A stretch of 64,000 nt of DNA from Lutibacter agarilyticus (GTDB taxonomy: Bacteria > Bacteroidota > Bacteroidia > Flavobacteriales > Flavobacteriaceae): the NCBI RefSeq assembly GCF_900188235.1, contig NZ_FZNT01000004.1, forward strand, positions 310,001-374,000. Direction: 5' to 3'. How positions within the stretch are numbered: position 1 is the stretch's first letter; every line of letters starts with the position of its first letter. The notes under the pieces are model-generated. The model ran no database searches and had not been told where the DNA came from. It saw nothing but the letters and a program-made list of their open reading frames with translations. Positions 1 to 64,000 of this stretch are shown one piece after another. Position numbers and translations under genes: made by a program.

Positions 1-1540
1 CAAATTGTGCTTGAAATTTGTTGTGCTGATATTTTAATGATGCATTTGCACTAATATTTACTTCATTTTGATCTTTAATTTCACCACCATACAACGCTTC
101 AAAATCTGCAGCAGGATCATCAATACCGGTATTAATAAAATCGGCTCTAACTCCGGTGGTTAATGTTAAATTATTGGCAACAATAAATTTTCCTTCACCA
201 AAAACACCAACATCATTTAGGGTAGCATCTTGCCAAATTTTATCTACAAAAGTTTTTGGTGTTGGCAATGGCATACCATTCATTATTTTCACAATTCGTG
301 TTCTGTTTCCTTCTCTTCCAATGAAATTCGCATCAATTCCGGTAAAAATCTTTGTTTTTTCTGAAGGACGAATTACCAATTCTACTTTTCCACCATAAGT
401 TGTTGATTGAACAGGAGAAGCTGCGTCAGTCATTTTAAAACTAGGACGCTCTTCGTTTGTCATTAAATGATCTACATACGAATAAAATACTTTAGCTGTA
501 AAGCTTTCTATTTTTTCTGAAATTTCAGTTAATTTATAATCAATTCCTCCTAGTAAACTATTATCAAAAGGCGAATCCATTGGCAAACCTGCATGTAAAA
601 TATCACGTGCAAAAGATTGTCTCCATGTAAATTGTACACGTTGATTTTCGGTTGGGTCAACACCTATTTTTACAGAATAATCAGCTGTTTTAAATGAAGA
701 AGGAACTTCTGTACCGTTTCCATCTTTATAATTACCAAAATCGCGATAAGAACCCACTACGTGGATATCTACTTTATTTGCAAAATATGAAAAGGAAGCT
801 GCAGTTGCAGTATTTTCTCCGTTAGATTCAAAACCCGATTGAATGCTTCCTCGAAAACCATTATCGGTATTTGCTCTTGAATTGGTTACAATATTTATAA
901 CCCCTCCAAAATTTTGACCGAAACGAACTGTAAAAGGTCCTTTTACAATTTCAATTTTAGCAACTTCCTCTGGAATTACATGCGTTGTAATAGGATCCAT
1001 ACGATTTGGACACGCATTTAAAATTTTCATACCTCCATCATACTGAACATTTAATTGTTCGTATTTAAAAGATCTAAATACAGGTTCAGAAGCATAAGCA
1101 CCTCTTTTTACAATTCCGAATCCTTTAATATCTCTAAATAAATCGCCTACACTTCTTGGTTGTGTTACTCTTTTTAATTGATCTACAATTACTTCAGAAT
1201 GTGAAATATCTTCTAAAGGGTTCGAAGAAACAATAATTTCATTCAATTCAATTTGTGCTAATTGTAATGAAATAGTTTGATTGTTTTTAAGATTGGTGTT
1301 TTTAGTTTTATAACTAAGATGAGTTACTTCAATTGCATCTCCTTCATTAGCGTCAATAGCAAATGTTCCGTTAGAATTTGAGATTGAAAATTTGTTTGTT
1401 TTTAATACTTTTATGGTTGCAAATTCAATTGGTGTATTTGAATTTTCATCAATAATTTTCCCTGTTATTTTGGTTGATTGCGCGTTTAATAAACACACAA
1501 ACATGAATGCTATTATAGATAGCAGTATATTTTGTTTCAT
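1..1540 (-). CDS. TonB-dependent receptor, copper-type (3' end outside window)
   Basis: This is an outer-membrane active transporter; about 513 N-terminal residues are present and the barrel continues past the left edge. A signal peptide (MKQNILLSIIAFMFVCLLNAQ) is followed by a carboxypeptidase-regulatory-like beta domain (about residues 23-100) and a plug domain with the typical EIVKGPFTVRFGQNFGG segment. The plug carries CPNRM (C177, M181) and the barrel carries HLM (H358, M360). These match the CxxxM plus HxM copper ligands known in Pseudomonas OprC, so a copper substrate is inferred. The upstream neighbour on the same strand is a small Cys/His-rich protein that could share this job. The start is the ATG at 1538-1540. 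The family is certain; the substrate is a motif-based inference. Confidence 0.9.
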   Translation of the reverse strand, partial: MKQNILLSIIAFMFVCLLNAQSTKITGKIIDENSNTPIEFATIKVLKTNKFSISNSNGTFAIDANEGDAIEVTHLSYKTKNTNLKNNQTISLQLAQIELNEIIVSSNPLEDISHSEVIVDQLKRVTQPRSVGDLFRDIKGFGIVKRGAYASEPVFRSFKYEQLNVQYDGGMKILNACPNRMDPITTHVIPEEVAKIEIVKGPFTVRFGQNFGGVINIVTNSRANTDNGFRGSIQSGFESNGENTATAASFSYFANKVDIHVVGSYRDFGNYKDGNGTEVPSSFKTADYSVKIGVDPTENQRVQFTWRQSFARDILHAGLPMDSPFDNSLLGGIDYKLTEISEKIESFTAKVFYSYVDHLMTNEERPSFKMTDAASPVQSTTYGGKVELVIRPSEKTKIFTGIDANFIGREGNRTRIVKIMNGMPLPTPKTFVDKIWQDATLNDVGVFGEGKFIVANNLTLTTGVRADFINTGIDDPAADFEALYGGEIKDQNEVNISANASLKYQHNKFQAQF

Positions 1541-1742
1541 TATAAAATAAATTATTTTGATTGTTTTTTAGTAGTAATCTACATAATATGTATCTATAAT
1601 TTTTAATGAATTGGCTTCTTATAAAAAACACAATGCATTAATTATAGATTTAATTTAAAAATTACGCATAGCTAAAACACCTTTAAACCAAGAAAAAGCT
1701 TGATAAAAAGTTGTCTATTTATTACTAATTTTCGTAAAATAT

Positions 1743-2129
1743 TTAGGAAACAATTAATTGTGGAGGCTTAAATTCAGTAATTAGAAACTCTTGCTTACTG
1801 TAATGAATCATAGAATTTGACTCATTATTATATTCTTTTGTATATAGTAACTGATACGTAAACTCATTGATAGGGCTTACTGGATAATCGTCAAAATTTA
1901 TTTGAGGAATTGTAGATTTATGATCGTGAGAGTTGTGGTTTGTTTTTTTTAGCTGTTTTTCTAAATAACACTTTCCGTTACACTGCAAATAAGGTTTGTC
2001 TCTATTTTCACATAAAACACTGGCAATATAATCGTAATTGGCATGGTACTCAATAATAGGCATTATTGGCCTGATCATAGCCAACAAGTATAATAAATAG
2101 AAAAATATGCCAAAAAATTGATTTTTCAT
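1743..2129 (-). CDS. Small exported Cys/His-rich protein, possible metal binder
   Basis: A 128-residue protein with a hydrophobic N-terminal segment (residues 5-26) and then a Cys/His-rich stretch: C40, then QCNGKCYL (C50, C54), then NHNSHDHK. The rest is polar and without a recognised domain. It has its own TATATTTG -7 box at 2148-2155 and precedes the TonB receptor on the same strand by about 200 bases. The Cys/His content and the position next to a copper-type receptor suggest a periplasmic or membrane-anchored copper-binding accessory, but this is inference; I do not recognise a named family. Confidence 0.7.
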   Translation of the reverse strand: MKNQFFGIFFYLLYLLAMIRPIMPIIEYHANYDYIASVLCENRDKPYLQCNGKCYLEKQLKKTNHNSHDHKSTIPQINFDDYPVSPINEFTYQLLYTKEYNNESNSMIHYSKQEFLITEFKPPQLIVS

Positions 2130-2147
2130 TCCTGAAATTTGCAGTTA

Positions 2148-2155
2148 CAAATATA
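2148..2155 (-). promoter_or_regulatory. Bacteroidetes -7 box for the Cys/His-rich gene
   Basis: Reading the minus strand, TATATTTG matches the TANNTTTG -7 consensus of the Bacteroidota primary sigma factor and lies 18 bases before the ATG. No clear -33 TTG was found at the right distance. Confidence 0.45.
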
Positions 2156-2196
2156 GTTTTTAGAACGATAAATTATGTAATAATTATAACGCTATT

Positions 2197-3096
2197 TTAA
2201 CTTAATAGTAATCCTATTCCAAAAAGTAATGCAAATAAAAACGTACTTAAGGCTAACTTTTTAAGTTCTGGATCTAATAACTTTGGAAATTTATTTTGAT
2301 ACACTACTTGAAAATGCTTCATAATTGGTATATAAGCCAATAAAAACAACAATTGAAATGGCGATGTATATTGAAGCATTGTGTATAATAAGGCTACTAA
2401 TAATGACGCTATTAATAAATAATAATGATAATACTTTCCAAACTCAGCTCCTATTTTTACAACCAGCGTATTTTTACCAGCTTTAATATCAGACGCTCTA
2501 TCTCTTAAATTATTTAAATTTAAAACACCTACACTTAGTAAACCTATTGAAATTGCAGGTAAAAAAACGGTGTAATTTATTGTTTTTGTATATAAGTAAT
2601 AACTTCCACAAACACTTAATAAACCAAAAAATAAAAATACAAATACATCTCCAAATCCACTATAACCATATGCATTTTTACCCATTGTATATTTAATTGC
2701 AGCAACAATACTCATAATTCCTAAAACAAAAAACAAAAGTAAGTTTAAGAAATCATCTTTTCCAAAAGAAACATAAATTAAGGCTATTGCAACAATGAAA
2801 GTAATTATTACTGAAATTTTAATAGCCGATAGCATTTGATTTGGTGTAATAGCCCCACTTTGTATGGCTCTTTTTGGACCTATTCGGTCTTCATTATCAG
2901 TTCCCTTTACACCATCACCATAATCATTTGCAAAGTTTGAAATAATTTGAAATCCGGTGGTTGTTAATAAAGCGAGTAAGCAAATAAGCCAATTAAAAAA
3001 CCCTTCGGAAGCAGCGATAAAACTTCCAACAATAATTCCTGAAAGGGATAACGGCAAGGTTCTTAAACGAGCAGCCTGAATATAGTTTTTTATCAT
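2197..3096 (-). CDS. menA: 1,4-dihydroxy-2-naphthoate polyprenyltransferase
   Basis: This integral membrane UbiA-family enzyme attaches the isoprenoid tail to DHNA in menaquinone synthesis. The 299 residues are normal for MenA. The first Asp-rich motif is in NFANDYGDGVKGTDNEDR (about residues 54-71), followed by GPKRAIQSG; the second is LRDRASDIKAGKNTL in the middle of the protein. About eight to nine hydrophobic segments are visible. It is the last gene of a minus-strand run that begins with Fe-S redox genes, 36 bases after the preceding gene. Menaquinone is the expected partner for the membrane redox proteins of this window. Confidence 0.93.
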   Translation of the reverse strand: MIKNYIQAARLRTLPLSLSGIIVGSFIAASEGFFNWLICLLALLTTTGFQIISNFANDYGDGVKGTDNEDRIGPKRAIQSGAITPNQMLSAIKISVIITFIVAIALIYVSFGKDDFLNLLLFFVLGIMSIVAAIKYTMGKNAYGYSGFGDVFVFLFFGLLSVCGSYYLYTKTINYTVFLPAISIGLLSVGVLNLNNLRDRASDIKAGKNTLVVKIGAEFGKYYHYYLLIASLLVALLYTMLQYTSPFQLLFLLAYIPIMKHFQVVYQNKFPKLLDPELKKLALSTFLFALLFGIGLLLS

Positions 3097-3132
3097 TTTA
3101 TAACTTAAAAAACGATGGTAAAGTTTTGTTTA

Positions 3133-3744
3133 TTAGTCAACAAAAGTTAATTCCACAATTACCTTTCTAATGATGTAATCTTTTAATTGAGGTGAGTAGC
3201 ATTCAATGTTATTGTAAATCAAAGTAACGTTAGATGATGCATTTAAATTTTCTAATGATTGAATTAATTGATCAGAACCTTTAAAATTTTGTAACCACAA
3301 AAACTTTTGTGTTTTACCTTCTTCATCTTTTAAAATTACGGTACTAAACTCATCTCCAACCACACCAACTAGTGAACCAGTTACTTCAAAAAGTTCTTCA
3401 ACAGGTTCTTCGTTAATGTCTTCAGCTAAAGCGATTAAAGCATCCGGACAAAATTTAGCCATATTAATACCAACCTGTTCTCCAAATTTTGAGGCTGCAT
3501 CACTTCCGTCATAAAAATTTACAACAATACCATCTTTATTAAATTCTTCTTCGTATTTATTGTATAAATTAAGAATAAACAAACCTAGTTTTTCAGTGCG
3601 TTTATCCACGTCTAAACTTTTCATTTCATCACTATCTAAATATTCACAAGTTTCTTGTGATACTTTGTCTAAAGTGGTTTCTTGAGAAAATACATTTAAT
3701 GAAATAAAAACAATAATGAAAAAGAATCCTTTTTTTAGTATCAT
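3133..3744 (-). CDS. Secreted hypothetical protein
   Basis: A 203-residue protein with a signal peptide (KKGFFFIIVFISLNVFSQ). The start is taken at the ATG ending at 3744, because the longer frame would run into the preceding gene and lacks a signal-peptide layout. The mature part is acidic, with two Cys residues in the first half (QETCEYL, AKFCPD) and one near the end (NIECYS), and a segment (about residues 120-160) that reads like a small beta barrel. I do not recognise the family. It lies 4 bases after the CCG-domain gene and 36 bases before menA, so it is probably cotranscribed with them. Confidence 0.75.
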   Translation of the reverse strand: MILKKGFFFIIVFISLNVFSQETTLDKVSQETCEYLDSDEMKSLDVDKRTEKLGLFILNLYNKYEEEFNKDGIVVNFYDGSDAASKFGEQVGINMAKFCPDALIALAEDINEEPVEELFEVTGSLVGVVGDEFSTVILKDEEGKTQKFLWLQNFKGSDQLIQSLENLNASSNVTLIYNNIECYSPQLKDYIIRKVIVELTFVD

Positions 3745-3748
3745 AATT

Positions 3749-4528
3749 TTATAAATCTTCAGCGTTAGCAATAAGTTCAGCAATATCTAACACTTCAATA
3801 GTATCTTCTTTTTCAGTTGCTTTTACACCATCTGTAAGCATTGTATTACAAAACGGGCATCCTGTTGCTATAATGTTTGGTTGCACTTCAATTGCTTCTT
3901 CAGTTCGCTCAACATTAATGTCTTTATTACCATTTTCAGGTTCTTTAAACATTTGTGCTCCTCCTGCTCCACAACATAAACCGTTTGTTTTACAACGCTT
4001 CATTTCAACCAATTCAACATCTAATTTTTGAATTAAGTCACGTGGTGCTTCGTACACATTGTTTGCTCTTCCTAAATAACAAGGGTCGTGAAAAGTAATA
4101 CGTTTCCCTTTAAACTTACCTCCTTCAATAGTTAATCTACCATCATCTAACAATGATTTTAACAATTCGGTATGGTGAACTACTTCATAGTTACCACCTA
4201 ATTGAGGATATTCGTTTTTAAGGGTATTAAAACAATGAGGACAAGCTGTTACAATTTTTTTTATTTCATATGCATTCAACACTTCAATATTAGTCATTGC
4301 TTGCATTTGAAATAAAAATTCGTTCCCTGCACGTTTTGCGGGATCTCCTGAACAGCTTTCCTCTGTACCTAAAACAGCAAATGCTACATTTGCTTTGTTC
4401 AAAATTTTCACAAAAGCTTTTGTAATTTTTTTCGCTCTATCATCAAAACTTCCAGCACAACCCACCCAAAATAGAACTTCGGGGTGTTTTCCTTGTGCTG
4501 ACATTTCTGCCATTGTAGGTACTTTCAT
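3749..4528 (-). CDS. CCG-domain Fe-S oxidoreductase subunit (HdrB/GlpC/LutA-like)
   Basis: A cytoplasmic redox subunit of 259 residues with two cysteine-rich CCG domains. Visible motifs are WVGCAGSFD, TACPHCFNTL, FHDPCYLGR, GLCCGAGGAQMF and GCPFCNTML, as in HdrB, GlpC C-terminal halves and LutA. Such domains bind a non-cubane or [4Fe-4S] cluster and handle thiol or quinone chemistry. Its natural partner is the membrane Fer4 protein encoded two genes upstream; together they equal the halves of a fused HdrD/GlpC-type protein. The gene between them is HAD-like. The electron donor is unknown. Confidence 0.88.
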   Translation of the reverse strand: MKVPTMAEMSAQGKHPEVLFWVGCAGSFDDRAKKITKAFVKILNKANVAFAVLGTEESCSGDPAKRAGNEFLFQMQAMTNIEVLNAYEIKKIVTACPHCFNTLKNEYPQLGGNYEVVHHTELLKSLLDDGRLTIEGGKFKGKRITFHDPCYLGRANNVYEAPRDLIQKLDVELVEMKRCKTNGLCCGAGGAQMFKEPENGNKDINVERTEEAIEVQPNIIATGCPFCNTMLTDGVKATEKEDTIEVLDIAELIANAEDL

Positions 4529-4542
4529 TTGTTTATTGGTTT

Positions 4543-4989
4543 TTATTCGTGTTTTCCGTCGTCAAAAACTTCAATAGTAACTTCTTTTGCTACTAAATCT
4601 GTGAATTGACCTCTGTATCTTGTTGCTTTTACTAAGTGATTATCAATCCAATGATAGTTTCCTCCACGAGGTTTCCCCATTAATAAGCTATGGAATTTAA
4701 ACCCGTGTTTGTTTAACCAAGTTTCAGTAACTTCTCTGTGCTCTTCAGTTCTTGATGTAAAGAAACAAATCATATGCCCTTCATCATACCATCTGTTTAA
4801 AGTAGCTAAAGCATCTGGAAATGGCTCACAAGTCCCCATTCTTTCTGGCTCTTCATTAGGTACATCTTCGGTTACAGTTCCGTCAATATCAATTAAATAA
4901 TTTTTAATTCCTTCAGGCAAAATAGGACTAATATGTAATCCATCTTCAACTTTGTCGTGTAAAAGTTTTTCAACATCTTCTTTTTTCAT
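4543..4989 (-). CDS. HAD-like phosphatase-type protein
   Basis: A 148-residue cytoplasmic protein with HAD-superfamily motifs: DIDGTVTED (motif I, nucleophile Asp), FFTSRTEEH (motif II Ser/Thr) and a C-terminal WIDNH that fits motif IV. K/R in KPRGG may be motif III. Similar proteins in flavobacteria carry misleading names such as phosphoheptose isomerase; nothing here supports isomerase activity. It sits 14 bases before the CCG-domain gene and about 40 bases after the membrane Fe-S gene, so it may serve that complex, for example as a metabolite phosphatase. Its substrate is unknown. Confidence 0.8.
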   Translation of the reverse strand: MKKEDVEKLLHDKVEDGLHISPILPEGIKNYLIDIDGTVTEDVPNEEPERMGTCEPFPDALATLNRWYDEGHMICFFTSRTEEHREVTETWLNKHGFKFHSLLMGKPRGGNYHWIDNHLVKATRYRGQFTDLVAKEVTIEVFDDGKHE

Positions 4990-5030
4990 TCTTCTTGTTT
5001 TTAATTTAAATTTTAATTTTTATAGTTCTG

Positions 5031-6335
5031 TTATTCGTCTTTCCAATTTAATCTATCCATTTGGTTGTATTGCCAAGGTGCTCCATTGTTTTCAATATTT
5101 GTCATCATCATATTTAATTCTGGTGAAGCAGCTGACTGCTCCATCACTAAATACCTACGCATATCCATAATTATTGAAAGTGGATCAATATTTACCGGGC
5201 ATTCTTCAACACAGGCATTACAACTTGTACAAGCCCATAATTCTTCAGGAGCAATATAATCGTTTAGTAATTGCTTACCATCGTCTTTAAATTCACCATT
5301 TTTATCTATATTTTTTCCAACCTCTTCTAACCTATCACGCGTTTTCATCATAATAGCTCTTGGAGATAATTCTTTTCCTGTTAAATTTGCCGGACAAGAT
5401 GATGTACAACGCCCGCATTCTGTACAGGTATAAGCATTCATTAATTGTACCCAGTTTAAATCGGTTACATCACTTGCTCCAAATTTCCCTAGAACTTCAT
5501 CCTCGGATCCTTCAGGAGCTGAAGCAAATGGATCGGCTGTTGGATCCATCATTAATTTGACTTCATTAGTAACAGCTTCCAAATTAGTTAACTGACCTAT
5601 TGGATTTAAATTAGCAAAATAGGTGTTTGGAAATGCTAATAAAATATGTAAGTGCTTTGAGTAATATAAATAATTTAAGAAAATTAAAACACCTATGATA
5701 TGTAGCCACCAAGCTGAACGCTCTATTAAAAATAAAGTACCAGCATTAAAATTTTCGAAAAAAGGAACTAAAAACTGACTTATAGGATTTCCTGCATTTA
5801 CTTGTTGAAAAGGTACATCGGTTGCATTCATTAATAAGAATAACGACATTAATATCATTTCAAAATACAAAATGTACAAAGCATCATTTTTTGGAAAACC
5901 TTTCATTTCTTTATTCCAAAAACGAGGAATTCTTAACACCATTCTTCTTATCCAAAAAACAATTACGGAAACTAACACTAAAAACGCTAATATTTCAAAA
6001 GAACCTATTAAGAAACTATAAAAACCACCTAAAAATCGTAAAACACGATGTGTTCCAAAAAGGCCATCAATAATAATTTCAATTACTTCAATATTAATTA
6101 TAATAAAACCTACATATACAATTATATGTAAAATTCCTGAAATAGGTCGTTTTACCATTTTAGATTGCCCTAAAGCAATCATTACCATATTTTTTAATCG
6201 ATTCTTTTTTCTATCAGACCTATCAACAATTTTCCCCAGTTTAATATTTCTGCTAATTTTTTTAATATTTCGTATAAAAAATCCGATTCCTAAAAAAAGA
6301 AGCACTGCAAACAGTATGTTATCTATATAATTCAT
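5031..6335 (-). CDS. Membrane Fe-S electron-transfer protein, heme b plus two [4Fe-4S]
   Basis: A 434-residue protein. The N-terminal 250 residues contain about six transmembrane segments with His residues placed like NarI/HdrE heme b ligands (GILHIIVY, GTHRVLRF, WWLHIIG, YYSKHLHILL). The C-terminal part has two ferredoxin motifs, CTECGRCTSSCPAN and CTSCNACVEECPVN. This is the HdrC/HdrE-like or GlpC N-terminal half; the CCG partner is encoded downstream. The complex would exchange electrons between a cytoplasmic donor and menaquinone. The arrangement is common in Bacteroidota, but the physiological donor has not been assigned to my knowledge. Confidence 0.88.
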   Translation of the reverse strand: MNYIDNILFAVLLFLGIGFFIRNIKKISRNIKLGKIVDRSDRKKNRLKNMVMIALGQSKMVKRPISGILHIIVYVGFIIINIEVIEIIIDGLFGTHRVLRFLGGFYSFLIGSFEILAFLVLVSVIVFWIRRMVLRIPRFWNKEMKGFPKNDALYILYFEMILMSLFLLMNATDVPFQQVNAGNPISQFLVPFFENFNAGTLFLIERSAWWLHIIGVLIFLNYLYYSKHLHILLAFPNTYFANLNPIGQLTNLEAVTNEVKLMMDPTADPFASAPEGSEDEVLGKFGASDVTDLNWVQLMNAYTCTECGRCTSSCPANLTGKELSPRAIMMKTRDRLEEVGKNIDKNGEFKDDGKQLLNDYIAPEELWACTSCNACVEECPVNIDPLSIIMDMRRYLVMEQSAASPELNMMMTNIENNGAPWQYNQMDRLNWKDE

Positions 6336-6371
6336 ACAATTTAATTATTAATGGTTCCAATTATTATCTTC

Positions 6372-6530
6372 TCAATTCCTTTTTATTATTGATGCCGAAT
6401 TTAAGGAAGGCAATTTAGCATTATTTAACGCTTTCTCATACTTCATGCCAAATATTTCACAAAATTGATGAGAATGTAAATTTAGTAGAATATTTTCAAC
6501 TATTTCTTCAGCATTTAACAATCTTTTCAT
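6372..6530 (-). CDS. Possible small protein, 52 residues
   Basis: A short open frame (begins MKRLLNAEEIVENILLNLHS) fills the gap between mlaD and the membrane Fe-S gene. It starts at an ATG 30 bases after the mlaD stop and ends 36 bases before the next start, with spacing like a real operon member. The predicted peptide is an amphipathic helix-rich chain with one Cys and no signal peptide. No family is recognised. It could also be a chance frame. Confidence 0.4.
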   Translation of the reverse strand: MKRLLNAEEIVENILLNLHSHQFCEIFGMKYEKALNNAKLPSLNSASIIKRN

Positions 6531-6560
6531 ACTATTTTAGAATAATGGCTTACTAAAAAG

Positions 6561-7532
6561 CTACTCTTTGTTTTCTTGTTCTGGTTCAACTTCAGGATTA
6601 TAACCTTTATCTTTCTTTCCAAAAACAGAAAGATGTACAAAACGTTTTGGATGTAATTTTACTTCACGTAGTAATTCTTCTAATTCTTTTGAAGCGTTTG
6701 TAAGGTTTAAGTACATTTCATCATCGGTTAATAGTTTACCCATAGTACCTTCACCTGCTTCTAAATTTGCTAAAATTGAATTTATACTAGCAATTGAAGT
6801 CTCTAAATTTTTAACTGTAACACCAAAGTTTGCATTTACCAATGTGTCTGATAATTTTGCCAAGTTTGCTGTTAAAACTTCTGCATTTGATAATGTACTT
6901 TCTAATTTATCTCCATTTTTTTGAACCATTTTATTTAATGAAACGGTTAAATCTTGAATATTTAGTATAGAAACGTTTAGACGTTCTAGGCTTAATTTTA
7001 CATTTTCTCTAGCTTCATAATCTAACGTATTGTTTAAACCAGTCATTAATGAATCTGCACTCACAATAACATGCTCAACCTTAGCTTGAAGCGGATTTAA
7101 TTTTTCTGTTACCGAAGAAAAGATATCAGATTCTATTTCCCCTTTTAAATTATCACCTGGAACTGCCATTTCACCTTCATAAGAAGGTATAATTGCCAAA
7201 GATTTCCCCCCCATTAAACTGGCGCTGTAAATTTTAGCAACACTTTTTTTCGAAAACTGGAAGTCGTTAACAACACTAAATTCAACAATTAATTGACCTC
7301 TTTTTTTTGGGTCTTTATTAAATTTTATATCAACTACCTTACCAACATCAACACCATTAATAGTTACAACACTTGCTGTATTTAAACCTTGAACATTATT
7401 ATATTCAGTATAGTATGTTTTTAGTTGGCCATCAAATAAATTAAGCCCCTTCATAAAGTTATAACCCCATATAAATAAAGCTATTACGCTAACTGAAACA
7501 ATACCTGTTTTTAATTCTCTAGAAATCTTCAA
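6561..7532 (-). CDS. MCE/MlaD-family lipid-transport protein
   Basis: A 323-residue protein with one N-terminal membrane anchor (residues 10-25, TGIVSVSVIALFIWGYNF) and a single MCE domain (about 35-115, with VQGLNTASVVTINGVDVGKV). A long helical region of about 150 residues follows. Such proteins form hexameric rings in the periplasm that pass phospholipids between membranes. The ABC partners (MlaE/MlaF) are not in this window; in flavobacteria they are usually encoded elsewhere. It follows the amidase gene by 60 bases and is probably cotranscribed with it. Confidence 0.9.
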   Translation of the reverse strand: MKISRELKTGIVSVSVIALFIWGYNFMKGLNLFDGQLKTYYTEYNNVQGLNTASVVTINGVDVGKVVDIKFNKDPKKRGQLIVEFSVVNDFQFSKKSVAKIYSASLMGGKSLAIIPSYEGEMAVPGDNLKGEIESDIFSSVTEKLNPLQAKVEHVIVSADSLMTGLNNTLDYEARENVKLSLERLNVSILNIQDLTVSLNKMVQKNGDKLESTLSNAEVLTANLAKLSDTLVNANFGVTVKNLETSIASINSILANLEAGEGTMGKLLTDDEMYLNLTNASKELEELLREVKLHPKRFVHLSVFGKKDKGYNPEVEPEQENKE

Positions 7533-7592
7533 AATGCTTATTTTATGAAGAGCAATATTACTAATAATTTTTGGGAGTAGTAAATAAACAGT

Positions 7593-8732
7593 CTACGATT
7601 TTTTTAAGACGTATTCTAAATCAACTTTTTTACCATCTTTAAAAGCCACTATAAATGCAGTCTTATATCCTTTAGACTTAGCCAAACGTTGTAGATCTAT
7701 AATCTCATTGTAATTTGAAGTATTTCCTAAATAGTATTTGTAACTATTGCCTACTTTTACTCTTTCAATACCTTTAAGACCTTTAAAATTATATGATTTT
7801 GTTTCAAGTTTTCGAGTACCTGAAGCCACCTGAACCTTAAATTGAGCTGAATGCATATGCTCTTTTGAAGTGTTCTCAACAACTTTATTTTCGGTTGAAT
7901 TCACAACAATATTATCTCCATTTACAGTGTTTAAAGTTAACTGTTTGTAATATTTTAAAATTCCGTTATAAATAGATGTTGAAAATTTTGATTGACCTGC
8001 CTTAGAACCTAAAAAAGTACCTTCTGCTTTGTTGGTGATAAAACCTGTTTCAATTAAAACACTTGGCATATATGTTTGATGTAGAACTACAAAACCTGCT
8101 TGTTTTACACCTCTATCTTTTCGTTTCAAATCGGTTGAAAAGCCATTTTGAAGCATACTTGCCAATAAAATACTCTGATCTAAATATTCTTCTTGCATTA
8201 ATGTCAATCCAATTACAGACTCTGGTGAGTTTGGGTCAAACCCTTTATAATTTACCTTATAATTATCCTCTAACAAAATTACTGAGTTTTCAGCTTTTGC
8301 TACCTCAAAATTTTGCTTATTTGCGTGTGTTCCTAAAGCCCAAGTTTCAGCTCCAGAAGCTTGTGTATGATGAGCATTACAATGAATTGAAACAAATAAA
8401 TTAGCATCAGCTTTATTGGCAATTTTTCCACGTTCTTTTAAACCTATAAAAACATCAGTTTTACGCGTATAAACTACTTTAATATTTTTTTCGTTTTCTA
8501 ACAATTTACCTACCTCTAAAACAATTTTTAATGCAATGTCTTTTTCTTTATGATTTTTATAACCTACTTTACCTGGATCTTTACCTCCATGACCAGCATC
8601 AAGCACCACAATAAAATCTTGGTTTTGCGCAATTATTCCATTATTTAAGAATAAAAATGAAATAAAAAATGTAAAAAGCAGTTTAAAATTTGCGCTTATT
8701 TTAATTTTATAAAAGAGTAGTGAGTTCATCAA
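7593..8732 (-). CDS. N-acetylmuramoyl-L-alanine amidase (Amidase_3)
   Basis: A 379-residue periplasmic peptidoglycan hydrolase. After a signal peptide comes the zinc amidase domain: VVLDAGHGGKDPG (Zn His), KEKDIALKI (Glu), VSIHCNAHH (Zn His) and VLIETGFITNKAEG (catalytic Glu), about residues 40-265. The C-terminal 80 residues resemble a SPOR-like peptidoglycan-binding domain (FKVQVASGTRKLETKSYNF). It is divergent from lptD, a conserved flavobacterial arrangement, and heads the minus-strand run that continues with the MCE gene. A second ATG directly follows the first, so the exact start is uncertain by one codon. Confidence 0.92.
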   Translation of the reverse strand: MMNSLLFYKIKISANFKLLFTFFISFLFLNNGIIAQNQDFIVVLDAGHGGKDPGKVGYKNHKEKDIALKIVLEVGKLLENEKNIKVVYTRKTDVFIGLKERGKIANKADANLFVSIHCNAHHTQASGAETWALGTHANKQNFEVAKAENSVILLEDNYKVNYKGFDPNSPESVIGLTLMQEEYLDQSILLASMLQNGFSTDLKRKDRGVKQAGFVVLHQTYMPSVLIETGFITNKAEGTFLGSKAGQSKFSTSIYNGILKYYKQLTLNTVNGDNIVVNSTENKVVENTSKEHMHSAQFKVQVASGTRKLETKSYNFKGLKGIERVKVGNSYKYYLGNTSNYNEIIDLQRLAKSKGYKTAFIVAFKDGKKVDLEYVLKKS

Positions 8733-8892
8733 TTATTTTAATTATTTTTGTCTGCTGTAATTTGGTGATACAATTATTGAGCCATACATTTACAACCGTA
8801 AAAATATGAATAAAATTTAAGTACGCTAATTTAAAAAAACTTATGGTTTCTGCCCAATTTTAACCATACTTTTATAAAAAATCATTATTATA

Positions 8893-11556
8893 ATACGTTG
8901 TAAATACATATTCTCTATTTTAGTTTTAGTTGTTGCTTTATGTGGCGTTAAAACCAATTCTTATTCGCAAGAAATTAAGCAAAGTTCCAATATTGAAATA
9001 CCTATTACTAAAGTTGATACTAACCAGGTTTTCACAAAAGACACGCTTGTTGCTCCTAAACTAGATAGTTTAAGCCTTCAGAAAAAAGATAGTATTTCAA
9101 AACCAAAAGAACTTTTAGAAGGTATTATTGATCATACCGCTGACAGTTTAATAAGACAAGATATTAAAAACAATAAAATACTTTTGTACGATAATGCACA
9201 CGTACATTATAAAGATATTGACTTGGTTGCTGGTTTTATTGAAATAGACAATAATACCAATATAGTTGTAGCGAAAGGTATAAAAGATAGTATTGGTACA
9301 TATTCTCAGTTACCTGTATTTACCCAAGGCGCAGAATCTACCACTCAAGATTCTATTATTTTTAATTTTAAAACTGAAAAAGCAAAGATTTTTGGTTTAT
9401 TAACAGAACAGGAAGGTGTTATTATTAAAGGTCAGGTAACTAAGAAAGAGAATGATAGTGTAATTTATGTTAGAGATATCAAATTTACTACTTCAGACAA
9501 AGAAAAACCTGATTATTATATACAAACTAAAAAAGCTAAAATTGTACCAGACAAAAAGATTGTAGTTGGTTTTAGTAATTTAGTTATTCAAGATGTTCCA
9601 ACACCATTATTTTTACCATTTGCATACATTCCTTTAACTGAAGGTAGAGCCTCTGGTTTTTTAATGCCAACTTGGGGTGATAGTAAGGAGCAAGGATTTT
9701 TCTTACAAAATGGAGGTTATTATTTTGCCGTAAATGACTATGTAGATTTAGCGGTATTAGCCGACATTTACACCAATGGAAGTTGGGGAGTTCGAACGCA
9801 ATCAAGCTATTCTTATCGCTATAAATTTAGTGGAAACTTTAGTTTTAGGTATGAATATTTAATTAATGGGTTGCGTGGTTTTGAAGATTATTCAAAATCA
9901 TCTAATTACAATATTAGTTGGAGTCATAGTCAAGATTCGAAAGCCAGTCCAAATTCAAGGTTTTCAGCTTCTGTAAATTTAGGTAGTAGTAAATATTACA
10001 GACAATCTTTAAATGAATTCAACAACAACTCGTTCCTTAACAACACATTAAGTTCCTCTATTTCATTTTATAAAAAAATAGTAGGTACTCCTTTTAATTT
10101 TTCAGCTTCGGCAACACATTCTCAAAACACCAATACCGAAGTAATTAATATGTCACTACCTTCCTTATTATTAAATATGGATCGTATTTATCCTTTTGCA
10201 GGAAAAACTGGTGCAAAAAAGAATGCAATTCAAAAAATGGGACTTACCTATGCGCTAAGAGGAGATGTGAGAATGTCAACTACAGATGAATTCTTTTTCA
10301 AAAAAGAAATGTTTGATACTGCAAAAGCGGGAATGCAACACAATGCTTCTTTAAATACCAATTTAAAACTTTTGAAATATTTTACAGTTTCGCCAAATGC
10401 TAATTATAAAGAAGTTTGGTATTTTGATAGAATTAATAAAACCTATGACCAAACCGAAGACACTGTTGTATCAGATACTATTCAAGGGTTTAATGCCTTT
10501 AGGGAAGTTTCCGCAGGAGCTTCACTTTCGACTACAGTTTACGGAATGGTTAATTTCAAGAAAGGAAATTTACAAGCCATTAGACACGTAATGAGACCTT
10601 CTGTTTCATACAGTTATCGACCTGATTTTGAATATTACGAAGAAGTGCAACAAAGTTCAGATCCTGATGATGATTTTCTAGAATACTCTCCTTATGCAAA
10701 TGGTATTTATGGAAGTCCTGGTAGAGGTATCTCAAACAGTTTAAACTTTACATTAAACAACACTCTTGAAGCTAAAATGGCATCAAAAGATTCAGTTGAA
10801 GCGGAAGCAAGAAAAGTAACTTTACTTAACAACTTGAATTTTAGCACCTCATATAACATAGCTTCAGACTCAATGAAATGGAGTCCTGTTAGAATGAGTG
10901 CTGGTACTTTTCTTTTTGATAAAAAAATGCAAGTTAATTTTAATGCAACCTTAGATCCTTATGCGTTAAGTATTAATGGTCAAAGAATAAATACTGCCAA
11001 TATAAAAAATGGAGGAAGTCTTTTTAGATTAACCAATGCTGGTCTAACAATGAATTACTCCTTCTCTAGTAAAGAATTAAAAGGAAAATCAAATTCTCAG
11101 CAACAAAATGCTATTGATAACAACTCGGACGGTATATTTGGTGAAGATCTAGATCTTAGTAATGACAGAAGAGATAAAAGCAGTCAAAGAGAAACTAAAA
11201 AAACGAAACTATATGCAGCTAGATTTCCGTGGACATTGAAAATTGCGTACGCTGTTAATTACTTAAATTCTAATAGACAAAATGAAATCTCATCTAATTC
11301 CATTATGTTTTCTGGAGATGTTGAGCTAACACCTAAATGGGATGTTGGAGTTTCTTCGGGTTACGATTTTAAAGGTGGAGGCTTTAGTTATACCCAATTA
11401 AGATTTGCAAGAGATTTAGATAGTTGGAAGATGTCGTTCAACTGGGTTCCTTTTGGAAATAGACAAACCTACTATTTCTTTATAGGAATTAAATCATCTA
11501 TGCTAAGTGATTTAAAATACGACCAAAGACAATTACCTGATAGAAGATTATTTTAA
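8893..11556 (+). CDS. lptD: Outer-membrane LPS assembly protein LptD, non-ATG start
   Basis: The large beta-barrel that inserts lipopolysaccharide into the outer leaflet. An OstA/LptD N-terminal jellyroll (about residues 85-190 of the long form) precedes the barrel, with the family segment PTPLFLPFAYIPLTEGRASGFLMPTWG. The frame is open back to a TAA at 8875-8877 and encodes a good signal peptide (CKYIFSILVLVVALCGV, then SYSQ) with no in-frame ATG, GTG or TTG before it. The first standard codon, TTG at 9184, would delete the signal peptide and part of the jellyroll. I therefore place the start at ATA 8893, with ATT 8884 or 8887 also possible. It is followed by ridA after 12 bases. Confidence 0.85.
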   Translation: MRCKYIFSILVLVVALCGVKTNSYSQEIKQSSNIEIPITKVDTNQVFTKDTLVAPKLDSLSLQKKDSISKPKELLEGIIDHTADSLIRQDIKNNKILLYDNAHVHYKDIDLVAGFIEIDNNTNIVVAKGIKDSIGTYSQLPVFTQGAESTTQDSIIFNFKTEKAKIFGLLTEQEGVIIKGQVTKKENDSVIYVRDIKFTTSDKEKPDYYIQTKKAKIVPDKKIVVGFSNLVIQDVPTPLFLPFAYIPLTEGRASGFLMPTWGDSKEQGFFLQNGGYYFAVNDYVDLAVLADIYTNGSWGVRTQSSYSYRYKFSGNFSFRYEYLINGLRGFEDYSKSSNYNISWSHSQDSKASPNSRFSASVNLGSSKYYRQSLNEFNNNSFLNNTLSSSISFYKKIVGTPFNFSASATHSQNTNTEVINMSLPSLLLNMDRIYPFAGKTGAKKNAIQKMGLTYALRGDVRMSTTDEFFFKKEMFDTAKAGMQHNASLNTNLKLLKYFTVSPNANYKEVWYFDRINKTYDQTEDTVVSDTIQGFNAFREVSAGASLSTTVYGMVNFKKGNLQAIRHVMRPSVSYSYRPDFEYYEEVQQSSDPDDDFLEYSPYANGIYGSPGRGISNSLNFTLNNTLEAKMASKDSVEAEARKVTLLNNLNFSTSYNIASDSMKWSPVRMSAGTFLFDKKMQVNFNATLDPYALSINGQRINTANIKNGGSLFRLTNAGLTMNYSFSSKELKGKSNSQQQNAIDNNSDGIFGEDLDLSNDRRDKSSQRETKKTKLYAARFPWTLKIAYAVNYLNSNRQNEISSNSIMFSGDVELTPKWDVGVSSGYDFKGGGFSYTQLRFARDLDSWKMSFNWVPFGNRQTYYFFIGIKSSMLSDLKYDQRQLPDRRLF

Positions 11557-11568
11557 TTTTTAGATATT

Positions 11569-11949
11569 ATGAAAAAAATAATAAATACCACCAATGCACC
11601 CGCTCCTATTGGCCCATACAACCAAGCAATATTAACTGGAGACACTTTATACACTTCTGGTCAAATTGCATTAAACCCTTTAACAGGAGCATTAAATAAT
11701 GCTTCCATTGAAGACGAAACAACACAAGTTATGGAAAACTTGAAAGCTGTTTTAGATGCCGCCGATATGACTTTTGAAAACGTTATTAAATCATCAATCT
11801 TTATTGCTGATATGAATGACTTTTCAAAAATAAACGCTATTTATGGTACTTATTTTAATGCAGAAACAGCTCCGGCTCGCGAAACTGTTGAAGTAGCCAA
11901 CTTACCAAAATTTGTTGGTGTTGAAATTTCTATGATTGCAGTAAAATAA
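11569..11949 (+). CDS. ridA: RidA family enamine/imine deaminase
   Basis: A 126-residue cytoplasmic protein that hydrolyses reactive 2-aminoacrylate-type enamines formed by PLP enzymes. Family hallmarks are APAPIGPYNQAI at the N-terminus, TSGQIALNP, and the C-terminal APARETVEVANLPK with the Arg that binds the carboxylate, followed by VGVEISMIA. The length is typical of a subunit of the trimer. It lies 12 bases after lptD, a linkage often seen in flavobacteria without a known functional reason, and converges with mgsA across a 7-base gap. Confidence 0.95.
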   Translation: MKKIINTTNAPAPIGPYNQAILTGDTLYTSGQIALNPLTGALNNASIEDETTQVMENLKAVLDAADMTFENVIKSSIFIADMNDFSKINAIYGTYFNAETAPARETVEVANLPKFVGVEISMIAVK

Positions 11950-11956
11950 GGCGTTA

Positions 11957-12319
11957 TTATAATGCTTTAATTAATAATTCAGCAGTTGCAGGATTTGTAG
12001 CTAAAGGCACGTCATGAACATCACACAATCGCATAAGCATAGCGATGTCTGGTTCATGCGGATGCATTCCTAACGGATCTCTAAAAAAGAACACCATATC
12101 TGTTTTTCCTTCAGCAACTCTTGAGGCTATTTGGGCATCTCCACCATAAGGCCCCGATAAATATTTACTTACTTTCAAACCTGCTTTTTCAGCATGTTTA
12201 CCTGTTGTTCCTGTAGAAATTAGTTGAATATTTTTAGCTATTATCAAAGCTTTAAAATCCATTAAAAACTGAACCATTTCGGTTTTTTTACCATCGTGAG
12301 CAATAATTGCTATTTCCAT
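11957..12319 (-). CDS. mgsA: Methylglyoxal synthase
   Basis: A 120-residue cytoplasmic enzyme converting dihydroxyacetone phosphate to methylglyoxal and phosphate. Motifs: IAHDGKK near the N-terminus, STGTTG phosphate loop, SGPYGGDAQIA with the catalytic Asp, FFRDPLGMHPHEPD and ATNPATAE. It is slightly shorter than the E. coli protein but complete. It follows gap by 34 bases in a pfkA-gap-mgsA run, which suggests the overflow valve is expressed with the glycolytic enzymes. Confidence 0.95.
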   Translation of the reverse strand: MEIAIIAHDGKKTEMVQFLMDFKALIIAKNIQLISTGTTGKHAEKAGLKVSKYLSGPYGGDAQIASRVAEGKTDMVFFFRDPLGMHPHEPDIAMLMRLCDVHDVPLATNPATAELLIKAL

Positions 12320-12353
12320 ATTATGTTGTATTATTCTTGTATTTACTATTTTT

Positions 12354-13346
12354 CTATAATGAAGCTGAATATTGTATTAAATCTACTATTTTAGTTGCAT
12401 AGCCAAATTCATTATCGTACCAAGCTATAATTTTGTAAAAGTTTTTATTCAACTCAAGCCCTGCACTTGCGTCAAAAACTGAAGTTCTAGATTCAGATAC
12501 AAAATCCTGAGAAACCACTTCATCTTCAGTATATCCTAAAATGCCTTTCAATTCATTTTCAGAAGCAAGTTTCATTGCATTTTTAATTTCATGGTAAGAA
12601 GTCGCGTTTTCTAAACGGACCGTTAAATCTATCAAAGAAACATCAACTATAGGAACACGAACTGCCATTGCTAATATTTTACCTTTCATTTCAGGAATAA
12701 TATGTAACAAGGCATCTGAAGCACTTGTTGATGTTGGTATCATATTATTTAAAGCGGCTCTTCCTCTCCTCCATTTTTCTGAAGGTCCATCTACTGTATT
12801 TTGACTGGCTGTTGTTGAATGCACGGTTGTAACCAAGCCTTCAACTATTCCAAAATTATTATGTAAAACTTTTACAATTGGGGCTAAACAGTTGGTTGTA
12901 CAAGAAGCATTTGAAAAAACAACATCCGTCTTCAATAAATTGGTATGATTTACTCCCATTACAAACATAGGTGCATCTTTTGATGGCGCTGAAATTACCA
13001 CTTTTTTAGCACCTCCTTTAAGGTGTAACTGCGCCTGATCTTTGTTGGTAAAATTACCTGTTGATTCAATTACAAAATCTACATTTAAATCGTCCCATTT
13101 TATGAGTTCAGGTTTTTTTTGAGAAGTAATCCTAATAACTTTTCCGTTAACAATTAACGAATTTTCAGTTGTTTGAATACTACCATTAAATTTACCGTGA
13201 ACAGAATCATATTTCAACAAATACGCTAAATGATCTACAGAAAGTAGATCATTTATAGCTACAACCTCAATATTATTTCGATTTATAATTGACCTGAAAG
13301 CTAGGCTACCTATTCTTCCAAACCCATTAATACCTACTTTAATCAT
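12354..13346 (-). CDS. gap: Glyceraldehyde-3-phosphate dehydrogenase
   Basis: A 330-residue glycolytic dehydrogenase. The Rossmann fold starts with IKVGINGFGRIGSLAFR; the catalytic Cys lies in SNASCTTNCLAPI; TTVHSTTASQNTVDGP is the usual downstream segment, and WYDNEFGYATK is near the C-terminus. IND at the end of beta-2 suggests NAD specificity. It starts 5 bases after pfkA stops, so the two are translationally close. Confidence 0.95.
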   Translation of the reverse strand: MIKVGINGFGRIGSLAFRSIINRNNIEVVAINDLLSVDHLAYLLKYDSVHGKFNGSIQTTENSLIVNGKVIRITSQKKPELIKWDDLNVDFVIESTGNFTNKDQAQLHLKGGAKKVVISAPSKDAPMFVMGVNHTNLLKTDVVFSNASCTTNCLAPIVKVLHNNFGIVEGLVTTVHSTTASQNTVDGPSEKWRRGRAALNNMIPTSTSASDALLHIIPEMKGKILAMAVRVPIVDVSLIDLTVRLENATSYHEIKNAMKLASENELKGILGYTEDEVVSQDFVSESRTSVFDASAGLELNKNFYKIIAWYDNEFGYATKIVDLIQYSASL

Positions 13347-13351
13347 TTCAA

Positions 13352-14338
13352 TTAAATAGACATAATATCACTAACTCTTAAAAGTTCTTTATTTATACTA
13401 TGATGCTCTTTTATAGCTTTTTCTAAAACTGTAGTTTCAATTTTATTATTAATAATTCCAACCATTAAATTTGTTTGCCCATCTAATAATAATTCAACAG
13501 CTTTTACACCCAATCTACTTGCTAAAACCCTATCATAACAACTTGGTGAACCTCCACGTTGCATATGACCTAAAACAGATACTCTCACATCGTATTTTGG
13601 CATGTTCTCCTCAACATAATTGGCTAACTCAAAAACATTTTTACCAATTTTATCTCCTTCAGAAACCACTACAATACTTGAAGATTTCCCTGAGCGCTTA
13701 CTTCGCTTTAATGATTCTAATAAACGCTCTAAACCTAAATCTTCTTCAGGAATTAATATTTCTTCGGCACCTGCGCCAACACCCGCGTTTAAAGCAATAA
13801 ATCCAGCATCACGCCCCATTACTTCAACAAAAAACAATCTATTGTGAGAACTTGCTGTATCTCTAATTTTATCAATAACATCAACAACTGTGTTTAAAGC
13901 TGTATCGTATCCAATAGTATAATTTGTTCCAAAAATATCGTTATCAATAGTTCCTGGTATTCCTATACAAGGGAATTTATATTCTTCATTAAATACCATT
14001 CCACCTGTAAATGTTCCGTCTCCACCAATTAAAACAATAGCATCAATATTTGCTGCTATTAAATTTTTATAGGCTTTTGCACGTCCTTCAACTGTTCTAA
14101 AATCATTTGATCGTGCAGATTTTAAAATGGTTCCTCCTCGGTTTATAATGTTACTTACGCTTCTAGAAGACATTGGTTCAAAATCTCCTTCAATCATCCC
14201 TTGGTATCCTCTATAAATACCCACACATTCTACATTATAATATGAACAAGCTCTAACAACTGCTCTAATAGCGGCATTCATTCCTGGAGCATCACCTCCA
14301 GAAGTCATTACCCCAATTTTTTTTATTTTTTTACTCAT
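13352..14338 (-). CDS. pfkA: ATP-dependent 6-phosphofructokinase
   Basis: A 328-residue enzyme phosphorylating fructose 6-phosphate. Visible motifs: MTSGGDAPGMNAAIRA (nucleotide binding), GGDGTFTGG, and PGTIDNDIFGTNYTIGYDTA with the catalytic Asp; the substrate Arg/His segments VEVMGRDAGFIA and VLGHMQRGGSPS are intact. The Gly of GGDGT fits ATP rather than pyrophosphate use. It heads the pfkA-gap-mgsA run after a 238-base gap that should hold its promoter. Confidence 0.95.
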   Translation of the reverse strand: MSKKIKKIGVMTSGGDAPGMNAAIRAVVRACSYYNVECVGIYRGYQGMIEGDFEPMSSRSVSNIINRGGTILKSARSNDFRTVEGRAKAYKNLIAANIDAIVLIGGDGTFTGGMVFNEEYKFPCIGIPGTIDNDIFGTNYTIGYDTALNTVVDVIDKIRDTASSHNRLFFVEVMGRDAGFIALNAGVGAGAEEILIPEEDLGLERLLESLKRSKRSGKSSSIVVVSEGDKIGKNVFELANYVEENMPKYDVRVSVLGHMQRGGSPSCYDRVLASRLGVKAVELLLDGQTNLMVGIINNKIETTVLEKAIKEHHSINKELLRVSDIMSI

Positions 14339-14576
14339 TAGTTAATAGTTATGTTTTTGAATATTGTTTTTTTACAAAATACTAATATGTATAAAAACTA
14401 CTTCTTATTTTTATTTATCGAATCTACAAATTAAAATTGAATTTTTACATTATTTAAATTGTGCAATTTATCAGCTATTTTAACTTGCTAATTTCTTTTT
14501 AATTTTACTCAAAGATTCATTATTTTCATAAAACAACCTTTAACTAATGTTTAATAAAAAGATATCTTATTATAAT

Positions 14577-15482
14577 TTAAGACCATAAATATTTAGGGTA
14601 CACACCTGAATCTTTTAATTTTTGAATTTCAGAAGTTACATACGGCTTATCTTCTTTATAAGTAACCCCAAACCAACGTGCGTTTGATTTCAACACTTCC
14701 ATAGTCGCTGTTTTATCAACAATTACAGTGTTTACCACCAACGGAATAAAAAACTCAGCTTTTGGTTCTTTGTAATTTTTTTCTAAAAAGGCTTCAAACA
14801 TAGATGCTGAGATATCGAAATATTTTGGTGTAAACCCAAAAAAGTTCATTGCTACAATGGTTTCCTCTGAAATTGGCTTTAAAGTTTCGTTAGCGTCTTT
14901 AAACACTAATTCTCCGTTTACTTTTTCAATATGCGTACGTTCTACAATTCCTGCTAAAAAACCTTCGTGATTAACAGTACATTCGCCTCTTGATACAAAA
15001 CCATAATCAGAAATTGTGTTTTTTAATACATAGCCCATCATATTAAAACTTGTTGAATTTTTATCGGTATTTCTTAATGCTTCAGCAATTCCTTCAAAAG
15101 CTTCTCTTCCATAAAAATCATCAGCATTAATCACTGCAAAATTTTCAGTAACCGCATCTTTAGCCATCAACAATGCATGACCCGTTCCCCAAGGTTTTTC
15201 TCGGTTGTTTTCTTTAAATCTTTCTGGAATACTATCTGTTTCTTGAAAAACATATTCAACATCTATTTTTCCTTCTAATTTTGGATTGAAAAAGGCTTTA
15301 AAATCTTCCTCAATAGATTTTCTAATAATAAAAACTACTTTTCCAAAACCAGCCTGAATTGCATCGTAAATTGAAAAATCTAAAATTGTATCTCCTTGAT
15401 CTGAAAATGTATCTAATTGTTTCAATCCCCCGTATCTACTTCCTACTCCAGCTGCTAAAATTACTAATGTTGGTTTACTCAT
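14577..15482 (-). CDS. Sugar nucleotidyltransferase-family protein
   Basis: A 301-residue protein with an N-terminal nucleotidyltransferase fold: VILAAGVGSRYGGLKQLD is the nucleotide-binding loop, KPWGTGHALLMAKD and VINADDFYGREAF carry the metal Asp. This is the general sugar-1-phosphate nucleotidyltransferase pattern; the substrate cannot be read from the sequence. There is no LbH acyltransferase domain. Its start overlaps the tamB stop by 8 bases, so it is translationally linked to tamB. A role in envelope sugar supply is inferred only from that context. Confidence 0.85.
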   Translation of the reverse strand: MSKPTLVILAAGVGSRYGGLKQLDTFSDQGDTILDFSIYDAIQAGFGKVVFIIRKSIEEDFKAFFNPKLEGKIDVEYVFQETDSIPERFKENNREKPWGTGHALLMAKDAVTENFAVINADDFYGREAFEGIAEALRNTDKNSTSFNMMGYVLKNTISDYGFVSRGECTVNHEGFLAGIVERTHIEKVNGELVFKDANETLKPISEETIVAMNFFGFTPKYFDISASMFEAFLEKNYKEPKAEFFIPLVVNTVIVDKTATMEVLKSNARWFGVTYKEDKPYVTSEIQKLKDSGVYPKYLWS

Positions 15483-18400
15483 CTTCTTGCTTTTTTTTGG
15501 TTTTAAAATTAACTAATTTTTGGTTTTTTATAGTGTCAATCGCTTGGTTGTTTATTCCAACCGAATCTATTACTTTTTTCTTTTTCAAAGATAACTTTTC
15601 TAACAGTTCTTTGCTATTATCAAAATCAATTTGATAATTTAAACCAACACCCTGCGTATAGCCCTCTTCATCTTGATTTGAATATTGAATGTCATTTTGA
15701 CGATTAAAAACGGATGAACGCAGTGTTCCTGCTTCATTCATTAAAAACTCAACATTTACCTCACCTATAATATCCGTTTGTGTTCCTGTACCAATTGGCA
15801 TTCCAACCTTTCCGTTGATTAAAATCCTTTCATTTACCTGATAATCTAGCGCTAATGAAACTTGATCATTGATATCTAAATTATCAACAGCATTGTTTTC
15901 TCCAACAGTATAAACAGGTGTTAATCTAAATCGGCTATCGTCACTATTCAAAATATTATCAAAAGCATTTGTTAGCATATCCATACCTGTACCATACAAA
16001 ACGGTATTGCTATTTGCGCCTAAATCTCCTTCATTATAAAAACTACCCGTAACTAGTAACGCTATAAACTGTGTGGTTTTATCATTACTTAATTTAAAAG
16101 CTAACTCTGATGCTACTGTTGAACTTGAATTAGGTATTTCAATATCAAAATCTATAGTTGAATTGAATAATTCTCCTGTAAAACGAGTAATTAAATCAAC
16201 CGGTATTTTTCGACTAGAATTTAAGTTTTCTAGCAGTGTTCTAGGATTTGCTGAAACTCTATATATGGCTTGTATGTCCATATTTGCAGTTAAAGGATCT
16301 CCGCTCCAAGAAATAACACCTCCTTTTTTAACAGAAAAAGGTTTACTTATAAAACCTCCATATTTAAAATCATAAATACCATTGTCAATCACAAAATCAC
16401 CGTACATATTAAACTTGTCTTTAGTATCAAGTTCAATTTGTAAATTCCCTTCACCACTTCCTTTCAAATAACTTCGTGAAACTTTATCAATTACCATTTC
16501 AAAAACAGCCTCTTTTGTTACTTCTAAATTAAAATTCATCGTTAATCCTTTTAATTTATCTGAAATAAAAGCCTTTCTAATTTCTTCATCTTCAACAAAA
16601 GGATCTGTGTTTATAAAACGAATTAGCTGAGATGTTTCCGCAGTTTTCACATCGCTAATTGGCATAATAAAATGTGTGCCTTTATTGGTTTTTCCTGTGA
16701 TATCAATCAGCAATTTATCGGTAGGACCAACTATGGTCGCATTGCCGTCAAAATAGGCAGTTCCATAATAAAGTGACGTTTCTTCTTCCTCGGTATCTAG
16801 TACCAATATATTATTTGATTCTACAGCTAAATTTAAGCTCCAGACCTCAAAATTTTGATGTTTTAGTGTTCCTGTTAAACTGGCTTTTGTTCCGTGTTTA
16901 ACATCTCTCAAAGTAACATCTTCAAAATCGAATGTTTGGTTACGGAAGTTAATTACACTTGTACCTAAAAAGTCATAATTTACATTTAAATAAGGAAAAT
17001 ACATTCCTGCTTCATCTAAAAACAAGTCGCCTTCCATTGTTGGGTTTGAAACTAGGCCTGTTGCATGAACAGTCCCATAGGCATACCCTCGTATTTTATT
17101 AAACACATCTTCTCCCAAAGGACTAAAAGCATCTAATTTGAATTCTTCAAAGTTTATAACAACATCAAGTGTAGGTTTTGGTGTTGCAAAATCAATTTCA
17201 CCTATTGCTGAAAAATTAACCTCATTTTCACGCTCTAAAGAAATATCTAACAAATATTGGGTTACGGAGTTTTTACCCTCAACATTGATATCTAAATTTC
17301 CTTGGTAAGAATTGTTGATGTTAAAATTTGTAACTGAGAGATTTACTGAAGGACGCACCATTTCGTTAAACTCGGTATATTGAATATTTCCATTTATAAT
17401 TCCTTCTAAATTTAAACTATCTATTTCGGGGGTAATAGCATCTAAATTAACATTTTTAAAATTAAACTTTAAATCTTTTGAAATGGTATCATTTATAACC
17501 CCTGAAAAATCAATACTTTGTTCTTTTGAACTTATTAAAAATGGGCTAAAGGTATAGGTTTTGCTAGCAGCGTTAACAACTAACTTATTATCGTCATTAT
17601 TATTCGGATTTATAAACCATTCATTGTTTTTAAAATTAAAACTGGATTTTTGTACACCAACAACTGATTGATTTTCTTTATTAAACGTATGGTAAAATGC
17701 TAAATTATATGTTTCTGTTTTATATTTACCTCCTTTAAATTGAGCTCCAAAATAAAGTGTATCGTTTAATGTTTTATTTACCAAATACAAATCCGAAACG
17801 TTGTAAATATTCGACTTTATATTATCGATAATTAACTGTGTGTTAAACAACGGGTTTTTATTATCAATTTGTAATAGTACAGAATCAATTTGCGCTGAAT
17901 AAGCCTTTACTCTTGGCGATTTAACTTTTAACTTAAATAGGTTTTTATCTGCATCAATGGTTCCGTTAATAAATGTATTTGCCGAAAGTACCACTTCAGG
18001 TAAAAACAATTCAACTATTTTATTATAAATTTCAAACCTAAAATCTAAATATTGATTTTGCGTAACTTTAAAAGGCTCATAATTTGTATAAATACTTCCT
18101 ATGGAGTTTTGAACTAATTTACCTAATTCATTAAATTTAAATTGCCCCGTAACTTCCCCTTGTATTATTTCAGGTGAATTAATGGTAACCGTTCTAATAC
18201 TATCGATATTAGAAGAAGTAATTGCAAAATCTTTAAAGAAATAATCTCCCTTTTGGTTTGTATATAATGAGTTTTTAAAATTAATTTCACCCACCAAATT
18301 ATCTAATTTGTTTCCTGTGAAATTAATATCTATATCTCCTTTTAAAATTGAAATTGTATCTCTTTTAAATATATTTAGTTTGTATAAATCGCAATAATCA

Positions 18401-19899
18401 ACTGCTGTTTTAAAATCAAACTTATAGACATCTTTTGAGAAATCTGCCAAACCATTAAAATTCAACTTAATGTTATCATCATTTACTTCCATTTCACCAT
18501 TAAAATGCTTGTTTTTAACAATCCCATTTACAGAAACATTTTTATATGGATAGGTGTTGTATTCAAATTTAGAAATAACACCTTTTATTGAACTATTTAT
18601 ATTATCAAAACTAAAGCCTTCTCCGTCAATTTCAGCATCCAAAGAAACAATCCCCATTAAATCATCATTTAAAATTGTACCTAATTTAAAATCGATTGTT
18701 TTTATGGAACCTTTATAAGAAGCATTTTCAATATTATGAAGATCAGAAAGCTCAAGATCTGTTTCTGCTACACCTAGTTCTGTGTCAATTAAAACCTTAG
18801 CACTTATAAGGTTTGAAGTAACATACGTTTTTCCTTTTAATTTAAAATTCCCTAAGTCTTTTAAGGCTACCGGTAAATTAGCTCCCAATAAATTTGGTAA
18901 CAATATTTTTAAATGCTCATAATCTGATGTTAAATTATTAAAATCTGCTTCTAACGAAAAACCATTTTCAGTATTAAACGAATTTACCAAATGTAAATCT
19001 CCATCAATAATTGCATTGGCTTCTGATTTTAACTTCAAATTTTTAATAACTAAACTATTTAACTGTCCCGAAATATTTGCTGTTAAATAAAGTACATCTT
19101 CAGTCCCAATTTCATTATAAAACGATTTTAAATCGGTTAATGAAATATGAGATTCTTTTAAAGTTCCTAAAATATTTACTTTATTATTAAAGTCTGAAAA
19201 ATCTTCTCTTTTATAATTAAATTCAATATCAGCAGCAAGGTTTGATGTATCTGTTTCTAAAATTGTGTTTAGAAATTGCATCGCTGATTTTGTGTAATAA
19301 AAATTGGAAGAAAAAGAGGTTACATTTATATTATGATTTTCTACAAAACTAAAATCGGAAATTGCCACACTCACATTAGGGCCTTCAATTTTAAAATCGT
19401 TACCCAAACCTTTTATGTTCTTAAAAAATATAGGTGTTACATTTTCAATATTTTCATCAATAATTTCAACATAACCTTTATTTAAAAAAAGCGCATCTGA
19501 AGTTAATTTAAACGTTGAAGGTGTTTCACTATCATCTTCACTACTAAATTTATCTACAAAAACAGTTAAACCATCATCAACTTCATTTTTGTAGGTTTTA
19601 ATATTTAGCATAAAGTTATCTAATGAAATGCTTCCAAACTCTAATTTATTATTCATTATTTTGGTGAAACTATATAATGAACTTTCTAAATTTTCAACAT
19701 AAATTAATGAATCGGCATGGTGATCTTTAATCAATACATTTTCAAACTGAACACTTCCTAGAATTGACATATCAATTCTTTCAACTTTTATATCCACGTC
19801 GAATTCTTTTTGAAGAAATGAAGTAGCGCTATTTCCTAATTTTGTTTGCACAAAAGGAAGCGACAATAATAGACTAAGTACAGCTAATATAATTAGCAA
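15475..19899 (-). CDS. tamB: TamB-like translocation/assembly protein
   Basis: A very large (about 1474 residues) inner-membrane-anchored periplasmic protein. A hydrophobic N-terminal anchor (LIILAVLSLLLSLPFVQTKLG) is followed by long repetitive beta-strand stretches and a C-terminal DUF490/TamB domain. TamB-like proteins bridge the periplasm and move phospholipid or assist outer-membrane biogenesis. The first standard codon, TTG at 19897-19899, lies inside the anchor; the open frame continues upstream with IKKIVVRILKV, the positive flank expected of the anchor, so an ATT at 19930-19932 may be the true start. It is divergent from tsaD. Confidence 0.9.
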   Translation of the reverse strand: MLIILAVLSLLLSLPFVQTKLGNSATSFLQKEFDVDIKVERIDMSILGSVQFENVLIKDHHADSLIYVENLESSLYSFTKIMNNKLEFGSISLDNFMLNIKTYKNEVDDGLTVFVDKFSSEDDSETPSTFKLTSDALFLNKGYVEIIDENIENVTPIFFKNIKGLGNDFKIEGPNVSVAISDFSFVENHNINVTSFSSNFYYTKSAMQFLNTILETDTSNLAADIEFNYKREDFSDFNNKVNILGTLKESHISLTDLKSFYNEIGTEDVLYLTANISGQLNSLVIKNLKLKSEANAIIDGDLHLVNSFNTENGFSLEADFNNLTSDYEHLKILLPNLLGANLPVALKDLGNFKLKGKTYVTSNLISAKVLIDTELGVAETDLELSDLHNIENASYKGSIKTIDFKLGTILNDDLMGIVSLDAEIDGEGFSFDNINSSIKGVISKFEYNTYPYKNVSVNGIVKNKHFNGEMEVNDDNIKLNFNGLADFSKDVYKFDFKTAVDYCDLYKLNIFKRDTISILKGDIDINFTGNKLDNLVGEINFKNSLYTNQKGDYFFKDFAITSSNIDSIRTVTINSPEIIQGEVTGQFKFNELGKLVQNSIGSIYTNYEPFKVTQNQYLDFRFEIYNKIVELFLPEVVLSANTFINGTIDADKNLFKLKVKSPRVKAYSAQIDSVLLQIDNKNPLFNTQLIIDNIKSNIYNVSDLYLVNKTLNDTLYFGAQFKGGKYKTETYNLAFYHTFNKENQSVVGVQKSSFNFKNNEWFINPNNNDDNKLVVNAASKTYTFSPFLISSKEQSIDFSGVINDTISKDLKFNFKNVNLDAITPEIDSLNLEGIINGNIQYTEFNEMVRPSVNLSVTNFNINNSYQGNLDINVEGKNSVTQYLLDISLERENEVNFSAIGEIDFATPKPTLDVVINFEEFKLDAFSPLGEDVFNKIRGYAYGTVHATGLVSNPTMEGDLFLDEAGMYFPYLNVNYDFLGTSVINFRNQTFDFEDVTLRDVKHGTKASLTGTLKHQNFEVWSLNLAVESNNILVLDTEEEETSLYYGTAYFDGNATIVGPTDKLLIDITGKTNKGTHFIMPISDVKTAETSQLIRFINTDPFVEDEEIRKAFISDKLKGLTMNFNLEVTKEAVFEMVIDKVSRSYLKGSGEGNLQIELDTKDKFNMYGDFVIDNGIYDFKYGGFISKPFSVKKGGVISWSGDPLTANMDIQAIYRVSANPRTLLENLNSSRKIPVDLITRFTGELFNSTIDFDIEIPNSSSTVASELAFKLSNDKTTQFIALLVTGSFYNEGDLGANSNTVLYGTGMDMLTNAFDNILNSDDSRFRLTPVYTVGENNAVDNLDINDQVSLALDYQVNERILINGKVGMPIGTGTQTDIIGEVNVEFLMNEAGTLRSSVFNRQNDIQYSNQDEEGYTQGVGLNYQIDFDNSKELLEKLSLKKKKVIDSVGINNQAIDTIKNQKLVNFKTKKKQEDE

Positions 19900-19947
19900 A
19901 ACTTTTAATATCCTAACTACTATTTTTTTAATTCGTTTGATTTGCGT

Positions 19948-19955
19948 TAAATTTG
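19948..19955 (+). promoter_or_regulatory. Possible -7 box for tsaD
   Basis: TAAATTTG matches TANNTTTG, 39 bases before the tsaD ATG. No TTG at a proper -33 distance was found. It lies inside the putative N-terminal extension of tamB on the other strand. Confidence 0.3.
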
Positions 19956-19994
19956 CATTTTTAAGGCAATTTTCGTGCCCTAATTTGTTATTAA

Positions 19995-21029
19995 ATGATT
20001 AAAAATAAATCAACCTATATTCTCGGTATTGAATCTTCTTGTGATGATACCAGTGCATCAGTAATTTGCAACGGCAAAATACTATCAAATGTTGTTGCTA
20101 ACCAAGAAATTCACGCTAAATATGGCGGTGTTGTTCCTGAATTAGCCTCACGTGCGCACCAACAAAACATTGTTCCTGTTATTCAACAAGCAATTCAACA
20201 AGCAAATATCGACAAAAAAGACTTAAATGCCATAGCTTTTACGCGCGGACCTGGATTAATGGGTTCTTTATTAGTTGGAACCTCTTTTGCCAAGTCACTT
20301 TCATTAGCTTTAAACATTCCTTTAATTGCTGTAAATCATATGCAAGGACACGTTTTAGCGCATTTTATTGAAGATGAAAACCAACAAAAACCTCCATTTC
20401 CTTTTTTATGCTTAACCATAAGTGGTGGTCATACACAAATTGTTAAAATCTCTGATTATTTTACCATGGAAGTTTTAGGTGAAACATTGGATGATGCTGT
20501 TGGAGAAGCTTATGACAAGTCTGCCAAAATATTAGGACTTCCTTATCCTGGCGGACCTTTAGTTGATAAATATGCCCGTTTAGGAAACCCTAAAGCGTAT
20601 AAATTTACCAAACCCAAAGTTGATGGATTGAATTTTAGTTTTAGCGGATTAAAAACAGCTATATTATATTTTCTTCAGAAGCAAGTAAAAGAAAACCCAG
20701 TATTTATTGAAGAAAACCTTAACGATATTTGTGCATCTATTCAACATACTATTGTTGAAATTTTGTTTGATAAAATTAAATTAGCCGTTAAAGAAACTGG
20801 TATTAAACACGTAGCAATTGCTGGTGGAGTAAGTGCTAATTCAGAAATACGAAAAGTTTTAAAAGAAACTGAGTCTAAATATGGATGGACAACCTATATT
20901 CCAAAGTTTGAGTTTACTACAGATAACGCTGCTATGATTGCAATTGTTGGTTATTTAAAATTTATAAATAACAAATACGATACAAATAAAACAAGCGCAA
21001 CTGCTAGACTTAAAGTAAATGAAAGTTAA
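19995..21029 (+). CDS. tsaD: tRNA threonylcarbamoyladenosine transferase subunit TsaD
   Basis: The 344-residue ASKHA-fold protein of the t6A37 tRNA modification complex. Motifs: LGIESSCDDTSASV, the metal-binding HMQGHVLAH, ISGGHTQIV, VGEAYDKSAKILGLPYPGGP and AIAGGVSANSEIR. Length and architecture match bacterial TsaD. It is a single gene divergent from tamB; the next gene has its own promoter box. Confidence 0.96.
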   Translation: MIKNKSTYILGIESSCDDTSASVICNGKILSNVVANQEIHAKYGGVVPELASRAHQQNIVPVIQQAIQQANIDKKDLNAIAFTRGPGLMGSLLVGTSFAKSLSLALNIPLIAVNHMQGHVLAHFIEDENQQKPPFPFLCLTISGGHTQIVKISDYFTMEVLGETLDDAVGEAYDKSAKILGLPYPGGPLVDKYARLGNPKAYKFTKPKVDGLNFSFSGLKTAILYFLQKQVKENPVFIEENLNDICASIQHTIVEILFDKIKLAVKETGIKHVAIAGGVSANSEIRKVLKETESKYGWTTYIPKFEFTTDNAAMIAIVGYLKFINNKYDTNKTSATARLKVNES

Positions 21030-21073
21030 ATACTTTATTTGTTTCTAAAAATATAAGAAAATTAAACTATATT

Positions 21074-21081
21074 TATTTTTG
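21074..21081 (+). promoter_or_regulatory. -7 box of the SYLF gene
   Basis: TATTTTTG matches the TANNTTTG consensus 22 bases upstream of the ATG. No good -33 TTG at 17-23 bases was found. Confidence 0.4.
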
Positions 21082-21103
21082 TGTTTAACTTAAAATTATT
21101 CGT

Positions 21104-21622
21104 ATGAAAATAAAAATCACACTTTTAACCATTGTTTTTGCATGCTGTTCTTTTATTGGAACTGCTCAAAAAAATGATGTTAACAAAGCAACTAAAACAA
21201 TTGCCGATTTTAAAAAAACAAATAGTGAAATAACTAAATATTTTAACTCAGCATATGGCTATGCTATTTTTTCAGGAATTGGAAAGGGTGGCTTAGGGGT
21301 TGGTGGAGCAACAGGCAGAGGAACTGTTTTTAAAGGAGGTACCGCCGTAGCAGATTGTAAAATGACTCAAGTTACTATTGGGTTTCAGGCTGGTGGTCAA
21401 AAATATGCTGAAGTCATCTTTTTTGAAAATAAAGAAGCTTATGAACGTTTTGTTGGTAATAAATTTGAATTTGCCGCTCAAGTTTCAGCTATTGCTTTAA
21501 AATCTGGCGTTTCATTAGATGCTGAATACAGAGATGGAATAATGGTATTTACAAAAGCAATTGGAGGCTTAATGTATGAAGCATCTTTAGGCGGACAAAA
21601 ATTTAAGACTGAAAAGTTTTAA
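21104..21622 (+). CDS. SYLF/Ysc84-like lipid-binding protein
   Basis: A 172-residue exported protein. A signal peptide (ITLLTIVFACCSFIGTAQ) precedes a SYLF-type domain: AYGYAIFSGIGKGGLGVGG near the start, then FQAGGQKYAEVIFFENKEAYERF, and near the end ALKSGVSLDAEYRDGIMVFTKAIGGL. In eukaryotes this fold binds phosphoinositides; bacterial relatives are periplasmic and of unclear role. It stands alone between tsaD and the convergent E2 gene. Confidence 0.85.
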   Translation: MKIKITLLTIVFACCSFIGTAQKNDVNKATKTIADFKKTNSEITKYFNSAYGYAIFSGIGKGGLGVGGATGRGTVFKGGTAVADCKMTQVTIGFQAGGQKYAEVIFFENKEAYERFVGNKFEFAAQVSAIALKSGVSLDAEYRDGIMVFTKAIGGLMYEASLGGQKFKTEKF

Positions 21623-21662
21623 ATCAGAAAAAACAATCTGAGATTATACTAATAAAGGTAGT

Positions 21663-23000
21663 TTAGAATTTGGTATCTATATCCCAAGCTTCTAAACTAT
21701 CTTTTATTGTTTTTATAAACATACCTCCTAAAGCGCCATTAACCACCCTGTGGTCATAAGAATGTGAAATAAACATCTTATGTCTTATTCCAATAAAATC
21801 ACCTTCAGGTGTTTCAATAACTGCTGGCACTTTTCTTACGGCTCCTAAAGCTAAAATTGCAACTTGTGGTTGATTGATAATTGGTGTTCCAAAAACACTT
21901 CCAAAACTACCAACATTTGTAACGGTGTAGGTACCTCCTTGAATGTCATCAGGATTTAATTTTCCTTTTCTAGCTCTTGAAGCTAAATCATTCACAGCTT
22001 TTGTAATACCAACTAAATTTAATTGGTCTGCATTTTTAATCACTGGCACAATTAAATTTCCGTCGCTTAAGGCAGCTGCCATTCCTAAATTAATAGCTTT
22101 ACGCTTAATAATTTTATCACCATCTACTGAAATATTAATCATTGGGTGCTCTTTAATAGCAATCGCTACAGCCTGCATAAAAATTGGAGTATAAGTGATT
22201 TTTTCACCTTCACGCTTATAAAACTCATCTTTAACTTTATTTCTCCAATTTACAATATTGGTTACATCAACCTCAATAAAAGATTGTACGTGTGCTGAAG
22301 TCTGAATAGACTCAACCATATGGTGCGCAATTAATTTCCCCATCCGGCTCATTTCTATAATCTCATCTTCTCCATTTACTGAAACTGGTGTAGTTGATTT
22401 TTTTACAACTGCTAAAGGAACTTTTTCTGACACTACTTCAATTTTAGTTTCTAGAGCCTTTTTAGTTACAGCTACTTTTTGATCTTCCGATTGTCTACCG
22501 CTATCAATGTAAGCTAAAATGTCATTTTTTGTAACTCTATCATCCTTACCTGTACCAATAATTGCTTCTAATTCCTCCATTGAAATTCCTTCTTTAGTGG
22601 CAATATTTCGTACTAAAGGCGAAAAGAATTTCCCTGAGTCAGATACTTTCTGAATAGTTGAAGCTTCAATTACATTATGAATCTCAGTTTCTAACATTTC
22701 AACTTCAGAAACTTTCTGAACTTCTTCTGTAACTTGGTTTCCCGAATTAGCTTCATCTTCTAGAGTTTCAATAATAGCAATAGTTTCTCCTACTTTAACA
22801 ACAGCATCTACATCAAACAAAATCTCTACTATGGTTCCTTCAACTTCACTAGGCACTTCTGAATCTACTTTATCAGTAGCAATTTCAACTATGGCTTCAT
22901 CCAAATCAATACGATCTCCAACGTTTTTTAACCATGAAGTAATAGTTGCTTCTGCAACACTTTCACCCATTTTTGGAAGCTTTATTTCAAATCTTGACAT
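21663..23000 (-). CDS. 2-oxo acid dehydrogenase E2 (branched-chain type)
   Basis: A 445-residue dihydrolipoamide acyltransferase with one lipoyl domain (residues 1-78, lipoyl Lys in EIATDKVDSEVPSE), an E1/E3-binding domain (about 127-165, FFSPLVRNIATKEGISMEEL) and a C-terminal catalytic domain (about 215-445). The catalytic motif reads HRVVNG: His417 is present, but the Asp of HxxxDG is Asn421. The single lipoyl domain and overall layout suggest a branched-chain or generic 2-oxoacid complex, distinct from the two-lipoyl pyruvate E2 at 60188. E1 and E3 are not adjacent. Confidence 0.92.
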   Translation of the reverse strand: MSRFEIKLPKMGESVAEATITSWLKNVGDRIDLDEAIVEIATDKVDSEVPSEVEGTIVEILFDVDAVVKVGETIAIIETLEDEANSGNQVTEEVQKVSEVEMLETEIHNVIEASTIQKVSDSGKFFSPLVRNIATKEGISMEELEAIIGTGKDDRVTKNDILAYIDSGRQSEDQKVAVTKKALETKIEVVSEKVPLAVVKKSTTPVSVNGEDEIIEMSRMGKLIAHHMVESIQTSAHVQSFIEVDVTNIVNWRNKVKDEFYKREGEKITYTPIFMQAVAIAIKEHPMINISVDGDKIIKRKAINLGMAAALSDGNLIVPVIKNADQLNLVGITKAVNDLASRARKGKLNPDDIQGGTYTVTNVGSFGSVFGTPIINQPQVAILALGAVRKVPAVIETPEGDFIGIRHKMFISHSYDHRVVNGALGGMFIKTIKDSLEAWDIDTKF

Positions 23001-23341
23001 GATGTTTTTTTTAGAAGAGCAAATTTACAAAAATATTAGCTCAAAAATAGTATAACAAATATGTTATTAAAAATCTGCTATATGAGAAATTAAACATATC
23101 TAAATTTAAAAGCTATTTACAGTCTAATATTTACCTAATTATATGCATATCTAGTCTACAAATAATAAAAATATAATTTTTTAAAATAACCAATACCTCA
23201 TAAACAAAATTAAAAAACGTTTTAGTAACAAAAATTACAGTACATAGTAACATTATATCCTCAAAAGTCATAAATATTACTTTTAACCAATCTAAATAAG
23301 ACTTAATCAGCTGATTTACTGAGTTTTAATGTTTTATTATT

Positions 23342-23357
23342 TATGACAAATATCATA
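23342..23357. promoter_or_regulatory. CRP/FNR-type palindrome upstream of the cytochrome cluster
   Basis: TATGACAAATATCATA has perfect 5-base arms (TATGA / TCATA) around 6 bases. TGA-N6-TCA is the core spacing of both FNR (TTGAT-N4-ATCAA) and CRP sites. Its centre lies about 41 bases before the start inferred from the TAAATTTA box at 23379-23386, the usual class II activator position. Confidence 0.5.
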
Positions 23358-23378
23358 TAAATTAAAAATAGTTGTAGC

Positions 23379-23386
23379 TAAATTTA
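23379..23386 (+). promoter_or_regulatory. Near-consensus -7 box of the hexaheme gene
   Basis: TAAATTTA differs from TANNTTTG only in the last base and lies 34 bases upstream of the ATG. A weak -7 with no -33 TTG fits an activator-dependent promoter. Confidence 0.35.
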
Positions 23387-23420
23387 TATAGAAATTAAAA
23401 TCAAACAAATATCTAATATT

Positions 23421-24533
23421 ATGAAAAATTTAAAATTAATAGGCTTCTTGATCATTTTAGCATCAAGTTTAATGTTTATTCAATGTACTAGCGACCCTAT
23501 ACAGGGTGAACAAGGAATAGCTGGTGAAAACGGTATAGATGGCATTGATGGTATTGACGGTATTGATGGTGTTGATAGTACGGCCTCTTGTTTAGCCTGT
23601 CACTCAGACAGCCATAGAGACCCTATTTATGCTTCATATGACTTATCATTACACGGCTTAGATCCTCTTCATACCGATCGTGGTACTGGTGATGAAATAA
23701 ACACATCAGATTATACAAATAGAGGATCTTGTGCGCAATGCCATACTAGTGATGGTTATAAGGACTATGTTGCAGGATATCCTATTAACCCAGGCGATGG
23801 ATACCCAGATGATTTATCATATCCATTTGGCAAACAAACTATAAGTTGTAAAACCTGCCATAGTGAACATCGTACATTTGATTTCGAAACTGATGGACAA
23901 GATTTCGCTTTAAGAAATATTGATCCTGTTGTATTAGTATATGATGGAACAACTGTTGTTGATTTTGAAGGAACTAGTAATAATTGTACTACATGTCATC
24001 AACCAAGAAATTCCTATGTGATTCCTTCAGGGGTTGATGATTATACAATTACAAGTTCACGATTTGGGCCTCACCACGGACCTCAATCTACTATATTAGA
24101 AGGGATTTTAGGAGCAAATATAGCTGGTTCTGAAGCATATCCAGGAATTGGAGCTGATGGAGATAATAGTCATAGAACAGGATTAAATGGAGTTGCATCA
24201 AATTGTGTTTCTTGCCATATGGGTACTACGACTGACGACACTGATGGATTACATTCAATGTGGCCAACAAAAAATGCATGTACAACTTGCCATACAAACG
24301 GAGCTCCAACTGAAGTTACCGATTTTACTGCTGATTTTGAAACTTTAAAAGGTTTATTAATTGCCGCTGGCTCATTAACAGAATCAGGAAGTACCGTTTC
24401 AGGAACTTATCCTATTGCTGTTGCTCAGGCAACTTGGAACTGGAAAACTTTACAAGAAGATAAAAGTAATGGTGTTCATAATCCAAAATATGCTAAAGCT
24501 TTACTTAAAAATTCAATACAAGCATTGCAATAA
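23421..24533 (+). CDS. Hexaheme c-type cytochrome lipoprotein with collagen-like linker
   Basis: A 370-residue multiheme cytochrome. A lipoprotein signal (LIILASSLMFIQC, lipid Cys22) is followed by a Gly-X-Y collagen-like stretch (residues 29-52, mostly GID repeats), then six CxxCH heme sites: CLACH (57-61), CAQCH, CKTCH, CTTCH, CVSCH and CTTCH. Extra His residues in SEHRTF, FGPHHGP and SHRTG may be distal ligands. It is probably anchored in the outer membrane and could move electrons to or across the surface. It heads a plus-strand cluster with a barrel and a quinone module. I do not recognise a named family beyond multiheme cytochrome c. Confidence 0.88.
   Translation: MKNLKLIGFLIILASSLMFIQCTSDPIQGEQGIAGENGIDGIDGIDGIDGVDSTASCLACHSDSHRDPIYASYDLSLHGLDPLHTDRGTGDEINTSDYTNRGSCAQCHTSDGYKDYVAGYPINPGDGYPDDLSYPFGKQTISCKTCHSEHRTFDFETDGQDFALRNIDPVVLVYDGTTVVDFEGTSNNCTTCHQPRNSYVIPSGVDDYTITSSRFGPHHGPQSTILEGILGANIAGSEAYPGIGADGDNSHRTGLNGVASNCVSCHMGTTTDDTDGLHSMWPTKNACTTCHTNGAPTEVTDFTADFETLKGLLIAAGSLTESGSTVSGTYPIAVAQATWNWKTLQEDKSNGVHNPKYAKALLKNSIQALQ
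23532..23576 (+). repeat. Five 9-base tandem repeats encoding Gly-Ile-Asp
   Basis: Five copies of GGTATTGAT-like units (variants GGTATAGAT, GGCATTGAT, GGTATTGAC, GGTGTTGAT) inside the hexaheme gene encode the collagen-like linker. Copy number could vary by slippage in steps of three residues. Confidence 0.85.
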
Positions 24534-24549
24534 TTATTAGATATTGATA

Positions 24550-24586
24550 AAGGTTTAGGAAGTAGATTTCTTCCTTCCTAAACCTT
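24550..24586 (+). terminator. 13-bp hairpin after the hexaheme gene
   Basis: AAGGTTTAGGAAG (24550-24562) pairs perfectly with CTTCCTAAACCTT (24574-24586) around an 11-base loop. It is followed by ATTATTTAA rather than a long T-run, so it may be a partial terminator or an mRNA stabiliser that sets different levels for the hexaheme gene and the genes behind it. Confidence 0.6.
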
Positions 24587-24681
24587 ATTATTTAACTATT
24601 TATAGATTGCTATTTTTAACTTATAATTTCAAAATTGAGATTAATAAGTAAAAGTTAATCTAACATTAAAAATAAAAACAA

Positions 24682-25068
24682 ATGAAAAAACTATTCCAAA
24701 TAGTTCTCGTTAGCAGCTTAAGTTTACTGTGCTTTTCTTGTTATTATGATGAATTGATTGATAGACCAATTGATATTCCTGAAATACCAGATCTTCCAGA
24801 AAATGTTTCGTTTAGCACTCAAGTTCAACCAATATTTACAACCAATTGTATTACGTGCCATACAAGTTCATTAAACCCTGATTTAAGGGCAGGATATTCA
24901 TATAATGCGTTGGTTCCAGATTATGTTATTGCTGGTGACCCATTAAACAGCAAACTTTTTCAAAGTCTTCCGGGTATTGGACACCCATTAAATGTAGGTT
25001 TTGAATTAAGTGATGAAGATGTTGCAATAATTTACGCATGGATTGACCAAGGCGCTGAGAACAATTAA
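24682..25068 (+). CDS. Monoheme cytochrome c lipoprotein
   Basis: A 128-residue protein with a lipoprotein signal (VLVSSLSLLCFSC, lipid Cys about 21) and one heme site, TNCITCHTSS. Downstream LPGIGHPLNVGF and VAIIYAWIDQGAENN match the small cytochrome fold found in planctomycete-type cytochrome domains. It lies between the hexaheme gene and the barrel gene, 17 bases before the latter, and is likely a heme relay at the inner face of the outer membrane. The localisation is inferred. Confidence 0.85.
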   Translation: MKKLFQIVLVSSLSLLCFSCYYDELIDRPIDIPEIPDLPENVSFSTQVQPIFTTNCITCHTSSLNPDLRAGYSYNALVPDYVIAGDPLNSKLFQSLPGIGHPLNVGFELSDEDVAIIYAWIDQGAENN

Positions 25069-25085
25069 TATTTAAGACTTTACTT

Positions 25086-25952
25086 ATGAAAAAATATACA
25101 ACCTTCTTTTTTATTTTTTTAATGCTTCCTTTCATAGGGTTTTCCCAAGATGAAGATGTTAAAGAAAAAAAAGTGAAAGAAAAGCTTGCTCGACCTACTT
25201 TTGAAAGCTCAGCTGTTATTGACAATCCAAGTGTAAACTTGTACAATAAAGGCTCTTTTGAAGTGTCAATGCAACATAGATTTGGATTGGTAACTGGAAC
25301 CAATGATTTAGTTGGTTTTTGGGGGCGTTCAAATATTAGAATAGGCGTAGCTTACTCAATTTTAAACCGATTATCAGTTGGTTTTGGTACAACTAAAGAT
25401 AAAAGGCTTCAAGATTTTAGTATAAAAGGGGCTATTTTACAACAAACAAGATCTAACAGTACACCTTTAAGTATAACTTATTATGGAAATGCAACTATAA
25501 GTGCACTTCCTAAAGGAGATTTTAATATGGTTCAAGATAGATACTCTTTCTTCAACCAAATAATAATTGCCAGACGTTTTAGCAACAATGTATCATTACA
25601 ATTTGCGGCTAGTTTATCGCATGTAAATGCGGTTCCTACAACTATGAAAAATGATGTGTTTGGAATTGCTCTAGGTGGTAAATTTAAAGTATCTCCAGGA
25701 ACAAATATATTAATTGATTACAGTCAGCCTTTAGTTAGTTACCAAGACCCTATTAGCTCAAATGCTTTAAAAACACCTAAACCAGGGATTAGTATAGGTG
25801 CTGAATTTAATACTGCAGCACACGCATTTCAAATTTTCGCTACAAACTACTGGGGTATAGTTCCACAAGAAAACTATGTGTACAATCAAAATGATTTCTT
25901 TAAAGGAGATATTTTAATTGGATTTAATATTACCCGAATTTACAATTTTTAA
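25086..25952 (+). CDS. DUF5777-type outer-membrane beta-barrel protein
   Basis: A 288-residue protein with a signal peptide (TTFFFIFLMLPFIGFSQ) and alternating hydrophobic strands ending in an aromatic residue (FNITRIYNF), the usual outer-membrane barrel end. The pattern LYNKGSFEVSMQHRFG and GFWGRSNIRIGVAYSI is that of the DUF5777 family. These barrels often sit beside cytochrome genes in Bacteroidota. Here it follows two heme lipoproteins with tight spacing, so a porin-like sheath or anchor for the cytochromes is the natural guess; no function has been shown that I know of. Confidence 0.82.
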   Translation: MKKYTTFFFIFLMLPFIGFSQDEDVKEKKVKEKLARPTFESSAVIDNPSVNLYNKGSFEVSMQHRFGLVTGTNDLVGFWGRSNIRIGVAYSILNRLSVGFGTTKDKRLQDFSIKGAILQQTRSNSTPLSITYYGNATISALPKGDFNMVQDRYSFFNQIIIARRFSNNVSLQFAASLSHVNAVPTTMKNDVFGIALGGKFKVSPGTNILIDYSQPLVSYQDPISSNALKTPKPGISIGAEFNTAAHAFQIFATNYWGIVPQENYVYNQNDFFKGDILIGFNITRIYNF

Positions 25953-25967
25953 AAATAATATACACAC

Positions 25968-26038
25968 TGAAACAGGCTGATACTCAAACATAATTTATCT
26001 TTAAACTATTTTTTCATAATAAAAAACAGCCTGTTTCA
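25968..26038. repeat. 12-base inverted repeat between barrel and Fe-S genes
   Basis: TGAAACAGGCTG (25968-25979) and CAGCCTGTTTCA (26027-26038) are perfect complements separated by 47 bases. It could fold as a long-looped hairpin in the mRNA or act as a terminator for the first half of the cluster; no strong T-run follows. Confidence 0.55.
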
Positions 26039-26075
26039 TTGTATTAAATGTTAAATTTATTTGACAAGATGTATT

Positions 26076-27056
26076 ATGAAAAACAATAAAAATGAAAAGA
26101 GTAGCACAGATAGACGTAAATTCCTGAAATTGGGATTACTGTCAAGTGTTACAGCTGTTGCAGGTACTTCACTTATTTCAAATTTAACTTCTGAAGAAAC
26201 ATCAACTTCAAAAGAAAAAATTAGACTATTAACTCCTGACGGAAAAATGGTTGAAGTTGACGCTGAAAATGTTAACAAATATCCAGAAGCTCACATTACA
26301 CCTTCAGAATCTAGAAAAGGTATTCCAGATAGAAAATTTGTAATGGTAATAGATTTGGCTAAATGTAAAAATGCACGAAAATGCGTTGAAGGCTGTCAAA
26401 AAGCTCATGATTTAGATTATAATGAAGAGTTTATGAAAGTACAACTAATTCAAGATAATCCAGAAGCTTCACCTTATTGGTTACCTAAACCTTGTTTTCA
26501 TTGTGATGAACCTCCTTGTGTTACTGTTTGTCCTACGGGTGCAACATTTAAAAGAGATGACAATATTGTTCTTGTTGATAACGACCGGTGTATTGGATGC
26601 AAATTTTGTGTAACAAGTTGCCCATACTCTGCTCGTCAATTCAACTGGGGACATAAAGATAAATTTAAAGACACTTCTCAACCATATTCACCAGAAACAA
26701 GCGTTCCCGCAGCAGAAGGCACCGTTATGAAATGTGATTTTTGTCCGGATATGTTACGTCAAGGAAAATTACCACATTGCGCACAATCATGTCCTATGGG
26801 CGTCATTTATTTTGGAGATAAAAATGAAGACATTGTTACCAATGGAGATGAAACTGTTCGTTTTTCAGAATTAATTAAAGATCGTGGTGGCTATCGTCAT
26901 TTAGAGCATTTAGGTACCAAGCCAAATGTGTATTACTTACCTGCTGTGAATAGACAATTTCCACTTGAACGTGGATTTAATGTAGATGAAGATATTATTG
27001 AACGTTATAAAGACGTTCCTTATGTTCAACAATTAAAAAAAGACGGAAAAATTTAA
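26076..27056 (+). CDS. Tat-exported ferredoxin-like subunit with four Fe-S motifs
   Basis: A 326-residue DmsB/PhsB/ActB-like electron-transfer subunit. The twin-arginine signal TDRRKFLKLGLLSSVTAVAG shows export, so the protein faces the periplasm. Four cysteine clusters follow: CKNARKCVEGC (97-107), CFHCDEPPCVTVCP, CIGCKFCVTSCP and CDFCPDML with CAQSCP. In the first, the second expected Cys is Ala100. The start is the ATG at 26076; a TTG 15 bases upstream is less likely. It is followed 17 bases on by the NrfD-like gene, its membrane partner. No molybdopterin catalytic subunit is present. Confidence 0.9.
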   Translation: MKNNKNEKSSTDRRKFLKLGLLSSVTAVAGTSLISNLTSEETSTSKEKIRLLTPDGKMVEVDAENVNKYPEAHITPSESRKGIPDRKFVMVIDLAKCKNARKCVEGCQKAHDLDYNEEFMKVQLIQDNPEASPYWLPKPCFHCDEPPCVTVCPTGATFKRDDNIVLVDNDRCIGCKFCVTSCPYSARQFNWGHKDKFKDTSQPYSPETSVPAAEGTVMKCDFCPDMLRQGKLPHCAQSCPMGVIYFGDKNEDIVTNGDETVRFSELIKDRGGYRHLEHLGTKPNVYYLPAVNRQFPLERGFNVDEDIIERYKDVPYVQQLKKDGKI

Positions 27057-27073
27057 TTTAACAACTCTTAATT

Positions 27074-28420
27074 ATGGATATAGATAAAAGAAAAAGAGAA
27101 TTGGTTAAAGAATTTTCTCCGGCTTTAGAAAATTATAGCTTAAAAACTAAAATTTGGATTGGCTGCTTAGTTGCAATTATTTTAGTAGGATTTTATGCTT
27201 TTTTAGTACAATTGATAAATGGTCATATTGTAACAGGAATGAGAGACAATGTAGTTTGGGGTATTTACATTATTAACTTTATATTTTTTGTTGGAATTAG
27301 TTATTCGGGAGCATTTATTTCAGGAATATTACATTTTTTTAAAACTCCATGGAAAAATTCTGTGTCTCGAATTGTAGAATTAATTACAGTATTGTCTTTA
27401 ATAATTGGCCCTATTTTCATATTACTATGTATTGGTAGATTGGATAGGCTTCATTATTTATTTTTATACCCAAGAATTCAATCACCTATTACTTGGGATA
27501 TTATTGCTATTATGACAGATTTAGTTGGATGTTTTATTTACTTATACTTAACTTTTATTCCAGATTTTGCAATCCTTAGAGACAATAAAGAGTTAAAAGT
27601 CGCTAAGTGGCAAAAGAAAGCTTACCGAATTTTAGCATTAAATTACCAAGACACAACCGAACAAAGAGAACGGTTACATAAAATTACAAGAACAATGTCT
27701 GTAATGATAATTGTATTGGCAATTGTAGCCTATACCGTACTTGCCTGGATATTTAGTTTAACCCTTCAACCAGGATGGAATAGCACTATATTTGCACCTT
27801 ACTTTATTATTGCTGGTTTGTATTCTGGCGTTGGTGTTATTATTATTTCAATGTATGCTATTAGAAAATATTTTCATTTAGAAAGATATATTAGAAAAGT
27901 ACATTTTATTGCTGCAGGTATTGTATTACTCGTAATGTCGTTACTTTTTGGATACTTTACATTTAGTGAATATTTCGCACGTTGGTTTAGTCATAAAGAA
28001 AACGATGTTCATTTGTTAGATACATTATTTAACCGTTATTTTTGGGAATTTATTTTCGCAAATTACATTGGAGTTTTAGTGCCAATAGTGATCTTGTTTT
28101 TTAAAAAATTTAGAACTATAAAATCCATCACTTTTGCAGCCATTATTGCCGTATTAGGATTGTGGTTAAATCGTTTTTTAATTGTTGTTCCAACATTAGA
28201 AACACCTTATTTACCAATTCAAGATACTAGAGCTGAATTTGTAAACTATTCTGCTACTTGGGTTGAATATTCATTAAGCCTAACTGGTATTGCAGCATTT
28301 TGTTTGCTATTTACATTGCTTATTAAGTTTGTTCCTATTATACCAATGTCTGGAATAATAGATTATGAAAGAGACCAAAAAAAGTATAATAAAAGGCAGC
28401 CTAAAAAAGCAGTTAAGTAA
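27074..28420 (+). CDS. NrfD/PsrC/ActC-like quinone-interacting membrane protein
   Basis: A 448-residue integral membrane protein with about ten transmembrane segments. WGIYIINFIFFVGISYSGAF and LYLTFIPDFAILRDNKE resemble ActC of alternative complex III and other NrfD-family members that exchange electrons between quinone and a periplasmic Fe-S protein without heme. With the Tat Fe-S subunit just before it, it forms a standard quinol dehydrogenase or quinone reductase pair. The cytochrome genes around it suggest the quinol-oxidising direction, but this is inferred. Confidence 0.9.
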   Translation: MDIDKRKRELVKEFSPALENYSLKTKIWIGCLVAIILVGFYAFLVQLINGHIVTGMRDNVVWGIYIINFIFFVGISYSGAFISGILHFFKTPWKNSVSRIVELITVLSLIIGPIFILLCIGRLDRLHYLFLYPRIQSPITWDIIAIMTDLVGCFIYLYLTFIPDFAILRDNKELKVAKWQKKAYRILALNYQDTTEQRERLHKITRTMSVMIIVLAIVAYTVLAWIFSLTLQPGWNSTIFAPYFIIAGLYSGVGVIIISMYAIRKYFHLERYIRKVHFIAAGIVLLVMSLLFGYFTFSEYFARWFSHKENDVHLLDTLFNRYFWEFIFANYIGVLVPIVILFFKKFRTIKSITFAAIIAVLGLWLNRFLIVVPTLETPYLPIQDTRAEFVNYSATWVEYSLSLTGIAAFCLLFTLLIKFVPIIPMSGIIDYERDQKKYNKRQPKKAVK

Positions 28421-28440
28421 TAGTCATAAAATTAGAAATT

Positions 28441-29370
28441 ATGAAAAGTAATCTCATGAAACATACATTTTACGCTTCTTTTATTGCAATTCTATTGTTC
28501 AGCAACTTAGGTTTTGCACAGCAAGAAGAACAAAAAGAAGAATTTGATGTTCGTAAATATAAAACGGTTTATAAATTTAATTCGTTCAAACAAAGTGATA
28601 ATTCACGCTTGTTAGAAGTTAGTTTTATAGTTCAAAACAAAAAAGACAGAAAAGATAAAATACCAGTTTTTGAAGCTGAAATTTATTTTTACAATGTTTT
28701 AAACGATGAAGAATTATTATTAGGAACAGCATTCACTTCAAAAGAAGGAATAGCTAAACTCACGCTTCCTTCAAGCCAAAATTATGAATTAGATGAAGAT
28801 GGATTCATAAATTTAACAGCACGTTTTATAGGTTCTAAAGGATTAAAAAGCGCTAAAAAAAGTTTAGCTGTAAAAGATTTACACTTAGAACTAAATTTGA
28901 AAGAAATTGATAGTGTTAAAACAGTTATAGTTAAAGCTTATACGCTTACCCTTGACAGCCTACAAACAAAAGTACCTTTAGAAGAAGCTGATATTACAAT
29001 TTTTGTTAAAGGTATGTTGTCTAATATGCCAATTAAAGAAGGAAGTATTGAAGATGGTGTATTTGAATTTGAATTCCCAACCAATATCCCAGGCGACGGT
29101 GATGGTGATGTAACTGTTATAGCAAACATTGAAGATCACGATGAATTTGGTAACGTAGCTCAAGAAAAATTTATAAATTGGGGTAGTCATAAAATTACAC
29201 CTGTAAAAAAAGTAAAAAACACCCTATGGTCTGAATCAGCTCCACTGTGGATGTATATTGTTTTAAGTATTTTACTTTTAGGTGTTTGGGCTAATTACAT
29301 TTATACAATTTTTAACCTATTTAAAATAAAAAAAGAAGGAAAAAGTATTAATTTAGCAACAGAAGAATAA
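28441..29370 (+). CDS. Unrecognised periplasmic protein with C-terminal anchor
   Basis: A 309-residue protein with a signal peptide (FYASFIAILLFSNLGFAQ), a charged beta-rich region, an acidic glycine stretch (PGDGDGDV) and one C-terminal membrane helix (WMYIVLSILLLGVWANYIYTIF) followed by a short Lys-rich tail. It has no Cys and no heme site. The position between the NrfD-like gene (20 bases) and a cytochrome gene suggests a structural or docking subunit of the same complex. A second ATG five codons on is an alternative start. I do not recognise a family. Confidence 0.78.
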   Translation: MKSNLMKHTFYASFIAILLFSNLGFAQQEEQKEEFDVRKYKTVYKFNSFKQSDNSRLLEVSFIVQNKKDRKDKIPVFEAEIYFYNVLNDEELLLGTAFTSKEGIAKLTLPSSQNYELDEDGFINLTARFIGSKGLKSAKKSLAVKDLHLELNLKEIDSVKTVIVKAYTLTLDSLQTKVPLEEADITIFVKGMLSNMPIKEGSIEDGVFEFEFPTNIPGDGDGDVTVIANIEDHDEFGNVAQEKFINWGSHKITPVKKVKNTLWSESAPLWMYIVLSILLLGVWANYIYTIFNLFKIKKEGKSINLATEE

Positions 29371-29444
29371 CACAACAAAACCTAAAAAATTTGGTATTGT
29401 TTTTGATATTTAATTAATAACGAATAAAATAAAATCCTAAAAAA

Positions 29445-29846
29445 ATGAAAAAATTCAAAATCTTAATGCTGATTGGGGTAATTACCCTTGGTCTATTTTC
29501 TTTCACTAAATTAGTGCAAGAAGAGTGGGTTGTACCTGCTAAATATGAAAAAATGACGAATCCTACCGAAGCCAGTGATGACAACATTTCTGACGGAAAA
29601 ATGTTATACGGTAAACATTGTAAATCTTGCCACGGTAAAGAAGGTTTAGGTGATGGTCAAAAAGCTGATGAAGTTGAAGGCGATTTAGGAGATTTTTCTT
29701 CGGAAGAATTTCAAGCACAATCTGATGGAGCTTTATTTTACAAAAGTTATATTGGTAGAGATGACATGCCTAACTTTGAAAAGAAAATGCCAGACGAAGA
29801 TGATATGTGGTACATAGTAAGCTATATGAGAACCTTAGGAGAATAA
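29445..29846 (+). CDS. Periplasmic monoheme cytochrome c
   Basis: A 133-residue class I cytochrome with a signal or anchor sequence (FKILMLIGVITLGLFSF), heme site GKHCKSCHGKEGLGDG and probable Met axial ligand in RDDMPNFEKKMP, followed by the C-terminal helix DDMWYIVSYMRTLGE. Strongly acidic, which fits a soluble electron shuttle. It is the last gene of the cluster and ends just before a bidirectional terminator. It could carry electrons from the NrfD/Fe-S module to the lipoprotein cytochromes or to a terminal oxidase. Confidence 0.9.
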   Translation: MKKFKILMLIGVITLGLFSFTKLVQEEWVVPAKYEKMTNPTEASDDNISDGKMLYGKHCKSCHGKEGLGDGQKADEVEGDLGDFSSEEFQAQSDGALFYKSYIGRDDMPNFEKKMPDEDDMWYIVSYMRTLGE

Positions 29847-29863
29847 TACACTATATTATAAAC

Positions 29864-29894
29864 AAAAAAACCGAGCTCTTAGCTCGGTTTTTTT
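29864..29894. terminator. Bidirectional terminator between cytochrome and hemN
   Basis: A7 + CCGAGCT-CTT-AGCTCGG + T7 gives a strong symmetric hairpin between convergent genes. Confidence 0.92.
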
Positions 29895-29909
29895 GTTTAT
29901 AATCTTTTT

Positions 29910-31268
29910 TTATATAGTCATTGAAAAAACCCTCGTATCAGGTTTATTTTCAAGTAGTCTAAGGTCAAAAGCCATACAAATATTACGTACAAACATTCTT
30001 CCCTCCTCTTTTACTGTTATTTTAGTATCAGAAACTTCAAGTAAACCATCATCAATCATTTCTTGCAAACGTTCAATAATTTCATTTTTAATTGTAACGT
30101 CTAAACCAATTTTCCATTCAGTTTCTAGGTTACACATTAAATTTAAAATGTGTTTTCTTACAATTAAATCTTGTTCGGTTAATAAATGACCTCTAAATAT
30201 TGGAATTACACCACTATTTACTTTTTCGGTATATACATCAACATCTTTTTCATTTTGAGCAAACGCATACCAAGAATCTGAAATTGAAGACATCCCCAAA
30301 CCGATCATTAATTCGGTTTTACCAGCTGTATAACCCATAAAATTACGGTGTAACTTTTTAGATTCCATAGCCTTGTGTAATGAATCAGTTGGTAAAGCAA
30401 AATGATCCATTCCTACTTCAATATAGCCATTATCAAAAAACAACTGCTTTCCTAATTCGTATAAATAACGCTTTTCATTGTCTTTAGGTAAATCATTTTC
30501 ATCAAAACCACGCTGACCAACACCTTTTATCCAAGGTACGTGTGCATAGCTATAATACGCTATTCTATCTGGTTTTAATTCAATAGTATTTTTTATGGTA
30601 TTTCTAATGCTTTCTTCTGTTTGAAACGGCAATCCGAAAATTAAGTCGTGACTTATAGATTCATATCCAATTTTACGTGACAAATCATTTACACGTTTTA
30701 CTTGCTCAAAACTCTGAACTCTATGAATTGCTTTTTGAACTTTAGGATCATAATCTTGAATTCCAAAACTATTTCTACGTGAACCTAAATCGTATAAAGT
30801 TTGCAATTGTTCTTCGGAAGTATGATTTGGATGTCCTTCATAACTGAAGTCGAAGGTTTCAAACTTATCAGCTCTTTTAAATATACCGTTGATTAGCTTT
30901 TTTAAATTTTTCGAAGAAAAAAAAGTAGGAGTTCCACCACCTAAATGAATTTCTCTAATTTTTGGTCGTTCAACCAATAAATCACAATATAAATCCCATT
31001 CTTTTAAAACGGTATCCATATACGGTTGTTCAACTTCGTGACGTTTGGTTATTTTTTTATGACACGCACAAAACGTACATAAACTTTCACAAAACGGTAA
31101 ATGAATATATAAGCTAATCCCTTCTACTTGATTACTTTCGTCAAACGATTTTTTAACTGTACGTTCCCAATCTTGCTGAGCTATACCTTCTTTATCCCAA
31201 AAAGGCACCGTTGGATAACTAGTATATCTTGGTCCTGGAATGTTATATTTTTGAATTAAGTTTTTCAT
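29910..31268 (-). CDS. hemN: Oxygen-independent coproporphyrinogen III dehydrogenase
   Basis: A 452-residue radical-SAM enzyme that decarboxylates coproporphyrinogen III to protoporphyrinogen IX without oxygen. The N-terminal YNIPGPRYTSYPTVPFW is the true-HemN signature, and the cluster motif is LPFCESLCTFCACHKK (CxxxCxxC plus the extra Cys); EIHLGGGTPTFFS and SFGIQDYDPKVQ follow. Full length. It is the last gene of the minus-strand heme run and converges with the cytochrome cluster. Use of the anaerobic-type enzyme suggests low-oxygen growth, though many flavobacteria use HemN generally. Confidence 0.95.
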   Translation of the reverse strand: MKNLIQKYNIPGPRYTSYPTVPFWDKEGIAQQDWERTVKKSFDESNQVEGISLYIHLPFCESLCTFCACHKKITKRHEVEQPYMDTVLKEWDLYCDLLVERPKIREIHLGGGTPTFFSSKNLKKLINGIFKRADKFETFDFSYEGHPNHTSEEQLQTLYDLGSRRNSFGIQDYDPKVQKAIHRVQSFEQVKRVNDLSRKIGYESISHDLIFGLPFQTEESIRNTIKNTIELKPDRIAYYSYAHVPWIKGVGQRGFDENDLPKDNEKRYLYELGKQLFFDNGYIEVGMDHFALPTDSLHKAMESKKLHRNFMGYTAGKTELMIGLGMSSISDSWYAFAQNEKDVDVYTEKVNSGVIPIFRGHLLTEQDLIVRKHILNLMCNLETEWKIGLDVTIKNEIIERLQEMIDDGLLEVSDTKITVKEEGRMFVRNICMAFDLRLLENKPDTRVFSMTI

Positions 31269-31275
31269 TTGCGTC

Positions 31276-31348
31276 TAGTTGTTGGTTGTTGGCTACTTAT
31301 TGTTAGTTTCATATTCATCAAAAACTAACAACTAAAAACTAACAACTA
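31276..31348. repeat. Imperfect inverted and direct repeats between hemE and hemN
   Basis: The right half contains AAAACTAACAACT twice in tandem (31321-31346) and the left half is a diverged reverse complement (TAGTTGTTGGT ... TGTTAGTTT, 31276-31309). The right arm touches the hemE stop codon. It could form an mRNA hairpin. Confidence 0.5.
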
Positions 31349-32368
31349 TTTATACTCCTTTACAGCATCAATAAATGCTTTGGCGTGGTCTAATGGTACA
31401 TGTGGTAAAATACCGTGACCTAAATTCACAATATATTTATCTTTTCCAAAACCATCAATCATTTCTTTCACCACGGTTTTAATCACTTTTGGGGGTGATA
31501 ATAAACGAACCGGATCAAAGTTACCTTGTAAAGTTATTTTATTTCCTGTTAACTTTCTTGCAACTTGTGGTGCAACTGTCCAATCTACACCTAAAGCTGA
31601 TGCATTTGAATTTGCCATATCCTCTAAAGCAAACCAACATCCTTTTCCAAAGGCAATTACCGGAGCATCATCTTTCAATGCCTCAATAATTTGATTGATA
31701 TACTGCCAAGAAAATTCTTGATAATCAGTTGGAGATAACATTCCTCCCCAAGAATCAAATATTTGAACAGCATTTACGCCCGATTTTACTTTTTCTTTCA
31801 AATAAGCAATAGTGGTATCTGTAATTTTCTGTAATAAAGTATGAGCAGCAACTGGTTGTGTAAAACAAAACTCTTTGGCTTTATCAAAGTTTTTAGACCC
31901 TTGACCTTGAACACAGTAACATAAAATTGTCCAAGGAGACCCCGCAAAACCAATTAAAGGAATTTCATCATTCAACAACTCTTTAGTAGCTTTAATAGCT
32001 TCCATAACGTAGCCTAATTCAACAGTAACATCTGGTACAATTACATTATCTACATCTTTTTGAGAACGAATAGGATTTGGCAACCAAGGTCCTATTCCAG
32101 GTTTCATTTCAACCTCAATATTCATTGCCTGCGGAATTACTAAAATATCAGAAAATAAAATAGCGGCATCCATTCCGTATCTTCGAATTGGTTGTACTGT
32201 AATTTCCGAAGCCAATTCTGGAGTTCTACAACGTGTAAAAAAGTCGTATTTCTCACGAATTGCAATAAACTCAGGTAAATATCTTCCTGCCTGACGCATC
32301 ATCCAAACTGGTGGACGCTCAACTGTTTCACCTTTTAAGGCTCTTAAAAATAAATCGTTCTTAATCAT
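31346..32368 (-). CDS. hemE: Uroporphyrinogen decarboxylase
   Basis: A 340-residue cytoplasmic enzyme removing four acetate carboxyls from uroporphyrinogen III. Family signatures: [17 protein letters not shown] near the N-terminus, [26 protein letters not shown] and [10 protein letters not shown] near the C-terminus. Complete and typical in length. It lies between hemL and hemN in the heme run, with 36 bases to hemL. Confidence 0.96.
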
Positions 32369-32404
32369 CTATCTTATGTCGTATTTTTAGTTAGGTGTAT
32401 ACTC

Positions 32405-33700
32405 TTATTTATTAAATTTATTTGCAACAGCTTTCATTGCTATTTGAATTGCAGATCTCACTTTGTAAATATCTCTTTTTGTCATTGCAGTCGATAAAAA
32501 CCAAGATTCAAACTGAGATGGAGGCAAAAACACACCATTTTCCATCATCTTCCAGAAGAAAGTTTTAAACTTATCGGTATCACTTGTTTGAGCTGTTTTA
32601 AAGTCAACTACTCTTGTTTTTGTAAAAAATGGATTGATCATAGAACCGAATCTATTCACTTGTAAATCAATACCATTTGCTTTTGCTGCCATTTTCATTT
32701 CACGCTCTAAAAACGCTGCTGTTTTTTCAAAATCTTTATAAGGATCTTGATTTTTCAACTCTTTTAAAGTCGCAATTCCACAACTCATTGCAATTGGGTT
32801 TCCTGACAAAGTTCCGGCTTGGTACATATCTCCTAACGGCGCTACCATTTCCATAATTTCATTTCTAGCTCCATAAGCTCCTACTGGAAAACCACCACCT
32901 ACAACTTTACCTAAACAAGTAATATCTGCTTCAAAACCTAATAACTCTTGAGCTCCACCAAATTGAGAACGAAAACCTGTCATAACCTCATCAGCAATTA
33001 GTAAAATACCACTTGCTTTTGTAAGTTCTTTTAATTCTTTTATAAATTTAGCTGAAGGTTGAATTACCCCCATATTACCAGCAATTGGCTCAATAATTAT
33101 GGCAGCAACATCATCATTTCTTAAATGGCGCTCTACACTTTTAATATTGTTGAATTCTGCAATTAAAGTATTTTTTACAGCTTCATCTGGCACTCCTTTA
33201 CTTCCTGGAATACTTAATGTTGCCAAACCTGAACCTGCTGCAACTAATAATGCATCTGAATGCCCATGGTAACAGCCTGCAAATTTTATAATTTTATTTT
33301 TTCCTGTAAAAGCTCTCGCCAAACGAATTGCACTTAAAACTGCTTCCGTTCCTGAGTTTACAAAACGAACTTTATCCATTCCTGGAAAAGCATCACAAAC
33401 TAACTCTGCCATTATAATTTCACCTTTGGTAGAAGCCCCAAAAGTGTAACCATTTTTCATGTATTTTTTTACCGTTTTTTCAACAGTGCTATTTCTGTGA
33501 CCTAAAATCATTGGTCCATAAGAAAGTACCATATCTACATACTCATTGCCATCAACATCGAATATTTTACTTCCTTTAGCTCGATCAATAAAAATAGGAA
33601 CTCCACCAACAGACTTAAATGCTCTTACTGGTGAATTTACCGCTCCAACTAGATTTTTTTTACCTCTTGTATATAATTCAATTGATTTATCTATCTTCAT
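32405..33700 (-). CDS. hemL: Glutamate-1-semialdehyde 2,1-aminomutase
   Basis: A 431-residue PLP enzyme making 5-aminolevulinate. Markers: VNSPVRAFKSVGG, VNSGTEAVLSAIRLARA, ILLIADEVMTGFR and DITCLGKVVGGGFPVGAYG with the PLP Lys. With HemA this confirms the C5 pathway. It sits between hemB and hemE; the 110-base gap before it contains diverged repeats. Confidence 0.96.
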   Translation of the reverse strand: MKIDKSIELYTRGKKNLVGAVNSPVRAFKSVGGVPIFIDRAKGSKIFDVDGNEYVDMVLSYGPMILGHRNSTVEKTVKKYMKNGYTFGASTKGEIIMAELVCDAFPGMDKVRFVNSGTEAVLSAIRLARAFTGKNKIIKFAGCYHGHSDALLVAAGSGLATLSIPGSKGVPDEAVKNTLIAEFNNIKSVERHLRNDDVAAIIIEPIAGNMGVIQPSAKFIKELKELTKASGILLIADEVMTGFRSQFGGAQELLGFEADITCLGKVVGGGFPVGAYGARNEIMEMVAPLGDMYQAGTLSGNPIAMSCGIATLKELKNQDPYKDFEKTAAFLEREMKMAAKANGIDLQVNRFGSMINPFFTKTRVVDFKTAQTSDTDKFKTFFWKMMENGVFLPPSQFESWFLSTAMTKRDIYKVRSAIQIAMKAVANKFNK

Positions 33701-33720
33701 AATCTGTTATTTTTTGGTAA

Positions 33721-33779
33721 TTGAGCGAAGTTGAAATTACTCATCACTTCTAATTAGTTTATTTTGAGCTTAATCGAAA
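33721..33779. repeat. Two diverged 16-base direct repeats
   Basis: TTGAGCGAAGTTGAAA (33721-33736) and TTGAGCTTAATCGAAA (33764-33779) agree at 12 of 16 positions. They resemble the dispersed TGAGCGAAGTCGAAA-type intergenic sequence seen in flavobacterial genomes. They lie between hemB and hemL. Confidence 0.4.
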
Positions 33780-33810
33780 GACTCAGTAACCTATTTTTGC
33801 TCAATAGTTT

Positions 33811-34779
33811 TTATTTTTTCAATAATAATTTTGCAACATCTTTCGCAAAATACGTAATAATAATATCGGCTCCTGCTCTTTTCATAGATAGTAAACTTTC
33901 CATCATTACACGATCACCATCAATCCAACCTTTTTCAGCTGCAGCCTTTATCATGGCATATTCACCACTTACATTATAACACGCTATTGGTCGGTCGAAA
34001 TTGTTTTTTAAATCACGAATAATATCTAAATAAGCCAATGCTGGTTTTACCATTAAAATATCAGCACCTTCTTGATCGTCAAAAGTAGCTTCACGCAAAC
34101 CTTCATCTCTGTTTGAAGGATCCATTTGATAGGTTCTTCTATCACCAAAAGTTGGAGCAGAATCTGCCGCATCTCTAAAAGGACCGTAAAAAGCTGATGA
34201 GTATTTTACCGCATACGACATGATTGGTAAGTTTGGAAAACCTGTATTATCCAATGCTTCACGAATACTTAAAATCATACCATCCATCATTCCTGAAGGC
34301 GCCACCATATCAACTCCTGCCTTTGCATGAGATATTACCTGTTTTGCAATATTTACAAGTGTAGCATCATTATCAACGTCATTTTCGTGAATAATTCCGC
34401 AATGTCCGTGGCTTGTGTATTCACAAAAACAAACATCCGTAATTACATATAAACTTGGGTAATTCTTTTTTATGAAACGAACCGCTTGTTGCATAATTCC
34501 GTCATCATTCCAAGTTTCAGAACCAGTATCATCTTTTTCAGAAGGAATTCCAAATAATAAAACTGCTGGTATATCTAAAGCAACAACCTCATCTAATTCT
34601 TTTGAAATAGTATCTAATGAAAAACGTTTAATTCCGGGCATCGAAACAATTTCCGTTTCAATATTTTCTCCTTCTTCAATAAATAAAGGATAAATTAAAT
34701 CGTCAATAGTTAATTTATGTTCTCTAACTAAACGACGAATGTTTTCCGTTTTCCTTAAACGTCTGGTTCTATTTATCAT
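33811..34779 (-). CDS. hemB: Porphobilinogen synthase (delta-aminolevulinate dehydratase)
   Basis: A 322-residue enzyme condensing two 5-aminolevulinates. The metal-site segment [14 protein letters not shown] keeps three Cys, as in zinc-dependent forms. The two Schiff-base Lys are in [15 protein letters not shown] and [11 protein letters not shown]. The start overlaps the hemCD stop by 4 bases, indicating coupled translation. Confidence 0.96.
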
Positions 34780-36395
34780 TGTTGATTTTTTTGTGATTCT
34801 TCTATTTCTTCAAAATGTGCATTTACAGATTTCAATAAGCTTTCAACTGTTGAAACTTTTGAAACAATTACGTTTTCAAAATGTTTTATAGCCTCGGCTG
34901 CAGTAGTATCTCCAATACAAAAAGCAACACTTGTACTTGTTGAATTATCTTTTAAATAACTCTCAATCCCTGATGGGCTATAAAAAAGAATTCCTTTGTA
35001 TTTTTCTTCAATTTTTCGAGGTGTTAATTGTGTTTTATAACACTCCACTTCGTTTACTGTAATACTGTTTTCAGTTAAAATAGTAGGTAATTCATCTCTT
35101 CTTTTATTTCCACAGAAGAATGTAATGTTTTTATCTTCTAAATTATCAACCAAATACGCAGCTAACTTTTGAGCATCGTTTTCTGATTGCTTAACTTTTC
35201 CTATTCTTTTTTCAATAAGTCTTTTTGTTCTTCTACCAACACAATAAATATTTTCAAAATTTAGTTCTAAAGCATCAAAGTTATTTAACAATGCTTCAAC
35301 TGCATTTTGACTGGTAAATACCACATTTTTAATTGGCTTTTTAACAATAACGGGTTTTAACCTATTATTTCTAATAGTTATAAAATCGCTACTTGCAACC
35401 CCAATTTTTGAATCTAATTGATTTGTTTGATCTAAGGATAAACTTTTGGTTGAATAAATAAGCGTTGATTTTTCAATGTCTTCATTATGAATAGAGCGCA
35501 TTAAATTTTTAGCGCCTCTTTCTAACAAAAATTTAGCACCATATTCTCCTAAATCCCAAGCATTATCTACAGGAACCGTTTTTGAAAACTCCATTTTATT
35601 TCTTCCGTCAGGGCTAAATAAACAAGCTTTAAATTTTACTTCTTCTTTTATAATTAACGCCAATGCTCCAATTGGAGCTGTACAACCACCTTCTAAAACA
35701 CGTAAAAAATCACGCTCAATTTTTACACATTTTGCAGTTTCTTCGTGATTAATTTGTTTTACAAACTCTAATAATTCTTCATCCTTATCAAGTGCAGCAA
35801 CCATTACCGCTCCTTGCGCAGGCGCAGGAACCATCCAATCTAAAATTATATGTTCTTCTTGTGGAGGCAATAACCTCAATCTTTTTAAACCAATTTTAGC
35901 AAAAATTGCTCCATCCCAATCATTATCTTCTAACTTTTGAAGGCGTGAATTTACATTACCTCGCAAACCAACAATGGTATGATTTGGGTAACGATACAAC
36001 CACTGTGCTTTTCTACGTAGACTTCCTGTGGCGATTACTGCATTTTTTTCACCAAAAAAATCTTCACCATCTTTCATTACCAACACATCATTAAAATCAC
36101 CTCTTTTAATAACAGCAGCTTGTACTATTCCTTCTGGTAATTGGGTAGGTACATCTTTAAAAGAATGTACAGCAATATCAATTTTACCATTTAATAAAGC
36201 AACATCCAAATTTTTGGTAAAAACACCTGTAACTCCTAGTTCATATAAGGGTTTATCTAAAACCACATCTCCAATAGAATCGATTTTTACAATTTCGGTT
36301 TCGCAACCAAAATGTTCTAATTGTTGCGCCACAGTGTTAGCTTGCCACATCGCCAAATCACTAGAGCGTGTCCCAATTCTTATTATTTTATCCAT
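34776..36395 (-). CDS. hemCD: Hydroxymethylbilane synthase fused to uroporphyrinogen-III synthase
   Basis: A 539-residue fusion covering two consecutive steps. Residues 1 to about 300 are Hem[36 protein letters not shown], and the dipyrromethane Cys in [10 protein letters not shown]. Residues from about 310 to the end are HemD-like: [49 protein letters not shown] and [11 protein letters not shown]. HemD sequences are weakly conserved, but the position and fold-like pattern are convincing. It is 1 base from hemA and overlaps hemB. Confidence 0.93.
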
Positions 36396-36396
36396 T

Positions 36397-37650
36397 CTAT
36401 ATTTCTGTTATTTCTGTATTGAAAATTTTGCTAATTACATTTATACTTTGATCAACTGATGTTTCATCAGCTTTTAAATGCTTTACAAATTGTGTAGTTA
36501 TTTTTTGAATCATACGGTTTGTTACAAACTCTGCGTGTTCAATATTAAAGTCTTTAATTTTTTTTGAATGAAAATCTATTTCATCATGCTGAATTGACTG
36601 TAATGATTCTTTCAACGCATTTACCGCTGGCACAAACTTTCGGTGAGAAATCCAGTCGTTAAATTCGGATTTATATTTTTCAATTATTTTTTCCGTTGCC
36701 GGAATTTCACTTTTACGTGTTTCAATAGTTTTTTCAGTAATTTTAGAAAGCTCATCTACATTTACCAACGTTATTCCTTTCATTTCTTTTACAGCTACAT
36801 CAACATTTTCAGGCATCGATAAATCTAAAATCAATAAATTGTTATGACCTTTTAAATGTTCTTTTTGAACCGTTGGAAAACTAGCTCCAGTTGAAACAAT
36901 TAAAATATCCGCTAATTGAATTTCTGTTGCTAAATTTTCAAGAGGAACCGCTTTTACTGTTGGATGTTCTTCAACAAAACTCAAGGTTTTATCATACGTT
37001 CTGTTCACCAATGTAATGTGCTCGCTAGATGTGTACTCTAGAATATTTTTACACGTATTTTTCCCCATATCACCCAATCCGTAAATAAGAATTTTTTGAT
37101 CTTTGTGATTTGGTATTTTCTCAATAATATATTGAATAGCAGCATAAGAAACCGAAGTAGTTCCAGAACTTAACTTGGTGTTGTTTTTCACATCTTTACT
37201 TGCCTGCAAAACCAAATTCATTAAACGTTCAATGTAAGTATTGGTTGTTTTATATTTTTTGGCCTGTTTGTACGATTCTTTTAACTGACCAACAATTTCG
37301 TAATCACCTAAAATTTGACTTTCTAAACCAGTCGCAATTTTAAACAAATGTTTTACAGCGTCTTTATTGGAATATACATTTGAGACATTGATAAAATCCT
37401 CAACTTTCCCATTTGAATATTTTATCAATAAGCTAATCAGTTCAAAAGGGTGTTTTGCAAAACCAGTAATTTCGGTTCTATTACAAGTTGACAACACAAA
37501 AATACCATCAATACCCGTTGCTTTAGCTTCCTTTAATAATAATTTTTGATTTTCTTTAGATATACTAAAAGCACCACGCATTGATGCATCTGCTTTTTTA
37601 TAACTTAAACCTACATTGTAAAATTTTGTAGCTATATTTTCGTGATTCAT
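36397..37650 (-). CDS. hemA: Glutamyl-tRNA reductase
   Basis: A 417-residue enzyme that reduces glutamyl-tRNA to glutamate-1-semialdehyde, the first committed step. The catalytic Cys is in VLSTCNRTEI; the NADPH domain shows ILIYGLGDMGKNTCKN. The start is the ATG at 37648-37650 (MNHENIATKFYNVGLSYKKA); a TTG start at 37680 is rejected because it lies inside the -7 promoter box. It heads the hemA-hemCD-hemB-hemL-hemE-hemN run. Confidence 0.95.
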   Translation of the reverse strand: MNHENIATKFYNVGLSYKKADASMRGAFSISKENQKLLLKEAKATGIDGIFVLSTCNRTEITGFAKHPFELISLLIKYSNGKVEDFINVSNVYSNKDAVKHLFKIATGLESQILGDYEIVGQLKESYKQAKKYKTTNTYIERLMNLVLQASKDVKNNTKLSSGTTSVSYAAIQYIIEKIPNHKDQKILIYGLGDMGKNTCKNILEYTSSEHITLVNRTYDKTLSFVEEHPTVKAVPLENLATEIQLADILIVSTGASFPTVQKEHLKGHNNLLILDLSMPENVDVAVKEMKGITLVNVDELSKITEKTIETRKSEIPATEKIIEKYKSEFNDWISHRKFVPAVNALKESLQSIQHDEIDFHSKKIKDFNIEHAEFVTNRMIQKITTQFVKHLKADETSVDQSINVISKIFNTEITEI

Positions 37651-37677
37651 AAAAAAAGTATTACCAGTAAGTATCGA

Positions 37678-37709
37678 CAAAAGTACAACCTTATACTTTT
37701 GAAAAACAA
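37678..37709 (-). promoter_or_regulatory. hemA promoter (-33 TTG, -7 TACTTTTG)
   Basis: On the minus strand TTG (37707-37709), 21 bases, then TACTTTTG (37678-37685). This fits the Bacteroidota consensus and leaves a leader of about 25 bases. Confidence 0.6.
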
Positions 37710-37713
37710 CGCT

Positions 37714-37725
37714 AAAAGTACTTTT
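37714..37725. promoter_or_regulatory. 12-base palindrome just upstream of the hemA -33
   Basis: AAAAGTACTTTT is perfectly self-complementary and ends 5 bases upstream of the hemA -33 TTG, a plausible operator or activator position. The factor is unknown; the AraC-like protein encoded next door is one candidate. Confidence 0.3.
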
Positions 37726-37827
37726 ATTATCGCAATAAGTTATTATTACTAATTTAGAACACGTCTAAATAGCCTATTTAACATTCACAAAACAATAAGT
37801 ATCAGTAAAATAAGCCTGTACTAAGGG

Positions 37828-37839
37828 TGATAATTATCA
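37828..37839. promoter_or_regulatory. TGATAATTATCA palindrome between hemA and the AraC-like gene
   Basis: A perfect 12-base palindrome with TGAT-N4-ATCA form, as in FNR sites; its AT-rich core also resembles part of a Fur box. It lies about 61 bases before the start inferred from TATTTTTA (37883-37890) for the araC-like-hemH-hemJ unit. Confidence 0.45.
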
Positions 37840-37925
37840 TATAAACTATATTTTATTACCCCATTTATTTGTTTTTTTATTGTATTTTTACACGAGTTTT
37901 TATCTTCATTTAATAAAAATGCTTT

Positions 37926-38819
37926 ATGAAACCCAATTTTGATCTCTATAAAAATATCGACAAAAGTTCTCATTTAATTTTTAATGAAAAAGGGTCTTTT
38001 AAAGTATTTTATTTCAACAACTTAACTGAAGAAAACCAACTATTTCAGCACGATTTAAGTAATAATTATATTCAATTATACTTTTCAATACATAAACATT
38101 GTAAAGTTGCTTTTAATATGGAGCATTGTGCCATAGATTTAAGTACTGGCAATTCAAGTATGGTTTATTTTAAGGATGAAAAAATGAAAATCCTTTTTAA
38201 TCTAGCACCAAAATCTGAACTTATTGGGATCCTAATTTCAATTGAATATTTTCATTCTTTATTTACTATTGAAGGAAATTTTTTATTTAATTTCAGTAGT
38301 TTTAAAACAGGTAAACCAATTATTGAACCAAAAGAAATGAACACATCTATTAGTTTAATATTGAACCAATTAACAACCAAGCAATTGAACCAATCGCTGA
38401 GACCCGTTTATATAAAAGGAAAGGTATACGAATTGTTAAGTTATTATTTTAGCACAACTTCTGAAAACGAAACTGAAAATTGCCCGTATATTGCAAGCGA
38501 AGAAACAATTACAAAAATTAAAAACGCTAAAGAAATAATTATTGAAGAAATGAACAACCCACCTTCATTAGATGAATTGGCAAAAAAAGTTGGGTTGAAT
38601 ATTAAAAAATTAAAAAATGACTTTAAAGAGTTTTACGGAGTTCCTGTTTTTACATTTTTATTGAACTACAAAATGGAATTAGCCAAAAAACTTTTACTAG
38701 AACAACAATTAAACGTAAATGAAGTAGCTTTAAACTTAGGGTATAGCAACTCAAGCCACTTTATTGCAGCATTTAAACGAAAATACGGTACTACACCAAA
38801 ACAATTTGCAAAATCATAA
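37926..38819 (+). CDS. AraC-family transcriptional regulator
   Basis: A 297-residue regulator. The C-terminal 100 residues hold two helix-turn-helix motifs (PSLDELAKKVGLNIKKLKNDFKEF and NVNEVALNLGYSNSSHFIAAFKRKYG, read as the usual AraC signature). The N-terminal 190 residues form a divergent sensor with CNAFN-like Cys/His content (HKHCKVAFNMEHC) that could bind a metal or heme, though this is a guess. It is divergent from hemA and 4 bases upstream of hemH, so it most likely controls heme synthesis genes. Confidence 0.9.
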   Translation: MKPNFDLYKNIDKSSHLIFNEKGSFKVFYFNNLTEENQLFQHDLSNNYIQLYFSIHKHCKVAFNMEHCAIDLSTGNSSMVYFKDEKMKILFNLAPKSELIGILISIEYFHSLFTIEGNFLFNFSSFKTGKPIIEPKEMNTSISLILNQLTTKQLNQSLRPVYIKGKVYELLSYYFSTTSENETENCPYIASEETITKIKNAKEIIIEEMNNPPSLDELAKKVGLNIKKLKNDFKEFYGVPVFTFLLNYKMELAKKLLLEQQLNVNEVALNLGYSNSSHFIAAFKRKYGTTPKQFAKS

Positions 38820-38823
38820 CACC

Positions 38824-39840
38824 ATGAAAGGAGCCTTATTAATTAATTTAGGATCACCAAATAGCACATCAGTTAAAGATGTTAGAAATTATTTAGATGA
38901 ATTTTTAATGGATGAATACGTTATTGACAAACCTTATATTTTTAGAGCATTATTAGTTAAAGGGATTATTTTAAATACTCGTCCGAAAAAATCAGCGGCA
39001 GCTTATAAAAAAATATGGTGGGATGAAGGTTCTCCACTAATTGTGTTATCAGAAAGATTACATGAGAAAGTTAAAAAGCAAGTTGATATTCCCGTTGAAT
39101 TGGCAATGCGTTATGGTAAACCGTCTTTAAAAAGTGGTATTCAAAAATTAGTTGACCAAGGTGTTACTGAAATTTATTTGGTTCCGTTATATCCACAATT
39201 TGCGATGGCTTCAACTGAAACTATTTTAGCTTTGGCTGATAAATTAGTGAAAAAATATTTTCCACAAGTTACATTAAATGATTTACCTGCATTTTACAAT
39301 AGACCCGATTATATTGAAGCGCTAAGTGAAAGCATTCAAAAATCATTAGATACTGCAAAACCAGAACATTTACTTTTTTCTTATCACGGACTTCCTGAAC
39401 GTCATATTCGCAAATCTGATGTTACAAAATCACATTGTAAATTAGATGGAAGTTGTTGTAATACACCTTCTCCTGCGCACGAATTTTGTTACAGACATCA
39501 ATGTTATGAAACAACAAAATTAGTTGCTGAAAAATTAAATTTAAAAGAAGATTTTTACAGTGTTTCTTTTCAATCTAGATTAGGAAGAGATCCTTGGATA
39601 AAACCTTATACCGATTTTGTAATAGATGATTTAGCCAAAGATGGCTTAAAAAACTTAGCCGTTGTAACGCCTGCATTTGTATCTGATTGTTTAGAAACCT
39701 TGGAAGAAATAGGAATGGAAGCTAAAGCATCTTTTATTGAAAATGGCGGTGAAGAATTTACAGCAATTCCTTGTTTAAATGAAGACGAAAAATGGATTAA
39801 AACCCTTTCAAACTGGATAAATACTTGGGCTGAAAAATAA
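38824..39840 (+). CDS. hemH: Ferrochelatase
   Basis: A 338-residue enzyme inserting iron into porphyrin. Markers: MKGALLINLGSPNS at the start, VPLYPQFAMASTET, LLFSYHGLPERHI with the catalytic His, and FQSRLGRDPWIKPYT; VVTPAFVSDCLETLEEI follows. The start is the ATG at 38824, 4 bases after the AraC-like gene stops; a longer frame inside that gene is not needed. Three Cys-rich spots (LDGSCCNTPS, HQCYE) hint at a [2Fe-2S]-type or redox-sensitive region but do not prove it. Confidence 0.95.
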   Translation: MKGALLINLGSPNSTSVKDVRNYLDEFLMDEYVIDKPYIFRALLVKGIILNTRPKKSAAAYKKIWWDEGSPLIVLSERLHEKVKKQVDIPVELAMRYGKPSLKSGIQKLVDQGVTEIYLVPLYPQFAMASTETILALADKLVKKYFPQVTLNDLPAFYNRPDYIEALSESIQKSLDTAKPEHLLFSYHGLPERHIRKSDVTKSHCKLDGSCCNTPSPAHEFCYRHQCYETTKLVAEKLNLKEDFYSVSFQSRLGRDPWIKPYTDFVIDDLAKDGLKNLAVVTPAFVSDCLETLEEIGMEAKASFIENGGEEFTAIPCLNEDEKWIKTLSNWINTWAEK

Positions 39841-39848
39841 TATAGTTT

Positions 39849-40400
39849 ATGGATTATCTTTATATTAAATCGCTCCATATTATTTTTATAACCACGTGGT
39901 TTGCTGGCTTATTTTACATTATTCGCTTATTTATTTATTATAAAGAAGCCGAAGAAAAGCCTGCAATTGAAAAAAATATTTTAACCAAACAATATCAGTT
40001 AATGATTAAAAGGCTATGGTATATTATTACCTGGCCTTCAGCTGTTTTAGCTACTGTTTTTGCAGTTTGGCTGCTAATTTTACAACCTGCTTGGCTTCAA
40101 ATGGGTTGGATGCAAATTAAATTAGGATTTGTAGCTGCTCTTTTTGCATACCATTGGTCGTGCCAAATTTTGTACAATCAAATTGAAAAGGGAAATTTAA
40201 AATTCTCTTCATTCGCTTTACGTATTTGGAACGAAGTGGCAACTATTATTTTATTTGCTTGTGTATTTTTAGTGGTTTTAAAAACTTCATTTGGTTGGAT
40301 TTTTGGCGTAACAGGTATTGTAGGTGTTTCTGTTTTATTAATGTTAGGTGTTAAATTGTATAAAAACATTCGGAAAAAGAATAGTTGGGATAAAAATTAA
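39849..40400 (+). CDS. hemJ: Protoporphyrinogen oxidase HemJ
   Basis: A 183-residue membrane protein with about five transmembrane segments. IKSLHIIFITTWFAGLFYIIRLFIYY contains the conserved His and Arg of the HemJ/UPF0093 family, and later KRLWYIITWPSAV and MQIKLGFVAALFAYHW carry the other conserved Lys/His. HemJ oxidises protoporphyrinogen IX, the step missing from the rest of the cluster. It lies 8 bases after hemH. Confidence 0.9.
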   Translation: MDYLYIKSLHIIFITTWFAGLFYIIRLFIYYKEAEEKPAIEKNILTKQYQLMIKRLWYIITWPSAVLATVFAVWLLILQPAWLQMGWMQIKLGFVAALFAYHWSCQILYNQIEKGNLKFSSFALRIWNEVATIILFACVFLVVLKTSFGWIFGVTGIVGVSVLLMLGVKLYKNIRKKNSWDKN

Positions 40401-40525
40401 CAACAAACCTAAATTGCGAATACAATAATTCTTCTTTTAATTTCATAAAAAATAACAAAACTTCACTTTGAATCATTAAATACTATTTAATCATCTCATT
40501 AAAAAACTAACAATTCAACACATTA

Positions 40526-40539
40526 AATACCAAGGTATT
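40526..40539. promoter_or_regulatory. Palindrome AATACC-AA-GGTATT upstream of iorA
   Basis: Perfect 6-base arms around two bases, about 50 bases upstream of a possible TAAATTTA -7 box (40588-40595). Possible operator; factor unknown. Confidence 0.3.
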
Positions 40540-40573
40540 AAATGTTACATTTCAATTAAAATCAAGCAGTAAT

Positions 40574-40587
40574 CGAAAACGATTTCG
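40574..40587. promoter_or_regulatory. CGAAA-N4-TTTCG inverted repeat next to the iorA -7 box
   Basis: It immediately precedes TAAATTTA (40588-40595), so a protein bound here would overlap the promoter. Possible repressor site. Confidence 0.3.
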
Positions 40588-40631
40588 TAAATTTATAGCA
40601 CAGAACAACATTCTTTTATAAGCTATAAATT

Positions 40632-42242
40632 ATGAAAAAACTTCTATTAGGAAACGAGGCTTTAGCACAAGGCGCCATAGATGCAGGAATTTCTGGTGTG
40701 TATGCATATCCAGGAACTCCATCAACCGAAATTACAGAATACATCCAACAATCAAAAATAGCCACTGAATTAAAAATTCACTCTAAATGGTCGGTAAATG
40801 AAAAAACGGCTATGGAAGCTGCTTTGGGCATGTCGTATGCCGGAAAACGTGCCATGACTGTAATGAAACACGTAGGTTTAAATGTAGCTGCTGATGTTTT
40901 TATGAATATGGCTATTTCAGGTATTAATGGTGGTTTGGTAGTTGTGGTTGCCGATGATCCTTCTATGCATTCTTCTCAAAACGAGCAAGATTCTCGTAAT
41001 TATGGCCGCTTTGCAATGATTCCTATTTTAGAACCTTCAAACCAACAAGAAGCTTATGACATTACTAGATATGCCTTTTATTTATCTGAACAAATAGGCT
41101 TACCTATTATGATTCGTATGGTTACACGTTTATCACATTCAAGAGCTGGTATTGAAACTTATAAACCGAAGCCACAAAACACTATTCATTTACCTAAAAA
41201 CCCGCATCAATTTCAACTAATACCAATACATGCAAGAAATAGGTATCAACATTTGGTAGCTATTCAAAGTGACTCTAGAGAAAGTTCAGAAAATAGTAAT
41301 TTCAACAAATACATTAGCGGCCCAAATAATTCATTAGGAATTATAGCTTCAGGAATTGCCTACAATTATTTAATGGAAAATTTTGATGATGACACCTGCC
41401 CTTTTCCAATATTAAAAATTGGTCAATACCCACTTCCAAAAAAACAAGTAACAAAACTTTTTGACACTTGTAAAAAAATACTAGTTCTTGAAGATGGCGC
41501 TCCTTTTATTGAAGAATTAGTTCATGATTACTTCGGAAGAAATAAAAAAGTAATGGGACGCTTAACTGGTCATTTAAATCGTGTAGGTGAATTAAATCCT
41601 GATAATATTTCGGATGCTTTAGGGTTTGAAATGACTTACCCTGAAGATATTCCAACCATTGTAACTGATCGCCCTCCTGAATTATGTGTTGGCTGCGCAC
41701 ATAGAGATCTTTTTGAAGCCATTAACCAACTGAGTAAAGAACACAGCAATCAACAAGTTTTTGGAGATATTGGCTGTTATGCTTTGGGCGTTTTACCTCC
41801 GTACAAAAGTATCAATACTTTGATTGATATGGGTGCATCAATTACCATGGCAAAAGGCGCTTCAGATGCCGGAATTCATCCTTCAATAGCAATTATTGGA
41901 GATTCAACATTTACACATTCTGGAATGACCGGGTTGTTAGATGCTGTTATTGAAAACACACCTATCACCGTAATTATTTCAGACAATTCAGCAATTGCAA
42001 TGACAGGCGCACAGGATTCTTCAGCTTCGGGAAGATTGATTTCAATTTGTAAAGGTATTGGTGTTGATGAAAATCATTTAAAAGTAATTACACCACTACA
42101 CAAAAATTTAGCTAAAAATATTGATGTAATTAGGGAGGAAATTAATTACCCAGGCGTTTCGGTTGTTATTGCACAGCGGCCTTGTGTGCAACTTCCAAAA
42201 GAAAGAAAAGACGCTTTAAAAGAACTTCAAAAAACACTTTAA
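40632..42242 (+). CDS. iorA: Indolepyruvate ferredoxin oxidoreductase alpha subunit, no ferredoxin domain
   Basis: A 536-residue subunit that oxidatively decarboxylates aryl pyruvates to aryl-acetyl-CoA. The pyrimidine domain begins with GNEALAQGAIDAGISGVYAYPGTPS; the TPP domain shows CVGCAHRD, GDIGCYALGVLPP and GDSTFTHSGM with ISDNSAIAMTG. Archaeal IorA ends in a two-cluster ferredoxin domain; here the protein stops after VIAQRPCVQLPKERK, so the acceptor must dock from outside. It is followed by iorB after 10 bases and an ADP-forming acyl-CoA synthetase. Confidence 0.93.
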   Translation: MKKLLLGNEALAQGAIDAGISGVYAYPGTPSTEITEYIQQSKIATELKIHSKWSVNEKTAMEAALGMSYAGKRAMTVMKHVGLNVAADVFMNMAISGINGGLVVVVADDPSMHSSQNEQDSRNYGRFAMIPILEPSNQQEAYDITRYAFYLSEQIGLPIMIRMVTRLSHSRAGIETYKPKPQNTIHLPKNPHQFQLIPIHARNRYQHLVAIQSDSRESSENSNFNKYISGPNNSLGIIASGIAYNYLMENFDDDTCPFPILKIGQYPLPKKQVTKLFDTCKKILVLEDGAPFIEELVHDYFGRNKKVMGRLTGHLNRVGELNPDNISDALGFEMTYPEDIPTIVTDRPPELCVGCAHRDLFEAINQLSKEHSNQQVFGDIGCYALGVLPPYKSINTLIDMGASITMAKGASDAGIHPSIAIIGDSTFTHSGMTGLLDAVIENTPITVIISDNSAIAMTGAQDSSASGRLISICKGIGVDENHLKVITPLHKNLAKNIDVIREEINYPGVSVVIAQRPCVQLPKERKDALKELQKTL

Positions 42243-42252
42243 ACAAAACAAC

Positions 42253-42837
42253 ATGAAAACAAATATAATTTTAGCAGGTGTTGGCGGACAAGGAATTTTA
42301 ACTATTGCAGCAATTTTAGATACTGCTGCGCTCAACGGTAATTTAAACATTAAACAATCTGAAGTTCACGGTATGAGTCAGCGAGGTGGTGCTGTGCAAT
42401 GTCATGTTCGAATTTCAGATAAAGAAATTTTTTCAGACTTAATTCCGCTAGGAAAAGCAGACCTCATTATTTCTGTAGAACCAATGGAATTATTGCGTTA
42501 TATCCCTTTTTTGAAAGAAGACGGTTATTTAATTACAGATTCAAATCCGTTTGAAAATATTGTAAATTATCCTGAAGTAGAAAAATTAAAGGATGTCATA
42601 AATTCACATCCAAACAGTATTATAATTGACGCTAAAGGAACAGCGAAAGATCTTGGCAATTCAAAAGCTACAAACATTGTTTTGTTAGGCGCAGCCTCAG
42701 CCTTAATCCCTTTAAATGAAGCTGAAATAATAAACGCTATAAAATCACTTTTTGAACGAAAAGGTGAACGCATTGTAAACAAAAACCTAAAAGCATTTTA
42801 TAAAGGAAAAGAAATTGCAGCTGAAATTGTTTCATAA
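42253..42837 (+). CDS. iorB: Indolepyruvate oxidoreductase beta (gamma-domain) subunit
   Basis: A 194-residue partner of IorA with the 2-oxoacid:ferredoxin oxidoreductase gamma-type fold. Markers: ILAGVGGQGILTIA, then VHGMSQRGGAVQCHVRIS and SVEPMELLRYIPF. The length is standard. It lies 10 bases after iorA and 15 bases before the acyl-CoA synthetase gene, forming a three-gene operon. Confidence 0.94.
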   Translation: MKTNIILAGVGGQGILTIAAILDTAALNGNLNIKQSEVHGMSQRGGAVQCHVRISDKEIFSDLIPLGKADLIISVEPMELLRYIPFLKEDGYLITDSNPFENIVNYPEVEKLKDVINSHPNSIIIDAKGTAKDLGNSKATNIVLLGAASALIPLNEAEIINAIKSLFERKGERIVNKNLKAFYKGKEIAAEIVS

Positions 42838-42852
42838 ATTGTATTTTAAAGT

Positions 42853-44913
42853 ATGCTACACCACAAGTTAATCAACCCAAAAAGTATTGCCGTTATAGGC
42901 GCTTCAAATAACATACATACACCTGGCGGACGCGTTTTAAAAAATTTAATCGACCATAATTTTAAAGGTAAATTAGTTGCTGTAAACCCTAAAGAAACAA
43001 CGGTTCAAAATATTAAATGCTTTAAAAACGTCTCAGAAATTCCAAATGTTGATGTTGCCATTATAGCAATTACCGCAAAATTCACGTTGGAAACCGTACA
43101 GGTTTTATGTAGAGAAAAAAACACGAAAGGATTTATTATTTTTTCAGCAGGGTTTAGCGAAAAAGATGCAGAAGGAAAAAAACTTGAACAACAACTAGTA
43201 GTAGAAATAAACAAGGTTGGCGGTACGCTACTTGGACCAAACAATATTGGATTAATCAATCAGAATTATGCAGGAGTTTTTACAACTCCCATTCCAAAAC
43301 TAGATGCTAAAGGTGTAGATTTCATCTCAGGTTCTGGAGCAACAGCAGTTTTTATTATAGAAACAGCTAAACAAACCGGACTCACATTTTCTAGTGTTTA
43401 TTCGGTAGGAAATTCTGCTCAAATTGGCGTAGAAGAAGTTCTGCAGCATTTAGACGAAACTTTTAATAGTAAAACAAGTTCAAAAGTGAAATTGCTTTAT
43501 ATTGAAAGTATTGAAAATCCACAAAAATTATTAAAACATGCAACCTCTTTAATACAAAAAGGCTGTAAAATTGCTGCAATAAAAGCAGGAAGTTCTTCCG
43601 CAGGAAGCAGGGCTGCAAGTTCACATACAGGTGCTTTGGTAAGTTCTGATGTAGCTGTTGATGCTTTATTTAAAAAAGCCGGAATTGTAAGATGTTATGG
43701 TAGAAATGAATTGGTTACCATAGCTTCTATTTTTATGAATACTGAACTAACAGGCAAAAACATTGCAATTATTACACACGCTGGTGGCCCGGCAGTTATG
43801 CTGACTGATGCGCTTTCAAAAAACGGTTTAAACGTTCCAATAATTGAAGGAAAAGAAAGCATTGAACTTTTAGAGCAGTTATACGAAGGTTCTTCGGTTT
43901 CAAACCCTATCGACTTTTTAGCAACAGGAAATGCCAATCAGCTTTCAACCATTATTGATTATTGCGAACATAAATTCGATAATATTGATGCTATGGTGGT
44001 GATTTTTGGAAGTCCCGGATTGTTTGAAGTTTACGATGCATATAATGTTATTGATGAAAAAATGAGAACTTGTAAAAAACCTATTTATGCAGTACTACCA
44101 TCAGTTGTAAATGTAATAAATGAAATTGACGATTTTATTGCAAAAGGCAATAGGTGTTTTCCTGATGAAGTATTATTTGGAGAAGCATTAGGTACTATTT
44201 TTAACACCCCAAAACCACTAAAAACAACCCACTCTAATTTTAAAGTTGATGAAATTAAAATACGAAAAATTATTAAAAATGCTAAAAATGGGTATTTAGA
44301 ACCTCAGCAAGTACAAGCATTACTAACTGCTTCAAAAATACCGATTGTTCAACAAGTTATTTGTAAAACAAAGCAAGAATGCATTGCTGAAATCGAAAAA
44401 ATTGGATTTCCTGCTGTAATGAAGGTTGTTGGACCAATTCATAAAAGTGATGTTGGTGGTATTATTTTAAATATAACTTCTGAAGAAAAAATGATAGTAT
44501 CATTTGATACTATCATGAAAATTAAAGGAGCTACTTCAGTGTTAATTCAACCTATGAAAAAAGGCATTGAATTATTTGTTGGCGCAAAAAAAGAAAGCAA
44601 TTTTGGGCATCTTGTTTTATGTGGTCTTGGCGGAATTTATATTGAAATATTAAAAGATATGAAGGCTAGTTTAGTACCCGTTTCAAAAGAAGAATCCAAA
44701 ACTATGATTCAACAATTAAAATCGTATAAAATAATACAAGGAATTAGAAACCAGGAAGGTGTTAACGAATTATTATTTTCAGAAATCATTGAAAAAATCT
44801 CAAATTTAGTGACTATTGCTCCAGAAATTATTGAATTAGATTTAAATCCGTTACTAGGAAATTCAAAAGAAATTATGGCTGTTGATGCTAGAATTAAAAT
44901 CGAAAAAAATTAA
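42853..44913 (+). CDS. ADP-forming acyl-CoA synthetase (alpha-beta fusion)
   Basis: A 686-residue fusion. Residues 1 to about 450 are the CoA-binding and ligase part (SIAVIGASNNIHTPGGRV, LGPNNIGLIN, SHTGALVSSDVAVDALF with the phospho-His). The C-terminal part from about 465 is an ATP-grasp domain (GFPAVMKVVGPIHKSDVGGI, ELFVGAKKESNFGHLV, LDLNPLLG). It would turn an acyl-CoA, ADP and phosphate into acid, CoA and ATP. Behind iorAB it should accept arylacetyl-CoA. The last 4 bases overlap the convergent glycosyltransferase gene. Confidence 0.92.
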   Translation: MLHHKLINPKSIAVIGASNNIHTPGGRVLKNLIDHNFKGKLVAVNPKETTVQNIKCFKNVSEIPNVDVAIIAITAKFTLETVQVLCREKNTKGFIIFSAGFSEKDAEGKKLEQQLVVEINKVGGTLLGPNNIGLINQNYAGVFTTPIPKLDAKGVDFISGSGATAVFIIETAKQTGLTFSSVYSVGNSAQIGVEEVLQHLDETFNSKTSSKVKLLYIESIENPQKLLKHATSLIQKGCKIAAIKAGSSSAGSRAASSHTGALVSSDVAVDALFKKAGIVRCYGRNELVTIASIFMNTELTGKNIAIITHAGGPAVMLTDALSKNGLNVPIIEGKESIELLEQLYEGSSVSNPIDFLATGNANQLSTIIDYCEHKFDNIDAMVVIFGSPGLFEVYDAYNVIDEKMRTCKKPIYAVLPSVVNVINEIDDFIAKGNRCFPDEVLFGEALGTIFNTPKPLKTTHSNFKVDEIKIRKIIKNAKNGYLEPQQVQALLTASKIPIVQQVICKTKQECIAEIEKIGFPAVMKVVGPIHKSDVGGIILNITSEEKMIVSFDTIMKIKGATSVLIQPMKKGIELFVGAKKESNFGHLVLCGLGGIYIEILKDMKASLVPVSKEESKTMIQQLKSYKIIQGIRNQEGVNELLFSEIIEKISNLVTIAPEIIELDLNPLLGNSKEIMAVDARIKIEKN

Positions 44914-46079
44914 CTTTTCGTAATTAATTCTACTTCACCTCTATTCACTGAACAATTACTTCCTATTAAATAATTGGTATTTTTAGGATGTATTTTAAAG
45001 TTCGCTTGTTCGTTTTTTAATAGTTCAAAATGGGTGATGATTTTTTTATTTGAAAGTACTGAATTATCAAAAACAATAGTATCAATAGCATTTGTTTTAA
45101 TCAATGTTTTTATAAGCTCAGTATCATCCATTAAAATTTCATTCACTAACAAATACTTCTTCTTTAAATAAGTCGTAATTAATTCATTTTTACCGAAATA
45201 CAACACTTTACTTGTATCATTATCAAAGCGATCATCAGTTGTTTTGTATTGAAAATATTTAAGTAAAAACCAGCATTCAATTCCAATACTCATTATAAAA
45301 TCGTACAAACGGTTTAACTTAAAATGCTTTCTATAAAATATTTTCATAGCTTCATGAAAATACTTTAAATATTTTATGTCTTTTTTTGTGCTTTCACCTT
45401 TATAATGAATCACAGATGTATCTGCATAATAGAAATTTTGATAGCCTTTATTCAATATTTTATAACTTAAATCAATATCCTCACCATACATAAAATAGTC
45501 TTCATCAAAACCATGTACTTCTACATAAACCGATCGTTTTAAAAGCATAAAAGCTCCAACCAAAACATCTACAATTCCAGTTTCATTTTCATTTAAATGG
45601 GCAGCATAATATTTACCTGTTTGTTTGCTTGAAATTCCAAAAAGTTTGTTAAATGAAACGTTTGGTGTAGGAATTCCTCTTTTACTTTCAGGTAAAAAGT
45701 TACCAGTTCCATCAATCAGTTTCACCCCCAAAATCCCCAAATTTTGTTTTGATTTAGCAAAATCTAAAATTAAATTGAATGTATCTTCTGCAACAACAGT
45801 ATCTGGGTTTAAAATTAAAACATATTCACCTTTTGCAATAGCAACTCCTTGGTTATTTGCCTTTGAAAAACCAGTATTATTTTTGTTTTGAATAAGATGT
45901 ACTTTAGGATAGTTCTCCAAAAGCATTTTACAACTTCCATCTGTTGAATTGTTATCAACAACAATAATTTCTACGGCTAAATTTATGGAAGCGGCTTGTA
46001 CACTTAATATACATTGTTCTAAAAAATATTGAACATTATAATTTACTATTACTACCGATATATCTAACAAGTTATTCAA
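44910..46079 (-). CDS. Family 2 glycosyltransferase
   Basis: A 389-residue protein with a GT-A domain: VSVIVNYN-like ISVVIVNYNVQYFLEQCI, VVDNNSTDGS, LNPDTV (DxD-like) and GFDEDYFMYGEDIDLSYK with the catalytic acid region. The C-terminal 130 residues look like the rhamnosyltransferase-type tail of unknown acceptor. The start is a TTG at 46077-46079; no ATG is in frame near it. It converges with and overlaps the synthetase gene by 4 bases, sharing a TTAA at both stops. Confidence 0.9.
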   Translation of the reverse strand: MNNLLDISVVIVNYNVQYFLEQCILSVQAASINLAVEIIVVDNNSTDGSCKMLLENYPKVHLIQNKNNTGFSKANNQGVAIAKGEYVLILNPDTVVAEDTFNLILDFAKSKQNLGILGVKLIDGTGNFLPESKRGIPTPNVSFNKLFGISSKQTGKYYAAHLNENETGIVDVLVGAFMLLKRSVYVEVHGFDEDYFMYGEDIDLSYKILNKGYQNFYYADTSVIHYKGESTKKDIKYLKYFHEAMKIFYRKHFKLNRLYDFIMSIGIECWFLLKYFQYKTTDDRFDNDTSKVLYFGKNELITTYLKKKYLLVNEILMDDTELIKTLIKTNAIDTIVFDNSVLSNKKIITHFELLKNEQANFKIHPKNTNYLIGSNCSVNRGEVELITKS

Positions 46080-46132
46080 AAATTTTACTACAATGGTTAA
46101 AAGATTTCATTGTGTTTAGAGGAAAAATAGCT

Positions 46133-46744
46133 TTAAAGAGAGTTTTCAAAAGGTATTCTATTCAAAATACTTCTTCCTAAAGTTACTTCATCTGCATATT
46201 CAAGTTCATCGCCCACAGCTATACCACGTGCAATTGTTGATGTTTTTATTTGATACTTTTCTAATTGTTTAAAAATGTAAAAATTAGTTGTATCGCCTTC
46301 AATAGTTGAACTCAATGCAAAAATAACCTCTTTTACCAACCCTTTTTGTACCTTTTCAACCAAACTTTCAATGGTTAAATTATGAGGGCCAATTCCTTCA
46401 ATTGGTGAAATCTTACCACCAAGAACGTGGTATAAACCTTTATATTGTGCTGTGTTTTCAATTGCCATAACATCACGAACATCTTCAACCACACAAATAA
46501 TTTCTGAATTTCTTGAAACAGCACTACATATTTCACAAATTTCAACATCAGAAATATTATGACACTGCTTGCACAACTTTATTTCATCAACTAAAGTGGT
46601 TAAAGAGTTAGCTAAATGATGCGTATTAATTGTTGGTTGTTTTAATAAGTGCAATACCAAACGTAAGGCAGTTCTCTTACCAATTCCTGGTAATTGAGAA
46701 ACTTCATTTACAGCTTTTTCTAAAAGTTTAGACGAAAAATTCAT
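46133..46744 (-). CDS. recR: Recombination protein RecR
   Basis: A 203-residue DNA-repair protein of the RecFOR pathway. The helix-hairpin-helix [13 protein letters not shown] is followed by a four-Cys zinc finger ([16 protein letters not shown]) and a Toprim domain ([39 protein letters not shown]). The ATG at 46744 ([15 protein letters not shown]) is preferred to a frame start 15 bases upstream. It is the first gene after its own promoter with almost no leader. Confidence 0.95.
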
Positions 46745-46748
46745 GCAG

Positions 46749-46779
46749 CAAATGTACAATTAGGAAACGATATTCTCAA
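46749..46779 (-). promoter_or_regulatory. recR promoter with almost no leader
   Basis: Minus-strand TTG (46777-46779), 20 bases, TACATTTG (46749-46756), then only 4 bases (CTGC) before ATG. This fits a leaderless or nearly leaderless mRNA. Confidence 0.6.
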
Positions 46780-46820
46780 TAATTTTAGTTTCTTTGTTAC
46801 TCAAACAATGAAACTTATTC

Positions 46821-48287
46821 ATGAAACCAATTTATATACTTTTACTAATTGCTGTTTATTTTTGCGTGCTACTTACAATTGCCTATTTTACTGGTAAAAA
46901 TGATAGCAACGATACTTTTTTTAAAGCCAATAAAAAATCACCTTGGTATGTTGTAGCTTTTGGAATGATTGGCGCCTCGCTTTCAGGCGTAACATTTATA
47001 TCGGTTCCTGGCTGGGTGCAAAGTTCTCAGTTTAGCTATATGCAAATTGTTTTTGGATATTTATTTGGTTATTTTGTAATTGCGTATGTATTAATTCCTA
47101 TTTATTATAGATTAAAAGTCACTTCAATTTACGAATTTTTAAAACACAGATTTGGACCAAAGACACATAAAACAGGAGCTTTTTTCTTTTTCATTTCCAG
47201 AGTTTTAGGCGCTTCATTTAGACTATTTTTAGTAGCATCAGTATTGCAATATTTTATTTTTGACGCTTGGAATGTTCCGTTTGAAATTACCGTAATTCTC
47301 TCCATTTTATTAATTTGGATTTACACGTTTAAAGGCGGAATTAAAACCATTGTTTGGACTGATACTTTACAAACACTGTTCATGTTAATTGCTGTTTTTG
47401 CTACCATATTTATTATTCTAGGCGAATTAGATTGGACGGTTTCAGAACTTTTTGCTTCATCTGAATTTAATAGTTACAGCAAAATTTTCTTTTTTGACGA
47501 TTTTAATAATAAAACATTCTTCTTAAAATCATTTCTTGGCGGAATGTTTATTGCCATTGCGATGACAGGTTTAGATCAAGATATGATGCAAAAAAACTTG
47601 ACTTGTAAAAACACAAAAGAAGCACAATGGAATGTAATTTCACTTGGTTTTGTGTTGATTATTGTCAATTTTATATTTTTAACACTAGGAGCGTTACTTT
47701 TTATATATGCCGAAAAATTTGGAATACAAATACCTTTAGTTGACGGTAAACCAAAAACAGATTTACTTTTTCCTGAAATCGCATTAAAAGGCGGCTTAGG
47801 AATTACCATAGGAATTGTGTTTATTCTAGGTTTAATTGCGGCGGCTTATTCAAGTGCCGATAGTGCTTTGACATCGCTTACTACTTCCTATTGTATTGAT
47901 TTTTTAGACATTGAAAATAAAGAAAAAACAACACAAAAAACATTAAGAAAACGAGCTCATATTGCAATTTCAATTTTATTAATTGTTGTTATTATTATTT
48001 TCAAACACGTACTTCAAGACAACGTAATAAGCAGCTTACTACAAGTAGCTTCCTATACCTACGGACCACTTTTAGGCTTATTTGCCTTTGGAATTTTTAC
48101 AAAAATTAACATTAAAGATCAATTTGTTTGGTTTATAGCTATTATTTCAGTGATTGCAACTTATTTTTTAAACTTGTATTCACAAACACTATTTGATGGC
48201 TATGTATTTGGGTACGAATTATTAATTGTAAACGGGCTATTCACGTTTTTAGGACTCTTAACTATTCAAAAAAGAATGGATAAATAG
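46821..48287 (+). CDS. Sodium:solute symporter
   Basis: A 488-residue SSS-family transporter with about 13 transmembrane segments. Markers: [20 protein letters not shown] and [10 protein letters not shown] in the first helices and [21 protein letters not shown] in helix 8, the sodium-binding Ser region. The solute cannot be read from the sequence. Divergent from recR and followed by pdxH after 46 bases. Confidence 0.92.
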
Positions 48288-48300
48288 TTTATAAAACAAA

Positions 48301-48329
48301 TTGAACCTACAAAAGAATTTTTATTTTTG
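48301..48329 (+). promoter_or_regulatory. pdxH promoter directly before the ATG
   Basis: TTG (48301-48303), 18 bases, TATTTTTG (48322-48329), then 4 bases before the ATG at 48334. The arrangement predicts a leaderless transcript. Confidence 0.6.
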
Positions 48330-48333
48330 TTGA

Positions 48334-48981
48334 ATGGAGAATGATTTAAGTAATTACCGTAAAGTATATCAGAAAAGTGAGCTTTCAAAAAATAATATTT
48401 CTGAAAATCCTCTTGAATTATTTCAAAAATGGTTTTATGAAGTTGAAGAATTTGGAAGTGATGTTGAAGCCAATGCTATGACAATTTCAACCATTGGAAA
48501 AGATGGTTTTCCAAAAAACCGGGTGGTTTTACTAAAAAAATACACCTGGGAAGGCTTTATTTTTTACACCAATTACAATAGCGAAAAAGGATTAGCTATT
48601 GAAGAAAACCCAAATGTATGCCTCTCTTTTTTTTGGCATCATATTGAACGACAAGTTATTATAAAAGGAACTGCTGAAAAAATTACTGAAAATTTATCAG
48701 ACGGTTATTTTGAATCTAGACCTGACGGAAGCAAATTAGGAGCTTGGGCTTCAGACCAAAGCGAAGTTGTTGCATCAAGAAAGTATTTAGATGACAGGCT
48801 AGCTTCTTTTGAAGAACAATTTAAAAATAAAGAAATTACAAGACCCAAAAATTGGGGAGGTTATATTGTAAAACCTATAAATATTGAATTTTGGCAAGGA
48901 AGACCTAATAGAATGCACGATAGAATACGATATACTTTACAAGAAGATTATGATTGGAAAATTGACCGTTTGGCACCATAA
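48334..48981 (+). CDS. pdxH: Pyridoxamine 5'-phosphate oxidase
   Basis: A 215-residue FMN enzyme making pyridoxal phosphate. Markers: MTISTIGKDGFPKNRVVLLKKY, FFWHHIERQVIIKGTAEK, SRPDGSKLGAWASDQSEVV and a C-terminal EFWQGRPNRMHDRIRY with the substrate Arg and His. Full length, normal start. PLP users in this window include gcvP and hemL. Confidence 0.96.
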   Translation: MENDLSNYRKVYQKSELSKNNISENPLELFQKWFYEVEEFGSDVEANAMTISTIGKDGFPKNRVVLLKKYTWEGFIFYTNYNSEKGLAIEENPNVCLSFFWHHIERQVIIKGTAEKITENLSDGYFESRPDGSKLGAWASDQSEVVASRKYLDDRLASFEEQFKNKEITRPKNWGGYIVKPINIEFWQGRPNRMHDRIRYTLQEDYDWKIDRLAP

Positions 48982-48994
48982 TTTTTTATATTTG
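48962..48994 (+). promoter_or_regulatory. Possible promoter of the SixA-like gene
   Basis: TTG (48962-48964), 22 bases, TATATTTG (48987-48994), 20 bases before the ATG. The -33 lies within the pdxH coding end. Confidence 0.45.
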
Positions 48995-49014
48995 AAAAAC
49001 CAACTACAAACTAT

Positions 49015-49503
49015 ATGAAAACACTTTATATTGTTAGACATGCAAAATCTTCTTGGGAATATGAAGGTATCAAGGATATTGACAGGCCTTTAAAACAACG
49101 AGGAATCAATGACGCCTATTTAATATCAAGTGTATTAAATAAAAAAATTGCAACACCTGATGTTTTTATTTCAAGCTGTGCAAATAGAGCTTTACATACA
49201 GCTATGATTTTTAGTTACAGTTTTAACTACCCACTTGCCAACCTAAAAATAAGTAAATCGTTGTACAATTTTAGCGATGGCTATTTAATTAAAACCGTAA
49301 AAGCGCTCGATGACAGTTTTGATTCTGCTATTATTTTTAGCCACGATCACGGTATCAGCGATTTTGTAAATAAGTTTGGCAGCATTCAAGTTGATCACGT
49401 ACCTACTTGTGGTGTAATTGGTATTAAATTTGAAGCTAGCCATTGGAAAAACATCAAATCTGGAAAAACAATTATAACTGAATTCCCAAAACATTATAAA
49501 TAA
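49015..49503 (+). CDS. SixA-like histidine phosphatase
   Basis: A 162-residue branch-1 histidine phosphatase. The RHG-type motif is TLYIVRHAKSSW; SSCANRALHTA holds the second Arg region and FSHDHGISDF the catalytic second His. Small size matches SixA rather than phosphoglycerate mutase. Substrate unknown. It is 7 bases upstream of the Ppx/GppA gene and probably cotranscribed with it. Confidence 0.9.
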   Translation: MKTLYIVRHAKSSWEYEGIKDIDRPLKQRGINDAYLISSVLNKKIATPDVFISSCANRALHTAMIFSYSFNYPLANLKISKSLYNFSDGYLIKTVKALDDSFDSAIIFSHDHGISDFVNKFGSIQVDHVPTCGVIGIKFEASHWKNIKSGKTIITEFPKHYK

Positions 49504-49510
49504 TCTTATT

Positions 49511-50404
49511 TTGAAAATTGAAAAACTTGCAGGAATAGATATTGGATCAAATGCAATTAGATTGTTAGTTTCAAACATTATTACTCAGAAAAACAGCACT
49601 GAACCAAGCTTTAAAAAATCAGCTCTAGTAAGGGTGCCCATACGTTTAGGTGCCGACTCATTTCTTAAAGGTTTTATTTCAGAAGAAAATAAAGGTCGAA
49701 TGATTAAAGCTATGGAAGCCTTTAAATTATTAATGGATGTTCATGGTGTTACAAATTATTATGCTTGTGCAACTTCTGCAATGAGAGATGCATCAAACGG
49801 ACAAGAAGTTATTGAGGATATTTTAGATAAAACAGGTGTGAAAATCAATATTATTGATGGAAAAAAAGAAGCCGCCATTATTTTTTCTACAGATTTATCA
49901 ACTATTATTGAAAAAGATAAATCGTATTTATATGTTGATGTTGGTGGTGGTAGTACTGAAATAACCATTTTCTCAAATGGTAAAATTATCAATTCAAAAT
50001 CGTTTAAAATAGGTACTGTACGTTTATTAAATAAAGAAAAATCTTTTAAGCATGTTTGGGAAAACATGGAAGTTTGGATAAAATCGAATACATTAAACCT
50101 TAAAAGAGTTTCTATGATTGGTTCTGGAGGAAACATCAATAAGTTGTTTAAGCTTTCTGGGAAACCGTTAGGTAAACCACTTTCGTATATTTATGTAAAA
50201 TCACAATTTCATTTTCTAAAAAAAATGACTTATGATGAACGTATCTCAGAATTAGATTTGAATCCTGATAGAGCCGATGTAATTATACCTGCAACCAAAA
50301 TTTATTTAAATGCCATGAAATGGAGCGGTGCAAAAAAAATATACGTACCAAAGGTTGGATTGGCCGACGGTATTATTAAAAGTTTATATAATAATCAATT
50401 ATAA
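49511..50404 (+). CDS. Ppx/GppA-family phosphatase
   Basis: A 297-residue ASKHA-fold enzyme for polyphosphate or pppGpp hydrolysis. GIDIGSNAIRLLVSN is the first phosphate loop, ATSAMRDASNG the Arg region, YVDVGGGSTEITIF the second loop. It lacks the C-terminal HD and helical domains of E. coli Ppx, as is usual in this phylum. The start is a TTG at 49511; no ATG is near. It ends just before a bidirectional terminator. Confidence 0.92.
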   Translation: MKIEKLAGIDIGSNAIRLLVSNIITQKNSTEPSFKKSALVRVPIRLGADSFLKGFISEENKGRMIKAMEAFKLLMDVHGVTNYYACATSAMRDASNGQEVIEDILDKTGVKINIIDGKKEAAIIFSTDLSTIIEKDKSYLYVDVGGGSTEITIFSNGKIINSKSFKIGTVRLLNKEKSFKHVWENMEVWIKSNTLNLKRVSMIGSGGNINKLFKLSGKPLGKPLSYIYVKSQFHFLKKMTYDERISELDLNPDRADVIIPATKIYLNAMKWSGAKKIYVPKVGLADGIIKSLYNNQL

Positions 50405-50407
50405 AAT

Positions 50408-50434
50408 AAAAAAACCGCTATTAGCGGTTTTTTT
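50408..50434. terminator. Bidirectional terminator
   Basis: A7 + CCGCT-ATT-AGCGG + T7 between convergent ppx-like and purine phosphorylase genes. Confidence 0.92.
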
Positions 50435-50455
50435 ATTATATATAGGATTGTTTTA

Positions 50456-51265
50456 CTACGATTTTATAAACTCTTCAACCAATCGCCCTACCACTTTTTC
50501 AGATTTTTTTGCTACTTGTTGTACTTCTTCATGAGATACTGACTCTACAATTCCTTCAACACCTAAATCTGTAATTACTGAAATTCCAAAGCACGTCATC
50601 CCCATATGTTTTGCAACAATAACTTCAGGAACGGTTGACATTCCAACAGCATCAGCTCCTAAAATTTTCACCATTTTATATTCTGCAGGCGTTTCAAAAG
50701 TTGGTCCTTGCAATGCTAAATAAATTCCTTTGTGAACATTCACCTCTAATTTATTGGCTACATTTTCCATTTTCGAAATCATTTTTTTGCAATATGGCTC
50801 GTGCATATCAACAAAACGCGGTCCAAAACGTTCTTCATTTTTACCTCTAAGCGGGTGTTCTGGAATCATATTAATATGATCGGTAATAATCATAATATCA
50901 CCAACTTTGAAGTTTGCATTTACACCACCTGAGGCATTTGACACAATTAGATTTTCAACACCTAAATATTTCATTACTCTTACTGGAAAAACGGTTTGCT
51001 CCATTGTCCAACCTTCATAATAATGAAAACGACCTCGCATTGCCAATACTTTTTTATTTCCAATAGTTCCAAAAATTAATTCTCCTGAATGACCTTCAAC
51101 AGTTGAAACTGGAAAATTTGGAATTTCATCATAAGAAATTGAAATTTCTATGGTAATTTTTTCAACTAAATTTCCTAACCCTGTTCCTAAAATAATACCA
51201 TAATCTGGTGTTGTAATTCCTTTATCTTGAAGAAATTTAACGGTGTCCTGAACTTTTTCCCACAT
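50456..51265 (-). CDS. punA: Purine nucleoside phosphorylase
   Basis: A 269-residue trimeric-type PNP. Markers: GIILGTGLGNLVEKI, MRGRFHYYEGW, VSNASGGVN, GPTFETPAEYKM with the purine-binding Glu, and GMSTVPEVIVAKHMGM. At the position of the human Asn243 that selects 6-oxopurines the protein has Asp233 (ISVITDLG). The start is inside the lpxK end (29-base overlap), so the two are coupled. Product name confident; base preference open. Confidence 0.94.
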   Translation of the reverse strand: MWEKVQDTVKFLQDKGITTPDYGIILGTGLGNLVEKITIEISISYDEIPNFPVSTVEGHSGELIFGTIGNKKVLAMRGRFHYYEGWTMEQTVFPVRVMKYLGVENLIVSNASGGVNANFKVGDIMIITDHINMIPEHPLRGKNEERFGPRFVDMHEPYCKKMISKMENVANKLEVNVHKGIYLALQGPTFETPAEYKMVKILGADAVGMSTVPEVIVAKHMGMTCFGISVITDLGVEGIVESVSHEEVQQVAKKSEKVVGRLVEEFIKS

Positions 51266-52274
51266 AATTATTTACAATAGTATCAAAACTATTTTTATTA
51301 GTTATAAATGTTGTTTTTATTGAAATGTAATACACATTTTTCAACCTGTCAAAGATACGAACATAATCTTTTTCGGTAGTTAAAACTATCTTATTTTTTG
51401 ATTGAATAGCGTTAAAAGATTGCTGAATTTCATTAATATCTTTATCTTTAAAATGATAGTGATCTGGATAGTTTAGCTGCTTAAATTTTACCTCTTTCTT
51501 TCTCAAATAATTAATCAAAGGAACAGGATTTGCAATACCCGTAATTAATAAAATTTCAGTATTTATTAAATCTTGCAACGCTAGTTCGGCTGAACCTTTT
51601 AAAGTTTCGTCGTAAGTAATTGTTGTAAAAAACACAGGTTGGTTGCTTGCTGGTTTCAGTTTTTTTGAAATGGTTTGTTGCACTTCAACCGAAAGCGTCT
51701 CAGGGCATTTAGTTACAATAATAGCCTGTGCTCTATTTGCTCCAAACTTTGTTTCTCTTAAATTTCCTGTTGGCAACATAAAATCATCAACATATAAATT
51801 ATTATAAGAGGTTAATAAAATATTAAAACCTCCTTGTACTTTTCTATGCTGAAAAGCATCATCTAATAAAATAATATCGGGTGGTGTTTTAAGTTTTTCT
51901 AATTGTTGAATTCCGTTGGTTCGGTTGGCATCAACACAAACTATTACATTCTTAAATTTCTTATAAAACTGAAAAGGCTCATCGCCAATAGTTTCAGCAG
52001 TTGCAAATTCATCAGCCAATACAAAACCTTTACTTTTTCGTTTATACCCTCTACTTAAAACTGCAATTTTATAATGGTTTTGTAACAAACGAATTAAATA
52101 TTCTATTTGAGGTGTTTTACCAGTTCCACCAACACTTAAATTCCCAACTACAATGGTTGGTGTTTTAAATTTTGTTGATTTTAAAACATTATTAGTGTAT
52201 AAAAAATTACGGATTGTTGTAATTAAACCATACAACAAAGAAAACGGAACTAATATTTTTCTTATCACTTTCAC
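51237..52274 (-). CDS. lpxK: Tetraacyldisaccharide 4'-kinase
   Basis: A 345-residue inner-membrane kinase of lipid A synthesis. A membrane helix near the N-terminus is followed by the P-loop VVGNLSVGGTGKTPQIEYL and ILLDDAFQHRKVQ with the catalytic Asp/His. There is no ATG near the start. I place it at the GTG at 52272-52274, which gives MKVIRKILVPFSLLYG, matching the usual N-terminus; GTG 52301 or 52268 are alternatives. It overlaps punA by 29 bases and is divergent from the Nif3 gene. Confidence 0.92.
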   Translation of the reverse strand: MKVIRKILVPFSLLYGLITTIRNFLYTNNVLKSTKFKTPTIVVGNLSVGGTGKTPQIEYLIRLLQNHYKIAVLSRGYKRKSKGFVLADEFATAETIGDEPFQFYKKFKNVIVCVDANRTNGIQQLEKLKTPPDIILLDDAFQHRKVQGGFNILLTSYNNLYVDDFMLPTGNLRETKFGANRAQAIIVTKCPETLSVEVQQTISKKLKPASNQPVFFTTITYDETLKGSAELALQDLINTEILLITGIANPVPLINYLRKKEVKFKQLNYPDHYHFKDKDINEIQQSFNAIQSKNKIVLTTEKDYVRIFDRLKNVYYISIKTTFITNKNSFDTIVNNYVGKSSGHR

Positions 52275-52342
52275 CAAAAGCGAAAATACAAAACAAATCA
52301 CTAAATTTCTAGTTAAATTCTTTAACTTTCTGAAGTAAAATT

Positions 52343-52350
52343 TATCTTTG
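52343..52350 (+). promoter_or_regulatory. -7 box of the Nif3-like gene
   Basis: TATCTTTG matches TANNTTTG, 22 bases before the ATG at 52373. Confidence 0.4.
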
Positions 52351-52372
52351 TAAAAACCACTTAAAACCTATC

Positions 52373-53467
52373 ATGAAAATAAAAGACATCACCGCTTGTA
52401 TTGAAGAAATTGCACCTTTAAATTATGCTGAAGGATTTGACAATGTTGGACTTTTAGTTGGAAATTATAATGATAATGTTTCAGGTGTTTTGGTTACCCT
52501 AGACACCTTAGAAAATGTAGTTGATGAGGCTATTGAAAAAGGATGTAATTTAATTGTAAGTTTTCATCCAATTATATTTTCAGGCTTAAAAAAATTAAAT
52601 GGCAAAAACTATGTGGAACGTGTTGTTTTAAAAGCTATAAAAAATGACATTGCTATTTATGCAATGCACACAGCGCTAGATAATTCCTTTCAAGGTGTAA
52701 ATGCAAGAATCTGTGAAGTTTTAGGTCTTCAGAATAAAAAAATATTGATTCCTCAAAAAAATACCATTAAAAAATTAACTACCTATGCTCCTATTGAAAA
52801 CGCTGAAGAAGTCCGTTTAGCACTTTTTAAAGCAGGTGCTGGTAATATTGGTAATTATGATTTTTGCAGTTTTAATACTGAAGGAGCAGGTACTTACCGT
52901 GGAAACGAACATTCAAATCCGGTAATTGGTGAAAAAGGAAAATTACACACCGAGAAAGAGACTTTTATAAGTGTTATTTATGAAAAACATTTAGAGCGAA
53001 ATATCTTATCTGCGCTTTTTAGTGCACATCCTTATGAAGAAGTTGCGTATGACATTGTTCCTTTAGACAATATTCACCAAGAAATAGGTATGGGAATGAT
53101 AGGTGAATTACCTGAAGAAAAATCGGCTTTAGAGTTCTTAAGTTTTGTAAAAGAAACAATGAATGCAAAAGGAATTCGACATTCTAAAATTTTAGACAAA
53201 CCTATTAAAAAAGTCGCTGTTTTAGGTGGCTCAGGAAGTTTTGCAATAGATAATGCTATACATAAAGGAGCAGATATATATATTACTGCTGATATAAAAT
53301 ATCACGAGTTTTATAAAGCAGAAGGTAAACTAATTATTGCAGATATTGGACATTATGAGAGTGAACAATTCACAAAAAATCTTTTAGTTGAGATTCTTAC
53401 AAAAAAATTTCCTAATTTTGCAATCATTTTATCACAAAGAAACACAAATCCAATATATTACTTATAA
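52373..53467 (+). CDS. Nif3-like dinuclear metal center protein
   Basis: A 364-residue cytoplasmic NIF3/GTP cyclohydrolase I type 2-like protein. Metal-ligand motifs: SFHPIIFSGLK, MHTALDNSFQGVN, and DIKYHEFYKAEGKLIIADIGHYESE. The middle (about residues 130-235) is the PII-like insert found in long forms. Nif3 proteins form toroidal hexamers; their role is unsettled. The stop is 1 base before the ATG of the coiled-coil gene, so the pair is translationally linked, a common flavobacterial pairing. Confidence 0.92.
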   Translation: MKIKDITACIEEIAPLNYAEGFDNVGLLVGNYNDNVSGVLVTLDTLENVVDEAIEKGCNLIVSFHPIIFSGLKKLNGKNYVERVVLKAIKNDIAIYAMHTALDNSFQGVNARICEVLGLQNKKILIPQKNTIKKLTTYAPIENAEEVRLALFKAGAGNIGNYDFCSFNTEGAGTYRGNEHSNPVIGEKGKLHTEKETFISVIYEKHLERNILSALFSAHPYEEVAYDIVPLDNIHQEIGMGMIGELPEEKSALEFLSFVKETMNAKGIRHSKILDKPIKKVAVLGGSGSFAIDNAIHKGADIYITADIKYHEFYKAEGKLIIADIGHYESEQFTKNLLVEILTKKFPNFAIILSQRNTNPIYYL

Positions 53468-53468
53468 T

Positions 53469-54242
53469 ATGGCTAAAAAGAAAGAAGTTACTGTTGAAGA
53501 AAAGCTAAGAGCGCTTTACGACTTACAATTAATCGATTCAAGAGTTGATGAAATTAAAAGCGTAAGAGGTGAATTACCTTTAGAGATTGAAGATTTAGAA
53601 GATGAAATTGTAGGTTTAAATAAAAGACTTGCAAATTTAGATACAGATGTGGTTAATTTTAAAAGTGAAATAACTGCCAAAAAACAAGTAATTGAAGATG
53701 CTAAGGCGTTAGTAAAAAAATACGCTGAGCAACAAAAAAATGTTCGTAACAACAGAGAATTTAACTCTATTGCTAAAGAAACTGAATACCAAGAGCTTGA
53801 AATTGAATTAGCTGAAAAAAGAATTAAAGAATTTAAAGCTAAAATTGAGCAAAAAAACGAAGTAATTGCTGGCACTAAAGATAATATTGCAAAGCAAGAA
53901 GATCTTTTAAAACATAAAGTTGCTGAGTTAGATGATATTATGGGTGATACTGCAAAAGAAGAGACTTTATTACTTGAAAAGTCTGCTGAATATGCTGAAT
54001 CTATTGATGATCATTTATTAAAAGCTTATAAAAGAATTAGATCAACTGTAAAAAACGGGTTGGCTGTTGTTTCTATTGAAAGAGGTGCTTCTGGTGGTTC
54101 TTTCTTTACAATTCCACCTCAAAGACAGGTTGAAATTGCAAGCCGTAGAAAAATTATTACTGATGAACACAGTGGTAGAATTTTAGTTGATGGTGCTTTA
54201 GCAGAAGAAGAAAAAGCTAAAATCGACAAACTATTAAGTTAA
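53469..54242 (+). CDS. Coiled-coil protein with Cys-less degenerate zinc ribbon
   Basis: A 257-residue protein. Residues about 15-175 are a long antiparallel coiled coil rich in Lys and Glu. The C-terminus (FFTIPPQRQ, ITDEHSGRILVD) is alignable with the C4-type zinc ribbon of this family (CdsZ-like), but the protein has no Cys at all, so no zinc can be held that way. The start is the ATG at 53469; a longer frame lies inside Nif3. Role unknown; the constant partner is Nif3. Confidence 0.88.
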   Translation: MAKKKEVTVEEKLRALYDLQLIDSRVDEIKSVRGELPLEIEDLEDEIVGLNKRLANLDTDVVNFKSEITAKKQVIEDAKALVKKYAEQQKNVRNNREFNSIAKETEYQELEIELAEKRIKEFKAKIEQKNEVIAGTKDNIAKQEDLLKHKVAELDDIMGDTAKEETLLLEKSAEYAESIDDHLLKAYKRIRSTVKNGLAVVSIERGASGGSFFTIPPQRQVEIASRRKIITDEHSGRILVDGALAEEEKAKIDKLLS

Positions 54243-54260
54243 GAATCTACAACATATTAT

Positions 54261-54292
54261 AAAAAAGGCTTCCAATTACGGAAGCCTTTTTT
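54261..54292. terminator. Bidirectional terminator
   Basis: AAAAAAGGCTTCC / GGAAGCCTTTTTT stem with a short loop between convergent genes. Confidence 0.92.
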
Positions 54293-55100
54293 ATTTCTTT
54301 GTAGCTCTAATTGAATACAATAAAGGAATCATTCGCTGTTCGTTTTTTAATACAAACATGCCGTCATCTGTTGCATCCATTTCAGGAAAACTATTGTAAG
54401 GAGATTTTTCAAATTCATGTAAAAACTCAATTTGCAATCCGGCATTTGTTAATGAAGTAATAACTTCACCCAAACCGTGATTCCAACCATATTCTTTACT
54501 TAAAATATCTGCGTCAGAATTGGTGTAAGTTCCTTTGTATTCTTCATAAATAACTCCGCTATTTAAATAAGGATACGTTAATTTTGGTGGTGTTTGTAAA
54601 AAATCGAACATCCAAACAATTGGATGAAATTCAATCATATAAAACACGCCTCCTTTTTTTAATTTACTTGCAATAATTTCGCCCCACGTTTTTAAATCGG
54701 GCAACCAGCCAACAACACCGTAAGATGTAAAAACAATATCAAATTCTCCAACTACTTTCTCAGGAACATCATACAAATTACTTTCTATAAATGTTGTATC
54801 TAACCCTAATTCATTATTTAATTTTATAGCTTCTTTTATTCCTTCACCAGACAAATCTATCCCAGTACATTTAGCTCCTAACCTACTCCAACTTAACGTA
54901 TCTTGCCCAAAATGACATTGTAAATGCAACAACGATTTTCCTTTTACATCTCCTAATTCTTCTAACTCATATGCATTTAAAGATGTTGTTCCTTCCAAAA
55001 AACTAGCAACATCATAAAACTCAGATTTTGCATGAATATTTACTTTTTTATTCCAAGTTTCTTTATTTGTTTCAAAATACTGTTTGTATTTACGCTCCAT
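54291..55100 (-). CDS. Class I SAM-dependent methyltransferase
   Basis: A 269-residue methyltransferase: LLHLQCHFGQDTLSWSRLGA is motif I in a variant form, GIDLSGEGIKEA the acidic motif, and FDIVFTSYGVVGWLP motif IV. The C-terminal part reads like small-molecule methyltransferases. Substrate unknown. It lies 10 bases after the UbiA-like gene, so the pair may act in one pathway. Confidence 0.88.
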   Translation of the reverse strand: MERKYKQYFETNKETWNKKVNIHAKSEFYDVASFLEGTTSLNAYELEELGDVKGKSLLHLQCHFGQDTLSWSRLGAKCTGIDLSGEGIKEAIKLNNELGLDTTFIESNLYDVPEKVVGEFDIVFTSYGVVGWLPDLKTWGEIIASKLKKGGVFYMIEFHPIVWMFDFLQTPPKLTYPYLNSGVIYEEYKGTYTNSDADILSKEYGWNHGLGEVITSLTNAGLQIEFLHEFEKSPYNSFPEMDATDDGMFVLKNEQRMIPLLYSIRATKK

Positions 55101-55110
55101 TTCTTCAAAT

Positions 55111-55944
55111 TTAATTATTTAAAAATAGCACAATTAAACACAACCAGAAAATTGGAATTGCTTCTACCCAAAAACTTGCATAATACCTAGAATTGTTTAC
55201 CGTTGAAAACCATAAAAACAAACCTGTAACAATGGCTATTATAAACGTTGTTATTAAATTGGTTTGCACTACAAATCCTAACAACACAAAAAATACTAAC
55301 AACAGCGTTCCTATTATTTTAGTATTGTGAACACCTAAAACCTGTGGTATTGTTTTTAATTCTTCTGAATCAGACGGCAAATCTCTAATATCAAAAGGAA
55401 GTGTTATTGCAATCAAAAATAAAACACGCTGCATAAATTCAATAAATACACTTTGGTTAAATTTAAAACCTTCTTGGTATAACGGAAATAAAACCGATAT
55501 TCCTGCCCAAGCAATGGCAATGCTAAAAATTTTAAGACCAGGAAAATTGCGAAAAGAAACTTCTAAACTACCTATTTTAAAAATGGGAATCACATAAAAA
55601 AGAGTCATAAAAGCAAAAGGCAGTACAATTACTAATGAATTCAGCTTAAATTCAGTAAAAAACAACAAATAAATAAGTCCTAAAATTGAAGCAATAGACA
55701 ACGAAATTAAAACCTTCTTTTGTTCAATAAACCACTGTTTTAACCAACCTAATCTATTGGTTTTAATTTCATAAAACCGAATAAAATTATAAGACACAAT
55801 TATAGAAAGCGCCACAAATAATGGTGAAATAAATGTATTAAACCCAAATTTGAGCAAAGTGACTTTAGTTAAACAAAACCCAGCTAAGGCTACATGAATG
55901 TTACTAAAAATATAGAAATCAATAATTTTCTTTAAAAATTGCAT
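55111..55944 (-). CDS. UbiA-like membrane protein, first Asp motif degenerate
   Basis: A 277-residue protein with about eight transmembrane segments. The second UbiA motif is visible (LPFDIRDLPSDSEELKTIP, then QVLG), but the first Asp-rich motif is replaced by NFIRFYEIKTNRLG without Asp. It may therefore bind a different substrate or not be a prenyltransferase. It is followed by a methyltransferase gene, as in quinone or lipid modification, and is divergent from gcvP. The family link is moderate. Confidence 0.75.
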   Translation of the reverse strand: MQFLKKIIDFYIFSNIHVALAGFCLTKVTLLKFGFNTFISPLFVALSIIVSYNFIRFYEIKTNRLGWLKQWFIEQKKVLISLSIASILGLIYLLFFTEFKLNSLVIVLPFAFMTLFYVIPIFKIGSLEVSFRNFPGLKIFSIAIAWAGISVLFPLYQEGFKFNQSVFIEFMQRVLFLIAITLPFDIRDLPSDSEELKTIPQVLGVHNTKIIGTLLLVFFVLLGFVVQTNLITTFIIAIVTGLFLWFSTVNNSRYYASFWVEAIPIFWLCLIVLFLNN

Positions 55945-55948
55945 TACA

Positions 55949-55956
55949 CAAATGTA
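55949..55956 (-). promoter_or_regulatory. -7 box 4 bases before the UbiA-like ATG
   Basis: Minus-strand TACATTTG followed by TGTA and ATG, the same layout as recR. A TTG occurs 13 bases upstream, closer than usual. Confidence 0.45.
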
Positions 55957-56019
55957 CTATTTGAATATTCAATAAAATAATGGTTAACAAAATATTATAA
56001 TTAGTATTAAAAATAGTAA

Positions 56020-56047
56020 TTGACTAGTTGCTTTTTAAGTATTTTTG
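56020..56047 (+). promoter_or_regulatory. gcvP promoter
   Basis: TTG (56020-56022), 17 bases, TATTTTTG (56040-56047), 33 bases before the ATG. No glycine riboswitch-like fold is seen in the short leader. Confidence 0.6.
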
Positions 56048-56080
56048 CGTTCCATAAACTTTATATACTAATTATAAAAA

Positions 56081-58927
56081 ATGAGAACAGACTCTTTTGT
56101 TTTAAGACACGTAGGACCACGTGAAAACGGCGTTAAAGAAATGATCAAAACTATTGGAGTTGCTTCAATAAACGAATTAATTGATAAAACAATTCCTGCG
56201 GATATTAGATTAAAAAATGATTTAAACTTGCCAAAAGAATTGAGTGAGTTTGAATATGCTAGTCATATTTTAGAGTTATCAAATAAAAACAAACTCTTTA
56301 AAAACTATATTGGTTTAGGCTACCACCCAACCATACTTCCAGGTGTTATTCAACGTAATATTTTAGAAAATCCGGGATGGTATACTGCCTACACTCCTTA
56401 TCAGGCTGAAATTGCTCAAGGTCGTTTAGAAGCGCTGTTAAATTACCAAACAATGGTTACTGAATTAACAGGAATGGAGTTAGCAAATGCATCGTTATTA
56501 GACGAAGGAACTGCTGCTGCTGAAGCAATGATTATGTTGTTTAACACACGCTCTAGAGCTCAGAAAAAAATAAATGCTGTACAATTTTTTGTTTCAGAAG
56601 AAATTTTACCTCAAACCATTGATATTTTAAAAACAAGAGCAATTCCATTAGGAATTGAATTGGTTTTTGGAAATCATTTAAAATTTGAATTTACAGAGAA
56701 CGTTTATGGAGCTATTTTACAATATCCTTCAAAAAACGGTCAGGTACACAATTATAAAAGTTTTGTAGAAAAAGCTGCAGCTGTTGAAGCCAGAGTTGCT
56801 GTAGCTGCAGATTTGTTAAGTTTAACTTTATTAACACCTCCGGGTGAATGGGGTGCTGATGTTGTTGTTGGAACCACACAACGCTTTGGAATCCCAATGG
56901 GTTACGGTGGCCCACACGCAGCATATTTTGCAACCAAGGAAGCTTACAAGCGTAATATTCCAGGGCGAATAATTGGTGTTACACAAGACAAAGATGGAAA
57001 CCGCGCCTTACGTATGGCTTTACAAACACGTGAGCAACATATTAAACGCGAAAAGGCAACTTCAAATATTTGTACTGCTCAAGTTTTGTTAGCTGTTATG
57101 GCTGGTATGTATGGTGTTTATCACGGTCCAAAAGGATTGACATATATTGCTAAAAATATTCAGAATTTAGCTACTACATTAAACAGCGGACTTACAAAAT
57201 TAGGCTTAACACAACTAAATTGTACTTATTTTGATACTTTAACGGTTGAAGTTACTAACACTTCAAAAGTGAAAGAAATAGCAGAAAGTAAAGGTGTGAA
57301 TTTCTTTTACCCAACTACAAATCAAGTTAGTATTTCAATCAATCAAACTACAACATTTGATGATGTTAATGAAATTCTTTCAATTTTAGCTGAAGCTGAA
57401 GGTAAAGAAACGGTTGTTTTATCTGAACTTGTTAAAAGTGAACTTCCTGCAGAATTAAAACGTACATCTAATTTTATGGTGAATGAAGTTTTTGATAAAT
57501 ACCATTCAGAAACTGAAATGATGCGTTATATTAAAAAATTAGAACGTAAAGATTTATCGCTAAATCATTCTATGATTTCTTTAGGTTCTTGTACTATGAA
57601 ATTAAATGCAGCATCAGAAATGTTACCTTTAAGTTCTCCAAACTGGGGAAATATGCACCCATTTGTACCTATTGAACAAGCGCAAGGATACCAAGATGTT
57701 TTTGTTGGTTTAGAAAATGCTTTAAACGAAATTACAGGTTTTTACGCAACATCATTACAACCAAATTCTGGAGCACAAGGTGAATATGCCGGTTTAATGG
57801 TAATTAAAGCATATCACGAATCTCAAGGAAATCATCATCGGAATATTTGTTTAATTCCTGCTTCTGCTCACGGAACAAATCCTGCTTCTGCAGTAATGGC
57901 CGGAATGAAAGTTGTAGTAACAAAATCTACTTCAGAAGGAAATATTGATGTAAATGATTTAAGAGAAAAAGCTGAATTACACAAAGATAATTTAGCTGCT
58001 TTAATGGTTACTTACCCTTCTACACACGGAGTTTTTGAAAGTACAATTAAAGAAATTACCGAGATTATTCACGAACGTGGCGGACAAGTTTATATGGATG
58101 GTGCAAATATGAATGCACAGGTTGGATTGACCAATCCTGCTACAATTGGCGCCGATGTTTGCCACTTAAACTTACATAAAACATTTGCAATTCCTCACGG
58201 TGGTGGAGGACCTGGTGTTGGACCAATTTGTGTTGTAAAACATTTAGCGCCATTTTTACCTTCGAACCCAATAATTCCAACAGGTGGAGAAACTCCAATT
58301 ACAGCAATTTCATCTGCTCCTTGGGGTTCTGCTTTGGTGTTATTAATTTCATATAGTTATATTAAAATGTTAGGTGCACACGGATTGAAAGATTCAACCA
58401 TAAAAGCAATTTTAAATGCAAACTACATAAAAGCGCGTTTAGAAAAATCGTATGATATTTTATATACTGGTGAAAACGGATTTGCAGCCCATGAAATGAT
58501 TGTAGATTTTAGAGCCTTTAAAGCCTATGGCGTTGAAGTTACTGATGTAGCCAAGCGTTTAATGGATTATGGTTACCACGCACCTACAGTATCATTCCCT
58601 GTTGCCGGAACTTTAATGATTGAGCCTACTGAAAGCGAAAACAAAGAAGAATTAGATCGTTTTTGTGATGCATTAATTAGTATTAAAAGTGAAATTGATG
58701 CTATGGAAAATGGCGACTTAAATACTGCTTTAAAAAACGCACCTCATACTGAAGAAATGCTAACTGCTGACGAATGGAATCTTCCTTATACTCGTCAACA
58801 TGCAGCGTTCCCTTTACCATACATAAAAGAGAATAAATTTTGGCCTTCGGTAAGAAGAGTTGATGATGCTTATGGAGATCGAAATTTAATTTGCTCTTGT
58901 AACCCTATTGAAGATTATATGGACTAA
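56081..58927 (+). CDS. gcvP: Glycine dehydrogenase (decarboxylating), P protein
   Basis: A 948-residue single-chain P protein of the glycine cleavage system. FVLRHVGPRENGVKEM opens the N-terminal half; the PLP Lys is in HLNLHKTFAIPHGGGGPGVG in the C-terminal half, and SLGSCTMKLNAASEM lies just after the junction. Full length. The T and H proteins are elsewhere. It stands alone with its own promoter and terminator. Confidence 0.97.
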   Translation: MRTDSFVLRHVGPRENGVKEMIKTIGVASINELIDKTIPADIRLKNDLNLPKELSEFEYASHILELSNKNKLFKNYIGLGYHPTILPGVIQRNILENPGWYTAYTPYQAEIAQGRLEALLNYQTMVTELTGMELANASLLDEGTAAAEAMIMLFNTRSRAQKKINAVQFFVSEEILPQTIDILKTRAIPLGIELVFGNHLKFEFTENVYGAILQYPSKNGQVHNYKSFVEKAAAVEARVAVAADLLSLTLLTPPGEWGADVVVGTTQRFGIPMGYGGPHAAYFATKEAYKRNIPGRIIGVTQDKDGNRALRMALQTREQHIKREKATSNICTAQVLLAVMAGMYGVYHGPKGLTYIAKNIQNLATTLNSGLTKLGLTQLNCTYFDTLTVEVTNTSKVKEIAESKGVNFFYPTTNQVSISINQTTTFDDVNEILSILAEAEGKETVVLSELVKSELPAELKRTSNFMVNEVFDKYHSETEMMRYIKKLERKDLSLNHSMISLGSCTMKLNAASEMLPLSSPNWGNMHPFVPIEQAQGYQDVFVGLENALNEITGFYATSLQPNSGAQGEYAGLMVIKAYHESQGNHHRNICLIPASAHGTNPASAVMAGMKVVVTKSTSEGNIDVNDLREKAELHKDNLAALMVTYPSTHGVFESTIKEITEIIHERGGQVYMDGANMNAQVGLTNPATIGADVCHLNLHKTFAIPHGGGGPGVGPICVVKHLAPFLPSNPIIPTGGETPITAISSAPWGSALVLLISYSYIKMLGAHGLKDSTIKAILNANYIKARLEKSYDILYTGENGFAAHEMIVDFRAFKAYGVEVTDVAKRLMDYGYHAPTVSFPVAGTLMIEPTESENKEELDRFCDALISIKSEIDAMENGDLNTALKNAPHTEEMLTADEWNLPYTRQHAAFPLPYIKENKFWPSVRRVDDAYGDRNLICSCNPIEDYMD

Positions 58928-58957
58928 TTTAGTCTCTAAAAACACATACCAATACTA

Positions 58958-58988
58958 AAAAAGTCCCGATTTAACTCGGGATTTTTTA
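58958..58988 (+). terminator. gcvP terminator
   Basis: TCCCGA / TCGGGA stem flanked by an A-run and T6, 30 bases after the gcvP stop. Confidence 0.85.
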
Positions 58989-59151
58989 TTTTATAGAAAA
59001 AATTAAAACCTCAATTTATAATTTCCTCATTTTAAAGTAGTTTTTAATTAAATTACTTCAACAAAACTATTTTATTTTTAAGAATAACATCTCAAAAAGG
59101 CTTTAAAGTAAAAAATATTTACCATAATTTTTATACTTCTTAGTAAAGTCG

Positions 59152-59159
59152 TATTTTTG
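59152..59159 (+). promoter_or_regulatory. -7 box of pdhA
   Basis: TATTTTTG matches the consensus, 33 bases before the ATG. No -33 TTG at the right distance. It ends an otherwise feature-poor 200-base gap. Confidence 0.45.
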
Positions 59160-59192
59160 CGCTTCGAAATAATCTATTATTACACTAAATAA

Positions 59193-60185
59193 ATGAAAAA
59201 ATTCACGAAACAAACTTATATCAATTGGTATAAAGACATGCTTTTTTGGAGAAAGTTTGAAGACAAATTAGCTGCTCTTTACATTCAACAAAAAGTTAGA
59301 GGTTTTCTGCATTTGTACAACGGTCAAGAGGCTGTACTTGCAGGTGCTTTGCATGCAATGGGAGAAAACGATAAAATGATTACAGCTTACCGTAATCACG
59401 TTCAACCAATTGGTTTAGGAGTTGATCCAAAAAGAATTATGGCCGAGTTATTAGGAAAAGTAACTGGAACATCTAAAGGTATGGGTGGTTCAATGCATAT
59501 TTTTTCTCCAGAACATAATTTTTATGGCGGTCATGGTATTGTAGGAGGACAAATTCCTTTAGGTGCTGGATTGGCATTTGCTGATAAGTATTTTAATAGA
59601 GATGGTGTAACCCTAACCTATTTTGGTGATGGTGCTGCCCGTCAAGGTTCTTTGCATGAAACTTTTAACATGGCAATCAACTGGAAATTACCAGTGGTAT
59701 TTATTTGTGAAAACAATGGATACGCAATGGGAACTTCAGTAGAAAGAACTGCAAACCATGATGAAATTTGGAAACTAGGTTTGGGGTATGAAATGCCTTG
59801 TGGACCAGTTGATGGAATGAATCCTATGAAAGTTGCTGAAGCAATGCACGAAGCTATTGAACGTGCAAGAAGAGGTGACGGACCAACATTATTAGATATT
59901 AAAACCTATAGATATAGAGGGCACTCTATGAGTGATGCTCAAAAATATAGAACGAAAAATGAAGTTGATGAATACAAAAAAATCGACCCTATTTCACAAG
60001 TTCTAGACATTATCTATAAGAAAAAATATGCTTCTGAAGATGAAGTGAAAGAGTGGGATGCTGAAGTGAAATCGAAAGTGTTAGAATGTCAAAAATTTGC
60101 AGAAGAATCTCCATTCCCAGAGAAACAGCAATTATATGATATGGTGTACGAACAAGAAGATTATCCTTTTTTAAAACATAGATAA
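59193..60185 (+). CDS. pdhA: Pyruvate dehydrogenase E1 alpha subunit
   Basis: A 330-residue TPP enzyme subunit. YNGQEAVLAGALHAMG near the start, the TPP motif FGDGAARQGSLHETFNM ending in CENNGYAMGTS, and the loop YRYRGHSMSDAQKYRTKNE are all typical. The beta subunit is not adjacent; only 2 bases separate it from the E2 gene. Confidence 0.95.
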   Translation: MKKFTKQTYINWYKDMLFWRKFEDKLAALYIQQKVRGFLHLYNGQEAVLAGALHAMGENDKMITAYRNHVQPIGLGVDPKRIMAELLGKVTGTSKGMGGSMHIFSPEHNFYGGHGIVGGQIPLGAGLAFADKYFNRDGVTLTYFGDGAARQGSLHETFNMAINWKLPVVFICENNGYAMGTSVERTANHDEIWKLGLGYEMPCGPVDGMNPMKVAEAMHEAIERARRGDGPTLLDIKTYRYRGHSMSDAQKYRTKNEVDEYKKIDPISQVLDIIYKKKYASEDEVKEWDAEVKSKVLECQKFAEESPFPEKQQLYDMVYEQEDYPFLKHR

Positions 60186-60187
60186 AA

Positions 60188-61846
60188 ATGGCAGAAATAA
60201 TTACAATGCCCCGATTAAGCGATACAATGACTGAAGGAGTTGTAGCTGAGTGGTTAAAAAAAGTAGGTGATAAAATTGAAGAAGGAGATATTCTTGCTCA
60301 AATTGAAACTGACAAAGCAACTATGGAATTTGAATCTTTTAACGAAGGTTACTTATTACATATTGGTTTAGAAGTAGGTCAAACTGCTCCTGTTGATAGC
60401 TTATTAGCCATTATTGGTGAAGAAGGTGAAGACATATCAGCATTGTTAGCTGGAGGTGCTCCAGAAACAACTGCAAGCGAAGAAACAGCAGTACCTGTTG
60501 CTGAAGAAACTGCTGCTCCTGCTGAAGCTGCACCTACTACTGAAGAAGCTTTTGTAGTTCCAGAAAATATTACCATTGTTACAATGCCTCGTTTAAGTGA
60601 TACTATGACTGACGGAACTGTAGCATCTTGGTTGAAAAAAGTAGGCGATAAAGTTGAAGAAGGAGATATTCTTGCAGAAATTGAAACTGACAAAGCTACA
60701 ATGGAGTTTGAATCTTTTAACGAAGGAACATTATTATACGTAGGTTTACAAGAAGGTGAAAACGCTCCTGTAGATTCTTTATTAGCAATTATTGGTGAAG
60801 CTGGAACTGACGTAACTGCAGTTGTGGCTGGATTTGGTCCTGCTGCTGTGACACCTGCTGTTGAAAAAAAGGCTACTGAAGAACCTGCCGCTGTAAAGGA
60901 AGCTCCAAAAGCTACAACTACCGCAAACAATACAAACACTACAGCTACGGCTACAAAAAGAGTAAGTGCAATTAATTCTGAAAATGGGCGTATCATTGCC
61001 TCTCCTCTTGCGAAAGCTTTGGCTGAAGAAAAAGGAATCAACTTAGCAAAAGTAGTTGGTACTGGTGAAGGTGGAAGAATTGTGAAAATAGATATTGAAA
61101 ATTACAATCCTGTAGTTGAAACTGCTCCTGCTGCTGCAACTGTTATTGCTGCTCCTACTGGAGAAATTAGCAAAACTGAAGTAAAGAATTCTCAAATGCG
61201 TAAAGCAATTGTGAAAGCTCTTGACAATTCTCAAACTACAGCTGTAAACTTTACGGTGACCATGGATATTGACATGGACAACGCTATTGCTTCTAGAAAA
61301 GTAATCAACGCTATTCCTGATACAAAAATTTCATTTAATGATTTGGTTGTAAAAGCTTGTGCTATGGCATTAAAATTACATCCACAAGTGAATACTGAAT
61401 GGACAAACGAACACACCATTTATAACAACCATATCTCTATTGGTGTGGCTGTTGCTATTGAAGATGGATTGTTAGTTCCTGTAATTCCTTTTACAGACAC
61501 TAAAAGTTTAACTCAAATTGGTGCTGAAGTAAAAGAATTAGCAATCAAAGCGAAAAACAAAAAATTAACTCCAGATGAAATGTCTGGATCTACTTTTACG
61601 GTTTCTAACTTAGGTATGTTTGGTGTAGATCACTTTACATCTATCATTAACCAACCAAATTCAGCTATTTTATCAGTTGGAGGAATCAAACAAAAGCCTG
61701 TTGTTAAAAATGGAGAAATTGTTGTTGGAAATGTAATGACATTAACTTTAGCTTGTGACCATAGAACTATTGATGGTGCTATTGGTGCTGCTTTTATGAA
61801 TACTTTAAAACAGTATATTGAAAATCCAGTAACTATGATTGCATAG
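60188..61846 (+). CDS. pdhC: Pyruvate dehydrogenase E2, dihydrolipoamide acetyltransferase
   Basis: A 552-residue E2 with two lipoyl domains (residues 1-77 and about 130-206; both have ETDKATMEFES with the lipoyl Lys), Ala/Pro/Thr-rich linkers, an E1/E3-binding domain (ASPLAKALAEEKGINLAKV, about 270-310) and a catalytic domain ending in ACDHRTIDGAIGAAF with intact HxxxDG. It follows pdhA by 2 bases and ends before a terminator. Compare the E2 at 21663, which has Asn in this motif. Confidence 0.96.
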   Translation: MAEIITMPRLSDTMTEGVVAEWLKKVGDKIEEGDILAQIETDKATMEFESFNEGYLLHIGLEVGQTAPVDSLLAIIGEEGEDISALLAGGAPETTASEETAVPVAEETAAPAEAAPTTEEAFVVPENITIVTMPRLSDTMTDGTVASWLKKVGDKVEEGDILAEIETDKATMEFESFNEGTLLYVGLQEGENAPVDSLLAIIGEAGTDVTAVVAGFGPAAVTPAVEKKATEEPAAVKEAPKATTTANNTNTTATATKRVSAINSENGRIIASPLAKALAEEKGINLAKVVGTGEGGRIVKIDIENYNPVVETAPAAATVIAAPTGEISKTEVKNSQMRKAIVKALDNSQTTAVNFTVTMDIDMDNAIASRKVINAIPDTKISFNDLVVKACAMALKLHPQVNTEWTNEHTIYNNHISIGVAVAIEDGLLVPVIPFTDTKSLTQIGAEVKELAIKAKNKKLTPDEMSGSTFTVSNLGMFGVDHFTSIINQPNSAILSVGGIKQKPVVKNGEIVVGNVMTLTLACDHRTIDGAIGAAFMNTLKQYIENPVTMIA

Positions 61847-61864
61847 TTTAAAATACATAAATTT

Positions 61865-61897
61865 AAAAGCCCATTGTTTATTACAATGGGCTTTTTT
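61865..61897 (+). terminator. pdhC terminator
   Basis: AAAAGCCCATTGT / ACAATGGGCTTTT perfect 13-base stem with T-run, 19 bases after the pdhC stop. Confidence 0.92.
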
Positions 61898-61914
61898 AAT
61901 GCCTTAATTTTTCT

Positions 61915-61946
61915 AACCCTACAGGTTTCAAAAACCTGTTAGGGTT
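61915..61946. repeat. Inverted repeat AACCCTACAGGTTT
   Basis: AACCCTACAGGTTT pairs with AAACCTGTTAGGGTT (one bulged base) around a 3-base loop. Similar CCTAACAGGTTT-type palindromes occur dispersed in Bacteroidota genomes. Confidence 0.65.
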
Positions 61947-61963
61947 GGTTATATCTCGTGAAC

Positions 61964-62066
61964 ATTTTGCGTTAAGGATTGCAGCGGTATCCTTTTTTAG
62001 CTGTGAAACAAAGTGGAACAAAAGAAAAAGATTTAGCGGAAAGCCTGACCCGTAGGGAAACGCCCA
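61964..62066. repeat. Dispersed intergenic element (flavobacterial type)
   Basis: A non-coding stretch whose two halves share a GATT(G)nAGCGG...CC motif: GATTGCAGCGGTATCC (61978-61993) and GATTTAGCGGAAAGCC (62030-62045), then TGACCCGTAGGGAAACGCCC. GC content is above its surroundings. I recall similar sequence between genes in other flavobacteria, so I list it as a probable repeat element; copy number was not measured. Confidence 0.5.
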
Positions 62067-62078
62067 AATTTTAAGCAT

Positions 62079-62110
62079 AAAAAAACCTTCATATTGCTAT
62101 GAAGGTTTTT
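62079..62110. terminator. Terminator of rpmE2 (bidirectional form)
   Basis: AAAAAACCTTCATA / TATGAAGGTTTTT stem just after the rpmE2 stop on the minus strand; A- and T-runs flank both sides. Confidence 0.88.
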
Positions 62111-62129
62111 AATATTGTAAACTAAAATA

Positions 62130-62381
62130 TTACTTTTTAAATTTAGCATATTTAGTTTTGAACTTGTCAATACGTCCTGCAGTATCAATTAACTTAGTTT
62201 TACCAGTGTAAAAAGGATGTGAAGTTCTTGAAATCTCTAATTTTACTAAAGGATATTCAACACCATCTACATCTAAAGTTTCTTTAGTATTTACTGTTGA
62301 ACGAGTTAAAAACACATCGTCGTTTGACATATCTTTGAATGCTACCATTCTATAATTTTCTGGGTGTATACCTTTTTTCAT
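62130..62381 (-). CDS. rpmE2: 50S ribosomal protein L31 type B
   Basis: An 83-residue ribosomal protein of the zinc-free type: [19 protein letters not shown] at the start, [22 protein letters not shown] with no Cys. Single gene with its own promoter and terminator. Confidence 0.96.
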
Positions 62382-62420
62382 TTTGAACTCGTTTTAATTC
62401 TGTTTTTATTTTTAAGACTG

Positions 62421-62449
62421 CAAATTTAACCATATTTTTGAAACTTCAA
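62421..62449 (-). promoter_or_regulatory. rpmE2 promoter
   Basis: Minus-strand TTG (62447-62449), 18 bases, TAAATTTG (62421-62428), 39 bases before the ATG. Confidence 0.55.
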
Positions 62450-62501
62450 ACAAATATTTTAGTTTATTTACATAAAATTTAAAAAAAAGCAGTTTAAGAT
62501 T

Positions 62502-63539
62502 ATGTCATACAAATCATTTATAGGTTTTGCAGTAATTCTTTTTATAATATCCTCGTGTAAAAGTGAATACAAATTTATATTAAACACTCCTAAAAGCGTT
62601 CAATCTAACCAAGAACTTACTGTTTCTATTTCAGAAAAAGGAAATAAAGCTATTGACTCGGTTCAATTTTCTATTGGTAACAAAAAAATTAAAAGTACTA
62701 ATAATTCAGCAACTTTAAAGGTTGCCGATTATAAATTAGGCAAACATACCGTTACAGCTATTGTTTTTTATGAAAGTAAAACTAAAAAAGTGACAAAGCC
62801 TATTTATATTATGGCTGATACCGCACCTGAAATTTATACCTATAAAATTATAAACACCTATCCACACGATAAAGATGCCTATACACAAGGCTTAGAATAT
62901 TACAATGGATTTTTATATGAAGGAACTGGTCAAAGAGGTGAATCGTCTATTAGAAAAGTTGAATTAGAAACTGGAAAAGTTGTACAACAAAAAGATATAG
63001 ATGAAAAATATTTTGGAGAAGGTATTACTATTTTCAACAATAAATTATACCAGTTAACTTGGCAAAGTGGTATTGGCTTTGTGTACAATTTAGATACTTT
63101 TGAAAAAGAAAACGAATTTAAATACACTAAAAGTCGTGAAGGTTGGGGCTTAACTCATAATGGTGAAAAACTTATAAAAACTGACGGCACAGAGCGTATT
63201 TGGTTTTTAAATCCTAAAACTTTAATTGAAGAAAGTTATATTGAAGCCTATACCAACAAACAAAAAGTTGAAAAATTAAATGAGCTTGAATACATTAACG
63301 GAAAAATTTATGCCAACCGTTGGCAGTTGAATTCAATCTTAATCATAAATCCTACAAACGGTAAAGTTGAAGGCGTTGCCAATTTAAATTCGCTAAAAGA
63401 ATTAATTGAAAAAGAGCAAGCTTTAGATGACAGCGATGATGTTTTAAACGGAATTGCTTTTGATAAAGAAAATAACAGACTATTTGTTACAGGAAAACAC
63501 TGGAGCAAATTATATGAAATTGAATTGATTAAAAAATAA
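62502..63539 (+). CDS. Glutaminyl-peptide cyclotransferase (plant type), lipoprotein
   Basis: A 345-residue lipoprotein (signal GFAVILFIISSC). A short beta domain (about residues 25-105) precedes the five-bladed propeller of plant/bacterial glutamine cyclotransferase: YPHDKDAYTQGLEYYNGFLYEGTG, FGEGITIFNNKLYQLTW and REGWGLTHNGEKLIKTDGTERI. It would cyclise N-terminal Gln of exported peptides to pyroglutamate. It is 39 bases upstream of another lipoprotein gene. Confidence 0.93.
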   Translation: MSYKSFIGFAVILFIISSCKSEYKFILNTPKSVQSNQELTVSISEKGNKAIDSVQFSIGNKKIKSTNNSATLKVADYKLGKHTVTAIVFYESKTKKVTKPIYIMADTAPEIYTYKIINTYPHDKDAYTQGLEYYNGFLYEGTGQRGESSIRKVELETGKVVQQKDIDEKYFGEGITIFNNKLYQLTWQSGIGFVYNLDTFEKENEFKYTKSREGWGLTHNGEKLIKTDGTERIWFLNPKTLIEESYIEAYTNKQKVEKLNELEYINGKIYANRWQLNSILIINPTNGKVEGVANLNSLKELIEKEQALDDSDDVLNGIAFDKENNRLFVTGKHWSKLYEIELIKK

Positions 63540-63578
63540 TGTTCTTTAACTATTTTTTATATTTACAAAAACAACTGA

Positions 63579-64000
63579 ATGCGTAACCTCTCCATTTTTA
63601 TTATTTTCACTGTTCTCATCTTTTTTTCTTCGTGTAGAAAAGATTTTTCTGAAGAACTAAGTTCAGGTGAAGTTTCATTTTCTAAAGACACGGTTTATTT
63701 AGACACTGTTTTTACAAATATTGGCTCAAGCACCTATAATTTAAAGGTGTATAATAAAAGTAATGAGGACATATCGATTCCTAGTATTGCATTAGGAAGA
63801 GGTCAAAATTCATTTTATCGCTTAAATGTAGATGGAAATCCGGGAAAAAAATTTGAAAATATTGAAGTTTTAGCCAAAGACAGCATTTTTATTTTTATTG
63901 AAACTACAATAGATTACAATGAAATTCCAGATCCTATTTACACAGATTCCATTGTATTTAGTGGCGGTGGTTACTTACAAGATGTAAAACTGGTAACACT
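63579..64000 (+). CDS. Lipoprotein of unknown function (3' end outside window)
   Basis: The first 140 residues of a lipoprotein (IIFTVLIFFSSC signal). The mature part (KDTVYLDTVFTNIGSSTYN, then LKVYNKSNEDISIPSIALG) reads like an immunoglobulin-like or choice-of-anchor beta domain. ATG at 63579. The rest, possibly a right-handed beta-helix, lies beyond the window, so no function is assigned. Confidence 0.75.
   Translation, partial: MRNLSIFIIFTVLIFFSSCRKDFSEELSSGEVSFSKDTVYLDTVFTNIGSSTYNLKVYNKSNEDISIPSIALGRGQNSFYRLNVDGNPGKKFENIEVLAKDSIFIFIETTIDYNEIPDPIYTDSIVFSGGGYLQDVKLVT

Follow-up and report, generated by a model that had tools for sequence, protein, structure and literature searches.

Whether Bacteroidota, which are abundant in sediments, breathe at the outer membrane is a question on which a single gene cluster of the window (the whole stretch of 64,000 nt that was analysed, from a marine Flavobacteriaceae bacterium) bears. 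In the literature searched, mostly at title level, no title dealt with an outer-membrane respiratory route in Flavobacteriaceae. The cluster was preliminarily described as a module leading from quinone to outer-membrane cytochromes without a catalytic subunit, and the question is where its electrons would go and whether a reductase is really missing. An ORF check of 23421-29846 confirmed seven ORFs, all on the + strand, with Pfam matches for the NrfD, Fer4_11 and DUF5777 proteins:

23421..24533, + strand: HexC, 370-aa hexaheme lipoprotein of the NrfA/OcwA class, candidate terminal reductase, six CxxCH motifs
24682..25068, + strand: PSC, 128-aa monoheme outer-membrane-type lipoprotein, motif CITCH, mature N-terminus CYYDE
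25086..25952, + strand: DUF5777 outer-membrane beta-barrel (PF19089, E 2.8e-67), 12 strands predicted
26076..27056, + strand: FeS, ferredoxin subunit with Tat-type signal (Fer4_11, E 8e-21); ATG start, TTG at 26061 also open
27074..28420, + strand: NrfD/ActC-like quinone-site membrane subunit (PF03916, E 2.8e-34)
28441..29370, + strand: Anch, 309-aa periplasmic protein with a C-terminal membrane helix as read from the sequence, no family
29445..29846, + strand: MonoC, 133-aa ActE-like monoheme cytochrome c (Cytochrome_CBB3, E 9e-9)

The first protein has six CxxCH motifs, and the 128-aa and 133-aa proteins have one each. Lipoprotein-type signals were read on the first and second proteins.

The seven-gene order is complete in 22 of 45 related loci. 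The other 23 are nine loci of other or unassigned phyla, 12 partial sets, and two sets without HexC. Anch is on the same strand as NrfD in 35/45 loci. In eight of 11 additional genomes from the phylum, the monoheme lipoprotein, DUF5777 barrel, Fe-S protein, NrfD, and anchored protein form a core; two of the remaining three have molybdopterin-type sets according to Pfam, and one set is cut by the contig end. As the order is identical in 22 loci and the flanking genes differ in other genera, the clustering is not a matter of chance. In some loci the leading three genes lie apart from the four-gene unit, or the two stand in tandem. The link between an inner-membrane quinol module and outer-membrane-type heme lipoproteins with a barrel is supported and conserved beyond the family. 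The preliminary description had named loss of synteny or a linked catalytic subunit as findings against it; the genes stay together, and a candidate for the subunit lies inside the set itself.

Three hairpins were recognized in and behind the cluster, the last of which, a strong intrinsic terminator, closes the seven-gene set:

24540..24600, + strand: hairpin between the HexC and PSC genes, -19.4 kcal/mol, z -5.2, possible partial terminator or stabiliser
25960..26050, + strand: hairpin between the DUF5777 and FeS genes, -19.2 kcal/mol, z -5.5
29857..29901, no strand assigned: intrinsic terminator between the cassette and convergent tetrapyrrole genes, 20-pair stem, -29.2 kcal/mol, z -12.5

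Terminators were found more often than expected (10 observed, 2.9 expected), and a sigma-70 scan remained at chance level (40 observed, 37.7 expected). The Bacteroidetes promoter pattern had no match in 19 loci, and an FNR/CRP-like site upstream of HexC is not recurrent, as a loose pattern matched 5/19 loci and the window was not among them.

The inner-membrane part resembles, as judged from sequence, a trimmed alternative complex III. ActC (6f0k_C, E 2.5e-48) is the best PDB profile match of NrfD, and four ActC-position chains (counting 8k9e_C as ActC) rank ahead of three ActF chains. Ser164 and Asp169 of ActC are kept, but Cys119 replaces His139 and Ile226 replaces Asp253, so quinol oxidation by NrfD is not assured. 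The FeS protein matches PsrB (2vpw_B, E 5e-26) and the Fe-S domain of ActB (E 2e-18 and 6e-18); its best NCBIfam model is DsrO with 163.7 bits, under the cut-off of 200. The second Cys of its motif I is replaced by Ala in 47/47 sequences. For Anch, Pfam gave only a sub-threshold DUF7248 match (E 0.089), NCBIfam nothing above threshold, and the PDB only weak beta-sandwich matches, to intimin (E 0.17) and to a transthyretin-like protein (E 0.5). The window's genome has a separate set of the alternative complex III type (L084), and MonoC is 28% identical (E 2e-11) to that genome's ActE-position protein. Eleven distinct MonoC relatives are predicted lipoproteins, with the domain carried on a K/E/T/V-rich linker of 122-136 residues from a lipoprotein-type Cys, an arrangement that suggests a need for electrons at the outer membrane. 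The premise of the preliminary description that conventional NrfD complexes have a molybdopterin or multiheme catalytic subunit is not supported: alternative complex III, Qrc, and Nhc exchange electrons with cytochromes and reduce no small substrate, and their multiheme subunit is still placed under 'catalytic' (Table 1, PMC8076601).

The absence of a catalytic subunit holds in so far as no molybdopterin gene is among the seven genes, and becomes doubtful with HexC, itself a protein of the NrfA/OcwA class. Its PDB profile matches include octaheme nitrite reductase 8rv0 (E 1.3e-11, profile 90-343) and OcwA 6i5b (E 1.7e-11); hemes 2-6 align with the former, and the alignment with OcwA holds only in segments. 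In Foldseek, OcwA was also the top match of the model (E 6e-5, 20% identity), followed weakly by S-layer cytochrome 6qvm (E 0.027), the model itself being weak (mean pLDDT 64, <50 at residues 19-66 and 79-165). HexC is thus similar in sequence and fold to the NrfA/octaheme/OcwA class over the pentaheme core and helical end, with only moderate confidence in the model. Three features of the gene are relevant:

23484..23588, + strand: HexC residues 22-56, lipid Cys and collagen-like G-X-D stalk, eight triplets here
23730..23744, + strand: heme-2 motif CAQCH, residues 104-108, aligned with the CXXCK heme (CIQCK) of octaheme nitrite reductase
24072..24077, + strand: H218-H219, putative distal pocket of heme 2, H218 in 35/35

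Alignment A1 comprises 33 of 35 HexC homologs (L058 and L128 left out), while A2 and A3 comprise 53/55 and 59/65 of the listed sequences plus the window's own. The stalk has a median of eight G-X-Y triplets, with Y mostly Asp, in the 35 homologs (row L128 was misread), and all 33 rows of A1 keep G41, G44, G47, and G50. The two Cys and the His of the heme-2 motif are invariant in 35/35; at residue 219, 22 homologs have H, 12 have Y, and one has E. Besides H218, His residues 78, 150, 251, 278, and 353 outside CxxCH are conserved; four of them together with H218 keep the NrfA order GRGH / QHP / GIHGKRG / TDHH / SFHAP. In OcwA, the pair HH 380/381 lies above its open heme 5 (PMC6703420). Heme 2 of HexC falls, by alignment, where NrfA has its catalytic heme and is probably five-coordinate, with H218 in the pocket, and the other five hemes are probably bis-His electron carriers; H218 could instead be a plain ligand of heme 2. 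In the pocket region the alignment has low posterior values, and hhalign with two NrfA rows covered the C-terminal part only (Prob 51). HexC has CXXCH motifs only, without the CXXCK catalytic heme or proximal Lys of NrfA, and the Tyr that follows heme 3 there is not kept (QPR). In Pfam, MtrC-type, c7, and c3 models match more HexC members than PF02335 does. An all-bis-His wire, as first read from the conserved extra His, was rejected because heme 2 falls on the catalytic position in the alignment; according to the OcwA paper, a sufficient number of His does not imply bis-His hemes (PMC6703420). As HexC resembles known terminal reductases, the seven genes probably do include a catalytic part, and the cassette looks complete as a respiratory side branch. 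HexC is not indispensable, because it is absent in some relatives, where EB_dh or YceI lipoproteins are near PSC in its place.

The cassette is best read as a respiratory branch of its own, leading from menaquinol to the outer membrane, with HexC as terminal reductase, a reading for which belief and doubt are about evenly balanced. From gene content and homology we infer the following direction and order of carriers. Menaquinol would be oxidised at the periplasmic side by the NrfD/ActC-like subunit together with FeS and Anch, and the electrons would pass through the Fe-S clusters to the ActE-like MonoC. MonoC would deliver them to the outer-membrane heme lipoproteins, namely PSC, which would pair with the DUF5777 barrel, and HexC. 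HexC, lipid-held on its collagen-like stalk, would act as terminal reductase. The electrons may end on an acceptor or shuttle outside the cell, as with OcwA, or on a small N or S compound, as with NrfA/MccA.

A same-strand CX2-4CH protein was found near 66 of 72 distinct DUF5777 proteins. Cytochrome_CBB3 matched PSC below the Pfam cut-off (E 4e-4). The AlphaFold2 model of the barrel has 12 strands (mean pLDDT 90.6), and Foldseek matched it to NanC, FapF, OmpG, and larger porins. A 12-strand barrel is too narrow to house a cytochrome domain. The idea that the DUF5777 barrel houses one was rejected on the predicted strand number, and the barrel as an electron path, proposed in the preliminary description, is not supported either, as the barrel has no heme motif and is predicted with 12 strands. 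No paper on the DUF5777 family was found in the literature searched; the cassette gives the family a testable redox context.

Extracellular electron transfer, in which outward-facing PSC, HexC, or EB_dh lipoproteins serve an external solid or shuttle and the barrel is part of the crossing, seems unlikely, but it survives best among the alternatives. OcwA and 6qvm as the first structural matches of HexC are in its favour, as is PF22113, an MtrC/MtrF domain matching 29/33 HexC members. The PSC start CYYD(E) and the EB_dh start C-T-H-D-D are both close to the surface-export signal of PMC5080379. As to the LES signal of Bacteroidota surface lipoproteins, in which a polar residue or Lys is followed by an acidic pair at about +3 to +5, EB_dh lipoproteins match by eye and the PSC family is acidic at +4 in 63% and at +5 in 46% of 67 sequences, but HexC (35 homologs; +4 acidic in 94%, +5 in 3%) falls short of the minimal Capnocytophaga export signal with its two acids. 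The barrel, predicted to be narrow and without a heme motif, also speaks against extracellular transfer, and the seven-gene set encodes no heme wire through the outer membrane. Extracellular transfer may be a sub-case of the menaquinol-to-outer-membrane reading, with which it overlaps.

A spare quinol:cytochrome c oxidoreductase feeding soluble periplasmic reductases, such as NosZ and cytochrome c peroxidases, is rather improbable. Cassette NrfD occurs with nosZ in 28/31 versus 1/6 of 37 genomes of the genus (Fisher p 7e-4, relatedness ignored), and MonoC is ActE-like; however, the window's genome has the cassette and no match for NosZ, NirS, or NirK, NosZ is likewise without a match in G006 and G011, and the co-conserved barrel and lipoproteins are left unexplained. 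Nor is the cassette linked to NrfA (20/31 versus 5/6, p 0.64), and the NrfA-family match of the window's genome lies outside it, at C11:432553. Feeding NosZ as the sole role was rejected on the missing matches of the window's genome. A Qrc-like reverse direction, from an outer-membrane or external donor through HexC/PSC to menaquinone, is very unlikely: NrfD has matches to the NCBIfam models for DsrP and QrcD, though under the cut-offs, and Qrc is a cytochrome:quinone oxidoreductase of the same fold (PMC8076601), but the carrier is an ActE-like monoheme cytochrome and not a low-potential multiheme c3, and no conserved donor enzyme was seen in the listed neighbourhoods, a minority of whose neighbours were searched by family.

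Taken more widely, the menaquinol-to-outer-membrane reading leads to a tentative and rather doubtful generalization, a further design of outer-membrane respiration in many Bacteroidota without an MtrA-type wire. A stripped-down quinol dehydrogenase like alternative complex III would be wired to a platform of DUF5777 barrel and monoheme lipoprotein. Onto this platform different redox heads would fit in exchange for one another: the OcwA-like hexaheme reductase on its collagen stalk, a heme protein of the EB_dh type, or YceI. If true, the platform would mean cell-surface respiration for many Bacteroidota, with a quinol module of this type seen working with outer-membrane partners.

Porin-cytochrome conduits (MtrAB, Cyc2) share with the cassette an outer-membrane barrel and a cytochrome. 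The cassette differs in its barrel of 12 predicted strands, not wide enough for a cytochrome, its separate monoheme lipoprotein, and the lack of a periplasmic decaheme in the set. Alternative complex III (ActABCDEF) is likewise a quinol oxidoreductase without molybdenum; cassette NrfD is nearest to ActC, FeS is like the ActB Fe-S domain, and MonoC is like ActE. The seven genes include no pentaheme ActA, no large domain of fused ActB, and no ActD or ActF, FeS matches PsrB better than ActB, the 3-Cys motif is motif I in FeS and motif III in ActB, and Cys stands for His139. NrfABCD and MccACD also combine NrfD, a four-cluster-type Fe-S protein, and an NrfA-class multiheme protein, but HexC, a six-heme protein, carries CXXCH in place of CXXCK at heme 2 and is lipid-anchored on a collagen-like stalk, and the cassette adds the barrel and the monoheme lipoprotein to an NrfD nearest to ActC. 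OcwA of Thermincola potens shares with HexC the C-terminal NrfA-like heme core, the helical end, and, putatively in HexC, the CXXCH heme facing a His-His pair (PMC6703420); HexC differs in having six hemes and not nine, no second active site, and the nature of a Gram-negative lipoprotein. DUF5777 operons of Flavobacteriales (PSC, YceI) have the same barrel near a monoheme-type protein, and their forms without NrfD carry YceI (4/4 candidates tested).

The window is located on contig C13 of its own genome, G000 (4.1 Mb, family Flavobacteriaceae). The seven same-strand genes claimed in the preliminary description were all found on the + strand in the following arrangement:

23421-29846, + strand, seven-gene cassette, all ORFs present
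HexC, + strand, protein with six CxxCH motifs
PSC, + strand, protein with one heme motif
D5777, + strand, Pfam PF19089 (E 2.8e-67)
FeS, + strand, protein with Tat-type signal
NrfD, + strand, Pfam PF03916 (E 2.8e-34)
Anch, + strand, anchored protein with no Pfam or NCBIfam family above threshold
MonoC, + strand, protein with one heme motif
29857-29901, strong intrinsic terminator 3' of the cassette

Hairpins with z near -5 are in the HexC/PSC and D5777/FeS gaps, so it is possible that the cassette is split into three transcription blocks. Tetrapyrrole (heme) biosynthesis genes at 29910-37680 on the - strand are convergent with the cassette, and the terminator is common to both. Pfam matches of this set are URO-D, ALAD, Porphobil_deam with HEM4, GlutR, and Aminotran_3, plus a Radical_SAM protein. 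The adjoining radical-SAM gene was in the fetched stretch of 15 of 21 same-genus loci checked, window included, and was not found at loci of the other genera compared.

The cassette is conserved and is probably a complete menaquinol-to-outer-membrane respiratory cassette. Contigs scanned with NrfD gave 45 loci, and the synteny search that had been proposed revealed all seven families on one strand in identical order in 22 of them. In four of these (L044, L046, L060, and L074), the window-type unit is preceded by a paralogous FeS-NrfD-Anch-MonoC unit. D5777 is absent from nine of the 23 loci without the full order (L066-L070, L073, and L077-L079, titled as other phyla, L077 as 'bacterium'). HexC is missing from L064 (Bacteroidales) and L072 (Balneolales), where the other six families (D5777, PSC, FeS, NrfD, Anch, and MonoC) are present, and the remaining 12 have a partial set within the fetched stretch, mostly close to contig ends. 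Genes flanking the cassette vary from genus to genus. At L126 (G012:C1:2855001-2875000), D5777 is broken by a TAG, there is no HexC, and 9-, 4-, and 11-CxxCH proteins adjoin the paralogous NrfD unit.

The same-genus sample comprised 37 genomes (G000 and 36 relatives among the 60 genomes searched; several incomplete). Cassette-type NrfD (E at most 1e-57) is encoded by 31 of them, and 23 of these 31 also have HexC, against none of the six others (p 0.0013, kinship ignored). Across the phylum, 12 of 395 genomes, G000 among them, had an NrfD match at E at most 1e-60, and the loci of all 11 others were fetched. D5777 and PSC are near FeS-NrfD-Anch in eight (L142-L145 and L148-L151; on the opposite strand in L144), seven of them accompanied by MonoC. 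According to Pfam, L146 and L147 are molybdopterin sets without D5777, and in L152 the set is interrupted by a contig end.

The preliminary description saw no catalytic subunit; this is doubtful, and the 'missing' subunit is probably HexC, with profile matches to octaheme nitrite reductase (E 1.3e-11), the Thermincola potens cytochrome OcwA (1.7e-11), and the nitrite reductase subunit NrfA (1.6e-9 and weaker). Heme 2 of HexC was aligned with the CIQCK motif of 8rv0 (octaheme nitrite reductase), with hemes 3-6 at its next motifs, and in OcwA with a CLKCH motif. By arithmetic on the alignment positions and the residue numbers of PMC6703420, not by superposition, we infer that this motif would belong to OcwA heme 5, the open heme with HH 380/381 in that paper. 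H218 of HexC is present in 35/35 homologs, and residue 219 is H in 22, Y in 12, and E in one. Other conserved His are 78 (32/35) and 150, 251, 278, and 353 (35/35 each), with His150 assigned to heme 1. Four of these five match, in order, NrfA His places read from L121 and L122, which we take to be distal ligands. The NrfA/OcwA-type reading is weakened by a weak HexC model (pLDDT 64) with only two Foldseek matches below 0.001, both OcwA chains, by low confidence in the pocket part of the alignment, by hhalign against two NrfA rows covering the C-terminal part only, and by Pfam models PF22113 (29/33), c7 (33/33), and c3 (32/33) each matching more of the 33 HexC members than PF02335 does (12/33). 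HexC also has a collagen-like stalk; across 35 homologs it contains a median of eight G-X-Y triplets, with the lowest value, one, coming from L128, whose start was misread. In the literature searched, which covered few subscription journals, there was no paper on DUF5777, and among the papers listed none paired 'collagen-like' with a multiheme cytochrome or OcwA.

The predicted D5777 model (53-row alignment) has 12 strands and pLDDT of 90.6, and is likened to porin-type barrels, with TM by query length of 0.51 at best. A same-strand CX2-4CH protein of <240 aa lies within 1.2 kb of 66 of 72 distinct D5777 proteins, and NrfD within 9 kb of 41/72, a count biased by the many loci fetched through NrfD. 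D5777 genes without NrfD accompany YceI (4/4 candidates tested by Pfam). In many NrfD-linked relatives an EB_dh lipoprotein is 5' of PSC, beside HexC in L129, L134, and L143 and without HexC in L125, L150, L151, and L064; PF09459 matches all seven. YceI lipoproteins occupy this place in L148 and L064, and no family was found for the neighbour in L144. Atypical heme motifs, CX4CH instead of CxxCH in PSC-type and CX3CH in EB_dh lipoproteins, occur in L144, L148, L150, L151, L064, L086, and L097.

According to parts of PMC5080379, a minimal export signal is a polar or basic residue followed by two acidic ones. EB_dh lipoproteins, starting C-T-H-D-D, fit it by eye. The PSC family fits partially (67 sequences; acidic at +4 63%, +5 46%) and HexC incompletely (35 sequences, L128 misread; 94% and 3%). 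These are raw percentages, and the lipoproteins may face either the surface or the periplasm.

As to the acceptor, nosZ was present in 28 of 31 genomes of the genus with cassette NrfD vs. one of six without (p 7e-4), but the search of G000 gave no NosZ, NirS, or NirK match. G000 has NrfA, which shows no association with cassette NrfD in the genus (p 0.64). Denitrification genes are reported for Lutibacter profundi, and the word NrfD does not occur in that paper (PMC5219744).

Other sets of G000, named from gene position and sequence, with Pfam where cited, are ACIII-type (alternative complex III, ActABCDEF), PsrABC-like, and a Nap-like molybdoenzyme with its own FeS and NrfD; a fused Fe-S/NrfD adjoining a 963-aa protein was also present. 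Divergent from the PsrABC-like set is a 631-aa, 12-CxxCH protein (L081 13385-15277, G000:C21). In L043, L056, L060, and L128, the cassette is adjoined by a second set that encodes a tetraheme protein, a small Fe-S protein, and a membrane protein of 398-399 aa; the membrane protein is NrfD by Pfam in L128 (E 2.8e-32), thus this set is another NrfD-type complex. Immediately 5' of the paralogous FeS gene (L125, L126, L127, L129, L130, L132, L135, and others) is an 86-103-aa miniprotein with Tat-type signal SRRG.LP.LG, which the window cassette lacks and which, in distant families, gives weak matches to the FeS profile.

The nearest solved structures to NrfD are four ActC-position chains of ACIII (E 2.5e-48 to 2.5e-42), titled 'Polysulphide reductase NrfD' or 'Alternative Complex III subunit C', with three ActF chains ranking next. 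MonoC is 28% identical to the ActE-position protein of G000 (E 2e-11). Eleven distinct MonoC relatives are predicted to be lipoproteins, their linkers 122-136 residues long. The best FeS matches are PsrB in PDB (5e-26) and, under the cut-off, DsrO in NCBIfam. The second Cys of FeS motif I is Ala in 47/47 window-type sequences and 22/23 paralogs, which leaves one cluster with three Cys ligands in motif I, whereas in ActB the missing Cys is in motif III. In the alignment, ActC Ser164 and Asp169 are kept as NrfD S137 and D142, but His139 is replaced by Cys119 and Asp253 by Ile226 (residue roles follow parts of PMC8076601). Of 45 window-type NrfD sequences, 43 carry this Cys and two fall outside the search pattern, while paralogs and others have Asp in 22/32 and Cys in 3/32, with seven unmatched by the pattern. 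In the tree of 48 rows (45 different), where ACIII and Nap rows sit on long branches, the Cys type is a single clade (100/100), with a G037 copy and two from Bacteroidales among its members.
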